Shown here piece after piece: positions 1-36,792 of a stretch of DNA of 36,792 bases. The position numbers and the translations under genes were made by a program. The notes beneath the pieces were generated by a model. The model worked only from the letters and a program-made list of their open reading frames with translations. It did no database searches and was not told the origin of the DNA. Position 1 is the stretch's first letter; the number at the start of each line of letters is the position of its first letter. Source of the DNA: Methanobrevibacter sp. (GTDB lineage: Archaea > Methanobacteriota > Methanobacteria > Methanobacteriales > Methanobacteriaceae); the NCBI RefSeq assembly GCF_017410345.1, contig NZ_JAFQQZ010000022.1, forward strand, positions 1 through 36,792. Reading direction: 5' to 3'.

Positions 1-128
1 AAAAAATTTAAAAAAATATAAAAAAATTTAAATAAATATTTAATAACTGTTTAGATTACTTAATATATACCTACAATTATTTAAATATTTTCATGACCTA
101 AAATTTTCATGACTAAATCAATGATTCA

Positions 129-914
129 CTATAATGGCAAATCCTTCCTTTGGAAGACTAATATTCCTATAATGTATAATATTATCCCTATTAAAGCCAT
201 AATCATAAATTCCTGACTATATCCACTATTATTCACTATATTTGCCGGATCAAATAAGGTATTTAATGTGAAATATTCAAGGAACTCCAATGAATCATCA
301 ATTTTCATCAATAAGCTAATTACAAAGAACATAAGAGGCAATCCACCACCAATTATCAATGAATTCTTGGATGTGTTGAATATGCATGAAGCGCAAAAGC
401 TTATTGAACTTATAGCGAAATGATATAGGAAAACTCCTACATTAAGCATTAAAAATGTATCAATATCCAATGCATCTGGCTGGAATGTGTTTGCAGCAAG
501 AATTCCTACTATTGATGCTACTGCCCACATCACTATTAAAGATAAAATCAAATATGCTGCACTGGTAATTGTGAGTTTATATCTGCTCATAGGTGTGGAT
601 AGGAAACTTGCCATGCTTCCAGTATCTACCTTTTGGGCTATCATCCTATTTGCAACAAGGATTGAATAGACCATTGGAAAGACAATCGCCATGAGAGCAT
701 AGAATGAATTTGACATGAATCCCACCAATGTACCATTACCAGTTAGAATATTAGAAGCAATTGTTCCCTGTGTAGTGTTGCTTATACCGCTAATGGTTTC
801 AGGTGTGAAAACATTACATATTACAGTTAAAAAAGCACAAAGTATAAGGGTGAAGGCCACTAAAAATTTAAAATTGGATTTTACCAAATAGTTAAAGTAT
901 GTAATGCTAAACAT
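129..914 (-). CDS. ABC-2 type transporter permease
   Basis: Predicted membrane subunit of an ABC exporter, paired with the ATPase encoded just upstream. About six hydrophobic segments are visible: near the N-terminus, around the VFPMVYSILVANRM stretch, two in the middle, one around GGGLPLMFFVISLL, and one at the C-terminus before FQRKDLPL. This is the usual ABC-2 permease plan and length (261 aa). Three in-frame ATGs lie at 929, 920 and 914. The start at 914 is chosen because GGGTGAT lies 4 nt upstream; the other two fall in or before that site. The 914 start overlaps the ATPase stop by 8 nt, so the two are almost certainly co-translated. The substrate cannot be told from sequence. Confidence 0.85.
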   Translation of the reverse strand: MFSITYFNYLVKSNFKFLVAFTLILCAFLTVICNVFTPETISGISNTTQGTIASNILTGNGTLVGFMSNSFYALMAIVFPMVYSILVANRMIAQKVDTGSMASFLSTPMSRYKLTITSAAYLILSLIVMWAVASIVGILAANTFQPDALDIDTFLMLNVGVFLYHFAISSISFCASCIFNTSKNSLIIGGGLPLMFFVISLLMKIDDSLEFLEYFTLNTLFDPANIVNNSGYSQEFMIMALIGIILYIIGILVFQRKDLPL

Positions 915-1803
915 TATCATCACCCTCATAAAATTTCATGAAATATTCTTCCAATGTATGTTTTTCCTCTTTAAGGAAGAGCAAATCACAGGAAGCCAAA
1001 TTTGAAATAAGATCATTGATTTCACTATCCACAATTGAAATCAAAGCTTGATTTTTGCTTGCTTCAAATTGCGCATCAGGGTACAGGTTCATAATTTTAT
1101 TGAAATCATCCTCATTTTTAAATTCTATTTTGTAAGTTTTGTTTTCAGAATGCTTTAAATCTTCCATAACCACTTCTTTTATTAATCTGCCTTTTCTAAT
1201 GATTCCAACTCTATCACACAATTTGCTGATTTCCTCAAAGATATGTGAAGACAGGATTATTGTCTTGCCTTTTTGCTTTTCACTTTTAATCAATTTAATA
1301 AATTTTTCTTGCATCAATGGATCAAGACCACTAGTAGGTTCATCTAAAAGCAATATTTGAGGATTATGCATGAAAGCCATTATAATTGCAATCTTCTGTT
1401 TCATTCCTTTACTCATGCTTTTGATTTTCACAGATGTGTCGATTTCAAAATATTCAATCAATTCATTTGCATAAGTCAAATCATTTGTCTTTCTGAGCTT
1501 ATCTATCAATTTTAAGTATTCAATTCCAGTCATGTCATCAGGCAATGCAATCTCACCAGGCAAGTAACCTACATCTTTTTTAATGGTTGTTTTATCTTTC
1601 CAGCAGTCTAAATCACTTATGGACAAATTGCCTAAATCCGGCTTGCTAAAGCCCATCAAATGCCTTAATGTTGTTGATTTTCCTGCACCATTAGGACCTA
1701 AATAACCATAGACCTCCCCTTCTTCAATAGAAAGGGATACATCAAAAACACCTTTATTATCCCCATAATCCTTTGTGAAATTTTCAATAGAAATAACCTG
1801 CAT
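907..1803 (-). CDS. ABC transporter ATP-binding protein
   Basis: Cytoplasmic ATPase that would power the permease encoded at 129-914. Visible motifs: Walker A GPNGAGKST at residues 36-44, signature SMSKGMKQK at about 129-137, and Walker B ILLLDE at 150-155 followed by PTSGLDP. A C-terminal extension of about 90 residues follows the nucleotide-binding domain, as is common in ABC-2 exporter ATPases of the antibiotic/Nat type. A GTG at 1806 directly precedes the ATG at 1803; the ATG is preferred because GGAAGTGAT sits 3 nt upstream. The stop overlaps the permease start (ATGTTTAG). Exporter function is well supported by the pair; the cargo (drug, lipid, peptide) is unknown. Confidence 0.9.
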   Translation of the reverse strand: MQVISIENFTKDYGDNKGVFDVSLSIEEGEVYGYLGPNGAGKSTTLRHLMGFSKPDLGNLSISDLDCWKDKTTIKKDVGYLPGEIALPDDMTGIEYLKLIDKLRKTNDLTYANELIEYFEIDTSVKIKSMSKGMKQKIAIIMAFMHNPQILLLDEPTSGLDPLMQEKFIKLIKSEKQKGKTIILSSHIFEEISKLCDRVGIIRKGRLIKEVVMEDLKHSENKTYKIEFKNEDDFNKIMNLYPDAQFEASKNQALISIVDSEINDLISNLASCDLLFLKEEKHTLEEYFMKFYEGDDNV

Positions 1804-1875
1804 CACATCACTTCCATAAAATCCTATTAATAAATATAAAAGAACAAATAATTAAATTAATCTGATTAAATTCAC

Positions 1876-2712
1876 TTAAATTAAACTATCATAAAGCTGT
1901 TTCATTCTCAAAGCATCCTGGTCAATTAAAGGAGTTTCACAGATTATTGTAGCTTTCCAATCGTTTTCAATAAGATTCAAAAGCAAATCCTTAATGTGTG
2001 GACCATATTCATCATCTTCAGCTAAAGTGTGGTGCTTTTTCTCACCCTTGTCAGTATACTCAATAGTGGTGAAATGACAATGCAATCTATCAATTTCCAG
2101 ATTGTCTTCAAGCTTTGAGAATATGCAATTGTAATCTTCCTTTTGATTAAGAATTCCTCTTCCCCTTGCATGGACATGGGCAAAGTCAATGGTTGGCTCG
2201 AAATGATCAAAGTTTGCGCACATTTCAATGATTTCATCAATGTTTCCCAATTGGGATCTTTTACCTGTTGTTTCAGGTGCAAATGTAAAGTTTTCTATTC
2301 CTTCCTCTTCACATCTTTCCAAAAGCCTTGTGTAAGTTTTCTTAGCTAAATCCATACATACTTCTGGTTTTCTGCCAGAATAGAATCCTGGATGGAATAC
2401 AAGTCTATAAGCACCCATGAACTCTCCAACCTTTGCAGATTGAACCAATCTGTCTATTGTGCTGTCAATTTTCTCTTCCTCTTTTGAACAGACATTTACA
2501 TAATAAGGACAATGCATGGACATTAAGACTCCATTTTCCTCTGCAGATTCCCTAAGTTTAAGAGCAGAAGATTCGTCAATTCTTACACCATAAGTGGATT
2601 GATATTCAAATGCATATAATCCTAAAGGCCCTAAGAATTCTGGAGATTCATGTGCTTTTCCATTAAACTCTATTGGTTTTCCAGCTGGACCAAAAATAAC
2701 TTTATCTCTCAT
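1876..2712 (-). CDS. Endonuclease IV-like (AP endonuclease family 2) TIM-barrel protein
   Basis: A 278-aa protein with the metal-ligand pattern of the Nfo/xylose-isomerase-like TIM barrel: HCPYYVN near residue 68, HPGF near 107, APETTGK near 145, DFAHVHARG near 176, HCHFT near 212, and a final ETP near 260. These match in order the His/Glu/Asp zinc ligands of endonuclease IV, so a Zn-dependent AP endonuclease acting in base-excision repair is plausible. The surrounding sequence is divergent, and a sugar-phosphate isomerase/epimerase role cannot be excluded. The ATG start is supported by GGTG 5 nt upstream. It lies between the ABC genes and gap, with its own leader. Confidence 0.8.
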   Translation of the reverse strand: MRDKVIFGPAGKPIEFNGKAHESPEFLGPLGLYAFEYQSTYGVRIDESSALKLRESAEENGVLMSMHCPYYVNVCSKEEEKIDSTIDRLVQSAKVGEFMGAYRLVFHPGFYSGRKPEVCMDLAKKTYTRLLERCEEEGIENFTFAPETTGKRSQLGNIDEIIEMCANFDHFEPTIDFAHVHARGRGILNQKEDYNCIFSKLEDNLEIDRLHCHFTTIEYTDKGEKKHHTLAEDDEYGPHIKDLLLNLIENDWKATIICETPLIDQDALRMKQLYDSLI

Positions 2713-2825
2713 AAAAACACCGAAATTCTAATATAAAAATATAGAAATGAATTTTAAATAAATTTAAAATAAATTTTAAAAAACATTAAAATAAAAATTA
2801 TAAAATTAATAAATTATTAAAAATG

Positions 2826-2871
2826 ATTTAAGAAAAAAAGAAGAAAATTAAATAGAAAATTCTATTTAATT
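2826..2871 (-). terminator. Hairpin terminator of gap
   Basis: A perfect inverted repeat (arm AATTAAATAGA, 2846-2856 with 2861-2871, loop AAAT) overlaps the gap stop codon at 2870-2872. On the minus strand it is followed by a T-rich run (complement of 2828-2845). Confidence 0.7.
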
Positions 2872-3886
2872 AGAAAATTCCCATAGCCTTGTTGGTCTTA
2901 GCAATGGATTTTTCATTGTCGGATTCCATTTCCAACATTGCACGGATAGCATCCACGTTTTCAGGCACTACATCGGATTCTTGGTGTACCGCTTGCATGT
3001 AGAACAATTCATTGTCTACAACATTGATGGATTCTTTCCATACTGGAATCTCATATAAATCGTTTCTGCTTCTTCCTAAATCTTTAGCATATTCCATAAG
3101 GGCTGCAGTTGAGTCTAATCCTGCTGCCGCTTCAACCACCATAACTCTGGAACGTTTTTCAAGTGCATCAATGACTTCATCTGGAGTGACTTCATTGCCA
3201 ATCTCAACCATGAGGTTGTGTTGGTGCATTAAAGTGGTAGGAACGAGCAATGCCATTGTAGTGACATCAATGCCTTTCATTACAGTCTGTACATCAGGAC
3301 CGTGGTGAGAAGGCACTTTTGGAGGGTTAGGAACAATAGCGTTGATAGGACCTTTCTTGATTTCAGATGGGTCAGATCCTCTTCTAACCATTACAGCACG
3401 GACTTTTTTAATATCAACTAATGGATTAAGAGTGTGTAAGGTACGGGTTAAACCGGTAGTGTTACAGGATACCACTCTTGCATAGTCCGCACCGTATGAA
3501 TCATCATAGTTAGCAAATGAGTTGAAGGACAATCCGGTCAGTTCATGGTCTTCTCCACCTTGGTAAATTGCCTTTACACCAGCTTTCTTATACATTTCAA
3601 GGTTTTGAGGTCCGATGTTTCCAGGAGTACAGTCAACTACAATATCCGCTTCCTGAATCATGTCTTCAACAGTACCTGCAATTTCAATTCCCGCTTCCTT
3701 AAAGAGAGGTTCCCTTTCAGGAATTCCGATGTATAAAGGATATCCTTTTTCCTCTACAGCAGTCTTTGCTTCAAAGTTTGGTCTGGTCTTGCTTACACCA
3801 ATAACTTTCATGTCATCTTGAGCGGCTACAGCATCAGCCACTCTCTTACCAATAGTTCCAAATCCATTAATAGCTACAGATTTCAT
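2870..3886 (-). CDS. gap: Glyceraldehyde-3-phosphate dehydrogenase, archaeal type II
   Basis: Interconverts glyceraldehyde-3-phosphate and 1,3-bisphosphoglycerate with NAD(P); in a methanogen it works mainly in gluconeogenesis. The Rossmann motif [13 protein letters not shown] is at residues 8-20, and the catalytic cysteine is Cys141 in SCNTTGLTR. The downstream [13 protein letters not shown] and PSHHGPDV segments are typical of the archaeal enzyme. Length of 338 aa is normal. The ATG start has GGAAG 7 nt upstream. A TATA-like ATTATATAAT at 3937-3946 is well placed for a short leader, so the gene is probably monocistronic, with a terminator over its stop codon. Confidence 0.96.
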
Positions 3887-3936
3887 TTTTTAAACTTCCT
3901 TTAAGAGTATTAAATTTATACAAAATTAAATTCAAT

Positions 3937-3946
3937 ATTATATAAT
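3937..3946 (-). promoter_or_regulatory. Probable TATA box of gap
   Basis: ATTATATAAT lies about 50 nt upstream of the gap ATG, giving a predicted start near 3915 and a leader of about 30 nt that contains the GGAAG ribosome-binding site. Position-based inference only. Confidence 0.45.
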
Positions 3947-4003
3947 TTAAGATTTATTATTTAATCTATATATAATTTGATATTTAATCATGAAAATTGG
4001 CTT

Positions 4004-4044
4004 AAAAAAAGGAAAGAAAGGAATAGAATATTTGTTTTATTCTA
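4004..4044 (-). terminator. Hairpin terminator of the DUF2284 gene
   Basis: TAGAATA (4024-4030) pairs with TATTCTA (4038-4044) around a 7-nt loop. The distal arm contains the stop codon at 4037-4039. On the minus strand a T-rich stretch ending in a run of seven T (complement of 4004-4010) follows. Confidence 0.6.
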
Positions 4045-4579
4045 ATAAAACTATGCCATAACAGAAATAGCTGTTATTCTCTTCATCTATTCCTAAAATT
4101 TCATATCCATTGTTTTCAATGGTTTTATGAATGTCTATACCACAAGCTTCACCTGATGGGCGAGCTTCATTTGGATACCTGCATTCCTCCAGATTACATT
4201 CCTCACCTTTAGATTTGCAGACCATGCAAGGACCAGCACCCATTCCAAATGCTTTATAATATCCAAAATGAGCACAAAGATTTTCTATATCAACAGATAT
4301 TTTAGTTATTCCCCCAATATCATCTTCAATAGAGGCTAAACTGATTTCAAATAAAATAGCTGTTTTATATGAATTCACCATTCCAAGAAATTCTTCTGCC
4401 TTTGGGGTGTATGGCGGACACACCAATGTTCTGCCATAATTCGGACATCCAAATTGACATTTCAGTCTTGTCCAAGGTTCCACTACAATAGTGCCTGTGT
4501 CAATATATTCAAATTTAAAGTTTTTATAATCCTTTGTTAAATCATAGATTTCTTCTTTCAATTCATCTAAACTAATCAT
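4037..4579 (-). CDS. DUF2284 family cysteine-rich metal-binding protein
   Basis: A 180-aa cytoplasmic protein rich in cysteines with the DUF2284 pattern: CQFGCPNYGRTLVCPPYTP near residues 38-56, then GPCMVCKSKGEEC and CRYPNEARPSGEACGID near 116-147. The cysteine clusters suggest binding of a metal or Fe-S cluster; the family is listed as predicted metal-binding and has no settled function. The start is an ATG with GTGAT 3-4 nt upstream. It sits upstream of gap on the same strand but has its own terminator, and lies next to a metal pump gene, which may or may not be meaningful. Confidence 0.85.
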   Translation of the reverse strand: MISLDELKEEIYDLTKDYKNFKFEYIDTGTIVVEPWTRLKCQFGCPNYGRTLVCPPYTPKAEEFLGMVNSYKTAILFEISLASIEDDIGGITKISVDIENLCAHFGYYKAFGMGAGPCMVCKSKGEECNLEECRYPNEARPSGEACGIDIHKTIENNGYEILGIDEENNSYFCYGIVLLE

Positions 4580-4672
4580 TAAATCACTTCAGACCATAAA
4601 ATATTTTTAAAAATTAGAGTTTATTTAAATAAATTTTGAATTGTATCATTAATAAAATTTTTTAAATGAATT

Positions 4673-4712
4673 AAAAAAAAGAAAAAATAAAAAAATTAAA
4701 ATAAATTTAATT
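4673..4712 (-). terminator. Hairpin terminator of the P-type ATPase gene
   Basis: AATTAAA (4694-4700) pairs with TTTAATT (4706-4712) around a 5-nt loop, 6 nt after the stop codon. A long T-rich tract follows on the minus strand. Confidence 0.6.
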
Positions 4713-4717
4713 ATGTA

Positions 4718-6661
4718 TTAATACTGGAATCTTAAAAGCAAAGATGAATAAATAACAACTATTACAGAACCAATATTATGAACAAATGCGCCGCCAATTG
4801 GACCTAAATATCCTAATGCCGCAAGTATTGTAGCTATGATATTTAAACCTAAAGCGAATGCAATTCCAATATTAATTGTCTTGATAGTTTTTCTAGAAAG
4901 TGCAATTAAATGTGGAATATGCTTAATGTCATCACTAACTAGACAAACATCGGATGCTTCAATTGAGATATCACTACCTACACCACCCATAGAAATACCA
5001 ATATCTGCTTGTCTTAAAGCAGGAGCATCATTTATTCCATCCCCAATCATTGCAACCATATGATTGCCAGATTGGAAATCCTTAATTTTAGAAATCTTGT
5101 CTTCAGGCATGCAATCATATTTTAAATCATCAATAGCAAGCTCTGAAGCAATATGTTCTGCAGCATTCCTATTATCTCCAGTGAGTAAAGTAGAACTTAT
5201 ACCTAATTTATCCAATTGATTAATAAGCTCCGCTGCATCATCTCTTAAAATATCAGATAGTATCACTGCCCCTAATAATTTTCCATCTCTTCCAAGGTAG
5301 ATTGGAGTTGATCCAATACTTAAACATTCTGAGATATTTTCATCTATGAAATCATTAGGAATATCAATATCTAATGAATTTAAGAAATCCACATTACCTG
5401 CACAAAGAATACTATCATTTAAATTAGCCTTTACTCCTTTTCCAATAATCATTTCAAAATTGGATACTTTTTCTAGGTTTTCCTTATTATTATTCTTATA
5501 ATATTTTACAATTGCTTTAGCTAAAGGATGCTCAGAAGGACTTTCCAATGAAGCAAGCAAATGAATTAAGTCTTTTTCACTTATTTCTTCCTCATACTTT
5601 AGTATTTTTGTAACAACTGGTTTGCCATAAGTTAAGGTGCCTGTTTTATCAAAGATCATTTGATCTATTTTTGCCAGTTTCTCTATAGAAATTCCCTCTT
5701 TAACTAAAATCCCTACTTTAGTTAAATTACCAATTGATGCCATGATAGCTGTTGGAGTAGCCAATATCAATGCACAAGGGCAGAATACTACTAAAACAGT
5801 AACAGCACGAATAATCTCCCCTGTAAAGATTAATGTTAAAACTGCACAAATAAATGCAATAACAACTATTAAAGTTGCCCATTTATCTGCGGCCCTAACA
5901 ACTTTTGCATTTTCCGGATTTGCAGATTCGACCAATTTAATTAGCTTTTGAAGAGAGCTGTCCTCTCCTTTTTTAGTAGCTTTCATTATAAAAGAACCAA
6001 AAAGGTTTATAGTTCCACTAAAAACTTCATCACCAACTATCTTGTCTATAGGTATAGACTCCCCAGTTAGTAAAGATTGATCTATTGAAGATTCTCCGCT
6101 AATTATCACACCATCAACTGGGACAGTTTCACCTGGAACAACCTTTATAATATCTCCTGCTTTAATCAAATTAGATGGAACAACTATTTCATTTTCATTT
6201 GTTCTGTTATAATTTATTACTAGAGTACAATTGCTAGGATTCAAATCAATGAGCTTTTTAATTCCTGCTTTTGTTTTAGAAACAGTATACTCTTCTAAAA
6301 AACCACCAATTGCCATAATAATAGCAATAACTCCTGCTGCAAATAATTCCCCAATGAGAATTGAAGAAATTATTCCAACAGATACAAGAACATCTGCTCT
6401 TATGTCAAAATCTCTGTAAAGACCCATTATTGCTTCTTTAAATATTGGAAAACCACAAAATATTATTGCTATCCAAATTAAATCAAATCTAAATAGGTCT
6501 GTTCCTATTACACTTAATATTGCTGAGACAATGGAAATTAAAATAAATACAATGTCTCTCTTTTCTCCATCTTGGAAGAAGTCTTTAACTCTTAAATTAG
6601 GTCTTTTAAAATCAATAAAAGTTTTTTCATTATTGTTAGAGAAAATTTTTTTGATATTCAT
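4718..6661 (-). CDS. P1B-type heavy-metal translocating ATPase
   Basis: Membrane pump that would export a soft or transition metal using ATP. The metal-site motif CPC is at residues 294-296 (VVFCPCALILATPT), the phosphorylated Asp is Asp338 in DKTGTLTYGKP, the nucleotide-binding SEHPLAKAI motif follows, and GDGINDAPAL is in the P domain. No N-terminal HMA domain or CxxC is present. TTG at 6676 is an apparent start, but GGGAGG lies between it and the ATG at 6661, so the ATG is preferred (647 aa). The last membrane helices carry ALGLN and FVHNIGSVIVV (His628-Asn629) rather than the YN and MxxSS motifs of classical Cu(I) pumps. The neighbour is a CsoR sensor and both genes share an operator type. 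Confidence 0.92.
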   Translation of the reverse strand: MNIKKIFSNNNEKTFIDFKRPNLRVKDFFQDGEKRDIVFILISIVSAILSVIGTDLFRFDLIWIAIIFCGFPIFKEAIMGLYRDFDIRADVLVSVGIISSILIGELFAAGVIAIIMAIGGFLEEYTVSKTKAGIKKLIDLNPSNCTLVINYNRTNENEIVVPSNLIKAGDIIKVVPGETVPVDGVIISGESSIDQSLLTGESIPIDKIVGDEVFSGTINLFGSFIMKATKKGEDSSLQKLIKLVESANPENAKVVRAADKWATLIVVIAFICAVLTLIFTGEIIRAVTVLVVFCPCALILATPTAIMASIGNLTKVGILVKEGISIEKLAKIDQMIFDKTGTLTYGKPVVTKILKYEEEISEKDLIHLLASLESPSEHPLAKAIVKYYKNNNKENLEKVSNFEMIIGKGVKANLNDSILCAGNVDFLNSLDIDIPNDFIDENISECLSIGSTPIYLGRDGKLLGAVILSDILRDDAAELINQLDKLGISSTLLTGDNRNAAEHIASELAIDDLKYDCMPEDKISKIKDFQSGNHMVAMIGDGINDAPALRQADIGISMGGVGSDISIEASDVCLVSDDIKHIPHLIALSRKTIKTINIGIAFALGLNIIATILAALGYLGPIGGAFVHNIGSVIVVIYSSLLLRFQY

Positions 6662-6705
6662 TTTATGGCCTCCCAATTTTTTATTGAAATCATATAAAGT
6701 ATAGG

Positions 6706-6723
6706 TATACCCTTATAGGTATA
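6706..6723 (-). promoter_or_regulatory. CsoR-type operator upstream of the metal ATPase
   Basis: TATACCC-TTAT-AGGTATA, a 7-4-7 palindrome with one mismatch, lies 45 nt upstream of the ATPase ATG. It matches the operator in front of csoR and resembles known CsoR/DUF156 operators. A TATA-like CTTTATATG (6691-6699) lies just downstream and an AT-rich tract just upstream, so which promoter it overlaps is unclear. Confidence 0.7.
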
Positions 6724-6734
6724 CTAAGTATTTG

Positions 6735-6790
6735 AAAAAAAATTAAATTGTTAGGAATTAAAAATCAAGTTTAATCCCATAACAATTTAA
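6735..6790 (-). terminator. Terminator of the csoR-like gene
   Basis: TTAAATTGTTA (6743-6753) pairs perfectly with TAACAATTTAA (6780-6790), and an inner ATTAAA/TTTAAT stem extends it. Eight T residues (complement of 6735-6742) follow on the minus strand. This separates csoR from the ATPase promoter, so the two genes are probably transcribed separately. Confidence 0.75.
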
Positions 6791-6791
6791 C

Positions 6792-7064
6792 TTATAATCT
6801 TGAATAATATTCCAATATTGTAGAAACATCATTTATTGCTTCATCACTCTCACCAGCTTCAATTGCATTTCTAATACAATTTTCGAGGTGTCCTTCTACT
6901 ATAATAGATCCTACTTTGTGTAAAGCAGATTTGGAAGCGTTTACTTGCATTAAAATATTCTCACAAGGAATATCTTCCTCTATCATACGATCAATAGCAT
7001 TTAATTGACCGATAATTTTGTTTATTCTTCTATGAAGATTATCCAAATCCATACATTGTTTCAA
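6792..7064 (-). CDS. csoR: CsoR/DUF156 family metal-sensing repressor
   Basis: A 90-aa all-helical DNA-binding repressor expected to release its operator when it binds metal. Cys34, His59 and Cys63 are spaced exactly as the Cu(I) triad of CsoR (Cys, then His 25 residues on, then Cys 4 on), which argues for copper sensing rather than Ni/Co (RcnR) or formaldehyde (FrmR). An additional Cys4 is present. The start is TTG at 7064: AAGGTGGTG lies 5 nt upstream, whereas the ATG at 7052 would be 17 nt away. A matching operator lies in its own promoter, so autoregulation is likely, and it probably controls the adjacent metal ATPase. Confidence 0.9.
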   Translation of the reverse strand: MKQCMDLDNLHRRINKIIGQLNAIDRMIEEDIPCENILMQVNASKSALHKVGSIIVEGHLENCIRNAIEAGESDEAINDVSTILEYYSRL

Positions 7065-7088
7065 AATTACACCACCTTAAATTAATGT

Positions 7089-7106
7089 TATACCCCTATG
7101 GGTATA
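7089..7106 (-). promoter_or_regulatory. CsoR-type operator of csoR
   Basis: A perfect 7-4-7 palindrome, TATACCC-CTAT-GGGTATA, about 25 nt upstream of the csoR start. A TATA box ATTTATATA (about 7132-7140, minus strand) places the transcription start at the upstream edge of the palindrome, a position suited to repression. Confidence 0.75.
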
Positions 7107-7131
7107 CATAATTATAGTTAGAACAAACTAG

Positions 7132-7140
7132 TATATAAAT
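7132..7140 (-). promoter_or_regulatory. TATA box of csoR
   Basis: ATTTATATA on the minus strand, about 25-30 nt upstream of the operator palindrome; this is the expected archaeal spacing to a start site near 7110. Confidence 0.5.
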
Positions 7141-7264
7141 GTTTTGAAAAATTGTGAATGAAAATTTTAAAAATTAAGAATGTTTTAAAAATAGAAGGTT
7201 TTAAAAATCAAGAATAAAAAATAGTGAAAACAATGAAAAAAGATCAAAATAGTTAAAATTAATA

Positions 7265-7308
7265 TAAAAAAGAAAAAAGAAATAAATTAATTAAAAAATT
7301 AATTTATT
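7265..7308 (-). terminator. Hairpin terminator of top6A
   Basis: A perfect 12-bp inverted repeat, AATAAATTAATT (7281-7292) with its complement at 7297-7308, loop AAAA, overlaps the top6A stop codon at 7307-7309. A T-rich tract (complement of 7265-7280) follows. Confidence 0.7.
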
Positions 7309-8407
7309 ATAATTGGCCAAACTGACGTAATTTCTCTGGGAAATATGTGTCTACTACATATTCAAGACCATATTTGGAGAAAGATTGCTGTTCTGCCTTT
7401 TTACCAATCTTAAGCATTTTCTTAATCTCGGTTTGCCAGAAATCAGTTTGATACCTTGGGTCTTTTGAAAGCTCTTTCAATCTTAATACATCGATATCCT
7501 TCAATGGATCTGTTGGAAGATCATATTCAATGATATCGGTAGCAGTTACTCCCAAGAACTTAGCATCAGGAGTAGCCAAATCATGATTTACATGAGCTAA
7601 TTTTGCACTTCCGGAAATGATTACCTGTCCGATGTGGAATCCCCAAGGGTCTCCGTCGTTACAGATGTAGACTGGAAGGCCTAATTCTTCATTTACCCTT
7701 TTAATAAATCTTCTTGTAGCACGAGCTGCTTGACCTTTAAGACCAACAATCAAACAATTGAACCTATTATGAGCATCCTCTTGAACTAACCTGTGGAACA
7801 TCCCCATGGTTTCCACTGCAAGCACAAAGTCAGCGCCACAATCCAATAATTCAACTTGGTCAATAGTTGGTGAAATGGTATAACCGGATTTACCTGCTCT
7901 TGCTGCATTGATTTCAAACTCACCATCAAGCAAGGTGATATCTCCATAAACGGATGCACCGTCTTCTTCAGGCATTAATCCTAAATCTTCACGGGTTGCA
8001 CCTAATGCAACTTCCAAGTCTTCACCTACGATGTTGGATTCCTGTTGGTTATTGAATTCAATACCCCAACCTTCAGAGATATAATACATTTCCCTGATAG
8101 TTGCAGTCTTATCCCTTAATACCAAGTCTTTACAGAAATTAGCAACATAAACCATTTGTCCTAATTTTCTGATTTGCTTTACATTACCAAGAGATCTTCT
8201 ACCATATCTGTCTCCAAGAATATAATAACGTTTATCTGGGTCATAAACAATATTACCGGTACCTCTAGAAGGAATTCTTAAGGTAGGCACCTTTTCCTTT
8301 TCAACATCCTCAATGATCTCTTGACCAAAAGATTTTAGTTTATTGAAAGTGTATTGTCTTCTTTGCTCTTTGTGAGTATGTTTATGAGTAGTAGTTTCTT
8401 CAGCCAT
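7307..8407 (-). CDS. top6A: DNA topoisomerase VI subunit A
   Basis: Spo11-like catalytic subunit of the archaeal type IIB topoisomerase; with subunit B it makes an A2B2 enzyme that relaxes and decatenates DNA. The winged-helix (5Y-CAP) domain carries the REMYY motif with Tyr108/Tyr109, one of which is the active-site tyrosine. The Toprim domain shows the acidic motif [12 protein letters not shown], then [12 protein letters not shown] and the metal-binding DGDPWG. Length of 366 aa is normal. The ATG start at 8407 lies 4 nt after the top6B stop, so the two are co-transcribed with B first. Confidence 0.97.
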
Positions 8408-8411
8408 CTAA

Positions 8412-10190
8412 TCATTCCTCCAAATCTTCTGAGTCAAACAATGTAGACTGTTCGGTTTTCTTGGATTTTTTCTTCCTAGGTTTTTCATCATCCAGGAATG
8501 CTTCATCCAAGTCAGATTCCTGAACCCTATCCTTACGGCTTGAATGTTCCTTGTCAACCACATGACCGAATTCGTCAAGCTCTTCAAGCAAGGAATCGAC
8601 GTAGTCTTCCTCTTCTATCTCTTCTTCAACCTTTTCGCCCATCAATTCTGCCAATGCTCTTCTTGTCACTTTAGCGAGAACCGGCTTGTAATCAGGAACC
8701 TCAGTTTCAGCAAGTGATGCTGCCTCTTCAATGATGACAGGAACATAGTCTTCAAATATCTTGGACCTCATTGCCTTTTCCTTTTCGGCCTTTTTGGATC
8801 TGATATGTCTTTGAAGTTTTCTTGCTATTTTCATGGTAGCCTGTCTGATTTCATGAACGATTTCAGGTTCTGGAGCAATACTCTGCTTACCTGTAGACAA
8901 GTAAGGAACTTGTGTTGAAATGATGTTTACAAATAAGGTAAGTGGAGTGTTGTCCAAGTCTCTAAGACCGTATCTTCTCCAGTCAATGGATTTCAATGCC
9001 TCTGTAATGGCACAGCTTCCTGCATCGAAAGTCAATGGAACTCTGTTTGCAAACCTTAGTATTTCAGATTTTCTTTGTTCATTGACAATTCTACCGGCAT
9101 CTCCACCGTAAGCAATACCTGCTTCAACAATGAATGCCACACCACCTTTATAGGTAACTGGTGTTCTTGTTATGGTAGTGATGAATTCAGGCTTCAATAT
9201 CAATTTCATACCCTTTTCAATTTGCTCTTCACCAATAGGAATAAGTCCGGAAGTAGGAGGAGCCATGAATTTCATTTTTCCAAATGCTTCAACAATAGCT
9301 TCAGCTTCAGCCCAAGTCATGTTTTTCGGACGTTTTTTCATGTCAATTCCGGTAATGTCCTGAAGCTCTTTGATTTTCTTGGAAGACATTCTTGATAAGG
9401 AAGTGGTCAACATGCTTTTGAAGTTTCTCTTATCTGTGGTCTTTGCAATGTGAGTAATGTCATCTGCAGTAACACCTTTAGGGTGAGGTAATACTTCCTT
9501 AGGCAAGACTGGAACAATCTCTGCAGCTCTCTTAAAGATGTATTTGTGTCCTTTCGGATCTCTAAAGGTAATCTTTGCATGAGGGTTAGCGATCATGGTT
9601 CTACGAATGTACTCGAATGCACCCTGTTCAGCCAATGAATAGGATACTTCCTTGAAATGGAGCTGGATACAGACACCAGTGCTTTCAGGAGTGAAATGCT
9701 CAGTCTTGATAACATCCCCGACATTGTTCTTTACATCCATCTTAAATTCCATTTTGACCCCTTTAAGTTCACCATCCTCTCTCCATCCGGAAATTACATG
9801 GGTGGACTCACCGGTAGTCATCTGGGATAAAAGCACACAACCACTACAACCTAAACCTTGTTGCCCTCTTGATTGAATGTTTCTGAATTTGGAACCTGCA
9901 AACATCTGACAGTATACTTGAGTTACAAATTCCTCAGGAATACCTGGACCATTATCTGAATGTCTTAAAAGATAATGTTCCTTTCCGAGTTGCTTTAAAT
10001 CAATTCTGATTTCCGGCAATATACCTGCTTCCTCAGCAGCGTCAAAACTGTTTGTAATCAATTCGTGGAAAACAATAGTAAGTGATCTGATCTTACCGGA
10101 AAATCCTAACATCTGTTTATTTTTTCTAAAGAACTCTGATGGAGTCAATTGGTCAAAATTCTCAAAGAGTTCTTGTGCTTGTTGAGACAA
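8412..10190 (-). CDS. top6B: DNA topoisomerase VI subunit B
   Basis: GHKL-type ATPase subunit of topoisomerase VI that clamps the DNA duplex. Bergerat-fold motifs are clear: [11 protein letters not shown] (Glu43, Asn47), DNGPGIP (79-85) and RGQQGLG (108-114). A helix-two-turn-helix region and transducer domain follow, with [10 protein letters not shown] near 440. At 592 aa it is somewhat long, because of a charged low-complexity C-terminal tail with [18 protein letters not shown] and acidic ends. The start is TTG at 10190, supported by GGAAG 6 nt upstream; no ATG is nearby. top6A follows after 4 nt. Confidence 0.97.
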
Positions 10191-10201
10191 ATTAAACTTC
10201 C

Positions 10202-10898
10202 TTTACATAGTTTTTAATTAATTAAGCAAATTATAATTAATTAAAATAATAAATTGACAGTTTATTTAATTCAATTCATAAAAATTCCCATTAAAAATAC
10301 AAATCCAATATACAATAACAAATCTTTTTACATGGTAATGTAATCATAAAATTGTAAAATTTTTAAAAAAATCTTCGATATTTGTGAAAATTTTATTAAA
10401 ATTAAACAAAAGTTATTTTTATGGAAAATTTTTATATAAAAATGAAAAAATTACTAAAATTTTAGACAAACTAATAATCAAATAAATACAAAAATGTGTC
10501 AAAACTATAGTAAATATATCACTATATATACATATGTTGTTGAAAGTATATAAAAGTTTTCAATTACTACAAAAATTTTAATGGAACATACACCACATTG
10601 CATAAAAATTTAGGCTAAATATAATTAAATTACATCACATCAAAAAATATCGTTAAAAAATATTAAACCATACATATATCTTTAATGAAAAATAACAATT
10701 AATTAAGAAAATTGATTCGAAGCAATAGAAACAATACCAAATTGTAAAAATAGAAATTGATTGAAAAATTAAATTGTGATGATGAGAAAATAGAAATAAA
10801 AAATAGAAAAATTAGAAAAAAATGAAAAAATGAGAAAATAAAAAGAAAAAATAAAAGAAGATGAAGATAAGATTATTAAAAAGTAAAATAAAAAATTC
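10202..10898. other. Long AT-rich non-coding region upstream of top6BA
   Basis: Almost 700 nt without a credible gene, between the KH gene stop and the top6B start. It holds a 13-bp inverted repeat (TTTTAATTAATTA at 10212-10224 with its complement at 10234-10246) just upstream of top6B. TATA-like stretches lie near 10425-10435 and 10545-10558 on the minus strand, and T-rich (minus) sequence lies after the KH gene near 10864-10897. No tRNA or other recognisable RNA was found. Confidence 0.5.
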
Positions 10899-11498
10899 TT
10901 AGTCTAAGTCATCACGGAATTGAATCTCATCCCTTTCAATTCCAACGACTTCCTTGAACTCTTTCATTTTACGTTCGTTCTTCTTATTTTCCAAAAATGC
11001 ATAGACGGATTTATGCCTTGATCCATTGAGAATCATTTCAACTGCTTCCTTAGCAATCATCACACTTTCAAGTTCGCCGATCAATGAAACAGTCTTGCCA
11101 TAAATAGCCATATCCACTTCAGCCATATCTACAATTATCTCTCTGGTTTTTCCATCTTTTCCAATGATTCTGCCCTTGTATCTTGCCATCGCCTTTTTGG
11201 ATTTGCCTACATACAAAGGCAATTTGATTATTTCCAAATAAATGTCATCCTTATTTAATTTTAATGCTACACGAGGATTGAATCCACGAGCAATAGCTTT
11301 TACAATATGATTTGCTTTCCATACACCAAGAGGATCTTCCATATTTTCATTAGGATAAATAGCTACAGTACAGTCCTCACTATCAATATCCAAATGAGTA
11401 TTGGTTGCATTTTCAATTAATTGTTTGGTTTCTCCTTTTGTTCCAATCAAAGCACCCACTCTATCTGCAGGAACTTTGAGATAATCGGTTTCCGGCAA
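10899..11498 (-). CDS. Dim2/Pno1-like KH-domain RNA-binding protein
   Basis: Archaeal homologue of the small-subunit ribosome assembly factor Dim2/Pno1. Two KH domains are visible: the first with GTKG in [14 protein letters not shown], the second with GKDG in [14 protein letters not shown]. The protein ends in a charged tail. An open frame also allows GTG at 11507, but that codon lies inside the GAGGTGA ribosome-binding site. TTG at 11498 has the usual 5-nt spacing and is preferred (199 aa), although the choice is not certain. It follows aIF1A and rio1 on the same strand, an arrangement common in archaea and consistent with a joint role in 30S maturation and initiation. Confidence 0.92.
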
Positions 11499-11583
11499 TT
11501 CATTCACCTCTTTGATTTTTTAAAAATTTTTATACACAATTATATATTAAATATTTAGATTAAATTTAATAAATATTTTGATA

Positions 11584-11671
11584 AAATAAAAAATGCTCAT
11601 AATGGAAACCTATTGGAACATTAAAAATATTTCTTTAATGTATATAAAAAATAGATTTCCTAAGAGCATTT
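11584..11671 (-). terminator. 81-nt structured hairpin after rio1, terminator-like
   Basis: A long imperfect hairpin: AAATGCTC (11591-11598) with GAGCATTT (11664-11671), GGAAA (11604-11608) with TTTCC (11656-11660), CTATT (11610-11614) with AATAG (11650-11654), and apical ACATTAAA (11618-11625) with TTTAATGT (11634-11641). On the minus strand it is followed by a T-rich run (complement of 11584-11594). It may be the rio1 terminator or a small structured RNA. Confidence 0.55.
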
Positions 11672-11745
11672 GAAAACTAATATTCTCAAGAATTCTCCTA
11701 AGAATAGATTATAAATTAATTTTTTCATTGATTCTCTCTTTTTGA

Positions 11746-12651
11746 TTAGTCTTTAATCAAACGATTAGTCAAGTCTTCAATGGAAGTGTCCACACCCATT
11801 TTTGAAAATTCAAAGCTGATGTTCTTGATGTCCCTTTCAAGCAATTCCCTTGCAATTATGTGGTCCTTTACAACAGATTGGGAAACATCAATAATCACAG
11901 GCTGTTCATAATGATTTAGAATATTATAGCTTGACAGGTCACCATGAATCAGATTTGCCTTATTGATGAACTTATCCATCTGGTCCACCAACTTCTCATA
12001 AAAGTCATTTGGATCTTGAGGAGGCAAGTTCTTAACGGTTGGTGAAGGATTTCCAGCACCATCGCCAATGAATTCAATTATCAATACATTGTTCAGGCTT
12101 GTTATTGCCTCTGGAACCTTTACTCCTGCATCCCTAAGCCTTGTCAGATTCCTATATTCCTTATTGACCCAATTATTGATCAATTGCCTTTTATTGCTTG
12201 ACCTCACATTGAAACGAGGGTCTCCCGCAATGTAATATTGCATTTTCTTAAAATCGGAAGTGGCTATCCTATAAATCTTGACAGCAACAATTGAACCGTC
12301 ATCTTTTATTCCCTTCAATACATTGGCTTCCTTTCCAGTGCTTATGGCACCATTCAAGACATCCAAATAACCCTGATTGGCCAATTTGTAAAGTACCTGC
12401 AATGTTGCCTTGTCGAATATTTCACTGGATACCTTCCTATCATCAGAATCCTTGATTCTCTTTTGGGAAATCAACTTTTGAACTTCTGCATCCGCCTTAG
12501 CCACTCTTGGATTTTCATCCATGACTTCTTCGTCAGATTCATCCTCTATTGAATCCTCATCCAAAAGTTCATTTTCCATAAGTCCCTCTTCTAAGAGTTC
12601 CTCATCCAAAAGTTCAATATCAGCATCAGCCATTCTTGGATCTTCTTCCAT
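11746..12651 (-). CDS. rio1: RIO1-type atypical serine protein kinase
   Basis: Kinase/ATPase used in late maturation of the small ribosomal subunit. Seen: the ATP-binding GKEANVLKG loop, Lys in AVKIYRI, the catalytic loop LIHGDLSSYNIL, and the metal-binding IDVSQSV, all typical of RIO kinases. The first 60 residues are highly acidic and contain an internal duplication: MEEDPRMADADIE (1-13) and MDENPRVAKADAE (44-56). The ATG at 12651 has GGTG 5 nt upstream, so the acidic extension is probably translated. An 8-bp hairpin (11741-11748 with 11754-11761) covers the stop codon but has no T-run. It lies between aIF1A and the KH gene. Confidence 0.95.
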   Translation of the reverse strand: MEEDPRMADADIELLDEELLEEGLMENELLDEDSIEDESDEEVMDENPRVAKADAEVQKLISQKRIKDSDDRKVSSEIFDKATLQVLYKLANQGYLDVLNGAISTGKEANVLKGIKDDGSIVAVKIYRIATSDFKKMQYYIAGDPRFNVRSSNKRQLINNWVNKEYRNLTRLRDAGVKVPEAITSLNNVLIIEFIGDGAGNPSPTVKNLPPQDPNDFYEKLVDQMDKFINKANLIHGDLSSYNILNHYEQPVIIDVSQSVVKDHIIARELLERDIKNISFEFSKMGVDTSIEDLTNRLIKD

Positions 12652-12751
12652 AAAAACACCATTTTAAAATTAGAATTGACAAAAAGAGTTTAAAATAATA
12701 AGAAATGAAAAAAAGTAAAAATAGAAAGTAAAGGCATTGAAAATTATTAAT

Positions 12752-12796
12752 AAAAAAAGTAAATCATTAGCTATTCATTAGCGATAGCTGATTTAC
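12752..12796 (-). terminator. Hairpin terminator of the aIF1A gene
   Basis: GTAAATCA (12759-12766) pairs with TGATTTAC (12789-12796), with an inner GCTAT/ATAGC stem. The distal arm contains the stop codon, and seven T (complement of 12752-12758) follow on the minus strand. Confidence 0.7.
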
Positions 12797-13098
12797 ATAG
12801 TTAAATAACCTTTTCTTTCAAGCCAGTTGGATTCAGTTCTTGTGTATCTCCAAATCACATCAGCCTTTTGGTCTGATTGGAAATCCCATGGCTTTACAAG
12901 AACCACATCACCTTCACGTATCCAGATTCTCTTTTTCATTTTTCCAGGAATACGTGTCATTCTGATATTGCCGTCAGCACATCTTACTTTAATTTTTCCA
13001 TGACCCATAATCTGTTCTACGACTCCTGGAATTTCACCTTTTCTAGGAGTGCGCACTCTTCTATATTCTTGTTGATCGTTATTTTGTGGTTTACTCAA
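12793..13098 (-). CDS. eif1A: Translation initiation factor aIF1A
   Basis: A small OB-fold factor that binds the ribosomal A site and helps start-codon selection. Residues [24 protein letters not shown] and [29 protein letters not shown] follow the eIF1A family closely, and 101 aa is the normal archaeal length. The start is TTG at 13098, with a very strong GGAGGAG 5 nt upstream. It heads the aIF1A-rio1-KH group but has its own terminator-like hairpin. Confidence 0.96.
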
Positions 13099-13445
13099 AA
13101 ATTCTCCTCCTACTCATTCTCCAAAATTATTTAATAACACATCATTTTAATAAATCATTTAAAAATAATTAATATTCGATTAAACAATATTCAAAAATAT
13201 TAACAAATAATCGTAAAAATTATTGTTTAGAAATTCAGCAAATAATTTATTATTATATATTATATATTTCTTAATATAAATACTAACAAGATAATTTATA
13301 AAGGTTTTGATTTTTCAGAGGAATTTTTGATGCAAAAATACAGAATATAAACATAATATAAATATATCAAAAAATATATTATAATTATATAATTTTTCTA
13401 AAATAAATTTTCTAAAACAATTTTTAAAACTTAAAAGGTAATACA
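13099..13445. other. Divergent promoter region between aIF1A and moeA
   Basis: About 350 nt of AT-rich DNA with no gene. It must hold promoters for both divergent genes. TATA-like AT stretches are seen near 13252-13268 and near 13372-13392, but none is decisive. Confidence 0.45.
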
Positions 13446-14690
13446 ATGGGTGTAGAATTTTTAAAGATAAAGGAAGTAGATGAAGCAAAGGAAATCATAA
13501 ATGAAAAATTTGATGAATACTATACTCCACAATCAGAAATAATCGATATAGCAGAAAGCAACAATAGAATCACATTCAGCAAAATTGAAAGCAAAATCGA
13601 TTTTCCTCCATTCAACAGATCATTGAAGGATGGATTTGCAATTAAGGCAGAGGATAGCTTCGGCGTTAATGAGGAAAATCCTAAAAAACTCAAGGTCATT
13701 GACTTTTTAGAAGCAGGTTCATTTACCGACAAAACCGTTGAACTTGGCAAATGCGTGGAAATAAGCACAGGTGCACCGATTCCAGAAGGAGCGGATGCAG
13801 TTGTGATGGTAGAGTTCTCCAACAAGCCTGAGGACAACAGTGAACTTGCAGAGGACGAAATTGAAATATTGACAAGCGTGACACCTTCCCAGGACATTGG
13901 CCAAAAAGGTTCAGACGTTAAAAAGGGACAGACCATTCTTGAGGAAAACATCCTGCTAAACCCACCTAAAATAGGAGTTATAGCTGCTCAAGGAATTGAC
14001 ACCGTTGAAGTGTATAAAAAGCCTAAAGTAGGAATCATCTCAACCGGAAACGAACTATTGACCAATCAGGAAGAACTGAAGCCTGGAAAGATCTACGATG
14101 TGAACAGTGAAATGATTAAGGCTGGCGTAGATAATTGCGGTGGAGAAGGAGAATGCTTAGGCATCGTTAAAGATGTTTATGATGATTTGAAAGCTAAGAT
14201 TCAAGACTCATTGAAGGAATGCGACATCTTATTATGTTCCGGAGGAACATCTGCAGGTGTCGGGGATAATATCAGACATATCCTAGATGAACTTGGGGAA
14301 GTTTACATTCATGGAATTACTGTCCAGCCTGGAAAGCCAACCATTCTTGGAGTGGTTGACGGAAAGATAGTCATTGGACTTCCTGGAAATCCTGTATCTG
14401 CAATTGTAATATTCAACGTATTTGTTGCACCGGCCATCAAGAAATTGGCAGGATACAAAGATGATGAAGAGCAGAAAACAATAAAGGGAACTTTAGCCAG
14501 AAGAATCCATTCACCAATCGGAAGAATGCAATATCAATTGGTTAGAGTGGAAGAGGACACTGTAATCCCAATCTTTAAGGATTCCGGAGCCATATTCTCA
14601 CTTGCAAGTGCAGCAGGATACACAAAGGTTTCCAAGCAAACTGAACTGCTTGAAGAAGGAGAGGAAGTTGAAGTAATTCTCTTTAATTAA
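13446..14690 (+). CDS. moeA: Molybdopterin molybdotransferase MoeA
   Basis: Inserts molybdate (or tungstate) into adenylated molybdopterin, the last step in building the cofactor for formylmethanofuran dehydrogenase and formate dehydrogenase. Seen: the N-terminal FPPFNRSLKDGFAIKAED region, STGAPIPEGADAVVMVE, the MPT-binding GIISTGNELL and CSGGTSAGVGDN motifs, and GLPGNPVSA, followed by the C-terminal beta domain. At 414 aa it has normal MoeA length. The ATG at 13446 has AAAGGT 6 nt upstream. Transcribed away from aIF1A; the GyrI-like gene follows after about 80 nt. Confidence 0.94.
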   Translation: MGVEFLKIKEVDEAKEIINEKFDEYYTPQSEIIDIAESNNRITFSKIESKIDFPPFNRSLKDGFAIKAEDSFGVNEENPKKLKVIDFLEAGSFTDKTVELGKCVEISTGAPIPEGADAVVMVEFSNKPEDNSELAEDEIEILTSVTPSQDIGQKGSDVKKGQTILEENILLNPPKIGVIAAQGIDTVEVYKKPKVGIISTGNELLTNQEELKPGKIYDVNSEMIKAGVDNCGGEGECLGIVKDVYDDLKAKIQDSLKECDILLCSGGTSAGVGDNIRHILDELGEVYIHGITVQPGKPTILGVVDGKIVIGLPGNPVSAIVIFNVFVAPAIKKLAGYKDDEEQKTIKGTLARRIHSPIGRMQYQLVRVEEDTVIPIFKDSGAIFSLASAAGYTKVSKQTELLEEGEEVEVILFN

Positions 14691-14771
14691 ATAAAAGTCA
14701 AAATTAAAAATCAAATATTTTTAAAATAAAATCCATAAGAAAGATATATTATTATAACTATAGGTGTAAAC

Positions 14772-15242
14772 ATGGAAATTAAAGAAAAAACAATTGAAGA
14801 TCAAAAAGTAGCTATCATGAATTATAAAGGCTCCCTGAATGACATGGAAGTCCTGATTTCCAAATTGACCGGTTGGGTTGAGGTTGAAGAAATCGAAACA
14901 GTTGGAGAATTGTTTGCAATATTCTACAATAACCCAAGAACCGCAAAGGAAAATGAAGTCGTTTACGATGTGGGAATTCCAATCAACCCAGAATTAGACC
15001 CTGATGAAACTGAGGAAATAAGAATCGTAAACATCATTGAACACAAAGTATTGTCCGGAATCCATAACGGAAGCTTGGACAATATTCAGGAAACCTATAA
15101 CATTATGGCAGAATATTCCATTGAAAACAAATATGATATTATCGGATCTCCAAAGGAAGTTTACATAAAAAACAAATACGAAGTTGAAAATGAAGATGAT
15201 ATGGTAACTGAAATACAATTGCCAGTCATTAAAATGGGATAA
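14772..15242 (+). CDS. GyrI-like small-molecule-binding domain protein
   Basis: A 156-aa protein consisting of a GyrI-like/effector-binding (SHS2-duplication) domain with no DNA-binding part. Supporting stretches are VGELFAIFYNNPRT, VVYDVGIPINPE and the HKVLSGIHNGSLDNIQETYNIMAEY segment, which follow the order of the family. Such domains bind hydrophobic or drug-like ligands, and some act as hydrolases; the ligand here is unknown. The ATG start has AGGTG 5 nt upstream. A 7-bp inverted repeat AAATGGG/CCCATTT (15232-15252) surrounds the stop codon. Confidence 0.8.
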   Translation: MEIKEKTIEDQKVAIMNYKGSLNDMEVLISKLTGWVEVEEIETVGELFAIFYNNPRTAKENEVVYDVGIPINPELDPDETEEIRIVNIIEHKVLSGIHNGSLDNIQETYNIMAEYSIENKYDIIGSPKEVYIKNKYEVENEDDMVTEIQLPVIKMG

Positions 15243-15252
15243 TTACCCATTT
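15232..15252 (+). terminator. Possible hairpin at the end of the GyrI-like gene
   Basis: AAATGGG (15232-15238) pairs with CCCATTT (15246-15252), with the stop codon in the loop. No strong T-run follows, so termination is doubtful. Confidence 0.35.
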
Positions 15253-15270
15253 GCACTATATTATAATAAT

Positions 15271-15306
15271 TCTTTATAAAATAAGTCTTTATAAATAATT
15301 CTTTAT
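15271..15306 (+). repeat. Tandem TATA-like repeats upstream of the small Lys-rich gene
   Basis: TCTTTATAAA at 15271 and 15286, and a partial TCTTTAT at 15300, at 14-15 nt spacing, upstream of the ATG at 15329. One or more may serve as the TATA box. Confidence 0.45.
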
Positions 15307-15328
15307 CTGCTAGAAAGAGGTTGGAATT

Positions 15329-15622
15329 ATGGCTAGAGGGAAAAACAAGAAATTAACTAAAAAAGAAGAGAAAGAACTAAATGAAAAGGTAGATAAGATA
15401 ATAGAAAAAAACTTTGCAGACTTTTCATCTCAAGATGAGCTTGAAAACTTTATCCAAGATGCCTTTAATGAAAAAACTTCCAAATACAATAAGAACCTAA
15501 AGAAAAAGGAAAAGGAAATCAATAAAAAAGTATCAAAAGTCTATAAGACAGACAATAAAAGAATTGATAGGAAAATAAAGGAATTGGATAAAAAAATCAA
15601 TGCAAGATTTAAAAATATCTAA
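15329..15622 (+). CDS. Small lysine-rich coiled-coil protein, unknown function
   Basis: A 97-aa protein with very high Lys and Glu content and predicted long helices. The N-terminus is MARGKNKKLTKKEEKEL, the middle has a less charged patch (NFADFSSQDELENFIQDAF), and the C-terminal half repeats KKKEKEINKKV, KRIDRKIKELDKK. No domain is recognised. A real gene is supported by a ribosome-binding site (GAGGTTGG) shortly upstream of the ATG, TATA-like repeats before that, and no competing frame. It may bind nucleic acid through its basic helices, but this is a guess. It ends convergently with pmbA. Confidence 0.75.
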   Translation: MARGKNKKLTKKEEKELNEKVDKIIEKNFADFSSQDELENFIQDAFNEKTSKYNKNLKKKEKEINKKVSKVYKTDNKRIDRKIKELDKKINARFKNI

Positions 15623-15629
15623 TAAAAAT

Positions 15630-15668
15630 AAAAAAAGAATAATTTGATCAAACTTTTAAAGTTTGATC
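15630..15668 (-). terminator. Hairpin between convergent genes, terminator of pmbA
   Basis: GATCAAACTTT (15646-15656) and its perfect complement (15658-15668) flank one base. The arm reaches the first base of the pmbA stop codon. Downstream on the minus strand is a T-rich tract with seven T in a row (complement of 15630-15636). It could also end transcripts of the convergent plus-strand gene. Confidence 0.7.
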
Positions 15669-16972
15669 TAATTTCCTACAACTCTTACATCATGCAAAAG
15701 CAATTTAGGAATTATAAAAGATCCTCTTTGCTTTGTCTCATCACCTACAGCTACCGCATCACCTAATAAGTCATAGATATTTCCGGAAATCATAGCCTTT
15801 TTAATAGGTTTCCTTTCACCATTGTCAATTATGAAAGAATTGCTTGCTTCAACTGAAAAGTCACCAGTGATTGGATTTGCTGTATGTGCACCTAAGACAT
15901 CAGTCACCAGGAATGCATCTCTTATTTCATCTTCTGCCACACGGTCTTTGAAATCAAAGATAATGTTTGAGCCGCTTACGGAAGGGGTTCCTGCATAAGA
16001 GCCTCTAAATCCATTTGAAGTGCTTTTCACACCATCCTTATTGGCAGTATATATATCATATAGATATCCTTTAAGAACACCATCTTCAACCAAGGCAGTC
16101 CTTCTTGAAGCAGTTCCCTCATCGTCAGTGACTCCAGAGTTCAAACCTCCATCAACTGTTCCGTCATCATAAATAGAAAGGCCTTCAGAGACTATCTTCT
16201 CACCTATCTTGTCTGCAAGCCTTGACCTTCCCCTTTGAACATTATCTGCACTGAAACCGCTCATGAATGTGGAAAGCAAACCGGTAACTGCATGATAATC
16301 CAATACAACATCCTTATCTGAAGTTTCAATATGGTCTCCGCCTAAAGAGGATTTTGCCAAATCACATAGGTCTTCAGCTAATTTTATGCCATCCAAATCA
16401 TAAAGGCATGAAGAAACGGAGTCGTAAGCTGTTGCCAAATCGCCATCCTTTAGGGCATTTATTGAAACTCCCAATGCAAATCCAGTGGATTTGTCATATG
16501 CTTCAACACCATTGGAATTTACAATCAAGACTTCCCCTTCTGCTGCTGAAAATCCACCAGAAGTGGTTTGACATCCATTATCATCAATGCAATTCAAAAC
16601 AGCTTTTAGGGAACTTGTAAGTTCATTCAAATCAATATCCTGAAATTTCTTATCAAAAGTCCCCTTGATTTTAGGCAATTTTTGAACTTCTGCAAAAGAG
16701 AAATTTTCATCTTTTGAATTAAGCTTTGAGTTCAAATATGCATTTTCACAAGTCTTTGCTATTTCACCCATATCAGATGTGAAAGCAAAACCTACGGAAC
16801 CGTCTTTAATGACTCTTATTCCAATGCCTAAGCTGATTTCCTCTTTAGCAAAATTCAAATCGGTCTTTTGAGAATCCAATTGCAGCAATTCAGCATTTTC
16901 CAAATAGATTTCATAATCATCTGAATACTTTGAAATTTCCCTTTTTGCCTCTTCAGCCAATTCATATAACAT
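15668..16972 (-). CDS. pmbA: TldD/PmbA family protein (TldE-like)
   Basis: Member of the TldD/TldE modulator-of-gyrase family, which in bacteria forms a protease heterodimer that trims peptide substrates. The overall order (ISLGIGIRVIKDGSVGFAFTSD near the N-terminus, GVTDDEGTASRRTALVEDGVLKGYLYD in the middle, NPITGDFSVEASNSFIIDNGE near the C-terminus) is that of the family. The expected metal-ligand HExxxH is not seen; the equivalent region reads YHAVTGLLSTFM, so this is the TldE/PmbA-like partner. No TldD gene is in the window. TTG at 16984 is possible, but the ATG at 16972 (434 aa) has GTGAT 3 nt upstream. It starts 27 nt after the phosphatase stop, so the two are probably one operon. Confidence 0.9.
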   Translation of the reverse strand: MLYELAEEAKREISKYSDDYEIYLENAELLQLDSQKTDLNFAKEEISLGIGIRVIKDGSVGFAFTSDMGEIAKTCENAYLNSKLNSKDENFSFAEVQKLPKIKGTFDKKFQDIDLNELTSSLKAVLNCIDDNGCQTTSGGFSAAEGEVLIVNSNGVEAYDKSTGFALGVSINALKDGDLATAYDSVSSCLYDLDGIKLAEDLCDLAKSSLGGDHIETSDKDVVLDYHAVTGLLSTFMSGFSADNVQRGRSRLADKIGEKIVSEGLSIYDDGTVDGGLNSGVTDDEGTASRRTALVEDGVLKGYLYDIYTANKDGVKSTSNGFRGSYAGTPSVSGSNIIFDFKDRVAEDEIRDAFLVTDVLGAHTANPITGDFSVEASNSFIIDNGERKPIKKAMISGNIYDLLGDAVAVGDETKQRGSFIIPKLLLHDVRVVGN

Positions 16973-16999
16973 ATTATCACACAATAATCTTAAAGAACC

Positions 17000-17704
17000 T
17001 TATTTTATATTAAAAACAAATTTATCAATGGCTTCCGCCACTCCATCACCATACTTATTCTCACATACATAATCGGCAATTTCCTTTAGCTCATCACATG
17101 CATTGGCCACTGCAACCTTAAATCCGCCGGCACGCAGGAAATCAATATCATTTTCACTGTCACCGACGCACATTATATTTTCAATATTGAAATCCAAAAG
17201 CTTAGCCAATTCAACGAGCCCTGTCCCTTTATCGACTGCAGGATCTGTCAAGTGAAGAGCAAATCCGCTGTCATAGACTTCCACATCAAAGTCTGCAAGC
17301 AGCTCTTTAAGTGGCTCTGAGTCCATGTTCTTATAGAAGCAGATTTCAGAAACCCTTGCATCGGAATCCTCTACAATCTTAAATGGAATGTCTTCACCGA
17401 ATTTTTCAAGCAAAAAGTCATAAGCCTTCTGAGCCTTGGAGATGTCTCCTAAAACAATTACCCTATTGTCATTGTATCCGTCATGATAGATAACCCCACC
17501 ATTTTCACAAATCATTCCTCCAGTGGTTCCGACAAGTGTAGCCACCGCATAGGTGAAGTGTGAAATGTTTCCGGTGGCAATGATTACTGGAATTCCTGCA
17601 TCTTCAGCCTTACGAAGGGCATCCAATGCACTATGACAGACCCTTCTTCTGCCGTCTGTAATTGTTCCATCGACATCTACAGCTATCGCTTCTATATTTA
17701 CCAT
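17000..17704 (-). CDS. Archaeal phosphoglycolate phosphatase (HAD family)
   Basis: HAD-type hydrolase that dephosphorylates 2-phosphoglycolate or a similar small phosphate ester. The nucleophile motif DVDGTITD is near residue 9, ATGNIS is motif II, the basic Lys is near DPAVDKGTGL, and GDSENDIDFL is motif IV. The C2-type cap lies between, as in the TA0175-like archaeal enzymes of about 230 aa. A GTG at 17713 is in frame, but it lies in the AGTGGT ribosome-binding site of the ATG at 17704, so the ATG is used (234 aa). Substrate is inferred from the family; other phosphosugars remain possible. Confidence 0.88.
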   Translation of the reverse strand: MVNIEAIAVDVDGTITDGRRRVCHSALDALRKAEDAGIPVIIATGNISHFTYAVATLVGTTGGMICENGGVIYHDGYNDNRVIVLGDISKAQKAYDFLLEKFGEDIPFKIVEDSDARVSEICFYKNMDSEPLKELLADFDVEVYDSGFALHLTDPAVDKGTGLVELAKLLDFNIENIMCVGDSENDIDFLRAGGFKVAVANACDELKEIADYVCENKYGDGVAEAIDKFVFNIK

Positions 17705-17796
17705 AAAAACCACTTTATTAAAGAAAATATTAGACTTAATTAAAATTATATTAAAAATATTTTAAAAATTTTTAAAATTAATTCCTAACCAATAAT

Positions 17797-18849
17797 TTAT
17801 CTGCTATATCTGTGAGCAATATTACAGGTTCCTTCCTTACTTACCATACATGCACCAATCGGATGCATCGGATTGCATGCCTTTCTAAACAGTTTACAAT
17901 CGGTTGGTTTAGCCATACCCCTTAAGATAGGACCGCAAATGCAGCCTTTTGGAGCTTCAGTAACATCCTTCACTTCAATATCGTATTTCTTCCTTGCATC
18001 CCACTGGGCAAACTCATCATTGACTTCCAATACGGAATCTGGGATTTTAGGGAAACCTCTCCATTCTCTGCTTTCAACATGGAAAACCTCATCCATCATT
18101 TCCTTTCCAATGACATTTCCCTCAGTCCTTACAGCACGCTTATACTCATTGTCAATCCTAGGAGTTCCATTATGAATTTGCCTTAAGATCATATAAACGG
18201 ACATCAGGATATCCAATGGATTAAATCCTGCCACGGCTTGAGGAATTCCGTATTCAGTGGAGAATTTTTCAAAGGGTTCGGTTCCCAATATTGTACATAC
18301 ATGTCCAGGTTCAATCAATGCGTTCAAGTTGGTCTCACCGGAATTGATTAAAAAGTCAATAGCCGGTGGAATCAATCTGTGGCAAGAAACGATTGAAAAG
18401 TTTTCAGGAGGTTTCTTCAATAATTCAGATGCAGTTGCAGGAGCGGTTGTTTCAAAACCTGCAGACATGAATACAACATCATTGTCCAGCTTCTCTGCAA
18501 TCTCCACTGCATTTGGAATACCATAAACAACCCTCACATCAGCCCCTTCTGCCTTAGCTTCTGCAAGAGAGCCGTTGGAACCAGGAACTCTTAACATGTC
18601 TCCGAAGGTAGTTACAGTAACGCCCTTTTCAATCAATTGGAGGCACTCATCGATTTCTCTTGAAGGAACAACACATACAGGGCATCCAGGGCCTGCCACA
18701 ATCTCCACTTCAGGAGGAAGCAAAGATCTAATACCGTGTTCCATAATGGTATGCTCATGAGAACCGCAAACATGCATAATCTTAACAGGAGTAGCTAAAT
18801 CATTTATCCTTTTTATTAAAGTATCAGCCATCTCTTTTACGCTAGCCAT
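17797..18849 (-). CDS. hypD: Hydrogenase maturation protein HypD
   Basis: Fe-S protein that, with HypC, assembles the Fe(CN)2CO group of [NiFe]-hydrogenases. Seen: HVCGSHEHTIMEHGIRSLLP near the N-terminus with the conserved Cys, GPGCPVCVVPS, GFETTAPATA, and the C-terminal Cys-rich region (CICGPIL, DCKLF, CNPMHPIGACMVSKEGTC) that binds a 4Fe-4S cluster. Length of 350 aa is normal. Two adjacent ATGs (18852, 18849) exist; the second has 5-nt spacing from AAGGTG and is preferred. Transcribed away from the nonulosonate operon. Confidence 0.97.
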   Translation of the reverse strand: MASVKEMADTLIKRINDLATPVKIMHVCGSHEHTIMEHGIRSLLPPEVEIVAGPGCPVCVVPSREIDECLQLIEKGVTVTTFGDMLRVPGSNGSLAEAKAEGADVRVVYGIPNAVEIAEKLDNDVVFMSAGFETTAPATASELLKKPPENFSIVSCHRLIPPAIDFLINSGETNLNALIEPGHVCTILGTEPFEKFSTEYGIPQAVAGFNPLDILMSVYMILRQIHNGTPRIDNEYKRAVRTEGNVIGKEMMDEVFHVESREWRGFPKIPDSVLEVNDEFAQWDARKKYDIEVKDVTEAPKGCICGPILRGMAKPTDCKLFRKACNPMHPIGACMVSKEGTCNIAHRYSR

Positions 18850-18901
18850 CATAACACCTTAAATTCTTTTAAATAATAAATTATCAAATTAATTTTATAA
18901 T

Positions 18902-19059
18902 TTGTTTTGAAATCTCTTTTAAAATTTCATTTTAAAAAATTGTTTTGAAATTTGTTTTTAATTTCTTATTTTTTATTTCTTAATTAATTTATTTATAATT
19001 AATAAAATTTAATATTAATTAATAATATACTATTATTAGTTTGTCTTAATTAATAATAT
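18902..19059. repeat. Two pairs of short direct repeats in the hypD-neuA intergenic region
   Basis: TTGTTTTGAAAT occurs at 18902-18913 and 18940-18951, and TTAATTAATAATAT at 19015-19028 and 19046-19059, the latter 31 nt apart. The region is extremely AT-rich, so chance is a concern, but the second pair sits 50-100 nt upstream of the operon start and could be a regulator site. Confidence 0.4.
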
Positions 19060-19112
19060 TTTTTAAAATTTACTAATTAATGAATTATAATCAATGGCTA
19101 AAAGGTTTTAAA

Positions 19113-20849
19113 ATGTATAATGATAATAAAATTTTAGTTGTAATTCCTGCTAGAGGAGGCTCAAAAGGCATTCCCCGCAAGAACATACGCTTGCTTGGAG
19201 GAAAGCCACTTATAGCACATACAATAGAGATGGGAAAGGCATCAAAATATGTTGATGATGTCATTGTAACAACCGATGACAATGAAATCAAGTTCATTGC
19301 AGAAAAATTCGGCGCGGAAACAATAAAGAGAGATGGAAATCTTGCAGAAGACTCAATTCCACTTGATCCGGTTATCTACGATGCCACACTTCAAAAGGAA
19401 AATGAACTCAATTATGAATATGACCTTGTTATCACAGTACAGCCTACTTCCCCACTTCTTAAGACAAAAACCTTGGATTTAGCTATTGAAACATTATTAA
19501 ACCCAATTGACAGAGATGACCAATCAGATAAGAATGAATATTATGACACAATAATAAGCGTTGTTGACGACAGGCACTTAAGTTGGGGATACGATGAAGA
19601 AAACAAAAAGTATTTCCCACTTTACAAGGAAAGAGTGAACAGGCAATACCTGCCAAAGGCATTTAAGGAAACTGGAAGCATCTTTGCAACAAAAAGAGAA
19701 TTCGTTAAGGAAAACAGCCGCCTTGGAGATAATATCGGACTTATTGAAATCTCCAAACAGGAAAGCATTGACATAGACAATTATGAAGACTGGTGGGTGG
19801 CTGAAAGAATCCTAAAGAAGAAGAGAATCCTGATTAAAGCTGATGCATCTCATGAAATCGGAACAGGACACATCTACAGAGCTCTCTCAATAGCTTCAAA
19901 ATTGGTCAATCATGAAGTGATGTTCCTTCTTGATGAGGCACAGCCTTTGGGAATTGAAGTTGTAAGAAACAATAACTACCCTTACATAACCCATAACAGC
20001 GCCAAAGGTGAAGGAAAAAAGGCAGAGGATGAAGCAAAAGATGAAATCATAGCGAAAATAGTTGAGTATGACCCGGATATTGTAATCAACGACATCCTCA
20101 ATACAAACTCCAAGTACACAAAAACCCTTAGGGACAAAGGATTTTTCATAGTGAACTTCGAAGATGTTGGGGGAGGAGTGAAATATGCCCATATGGTCTT
20201 TGATGCATTGTATGAACATAAGATACCTCTTAAGAATCTCTACTCAGGACATAAGTATTATATTCTAAAGGATGAATTCTACTACCAATCATTCAAGGAA
20301 ATTGAAGAGGAAGTGGATAAGGTTCTCCTTACCTTTGGAGGAACAGACCCAAATAATCTCACAGAAAAGGTTCTTGAATCAATATTGGAAAGCAATTACA
20401 AAAACAAGATTGAGATTATTTTAGGTCTTGGCTATGCAAACAAAAAGGAAATTCAAGAGAAATACAAGGATAATGAAAGAATAGAAATCTATGAAAACGT
20501 CAAGAACATGAGCGAGCATATGCACGATGCTGACCTGATATTCACTTCAGCAGGAAGAACCATGTATGAAATAGCTTCCCTGGGCGTTCCGTGCATTTGC
20601 CTTTGTCAAAACGAAAGGGAACTGAGCCACATCTTTGGAAATGTGGAAAACGGATTCATCAATTTAGGTTTAGGAAGCGAATGTTCTAAAGAAGAAATCA
20701 AAGAAACCTTTGAAAGCACAATTGAAGATTATCAATTAAGGAAGGAAATGAACAGGAGAATGAGTGAAATAGATCTGAAACATGGATTTGACAATATTAA
20801 AAGGCTTATTAAACAATCATATAAGGAATGGGAAGAGGAAAATAAATAA
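19113..20849 (+). CDS. Fused CMP-nonulosonate synthetase / PseG-like UDP-sugar hydrolase
   Basis: A two-domain enzyme for sialic-acid-like (nonulosonic acid) sugars. Residues 1 to about 235 form a NeuA/PseF-type cytidylyltransferase with the CTP-binding PARGGSKGIPRKN (12-24) and VTTDDNEI. Residues from about 237 form a PseG-like GT-B hydrolase with KADASHEIGTGH, whose His253 matches the PseG catalytic His, and a C-terminal TFGGTDP and SAGRTMYEIASLG. PseG removes UDP from a diacetamido sugar just before the NeuB/PseI condensation, so the fusion joins two steps that flank that reaction. An in-frame ATG at 19080 exists, but AAAGGT 7 nt before the ATG at 19113 favours the latter (578 aa). First gene of the operon. 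Confidence 0.9.
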   Translation: MYNDNKILVVIPARGGSKGIPRKNIRLLGGKPLIAHTIEMGKASKYVDDVIVTTDDNEIKFIAEKFGAETIKRDGNLAEDSIPLDPVIYDATLQKENELNYEYDLVITVQPTSPLLKTKTLDLAIETLLNPIDRDDQSDKNEYYDTIISVVDDRHLSWGYDEENKKYFPLYKERVNRQYLPKAFKETGSIFATKREFVKENSRLGDNIGLIEISKQESIDIDNYEDWWVAERILKKKRILIKADASHEIGTGHIYRALSIASKLVNHEVMFLLDEAQPLGIEVVRNNNYPYITHNSAKGEGKKAEDEAKDEIIAKIVEYDPDIVINDILNTNSKYTKTLRDKGFFIVNFEDVGGGVKYAHMVFDALYEHKIPLKNLYSGHKYYILKDEFYYQSFKEIEEEVDKVLLTFGGTDPNNLTEKVLESILESNYKNKIEIILGLGYANKKEIQEKYKDNERIEIYENVKNMSEHMHDADLIFTSAGRTMYEIASLGVPCICLCQNERELSHIFGNVENGFINLGLGSECSKEEIKETFESTIEDYQLRKEMNRRMSEIDLKHGFDNIKRLIKQSYKEWEEENK

Positions 20850-20902
20850 TTTTTATAAATTAAATTTGAATCGATTAGAATGGAATCAAAAAAGGTGAAA
20901 AT

Positions 20903-21973
20903 ATGAGCATATTCAATGAAGAGCCATTTTTAATAGCTGAAATTGGGGTAAACTACTACGATATTGCCAAAAAGGAAAGCATAAGCAATATGGATGCGGC
21001 TAAATTAATGGTGAAGGAAGCAAAGGATGCAGGTTGCAATGCAGTTAAATTCCAATCTTATAAGGCAGATACAATAGCTTCTAAAAACTCTCCAGCATAT
21101 TGGGATACAAATGAGGAGCCAACCCAATCACAATACGAATTATTCAAGAAATTCGATTCCTTTGGAGAGGAAGAATACAGGGAAATAGCCGATTACTGCA
21201 ACGAAATTGGAATCATGTTCCTATCAACACCTTTTGATTTCGACTCCATTGACTATTTGGATGAATTCATGGATGTCTATAAGATATCCTCATCAGATCT
21301 CACAAACATTCCTTTCATCAAAAGAATAGCTGAAAAGGGAAAAGACATTATCATTTCAACAGGGGCTTCAAATCTTGATGAGATAAGATTTGCCATTGAA
21401 ACCATCGAGAAGACCAATGAAAAATACACCAATGGAGAAGCGGGAATAGGAATCATGCACTGTGTTCTTTCCTATCCGACAGACAATGCTGATGCAAACC
21501 TATTGATGATCAAGAACCTTAAAGACCTATACCCTAACTATGAGATAGGCTACTCAGACCATACAAAGCCTGATGAAAATATGCTCATTCTGACAACCGC
21601 TTATCTTTATGGGGCAAGCATCCTTGAAAAGCATTACACATTGGATAAAACACTTCAAGGAAATGATCACTATCATGGAATGGATCCTGATGACATTAGA
21701 AAATTCAAAAAGAACATCGATCTTATCAAAACAATCAACGGACAATATGATAAGGTCCCCCTACCGTGTGAAGGAGAATCAAGAAAACAAGCTAGACGTT
21801 CCATTATTGCAAAAGAAGAAATAAAAGAAGGAAGTGAAATTACAGAAGATATGCTCACATATAAAAGGCCAGGAACTGGAATTTCACCAAGTGAGATAGC
21901 AAATGTGATTGGCAAAAAAGCTAAAATAAATATTGCGGAAGATGAATTGCTTAAATATGAATATCTAGAATAG
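20903..21973 (+). CDS. NeuB/PseI/LegI family nonulosonic acid synthase
   Basis: Condenses a hexosamine-derived sugar with phosphoenolpyruvate to give a nine-carbon sialic-acid-like sugar. Seen: FLIAEIGVNY at the N-terminus, AVKFQSYKAD, FLSTPFDFDS, YKISSSDLTN, IISTGAS, CVLSYPT, GYSDHT, and ILEKHYTLD. A C-terminal SAF (antifreeze-like) domain starts near residue 290 (RRSIIAKEEIKEG). The substrate loop reads GNDHYHGMDPDD, unlike the better-known NeuB or PseI versions, so whether the product is Neu5Ac, pseudaminic or legionaminic type is undecided. The ATG has AAGGTG shortly upstream. It lies 53 nt after the fused synthetase. Confidence 0.93.
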   Translation: MSIFNEEPFLIAEIGVNYYDIAKKESISNMDAAKLMVKEAKDAGCNAVKFQSYKADTIASKNSPAYWDTNEEPTQSQYELFKKFDSFGEEEYREIADYCNEIGIMFLSTPFDFDSIDYLDEFMDVYKISSSDLTNIPFIKRIAEKGKDIIISTGASNLDEIRFAIETIEKTNEKYTNGEAGIGIMHCVLSYPTDNADANLLMIKNLKDLYPNYEIGYSDHTKPDENMLILTTAYLYGASILEKHYTLDKTLQGNDHYHGMDPDDIRKFKKNIDLIKTINGQYDKVPLPCEGESRKQARRSIIAKEEIKEGSEITEDMLTYKRPGTGISPSEIANVIGKKAKINIAEDELLKYEYLE

Positions 21974-22002
21974 AAGAGCTAAAAATTTATAAAGGAATTC
22001 TT

Positions 22003-23556
22003 ATGACTTTTACAGTAAAGGAAATTTGCCAGAACATTTGGAATCTCGAAGAGAAATATGAGTTGAATCATAAGGAGATTCAGGATTGCTATCCTTGGCA
22101 ATTGATTAGAATGTATTTATATTACGAAATCACCAGAAAGACAAATGTCTTTGAATCTGCCCAACAGTCCAGTCTTTCTCTATTCGATAAGATAAACTCA
22201 TTCCTGCCTTTTCTCAAAAACAGCATTCTATCAAATCCTTTAAGCGGAAATGAAAATCTTGATGCTCTGATATTCGACCATCCTAGAAAAGTCATATTCC
22301 AAGATGAATATCAGGACATTTACAGCTATTTCCTAAAAGATGTATTGAACGAAAATGGAAAAACATTTGAAACCATCGAATCCCCTTATCTGAATCAGCA
22401 TTTTAGAAACAGTAATAACATTAAGGAAAATCATGTCAAATTCAACGACAGGATTCTTTTAGGTTCATTTATCCATAAAACAAGAAATAGGGGAAAATTG
22501 GCTTTTACAGAAGAAGAAAAGCAATTAATCAATAATGTAAAACAAGAGCTTGAAACTATTTTTAAAATTGAAATAGACTTATTTAGAATCATGGAAGATC
22601 ACATTCTAAATTTCCAATATGATTACAAGAAGTATATTGAACTTCTCCAAAAGAGAAATCCGAAATGTGTTTTCCTTGTTGTGGCTTATGAGAACAAGGC
22701 ATTGCTTGCAGCCTGTAAGAAAATGAATGTTGAAATCATAGAACTTCAGCATGGAACCATCAGCCCATACCATTTAGGATACAGTTACCCTGAAAATACG
22801 ATGAAATCCAATGGTGAAATCAAGGAAATCGAATACTTCCCAGATAAGATACTGAGTTTTGGGGATTATTGGAATAATGCATGTCCATTCCCAATAGCTG
22901 AAGATAAGATTATCTCAATGGGTTTCCCATATTTTGAAGAGAATTCAAAAACTTTTATGAAAATGGCTGAAAATAAGAATAAAGAAAATAATGAAGAGAA
23001 TCATGCAAATGAAAATAAACATATCTTGTTTATTTCACAAGGGGTCATTGGAAAATACTTATCCGAATTGGCTTATGAGACCGCTAAAAAAATCAATACT
23101 GAAAATAAAGATCAAAATAATGAACAGAATAATAATCAAAATAATAATTATCAATTCATTTATAAATTACATCCTGGAGAATATGGAACTTGGATGGAAA
23201 ACTACGAATACCTAAACAAAGCGATAATTGAATTCGATAATTTCAAGGTAATTGATGAAAGCCGACCTCCATTATACGAATTGTTTGCAAAAAGCAATTA
23301 TCAAATAGGTGCCTTTTCTACAGCAATATACGAAGGACTTGCCTTTAACTGCAAAACATTCATCATAGATGTTCCTGGAGTGGAATATTTAGATGATCTG
23401 ATTGAAAAGAATATTGTAAAAAAAGTTAAAAATAGTGAAGAACTAATAGATTATATTATAAAAGATGAGAATAATGAAATAGAATTTAAGGAGTATAATA
23501 AGGATTATTTCTTTAAAAACTTTGATAAAACTATTTTTAATGATATTTTAAAATAA
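22003..23556 (+). CDS. Predicted GT-B fold surface-polysaccharide transferase
   Basis: A 517-aa cytoplasmic protein that resembles capsule-type glycosyl/glycerophosphotransferases in its second half: VEIIELQHGTISPYH, PDKILSFGDYW, then YKLHPGEYGTW and AFSTAIYEGLAFNCKTFII, a GT-B donor-site pattern. From its place between the nonulosonate synthase and the flippase, it may be the transferase that uses the CMP-sugar, but this is inferred from context. Two Asn-rich low-complexity inserts (residues about 321-340 and 367-383) interrupt the C-terminal domain. AAAGGA is 6 nt before the ATG. The gene starts 29 nt after neuB. Confidence 0.75.
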   Translation: MTFTVKEICQNIWNLEEKYELNHKEIQDCYPWQLIRMYLYYEITRKTNVFESAQQSSLSLFDKINSFLPFLKNSILSNPLSGNENLDALIFDHPRKVIFQDEYQDIYSYFLKDVLNENGKTFETIESPYLNQHFRNSNNIKENHVKFNDRILLGSFIHKTRNRGKLAFTEEEKQLINNVKQELETIFKIEIDLFRIMEDHILNFQYDYKKYIELLQKRNPKCVFLVVAYENKALLAACKKMNVEIIELQHGTISPYHLGYSYPENTMKSNGEIKEIEYFPDKILSFGDYWNNACPFPIAEDKIISMGFPYFEENSKTFMKMAENKNKENNEENHANENKHILFISQGVIGKYLSELAYETAKKINTENKDQNNEQNNNQNNNYQFIYKLHPGEYGTWMENYEYLNKAIIEFDNFKVIDESRPPLYELFAKSNYQIGAFSTAIYEGLAFNCKTFIIDVPGVEYLDDLIEKNIVKKVKNSEELIDYIIKDENNEIEFKEYNKDYFFKNFDKTIFNDILK

Positions 23557-23601
23557 TCATACTCATTTTATAATAACAAAAAACAAACGATAAGTGATTA
23601 A

Positions 23602-25044
23602 ATGAGCGAATATGTGCGATTTATACAAAGGATAGGCTTGGTGGGACTCACAAACATCCTGATTTCTCTAAGTAGCCTAATCTTTATTCCAATCATTACA
23701 AAGTCATTCACCACAGCGGAATACGGTATGTGGGCGCAGGTAAACACCACAATCGCACTTGTTCCGAACATTGCTAATCTTGGTCTTCCATACACAATGG
23801 TAAGATTCCTCTCCGCTGAAAAGGATAAGGAAAAGATCAAGGACTCCTTCTATCCGATGATCAGCCTAACATTCATTTCCACATTAATCATTTGCCTATT
23901 GTTCCTGATCTTTGGAAATACAATTGCAAATACATTATTCAATGGAAGCATGCAGGTATTGTACATTACAACCATAATTTCATTCTTTGCCTGTATGAAC
24001 CTTATGCTCATAAGCTTCTTCAGAACATTCCAGCAAATGAAAAGATACTCATTATTCCTGGTTCTTCAAAGCTATATCGGAGTATTCGTAAGCATTTATC
24101 TCACATATGCAGGATATGACATTGAAACTGTAGTGCTTGGTCTTTTGACAGGTTATGTTTCAGTATTCATCATGATGGCATTCCTGATTGTAAAATATCT
24201 TGGAATAGGAATAGGAAAATGGTCAAACTTAAGGGAACAGCTTGCTTTTGCTCTTCCAACAATTCCAAGCAATGTATCCAGTTGGGTTGTTGATTCAAGC
24301 GACAAGTATGTAATCGGAATCCTTATAGGATCCGTTGCAGTGGGATGCTATTCACCAGGATATGCTTTAGGAAGCATATTGCTTATGTTCCTTTCACCTT
24401 TTGCAGTTCTCCTTCCGGCAGTCCTGCCTGAACATTATGAAAAGGGGGATATGGCCGAAGTGGACAAGTACCTTAGCTATTCCATGAAATATTACTTGCT
24501 CCTGACAATACCTGCAGCTGTAGGAATGAGTGTGCTTTCAAAGCCATTGCTATACATTATCACAACTCCAGAGATAGCTCTTGGAGGATATATGGTAACT
24601 CCTTTCGTTTGTCTTGGAGCAATATTCATGGGAATGTATGGAATTACAAACAATATTCTCATTTTGGAAAAGAACACAATGATTCTTGGTAAGTTATGGA
24701 TTGTAGTGGCCATTTCAAATATAGTCTTGAATCTATTGCTCATACCTTACTTGAACATTCTTGGAGCTGCAATTGCCACACTTCTTTGCTACATTTTGGC
24801 ATTTGCTGTAACAGCAATTGCAAGCAAGAAGACCATGAGATTGCCATTCAATATAAAAGAGCTTTCAAAGATTCTTATTGCATCAGCGATTATGGGAATA
24901 GTTGTATATATTATGCATCCGATTGGATTAATTAGTGTCTTGATATCCATAGCCGTTGGAGTAATTGTATACTTTGCAATCATCTTCATTTTAAAAGCAG
25001 TGACAATGAAAGAAATTGCAATCTTTAAAGATTTGCTTCATTAA
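23602..25044 (+). CDS. Polysaccharide flippase (Wzx/MOP superfamily)
   Basis: Integral membrane protein with about 14 hydrophobic helices over 480 aa and the N-terminal pattern RIGLVGLTNILISLSSLIFIPI typical of O-antigen/polysaccharide flippases. It should move a lipid-linked glycan across the membrane. The loop SWVVDSSDKYVIGILIGSVAVG is another family hallmark. It closes the nonulosonate operon (45 nt after the transferase), which suggests that the exported glycan contains the sialic-acid-like sugar. GTGAT lies 4 nt before the ATG. Confidence 0.92.
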   Translation: MSEYVRFIQRIGLVGLTNILISLSSLIFIPIITKSFTTAEYGMWAQVNTTIALVPNIANLGLPYTMVRFLSAEKDKEKIKDSFYPMISLTFISTLIICLLFLIFGNTIANTLFNGSMQVLYITTIISFFACMNLMLISFFRTFQQMKRYSLFLVLQSYIGVFVSIYLTYAGYDIETVVLGLLTGYVSVFIMMAFLIVKYLGIGIGKWSNLREQLAFALPTIPSNVSSWVVDSSDKYVIGILIGSVAVGCYSPGYALGSILLMFLSPFAVLLPAVLPEHYEKGDMAEVDKYLSYSMKYYLLLTIPAAVGMSVLSKPLLYIITTPEIALGGYMVTPFVCLGAIFMGMYGITNNILILEKNTMILGKLWIVVAISNIVLNLLLIPYLNILGAAIATLLCYILAFAVTAIASKKTMRLPFNIKELSKILIASAIMGIVVYIMHPIGLISVLISIAVGVIVYFAIIFILKAVTMKEIAIFKDLLH

Positions 25045-25061
25045 ATTATAGCTAGAATTAA

Positions 25062-25085
25062 TTTAATTGAATGAAATTTTTTTGT
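25062..25085 (+). terminator. Weak T-rich terminator of the nonulosonate operon
   Basis: A short AATTA/TAATT inverted repeat followed by a run of seven T about 35 nt after the flippase stop. Confidence 0.35.
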
Positions 25086-25168
25086 GAAAAATCAGTATTG
25101 TGTTAATGTGGAAAATAGATAAAAAATAGATAATAAAAAATAATTTTTGCACAAAGAAAAAATTTTAT

Positions 25169-25675
25169 CTAATGAAACTTTCCTTCCTTTTTCAATTCCT
25201 CATAATGATCCTTATCCCTTGAAGAAAAGACTTGAGCAGGATGCCCTCCGGCAATTGCATATTTTGGAATGTCCTTGACTACAACACTTCCTGCCTGAAT
25301 AATGGCTCCTTCACCAATAGTGACTCCTGGAAGTATGATCACACGATTTCCCAACCATACGTTATCCTCAATGACAACATCTTTTGAGATGACAGTATCA
25401 TCATAAGGAATGGCCTCACCTTCATAATTATGGCTGTCGGTTATTATCATGCATTCGATTCCACTGTGAAAGTTATCACCAATAATTACATTTGCAGTTC
25501 CTTGAATTTTCATGCCATTGAAATTCACATTGTTTCCAAGGCTTGTCTTTGGAGTGATATAGGAATAAGCATTAACGGTTAAATCATTTCCACATGATGA
25601 AGATACCCTTTTCACTCTAAAGGTATAATATTTTCTTTTAATTGCCTTAAAAACATTAAGAATTTTAGAAATCAT
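25169..25675 (-). CDS. Hexapeptide-repeat (left-handed beta-helix) acyltransferase
   Basis: A 168-aa protein with the hexapeptide repeats of sugar O-acetyltransferases: the N-terminal half shows NVNFNGMKI, ANVIIGDNFHSG, and the C-terminal half VVIEDNVWLGNRVIILPGVTIGEGAIIQAGSVVVKDIPKYAIAGGHPAQVF in broken repeats. His near ITDSHNYEG is the likely catalytic base. It probably acetylates a surface sugar. It converges on the flippase gene from the other strand. GGTGAT precedes the ATG. Confidence 0.88.
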   Translation of the reverse strand: MISKILNVFKAIKRKYYTFRVKRVSSSCGNDLTVNAYSYITPKTSLGNNVNFNGMKIQGTANVIIGDNFHSGIECMIITDSHNYEGEAIPYDDTVISKDVVIEDNVWLGNRVIILPGVTIGEGAIIQAGSVVVKDIPKYAIAGGHPAQVFSSRDKDHYEELKKEGKFH

Positions 25676-25765
25676 TTAATCACCATATGAAAATTAATAA
25701 AAATTTTTAATTAAATTAAAAAAATGAAAAAATTAAGATAAATAAAAAAAGAAAAAATTAAATTA

Positions 25766-27700
25766 TTATACTGTAGAACAGTCTGCAGAATAATAAGATA
25801 ATAATCTTGCTATTTTAGCAACAGTCAATTCATCAATTCTTTTTTGACCACGAATCATTCTATTGAACAATTCATCTATAAACAAGTCTTCATTGGTAAG
25901 AATTACATTCAAGATAGCCAAGTCATCATTGACAAAACCGATAAGAGGTTCAATGTAAATTCCGCTGAATCCTTTATTGTCCAAGAAAATGGCCAAGTCT
26001 TCATTCAACTCTAAAGCCTTGCGTTTGATTTGACTGTTATCTACAAAATGAATCTCTTCATTTCCAAATTCGAATCTTGTCTGATCATCTTTCTTATCTG
26101 TTTGAAGCTCTAAGGTATTTTTCTTATCCATATAGTTTTGGATTGATGCAGAATCGTTAAGCATAGCATCTGTTTCACTGTCAGATTTTACTTTGTTTCT
26201 GTAATCTTTAGGATCATATCTTTTTGAAAGAATAGTATACACTCCAGTAGGTCCAACAACCACATGGTTGATGATATCCTTTGATTGCGGTGGTTGAACT
26301 GCATAGAATACATAGAAATCATTTGGAAGAGCAAGCAATCTTTCACGAATGATTCTTCCACGAGTGATATAATTATTGAAAGCATATTTCTTATAGATTC
26401 CGAAACATAAAATGAGAACACCTATGGCAACACCCACCAATGCATACCATATTTGACTGATGAAGTAGTAATAAGCAGCAGAAACAACTAAAACAAATGC
26501 CCCTATCAACATATAAACATCAGCATAAGTTTTCTTAGGTTCATATGTCCTGTTCTGGGCTTTCATCAATTCAACAGTCTCTTGGGTGACCAATGCATCA
26601 TCTTCACTTGCAGTCAAGTTTCGGCTTTTAACGCTTTCTCCACCTTTTTTAATCAAGCGTTTTACAGAATTTTCCTTGAAATACTCCTTATCCATATCTC
26701 TAATGAAATCATCTTTCATAATGTCGGATAAGGCAGTGTAATACTTATAGCGTGCAAGCTTATATGCTTCATATTCTTCAGGACTGTCAAAGACCATTTC
26801 ATTCTGAACTCTTGCAAATAGCTTTTGGTCTTCCTCTGACAATTCCTGTCTAGCTAAAGAGACTGGAGATTCAGGCATTTCATCCTCTGGAATATCTGTA
26901 ACTTCAACTAGCCTGATTTCTTCTCCCTCATATTCCTCTTCAGGATATGCAAAACCAGACTCTATATCTCTTGAAGTTTCCATATACCTTTGTTCGGCAT
27001 GAATAGGAATAATCTCATCGGTGTCTCCAAGTGAAGAGTCATATATTGAACCATAGGAAATCATTTCCTCTTCTTCATAAGATTCCAAGGTATCAGGCAA
27101 GATTTCAGTTTCATAATAATAGTCTTCTTCGGAATAGTCCTCATACTGAAGACCTTGTTCCGCATGTATAGGAATGATCTCATCAACTTCAGAATCATCA
27201 TATTGTGCATTCAATTCAGCATGGATAGGAATGATCTCATCTTCACTGGAATCCATATAGTATGAATCATCTGCAAAATTAGCTTCGGCATGAATAGGAA
27301 TGATCTCATCTACACCATCATCAAAAGCAGCTTCATTTTCAGTGAGTGGGGTTTCTGTGAGTGGGTTGTCTATAAAATTAGTTGAAGTAATGGTTTCGCT
27401 TGATGCAGAGTCCATATTGGAAACATAATCTAATGATCCTCCACAGCTGTTACATTCGAATTCGTTTATATTGTCGCTTTCACTTAATTGATATTTCAAT
27501 CCGCAATTTGTACAGTATACAAGTACCAAATCAGAAGATTCCTGCGAATTAGAATCAGAGGAAACTTTTTCTTCATCATTTAAGAAGTTGTCTAATTCCT
27601 CCAGATTTCCAGAACAAACAGAACATTCAAATGCATTAATATCATCTTCATCATCAAGCTGATATTTTGCACCGCAGTTCTGACAAACTACCACTTTCAT
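25766..27700 (-). CDS. Zinc-ribbon, DEIIPIHAE-repeat, membrane and NERD-like domain protein
   Basis: An unusual 644-aa multidomain protein. The N-terminus has two zinc ribbons (CQNC...CSVC and CTNC...CNSC in the first 95 residues). An acidic, Tyr/Glu/Asp-rich region then carries four copies of DEIIPIHAE between about residues 130 and 236. A charged helical segment follows, then two membrane helices (MLIGAFVLVVSAAYYYF and WYALVGVAIGVLILCFGIY), and a C-terminal NERD-like domain with INHVVVGPTGVYTILSK. In that domain the usual Asp and Glu of the nuclease fold appear as Asn and Leu, so catalysis is doubtful. The ATG at 27700 is chosen because it directly precedes the first zinc ribbon and follows TAGGGAT; TTG at 27727 is the alternative. 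Function unknown; it lies among glycan genes but may be unrelated to them. Confidence 0.8.
   Translation of the reverse strand: MKVVVCQNCGAKYQLDDEDDINAFECSVCSGNLEELDNFLNDEEKVSSDSNSQESSDLVLVYCTNCGLKYQLSESDNINEFECNSCGGSLDYVSNMDSASSETITSTNFIDNPLTETPLTENEAAFDDGVDEIIPIHAEANFADDSYYMDSSEDEIIPIHAELNAQYDDSEVDEIIPIHAEQGLQYEDYSEEDYYYETEILPDTLESYEEEEMISYGSIYDSSLGDTDEIIPIHAEQRYMETSRDIESGFAYPEEEYEGEEIRLVEVTDIPEDEMPESPVSLARQELSEEDQKLFARVQNEMVFDSPEEYEAYKLARYKYYTALSDIMKDDFIRDMDKEYFKENSVKRLIKKGGESVKSRNLTASEDDALVTQETVELMKAQNRTYEPKKTYADVYMLIGAFVLVVSAAYYYFISQIWYALVGVAIGVLILCFGIYKKYAFNNYITRGRIIRERLLALPNDFYVFYAVQPPQSKDIINHVVVGPTGVYTILSKRYDPKDYRNKVKSDSETDAMLNDSASIQNYMDKKNTLELQTDKKDDQTRFEFGNEEIHFVDNSQIKRKALELNEDLAIFLDNKGFSGIYIEPLIGFVNDDLAILNVILTNEDLFIDELFNRMIRGQKRIDELTVAKIARLLSYYSADCSTV
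26993..27310 (-). repeat. Four 27-nt in-frame repeats encoding DEIIPIHAE
   Basis: Copies at 26993-27019, 27158-27184, 27215-27241 and 27284-27310 share almost the same bases (core AGGAATGATCTCATC on the plus strand) and encode the same nine residues. Spacing is irregular (23, 19 and 55 codons in gene order), and all are in frame. Confidence 0.9.
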
Positions 27701-27883
27701 CTTATCCCTACTCAATATGATTGGCAATTAAAATTCAGTCAAAATTTCAATGAAAAAATCAATGAAATTTGGAAAAAATTTATAAATTGCACTATTAAAT
27801 TAATACTAATATATAATATATAATTTATTAGATTTAAACATTATGCATTTATCTAATTAAAATAAAAAAAGAAGTCAAAAAAA

Positions 27884-29071
27884 TTAGAGAAATTTCCTAT
27901 AAATTTCTAAAATCTGATTGTTTATAATGTCCCAATTATATTTTTCCACGACAAGTTTTTTCCCGTTTTCACCAAAGGTTCTGGACAGATTTTTATCAAA
28001 TAATACAGCTTGAATGGCTTCCCTTAAGGAGTCCTTATCATCATCACATGCAAGGCCTACATTTCCATCAACCCAATCATGAATATGATTGTTTTTTGTC
28101 AACACCAATGGCTTGGAACATGCCATTGCCTCAAGACCGCTTGTTGTAAATGATTCATATCTTGAAGGCATGACAAATAGGTCACAATCTACTAAAGCTT
28201 CCTGTTTTTCTTCATTATACAATGGACCTGTTATAATAACTTTTTCTTCTAGGGAATAGTCTTTAATCTTTTCTTCCAATCTGGACAGATAACCGTCATC
28301 AGGACCAACAATAGCTAATTTAATCTTTTCATCTTTAGCATCATCCCTTAAACCATTTATTAAATCATTGAATGAATCCATCAATAAATCAAGCCCCTTG
28401 ATTTCATGGATTCTGCCTACAAAAAGAATCAGCTTTTCATCATCTTCAATATTGAATTTGGATCTGAATCTACCGAAAGCGGGGAGATCTTCGTATTCTA
28501 CCAAGTTTATTCCAAGAGGAACAATTTCAATTCTTTCCTCCTCGACACCCATTTTCAAATACTGTTCCTTTTCCACTTCAGTAAGGGCAAATACGCAAGA
28601 GGCATTGTGAAGAATCCTAAATCCGAATACCTTATCAAAAAGGTTTTTCAAACCTTCCTTCTGGAAAAATGGAAGAACAGAACCATGAGCCTGCACAATA
28701 TAAGGGATATTGTTTTTCCTTGCAAAATGGCTTGCGAAAATGGCTAAGGTCTGCCTATGTTCATGGATATGCACTATTTCATAGTTTTTAATGTCCTTTC
28801 TAATCTTAAATGGAGCGCTTAATGGTGTATCAAGCATAGTGGCAAGCTTAAATCTATTGGACAGGTTTTTAAAATAATCAACCTTTATTCCATCCACATC
28901 CACATCATAGCGGCCATCTGGGAATTTTAATCTTTCCTTACATGAGTCTGAAGTGATAACTTTGACATCATTATCCATGCTTTCCTTCAAAGCAATCTGA
29001 TAGCTTGCATTGACTACACCTCCTGCAGAAAGACAAGGATAAAAGAAATGTGCAACATGTAAAATTTTCAT
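27884..29071 (-). CDS. GT4 family glycosyltransferase
   Basis: A 395-aa GT-B enzyme that transfers a sugar from a nucleotide donor. The N-terminal LHVAHFFYPCLSAGGVV is the acceptor-side glycine motif, and VHIHEH and VQAHGS follow. The donor side shows LILFVGRIHEIKGLDLL and the EX7E-type motif in MPSRYESFTTSGLEAMACSKPLVLT. A GTG at 29080 is in frame, but GGTGA there is the ribosome-binding site of the ATG at 29071. It follows the GT-C gene by 82 nt and is likely co-transcribed. The sugar is unknown. Confidence 0.92.
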   Translation of the reverse strand: MKILHVAHFFYPCLSAGGVVNASYQIALKESMDNDVKVITSDSCKERLKFPDGRYDVDVDGIKVDYFKNLSNRFKLATMLDTPLSAPFKIRKDIKNYEIVHIHEHRQTLAIFASHFARKNNIPYIVQAHGSVLPFFQKEGLKNLFDKVFGFRILHNASCVFALTEVEKEQYLKMGVEEERIEIVPLGINLVEYEDLPAFGRFRSKFNIEDDEKLILFVGRIHEIKGLDLLMDSFNDLINGLRDDAKDEKIKLAIVGPDDGYLSRLEEKIKDYSLEEKVIITGPLYNEEKQEALVDCDLFVMPSRYESFTTSGLEAMACSKPLVLTKNNHIHDWVDGNVGLACDDDKDSLREAIQAVLFDKNLSRTFGENGKKLVVEKYNWDIINNQILEIYRKFL

Positions 29072-29153
29072 AAAATTCACCTTTTTAATATTGAATCATG
29101 ATTGAATTGTTTTTAAAATATTATTTTTAGAAATTGTTTTTTATAAATCTACT

Positions 29154-30866
29154 TTAATTCCTCTCATACAAATATAAACCTTCTTTTTGATATATCATTG
29201 TATAATTTTCCAGATTAAACTTATCATCAGAAATATAATAAGTGATATTGCTTGACTCCAGATAATCCAATTGGTCATCTGTCAATGGGATTGTATACAT
29301 CTTTAAAAACCAATTATAAGACCTTTGATTGAATACTGCAATATCCTTTGAAGCATAAGCCGGATCATAATCCTCTATATAATCTGCAATCACCTTATTC
29401 TTACTGAAATCTTCATCATAATGAACTGTATGGGTGAATGTGAATGCTGAAAAAATACAGAATACAATTAAAACAATCGGAATTAGGTTTAAGAGATTCT
29501 GTTTCTTAAACTTAAGGAATTTGAACTTTCCACACCAATCTAAAATCTCATTAAGGGCAAAAATTACAAAATAAATGAAAGCCGGAAATACTGTAATTAT
29601 GTATCTGTTTACCTTAATGTTCAAGAATGTGAAGAATAGGAAGTAAACCAAAAACCATGAGAGCATCAGGATATTGAATGAATAAATCTCTCTGTCAATG
29701 CCTATTTTCTTGAAAAATGAAAACAATATAACAAAATCAGCCAATAATATGGTGATTGTAATGATTGAATTGATTCTAAAGCTTAAAATTGAAATGACAA
29801 GAAGTGCAATAAATAAGATTCCTACAATATTTTTGTATTTGGAATCCTCATCTCTCTTGGCATTGAACAACTTATATGCAAACAGTAGAATGCCGATTGC
29901 AAATAGCCCAATCAGCAAATAGGACATTAAACTGGAACCGTTTAAAACAGGTATGACTCCGTCAAAGCTTACATTGTCTGCAAATAGGAAATTTGGGAAA
30001 TCATGAAGATAAAAGAATGTGTCAGTTGTGTAGGCATTATCTATCACTTCACCTTTAGAACCTGATGCAAATGTTGAACTTTGAGTTAAGAATGATAAAT
30101 GAGAGCCATATGCCAAAATGGAAGCTGAGAATAAAACCACTAGGACAAATGCTATTGCACAGCCCTTTAGGATATTCCTGAATTCCTCGCTTTTTATGTA
30201 AGACTTGACCTTTATTGCAAAATCCTCTCTATTCCTGAAGAATAAATCCAAATTGCTAAAGAAATCATGGAAAGAGAGATAATACAATAATATTAAAGGC
30301 AATAGGAACAATGCAGTGTAACGTGTGAAAACAGCTAAAACAAAGAATGGAATGGCTATCATATAATATTTTGAATCCCTATCAATTGCAAGAACTGTGA
30401 AAATGATTGACCATATTGATAATGCAACTGCAGGGACATCCAGTGTTCCATTAGCCCACCAGAGCAAACAAAGGGAAAGGCTTCCAAAAAGAAATGCACC
30501 GCAAAGACTCAATAGGGAACTGAACCTATTCTTGAGAAGAACATAGATGCCAAAATTGGCAATAATGCAGAAAATTCCGGTTACCAAGTAAAGGGACATT
30601 TCAGATAAAAATCCCAATTTAAACAGAATGGCTGTCAGAATACAAACAACAGGGGATAAATACAAATATAGAATGCTTGAAGGATAACCTGCAAAAACAA
30701 GTGAATTGGACAAATAAATGAAAACATCCGAACAGTATATTCCAAGAGATTGATTGAAAATCATCATATTATAGGTAATGAGAATGCTAAAGACTGTTAA
30801 AATCAATAAATAAAAAAAATCATTCCTAGAGATATTCAAATCATCTAAAATATTTTTAAAAATCAT
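29154..30866 (-). CDS. GT-C type membrane glycosyltransferase (PMT/ArnT-like)
   Basis: A 570-aa protein with about 11-13 membrane helices and a soluble C-terminal part, the plan of dolichyl-phosphate-sugar-dependent transferases. The first outside loop has SLGIYCSDVFIYL with the acidic residue expected there, and LLWWANGTLDVPAVALS and FTRYTALFLLP are similar to GT39-like proteins. It should glycosylate a lipid or protein on the outer face. The ATG has GGAGTG 5 nt upstream. Lies 74 nt after the DGGGP synthase gene on the same strand. Acceptor and donor are unknown. Confidence 0.85.
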   Translation of the reverse strand: MIFKNILDDLNISRNDFFYLLILTVFSILITYNMMIFNQSLGIYCSDVFIYLSNSLVFAGYPSSILYLYLSPVVCILTAILFKLGFLSEMSLYLVTGIFCIIANFGIYVLLKNRFSSLLSLCGAFLFGSLSLCLLWWANGTLDVPAVALSIWSIIFTVLAIDRDSKYYMIAIPFFVLAVFTRYTALFLLPLILLYYLSFHDFFSNLDLFFRNREDFAIKVKSYIKSEEFRNILKGCAIAFVLVVLFSASILAYGSHLSFLTQSSTFASGSKGEVIDNAYTTDTFFYLHDFPNFLFADNVSFDGVIPVLNGSSLMSYLLIGLFAIGILLFAYKLFNAKRDEDSKYKNIVGILFIALLVISILSFRINSIITITILLADFVILFSFFKKIGIDREIYSFNILMLSWFLVYFLFFTFLNIKVNRYIITVFPAFIYFVIFALNEILDWCGKFKFLKFKKQNLLNLIPIVLIVFCIFSAFTFTHTVHYDEDFSKNKVIADYIEDYDPAYASKDIAVFNQRSYNWFLKMYTIPLTDDQLDYLESSNITYYISDDKFNLENYTMIYQKEGLYLYERN

Positions 30867-30907
30867 TTTAACACTCCATTACTCTTATTTCAATCAGTTA
30901 AGTGCGG

Positions 30908-30946
30908 TTATAAACCAAATTTACTATTTAAAAAAATTTGTTATAA
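30908..30946 (-). other. Imperfect hairpin at the end of the DGGGP synthase gene
   Basis: TTATAAACCAAATTT (30908-30922) pairs with AAATTTGTTATAA (30934-30946) with small bulges and covers the stop codon. No T-run follows on the minus strand, so it may be an RNA-processing or stability element rather than a terminator. Confidence 0.4.
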
Positions 30947-31822
30947 GAAATTAAAAATATTTGCAATATTGAAAGATCCCACTACAAATGCTACAAAACT
31001 GATTAGCATAGCAATCTTAAGATTTTTAGAAACCTTTGCACAGATTTCCTCACTTGGATTTAATTTTAAGGTGTATGCACTATATAGGAAAATGATGATA
31101 GGCACTATCATTATCACCATATACCAAACATTGAAAATTTTGAGAATATAAAGAATAGGGCACATCAAGGTTGTTACAACTATTAATATTATTGAAATGA
31201 TTGAAGGGATTTTCTTTCCATAAAGAATCGGGAAGGTTCTTGCTCCTTCCTTTTTGTCTCCTTCTATGTCTTCCATATCCTTCACTATTTCACGGGCTAA
31301 AGTCATGAATAGTGCAAACAGTCCTAAATATATTGAAATGAACAAGATCTTCAATGAGCTTGTAGCGCAAGCTATGACAACACCTGCTATGACAAAGCAG
31401 AACCCTGTCAATGTAGCTACAGTAATGTTTCCAACCAATGGCATGGCCTTGAAGTTTCTTGCATACAAATACATTATGATTACTGCGGGAATGACAATAA
31501 CGGAAGGCCAAATGGAATTTACCAAATAGCTGTCAATGAGACTTAAGACAACACCAATTCCAAAGAGGACATAAGCATAATTCCTTGCATTTTCAAGGCT
31601 GATTCTTCCAGATGGAATCGGACGATTCGGCTTGTTGATTTCATCAATCTTTACATCAAAAACATCGTTGATGGTATTCCCAGCACCTGTGCATACAAAA
31701 ACAATCAATGCGCAGATGATAATAGGCAAGGCATAATAATGCCCGACGAATGCCATCAAGATTACAGCAATAGCCGCCATGACCGCATTTCCTGGACGAA
31801 TTATTTCTAAATAAGCATTCAT
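30941..31822 (-). CDS. Digeranylgeranylglyceryl phosphate synthase (UbiA family)
   Basis: Membrane prenyltransferase that adds the second geranylgeranyl chain to make the archaeal core ether lipid. The first aspartate motif NTINDVFDVKIDEINKPNRP is near residues 50-69, and the second, DMEDIEGDKKEGART, near 183-197. About eight or nine helices and 293 aa fit the archaeal DGGGPS subgroup. GAGGGAT precedes the ATG. The first 7 residues (MNAYLEIIRPGN) also match the family start. It lies among glycosyltransferase genes. Confidence 0.92.
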   Translation of the reverse strand: MNAYLEIIRPGNAVMAAIAVILMAFVGHYYALPIIICALIVFVCTGAGNTINDVFDVKIDEINKPNRPIPSGRISLENARNYAYVLFGIGVVLSLIDSYLVNSIWPSVIVIPAVIIMYLYARNFKAMPLVGNITVATLTGFCFVIAGVVIACATSSLKILFISIYLGLFALFMTLAREIVKDMEDIEGDKKEGARTFPILYGKKIPSIISIILIVVTTLMCPILYILKIFNVWYMVIMIVPIIIFLYSAYTLKLNPSEEICAKVSKNLKIAMLISFVAFVVGSFNIANIFNFL

Positions 31823-31865
31823 TTAATCCCTCAGTAATTTTTATTATATTATGATTGCAATCTAT

Positions 31866-31882
31866 TGATATACAATATATCA
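31866..31882 (-). promoter_or_regulatory. Small palindrome in the DGGGP synthase promoter
   Basis: TGATATA-CAA-TATATCA lies close to the predicted transcription start (a TATA-like AATTTATAC is at about 31893-31901, minus strand). Possible operator; chance is not excluded. Confidence 0.35.
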
Positions 31883-31956
31883 GTTTAAAAGTATAAATTT
31901 ATTTATTATTTTTTAGGATTTGAAATTTAATTTATATAAAATAAAAATTAAGATTA

Positions 31957-33297
31957 TTAATTCAATTCATTCAATAAATCAGCGAATTTTTTAGCCATAT
32001 TTTCCATGGAATAATCTTCAATATTAATGTCTGCATTCAATTCGACTTTTCCCTTTTCAATGAATTCATCATACAATTTCAATAATGCTTCCTTAGTTGA
32101 ATCCAAACTTGAGACATGATATCCGACCTTGGTTTCCTCAATCAGATCCTTTAGGGAACCTTCCTTATAGCCTATTGACAATACAGGTTTCCTTAATGCA
32201 AAATATTCATAGACCTTTCCTGGAATGAACATCTTTTCCTTCTCATCATCCCAAGAAATCAATAGCAACACATCACTTTCCAACTGTTTTTTCAGTACCT
32301 CTTCATGAGATATTTTGCCCCCTATATTAAGAATATCCATTAGACCATAACGATTGGCTATTTCTTCTAAATTAGTGCTGTCCCCATAAAATTCTATGGA
32401 AATCCTAGAGGAGTCCAATTTATTCTTATCCTCCAATTGACGAATGGCTTCAAATAAATGGCTTGGGTCTCTTTTGCCACCATACAAAGATCCGGCATAA
32501 ATGAATTTCAGTTTATCTGAAAAGTCTGATGATGCATCATCATTCAAATCATCTTCTCCAGTCTCAACAACTGAATCTAAAAATTTTAAATCATCTTCAT
32601 CATAACCTGATAAAATTGGGACTATCCTATTGTTTGGATGTAAAGTGGCCAATGTCTTGGCAGCCAAATCTGTTGTAGTTGTCAAAACATCCACATTCTC
32701 AAATGTCTTCAATTCCAATTTCCTTTCAAAATAGGTTCTTATATGAGTATGTGAAACATAAGGATTCAAATTCCAAAGGTCTCTCAAATCCGCTATCCAA
32801 GGAATATCATATTTCTCATTCAGCCCCTTTGCAATTCTATGGCAAGTAATTGGCCAGGAAGAGCTTATGATTGCATCAATTTCCTCATCTTCAATGATTT
32901 TGGAAGCCTCCTTAAATGCAGATTCATACCAATATTTCATCCCATCAGGATATGCAAACACTTCACCTGCAATTGAGATGGATTTTGAGACAATAGGGTT
33001 GGAGAATGATGTGGAATCTTTTAATTTGTCCCCATCATTAGAACTAGTTGACTTAGAATCATTAGATTTTGAATTTTTAAGTTTATTGGAAAAATGAGAA
33101 AACATATCTTCATATTCGGTGAAAACGATTCTGCAATTTAAATCATCATTCTCTTTAGGAATGAAACCTAAATCCGGAACAATTACAATAGGCTCCCATC
33201 CAAATTGAGGCAAATGTTTTGCTAATGCCCTTAAGCGCTTAGAAGCAATTTCATTTACCTGATTGAAATAAAATGCTATTAGAATAACCTTTTTCAT
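31957..33297 (-). CDS. GT-B fold glycosyltransferase, GT4-like
   Basis: A 446-aa enzyme with the N-terminal KVILIAFYFNQVNEIASKR and VPDLGF of the acceptor domain, WIADLRDLW, and a donor domain with LKFIYAGSLYGGKRDP and FIPGKVYEYFALRKPVLSIG. The overall order matches glycosyltransferases of surface polysaccharide clusters. Residues about 70-106 form a Ser/Asn/Asp/Lys-rich linker without structure. GGTGG is about 4 nt before the ATG. Faces away from the inositol phosphate synthase gene. Confidence 0.87.
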   Translation of the reverse strand: MKKVILIAFYFNQVNEIASKRLRALAKHLPQFGWEPIVIVPDLGFIPKENDDLNCRIVFTEYEDMFSHFSNKLKNSKSNDSKSTSSNDGDKLKDSTSFSNPIVSKSISIAGEVFAYPDGMKYWYESAFKEASKIIEDEEIDAIISSSWPITCHRIAKGLNEKYDIPWIADLRDLWNLNPYVSHTHIRTYFERKLELKTFENVDVLTTTTDLAAKTLATLHPNNRIVPILSGYDEDDLKFLDSVVETGEDDLNDDASSDFSDKLKFIYAGSLYGGKRDPSHLFEAIRQLEDKNKLDSSRISIEFYGDSTNLEEIANRYGLMDILNIGGKISHEEVLKKQLESDVLLLISWDDEKEKMFIPGKVYEYFALRKPVLSIGYKEGSLKDLIEETKVGYHVSSLDSTKEALLKLYDEFIEKGKVELNADINIEDYSMENMAKKFADLLNELN

Positions 33298-33545
33298 TTA
33301 ACCACCGAATGAGAATATCTTTCTAATTTCAAAAAATCAACAATCTAAAAACCCATATATAAACATTTCGATTTAAAAAGATTTATATAAACTAATAAAA
33401 ATATATTATAATAATACAGATTTATATTTATTCAATAATGCTTATAAAAATTGTTGAAAAATACAAATTAATTATGTATAACATTAATTATTCAATGTAA
33501 AAAAAAAAAATAAAAATTATTCTTATAAAATTACTGGTGACAAAT

Positions 33546-34640
33546 ATGAGTAAAATTAAAATTGCTGTAGTAGGAATTGGAAACTGTGCAAGCTCACTTA
33601 TACAAGGAATTTATTATTATCAAGATAAAAATCCTGAAGATGCAATCGGCCTTATGCACTGGAAAATCGGTGACTGGGATCCAACAGACATTGAAGTGGT
33701 TGCTGCTTTTGATATTGATGCAAGAAAAGTTGGGAAAACTGTTGATGAAGCTATTTTCGCAAAACCAAACTGTACCACAATATTCCAAGCAGATATTCCA
33801 AAAAGCGATGTTGTTGTTCAAATGGGACCTGTCCTTGATGGTGTAAGTGAACATATGGCTGAATTCGAGGAAGACTATACCTTTGTAGTGGCTGATGAAG
33901 AACCTGTAGATGTCGTTGAAGTATTGAAGGAAAGCGGCGCAGAAATATTACTCAGTTATTTGCCAGTAGGTTCTGAAGAAGCAGCAAGATTCTATGCACA
34001 ATGTGCATTGGATGCAGAAATTGCTTATATTAATTGTATGCCAGTATTTATTGTAAGTGACCCAGAGTGGGATGCAAAGTTCAGAGAAAAAGGACTTCCT
34101 GCTGTTGGTGACGATATCAAAGCGCAAATCGGTGCTACCATTACCCACAGAACCTTAAGTAACTTATTTAAGGAAAGAGGTGTTAAATTAGTTCACACTT
34201 ACCAAATCAACACCGGTGGAAATACCGATTTCTTGAACATGCTTAACAGAAAACGTTTAGACTCTAAAAAAGAATCAAAAACCGAAGCTGTTCAATCAGT
34301 GCTTGCAGAAAGAATGGATCCTCATGACATCCACATTGGCCCAAGTGATTACGTACCATGGCAAAAGGACAACAAGATCTGTTTCTTGAGAATGGAAGGT
34401 AAGACCTTTGGTGACGTGCCAATGGAAATCGAACTCAGATTAAGCGTTGAAGATTCACCAAACTCTGCAGGATGTGTGATTGACGCTATCCGTTGCTGTA
34501 AATTAGGTTTGGAAAGAGGAATTGGCGGACAATTGACTTCAATTTCATCCTATGTAATGAAACACCCTCCAATCCAATTTACTGATGATGAAGCTGCAGC
34601 AAATGTTGAAGCATTCATCAATGGAGAATTAGAACGTTAA
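33546..34640 (+). CDS. myo-Inositol-1-phosphate synthase
   Basis: NAD-dependent enzyme that turns glucose-6-phosphate into L-myo-inositol-1-phosphate, the precursor of archaetidylinositol lipids. The NAD motif VVGIGNCASSLIQG is at residues 8-21. Family stretches include LPVGSEEAARFYAQ, YINCMPVFI, GDDIKAQIGATITHRTL, NTGGNTDFLN and the C-terminal DSPNSAGCVIDAIRCCKLG. A GTG at 33537 is in frame, but GGTGA there is the ribosome-binding site of the ATG at 33546 (364 aa). Length is typical of archaeal and actinobacterial forms. Confidence 0.94.
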   Translation: MSKIKIAVVGIGNCASSLIQGIYYYQDKNPEDAIGLMHWKIGDWDPTDIEVVAAFDIDARKVGKTVDEAIFAKPNCTTIFQADIPKSDVVVQMGPVLDGVSEHMAEFEEDYTFVVADEEPVDVVEVLKESGAEILLSYLPVGSEEAARFYAQCALDAEIAYINCMPVFIVSDPEWDAKFREKGLPAVGDDIKAQIGATITHRTLSNLFKERGVKLVHTYQINTGGNTDFLNMLNRKRLDSKKESKTEAVQSVLAERMDPHDIHIGPSDYVPWQKDNKICFLRMEGKTFGDVPMEIELRLSVEDSPNSAGCVIDAIRCCKLGLERGIGGQLTSISSYVMKHPPIQFTDDEAAANVEAFINGELER

Positions 34641-34690
34641 GAATTATTTCTTAACTTTTTACTTTTTTTTAAATCTTTTTACTTTTTTAA
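34636..34690 (+). terminator. Terminator of the inositol-1-phosphate synthase gene
   Basis: GTTAAGAA (34636-34643) pairs with TTCTTAAC (34648-34655), loop TTAT, with the stop codon inside the first arm. Several long T-runs follow to about 34690 and beyond. Confidence 0.8.
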
Positions 34691-34964
34691 CTTTTTACTG
34701 ATTTTTTTGAATTTTAACTTTTTTTATCTCTTACAAAACCTAATTTTTATTTCTAACTACTTCTAACTATCTGACTATGGAAAGATAAAAAAATAGATAA
34801 GTATTATTAGTAGTTATAACAATAAATAATAATATAATGTAAAATAATCGTATGTGATTTGGAAAATTATAGATCAATGAATTTATAATTAAGGAAAATC
34901 ATCAAAAATATGATTTGGAAATTAAATTAATCATAATATTTAAAAATTCTAGTGAGGTGTAAAG
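34641..34964. other. Intergenic region between inositol phosphate synthase and pycB
   Basis: About 320 nt with no gene. The first third is the T-rich terminator; the rest is AT-rich and must contain the pycB promoter. A GAGGTG ribosome-binding site at its end lies 5 nt before the pycB ATG. Confidence 0.5.
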
Positions 34965-36692
34965 ATGAAAGTAAAAATAACTGAAACCGCATTCAGAGAT
35001 GCTCACCAATCCCTTTTGGCAACCAGAATGAGAACAAGAGATATGGTTCCTATTATTGAAGAGATGGATAAAGTCGGATATCATGCTATCGAAGCATGGG
35101 GTGGAGCTACCTTTGATACTTGTATAAGATTTTTAAACGAAGACCCATGGGAAAGATTAAGAATATTAAAGGAAAACTTTACTGAAACTCCACTGCAAAT
35201 GCTCCTAAGAGGTCAAAACTTACTCGGATACAAACATTATGCTGATGACATTGTAACCAACTTTGTAGAAAAATCCTATGAAAACGGTATTGACATCTTC
35301 AGGATTTTTGATGCAATGAACGATATAAGAAACATGCAACAGTCAATTAAAGTGGCTAAAGAGCAAGGGGCTCATGTTCAAGGAACTATCAGTTACACCA
35401 TCAGCCCAGTTCATACCATTGACAAATTCGTGGAATTTGCAAAAGAGCTTGAAGCATTGGAATGTGATTCAATAGCTATCAAGGACATGGCCGGTTTAAT
35501 TACCCCTGCTGTTGTATTCGAATTGGTTACAAGATTAAAAGAAGAAACTGACTTATTGGTCAATTTACACTCACATTGTACCAGTGGTATGACTCCAATC
35601 AGTTATTATGCTGCATGTCAAGCAGGTGTTGACATCTTAGACACCGCTATTTCTCCTATCGCTTGGGGTACTTCACAGCCTCCAACAGAAAGTATTGTAG
35701 CATCCTTGCAAGGCACTGAATTTGACACTGGTCTTGACTTAAAAGCATTGAACCAAATCAAAAAATACTTTGAAGGACTCAGAGAACAATACGAAGGATA
35801 CATTGATCCAATCAGTGAAAGAATCGATACTGATGTGTTGATGTACCAAATCCCTGGTGGAATGCTTTCAAACTTAATTTCACAATTAAAACAGCAAAAC
35901 GCATTGGATAGATACCAAGATGTATTGGAAGAAATGCCTCGTGTAAGAAAGGATATGGGATACCCTCCACTTGTAACTCCAACCAGTCAAATCGTTGGTA
36001 TTCAAGCTGTAATGAACGTCATTAACGGAGAAAGATACAAAATCGTTTCCAACGAGGTCAAAGAATACATGAAAGGTAACTATGGACGTGCTCCAGCACC
36101 AATCAATCAGGAAATCGCCAAGAAGATCATCGGCGATGAAGAACCTATTACCTGCAGACCTGCAGATTTGATAGAGCCTGAATATGAAAAATGGAAAAAG
36201 GAAGGTGAAGAGTTAGGAATCATCAAAAAAGAAGAGGATATCCTCACTCTTGCAATGTTACCTCCAGTTGCTAAACAGTTCCTTAAAGGGGAACTTGAAG
36301 AGGAACCATTCCCAGAAGTCCATATTGGCGATGCTGGCGACAACGACCTTGGAGCTATTCCAACCGAATACTCCGTGGAAGTTGATGGAGATATTTTCGA
36401 TGTAAAGATCATGCCTACCGGATTCATGCAAGTTGATCCAAAAGGATCTGGAAACATTGGTCCTATCCCTGGTGCATTAACTGCATCCATGCAAGGTATG
36501 GTGCTTAAGATTAAAGTGAACACTGGAGACAAAGTCCAAAAAGGTACTGTAGTTGCAGTTCTTGAAGCTATGAAAATGGAAAACGATATCTACGCTGAAG
36601 AGGAAGGTATTGTGGAACAAATTTTCGTAGAAGAGGGAGATACTGTTAACGCAGGTGACAACTTAATGTTGATCAAACCTTTAGACGAATAA
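34965..36692 (+). CDS. pycB: Pyruvate carboxylase subunit B (carboxyltransferase plus biotin domain)
   Basis: Transfers CO2 from carboxybiotin to pyruvate to make oxaloacetate, which feeds the partial citric-acid pathway of methanogens. The N-terminal carboxyltransferase TIM barrel shows TETAFRDAHQSLLATR, EAWGGATFD, FRIFDAMND and LHSHCTSGM with metal-binding histidines. The C-terminal biotinyl domain has EAMKMEND, with the biotin on Lys537. At 575 aa it fits the archaeal two-subunit enzyme; the biotin carboxylase subunit PycA is not in this window. A sodium-pump oxaloacetate decarboxylase alpha subunit has the same plan, but no beta or gamma genes are nearby. Confidence 0.95.
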   Translation: MKVKITETAFRDAHQSLLATRMRTRDMVPIIEEMDKVGYHAIEAWGGATFDTCIRFLNEDPWERLRILKENFTETPLQMLLRGQNLLGYKHYADDIVTNFVEKSYENGIDIFRIFDAMNDIRNMQQSIKVAKEQGAHVQGTISYTISPVHTIDKFVEFAKELEALECDSIAIKDMAGLITPAVVFELVTRLKEETDLLVNLHSHCTSGMTPISYYAACQAGVDILDTAISPIAWGTSQPPTESIVASLQGTEFDTGLDLKALNQIKKYFEGLREQYEGYIDPISERIDTDVLMYQIPGGMLSNLISQLKQQNALDRYQDVLEEMPRVRKDMGYPPLVTPTSQIVGIQAVMNVINGERYKIVSNEVKEYMKGNYGRAPAPINQEIAKKIIGDEEPITCRPADLIEPEYEKWKKEGEELGIIKKEEDILTLAMLPPVAKQFLKGELEEEPFPEVHIGDAGDNDLGAIPTEYSVEVDGDIFDVKIMPTGFMQVDPKGSGNIGPIPGALTASMQGMVLKIKVNTGDKVQKGTVVAVLEAMKMENDIYAEEEGIVEQIFVEEGDTVNAGDNLMLIKPLDE

Positions 36693-36759
36693 TGGTAATT
36701 AATTTTACCATTCTTTTTTTATTTTGAGATTGATCTAATATTATTAGATTTCTAATCTC
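36691..36759 (+). terminator. Double-hairpin terminator of pycB
   Basis: AATGGTAA (36691-36698) pairs with TTACCATT (36705-36712), followed by CTTTTTTT. A second structure follows: GAGATT (36726-36731) with AATCTC (36754-36759), enclosing TCTAAT/ATTAGA (36734-36739 with 36743-36748). The first arm overlaps the stop codon. Confidence 0.75.
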
Positions 36760-36792
36760 TTTACACCTTATTTAAAATCCATTAAAAAAAAA

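Follow-up and report, generated by a model that had tools for sequence, protein, structure and literature searches.

Why does an archaeal membrane protein carry the same nine residues, DEIIPIHAE, four times? The question is raised by a 36,792-nucleotide stretch of Methanobrevibacter sp. DNA (the window; contig NZ_JAFQQZ010000022.1, C22 of a 1.84 Mb genome). The sequence-only reading had described four exact copies there, encoded by near-identical DNA at irregular spacing, in an acidic, poorly conserved region between zinc ribbons and a membrane anchor, and had suggested that they dock several copies of one partner or are sites of modification or cleavage.

A repeated motif in the disordered linker of a membrane protein

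The four copies proved to be exactly as described. They lie on the minus strand at residues 131-139 (27284..27310), 154-162 (27215..27241), 173-181 (27158..27184) and 228-236 (26993..27019), the last being the copy nearest the membrane, which could be aligned across the 11 sequences compared within the genus. The 27-nt copies are 24-26/27 identical in pairwise comparison, with one to three differing sites that are all synonymous, and their starts are 165, 57 and 69 nt apart. A degenerate form of the pattern matches four times in the window, whereas shuffles give 0.18 matches on average and never more than 2, and even a 5-mer was present four times in just 5 of 20,000 residue-shuffled linkers.

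The host protein, which we call A, is encoded by 25766..27700 on the minus strand (644 codons). Its listed open reading frame begins at an upstream TTG (27727), and the N-terminal MK[VI]V.C..CGA kept among orthologues supports the ATG at 27698-27700 as the start. To order the domains, we combined the sequence with Pfam, an alignment and an AlphaFold model of moderate confidence (mean pLDDT 53, from a shallow alignment of 29 sequences). Two CxxC...CxxC zinc ribbons occupy residues 1-95 (27416..27700; pLDDT about 78; 78% identity within the genus), with a Zn_ribbon_4 match (E=1.5e-5) that stays below the Pfam cut-off. The repeats sit in the following linker, residues 96-285 (26846..27415), in which 30% of residues are D or E and identity outside the motif is 53% within the genus. 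Its pLDDT is about 27 (25-33 for the repeats themselves), with values mostly of 25-39 from residue 98 to about 280-285, so the linker is predicted to be disordered. A helical part follows at residues 289-354, and then a two-helix transmembrane hairpin at residues 392-455 (26336..26527), read from its hydrophobic sequence and from a pair of long helices (pLDDT about 61-85). The domain sketch of the sequence-only reading was therefore right as far as it went. To it we add a degenerate NERD-like domain of the PD-(D/E)XK fold after the hairpin, at residues 463-635 (25796..26314), identified by Pfam, alignment and Foldseek and with the catalytic D and E replaced, as well as the presence of the same motif in other proteins.

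The motif is conserved across Methanobrevibacter while its flanks drift

Orthologues of A are present in 33 of the 41 genomes of the first set searched; of the 139 genomes of the family, 112 have one. Across 15 Methanobrevibacter genomes (the window's and 14 others), A holds two to seven readable copies of the motif; some of the lower counts are set by fragmentary assemblies (completeness is 62-90% for several genomes), and pattern scans miss motif variants. Among the 63 copies, position 3 is always I and position 5 always P, position 6 is I and position 7 is H in 62 copies each, and position 4 is I or V. For the membrane-nearest copy, the core is 95% identical, as against 54% and 66% in the 20 residues on each side and 53% in the rest of the linker, and the Ile and Glu codons of the motif vary synonymously. 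Several copies kept amid drifting flanks is the pattern that had been predicted for orthologues. It also places the motif among short linear motifs, being conserved at the protein level above its surroundings and lying in disordered segments (by pLDDT in A; in the other carriers, acidic low-complexity segments judged by sequence only).

The further expectation that Methanobacteriales as a whole would keep the motif held for the 15 Methanobrevibacter species and failed beyond them. Strict DEIIPIH is missing from A of the congeneric genomes G001, G014 and G017 and of most other genera; in other genera the linker of A is shorter or different. Genus g6 has a near-identical motif in protein A, DDGYIYVDHSHDED. 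The linkers of the three congeneric proteins (L025, L026, L027) have another repeated motif, HEVE[IV][IVL]D, in up to three copies, for example HEVEILDSFV. Within this set, A of G001 also has the related DEIVVEHGV three times.

Could the repeats be a functionless outcome of recent local duplication in a low-complexity acidic linker? Duplication does make copies, since single species show local repeats with units of 12, 14, 17 or 23 residues, which raise the copy number there. The core is nevertheless kept across species with synonymous codon changes while the linker drifts, and it is found in unrelated proteins, which largely refutes this reading and leaves it highly improbable. Replication slippage within a single strain, which the sequence-only reading had named as a possible undoing of its case, does not by itself explain the copy number: the spacing is irregular (57, 69 and 165 nt) and copies occur in 15 species, even if local duplications do alter their number.

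We see next to no chance that the conserved entity is a DNA- or RNA-level element, for example a binding site within genes, of which the peptide would be a by-product. GAG, CCT and the last ATT are indeed commoner inside the motif than elsewhere (83 versus 30%, 95 versus 54% and 92 versus 49%), but the I3, I4 and E2 codons are as variable as baseline columns, the constant columns stay within the baseline range, and the carriers found all use the peptide-giving frame, in acidic segments. A DNA-level element was rejected on these grounds, codon bias being present and per-column conservation not above baseline.

The same core recurs in a second, unrelated protein

The motif was not limited to one protein. 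In the window genome, strict DEIIPIH occurs six times, four in A and two in a second protein, B, and in these two only. One further match to the search pattern lies outside an acidic tail, and the reversed control gave 0. B, found by the strict-motif scan (556 aa; contig C5, G000:C5:14135-15802), is 31% acidic and has one transmembrane hairpin and domains unrelated to those of A; no Pfam family scored above its cut-off. The gene lies between those for TFS and PCNA. A GINS-like gene comes after the latter, and the cluster also contains Csl4 and a gene resembling that of RNA polymerase subunit L (gene names here were assigned by reading the sequences).

B orthologues have DEIIPIHNEY before the hairpin and DEIIPIHSRL after it, a motif-bearing peptide of B being VDEIIPIHNEYRD. 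One to three copies are present, and the motif is found in every clade genome where B is readable (in G004, the PCNA contig stops before B, which is not covered there). Across 26 readings in B, three of which repeat one site, I3, P5, I6 and H7 are invariant. In G003, G011 and G013, the site after the hairpin has been changed or lost. The residues after the core are specific to each protein, AE in A and NEY or SRL in B.

Three side observations concern B. Its orthologues share a conserved hairpin loop, SSSDRVVDNVLSGE; weak homologues adjoin PCNA in other Methanobacteriales genera; and the preference for GAG, CCT and ATT in the motif copies of A and B may reflect descent from one DNA copy.

A wider form of the motif is found in further carriers

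We then scanned for the wider expression [DE]xI[IV]P[IV]H. In 19 genus genomes it matched 99 times and the reversed pattern twice; in the remaining 120 genomes of the family, the two counts were 51 and 26. When the fetched proteins were all reversed, the wide expression had 0 matches in acidic context; that set is enriched for true carriers, and the whole-genome comparison of 99 with 2 is the unbiased control.

The further carriers were found via the motif, and their tallies therefore count motif-bearing species. Those of the genus all bear it in acidic segments. A teichoic/galactan-type exporter ATPase has one copy, DDVIVPIHVQN, in two species. HdrC, assigned by TIGR03290 (235.6 bits against a cut-off of 160), has one copy in each of four species, reading EEVIIPIH, EDVIIPVH, EEIIIPIH or EDAIVPIH. 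The wide motif is also carried, in two species, by a membrane protein that has two helices and a weak TrmB-like match. The tail of a LolD-like ATPase, a protein with one C-terminal transmembrane helix and a possibly secreted protein carry it in one species each; these single-species carriers (the LolD-like ATPase and the proteins of G003 and G017) could be chance matches, the one from G003 being the possibly secreted protein. Encoded next to UvrC in genus g5, a DUF3320 protein contains DEDVIVPVHEQ, plus DDFIVVDH and DYIYVDHSHDD. The core thus recurs in non-homologous proteins, as is seen for short linear motifs (A, B, exporter ATPase, HdrC, LolD-like ATPase and DUF3320 protein).

Two of these carriers have further features of their own. 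In HdrC of this clade (L300, L351, L352, L350), the N-terminus is prolonged by an acidic stretch of more than 100 residues, which contains the motif. The g5 protein (L376) and its homologues combine a DUF3320 C-terminal domain with a long acidic tail, several DD[FY]I[IVY]VDH and one DVIVPVH, and the C-terminal third of L376 weakly matches the NCBIfam model for the anti-phage protein ProA.

Among the matches listed in a GTDB-wide scan for DEIIPIH, multi-copy occurrences in acidic sequence were found only in Methanobrevibacter A and B, while each of the other matches listed is single and the sequence around it mostly not acidic. The loci that share these repeats carry Methanobrevibacter names, including M. 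olleyae. A frequent match, DAIIPFH, was set aside: where it was read, in G000:C1, the protein is globular. We also rejected viral mimicry: DEIIPIH and two variant patterns gave isolated matches in viral contigs, those in frame being single and nearly all in non-acidic sequence. The repeat is real, conserved at the protein level and an instance of a wider Methanobrevibacter short linear motif that is apparently undescribed; our literature search found nothing on the motif and no paper on a docking motif in Methanobrevibacter.

A probable docking motif for a shared partner

The core occurs in disordered segments of unrelated proteins and is followed by protein-specific residues, which argues for a docking motif that addresses a shared partner. 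We consider it probable that DEIIPIH is a short linear motif by which unrelated Methanobrevibacter proteins bind one folded partner. The docking proposed by the sequence-only reading gains support here, as orthologues keep their copies and the core recurs in unrelated proteins, the latter being what a common partner predicts. In its wider form, the motif would consist of an acidic residue or pair followed by I-[IV]-P-[IV]-H, inside a disordered acidic segment. A groove of the partner may take up the hydrophobic IIPI stretch together with the invariant His, probably as an extended strand, with the acidic residues meeting a basic rim. As the two helices of the hairpin would leave the linker on the side of the membrane that also has the NERD-like domain, A could act as a membrane-anchored display, its two to seven copies on the flexible membrane-adjacent linker forming a multivalent array, presumably on the cytosolic face. 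The partner should be cytoplasmic, as HdrC and ABC ATPases are. If a single partner served all carriers, the outcome would be their gathering near the membrane. That AlphaFold leaves the repeats of A unordered is neutral for docking; against it, the carriers have no obvious common function, and strict DEIIPIH is missing from A in three congeneric genomes and most other genera.

One substrate motif in unrelated proteins would give the same picture if, in place of stable docking, the motif served an enzyme, either one that modifies the His or a membrane-associated protease that cuts there. The invariant His in disordered segments and the copies spaced apart are compatible with such a site. We nonetheless find it unlikely, since two to seven repeats per linker would be unusual for cleavage and the four hydrophobic positions are constrained as much as the His.

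For stable docking, one named candidate partner is SepF, with the motif imitating the C-terminal peptide of FtsZ and bringing its carriers to the division site. SepF of M. smithii binds the FtsZ C-terminal domain (CTD) NEDQLDDFIDGIF; the ligand, LDDFIDGIF, is extended, adds to a sheet and makes ion pairs through acidic residues (PMC8178401). The congeneric FtsZ C-termini read PLDEFLDGIF or SLDEFIDGIF. Like the motif, the FtsZ CTD is a short acidic-hydrophobic peptide on a disordered linker in the same organisms, and the variants SDDFIVVDH, SDDWIIPIH and EDDYIVPVH start much like LDDFI. In the LDD[FI][IL] half, which fills the SepF groove, VDEII and SDDFI/SDDWI/DDYI are partly similar. The likeness is nevertheless confined to the acidic pair and two hydrophobic residues. 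The GID-type or GIF terminal half is absent from the motif, which has P[IV]H instead, at an internal position, and DGIF holds no equivalent of P[IV]H. While the FtsZ CTD is present once, at the extreme C terminus, ends in Phe and has a known partner, the present motif is internal, repeated and spread over many proteins. Moreover, FtsZ itself is unchanged, both FtsZ and its CTD are kept in genera that have the motif no more often than expected by chance, and we know of no link between HdrC and cell division. SepF is thus an improbable partner. We also rejected the idea that the FtsZ tail carries the motif, since the CTD is a different peptide.

The tip of bacterial SSB offers another comparison. 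It has acidic residues followed by IPF, and one tail serves as a hub for several partners. The order of acids and then I-P-hydrophobic resembles our motif, but the SSB tip is terminal, bacterial and single per chain, whereas here one motif is found in many carriers, the reverse arrangement.

Returning to a shared docking partner, we can extend the idea, with more doubt than confidence, to a genus-wide recruitment code. One membrane-associated hub might read [acidic]-I-[IV]-P-[IV]-H and gather the pseudo-nuclease membrane protein A as a multivalent scaffold, the replication-operon membrane protein, envelope-polymer export ATPases and heterodisulfide reductase at one cell site.

To our knowledge, docking motifs are well mapped in eukaryotes and hardly at all in archaea. 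If it is true, the docking reading would tie envelope export and HdrC to a membrane protein of the replication operon in the dominant gut and rumen methanogens. HdrC acts in the last step of methanogenesis; were it truly anchored via the motif, this would bear on the cellular organisation of the methanogenic machinery.

The NERD-like domain of A has lost its active site

We further investigated the domain that follows the hairpin of A. Against the NERD family (PF08378), A scores 14.1 bits (E=0.067) and its g5 orthologue 19.4 bits (E=0.0015), both below the Pfam cut-off of 22.1 bits, while shorter zinc-ribbon/NERD proteins of the same order reach 84.4 and 88.4 bits (E=1e-23 and 5.6e-25). Foldseek with the model of A gave weak matches, none below E=0.26, several of the top ones being PD-(D/E)XK nucleases. 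A PDB sequence search with a canonical zinc-ribbon/NERD relative gave no match, and our literature search found nothing on NERD combined with zinc ribbons in archaea.

In the alignment, the PD-(D/E)XK signature IDH...ETK of the order-level zinc-ribbon/transmembrane/NERD relatives is not kept in A, which reads INH...LSK, as do most genus-mates. The NERD-domain proteins L033 and L034 resemble A in the order of zinc ribbon and transmembrane hairpin and in an alignable domain; they keep the D and the ExK signature and lack the long acidic linker, whereas in A the catalytic residues are gone and the linker bears the repeats. Judging from these sequences, A most likely derives from a nuclease-type membrane protein whose catalysis has since been lost. 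The domain is 92% identical within the genus, and since such conservation persists despite the loss of the active site, a non-catalytic role is likely.

Such a domain, conserved as a binding module would be after losing its catalytic residues, might itself read the motif, so that A would self-associate and recruit B and the other carriers. The genera with the motif or a variant of it (g1, g5 and g6) all have A. However, A with the same domain also occurs in a genus whose motif matches do not exceed chance (g18), and in the AlphaFold model the repeats, at pLDDT 25-33, are undocked as far as confidence from a shallow alignment tells. We rejected intramolecular docking in A, its repeats not being ordered in the model, and regard the NERD-like domain as a very unlikely reader.

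Two g19 orthologues of A retain IDH and read TQK in the second part. Across Methanobacteriaceae, the active site therefore shows a stepwise loss, from IDH/ETK in the order-level relatives through IDH/TQK in g19 to INH/LSK or similar in the rest (L270, L271, L033, L034).
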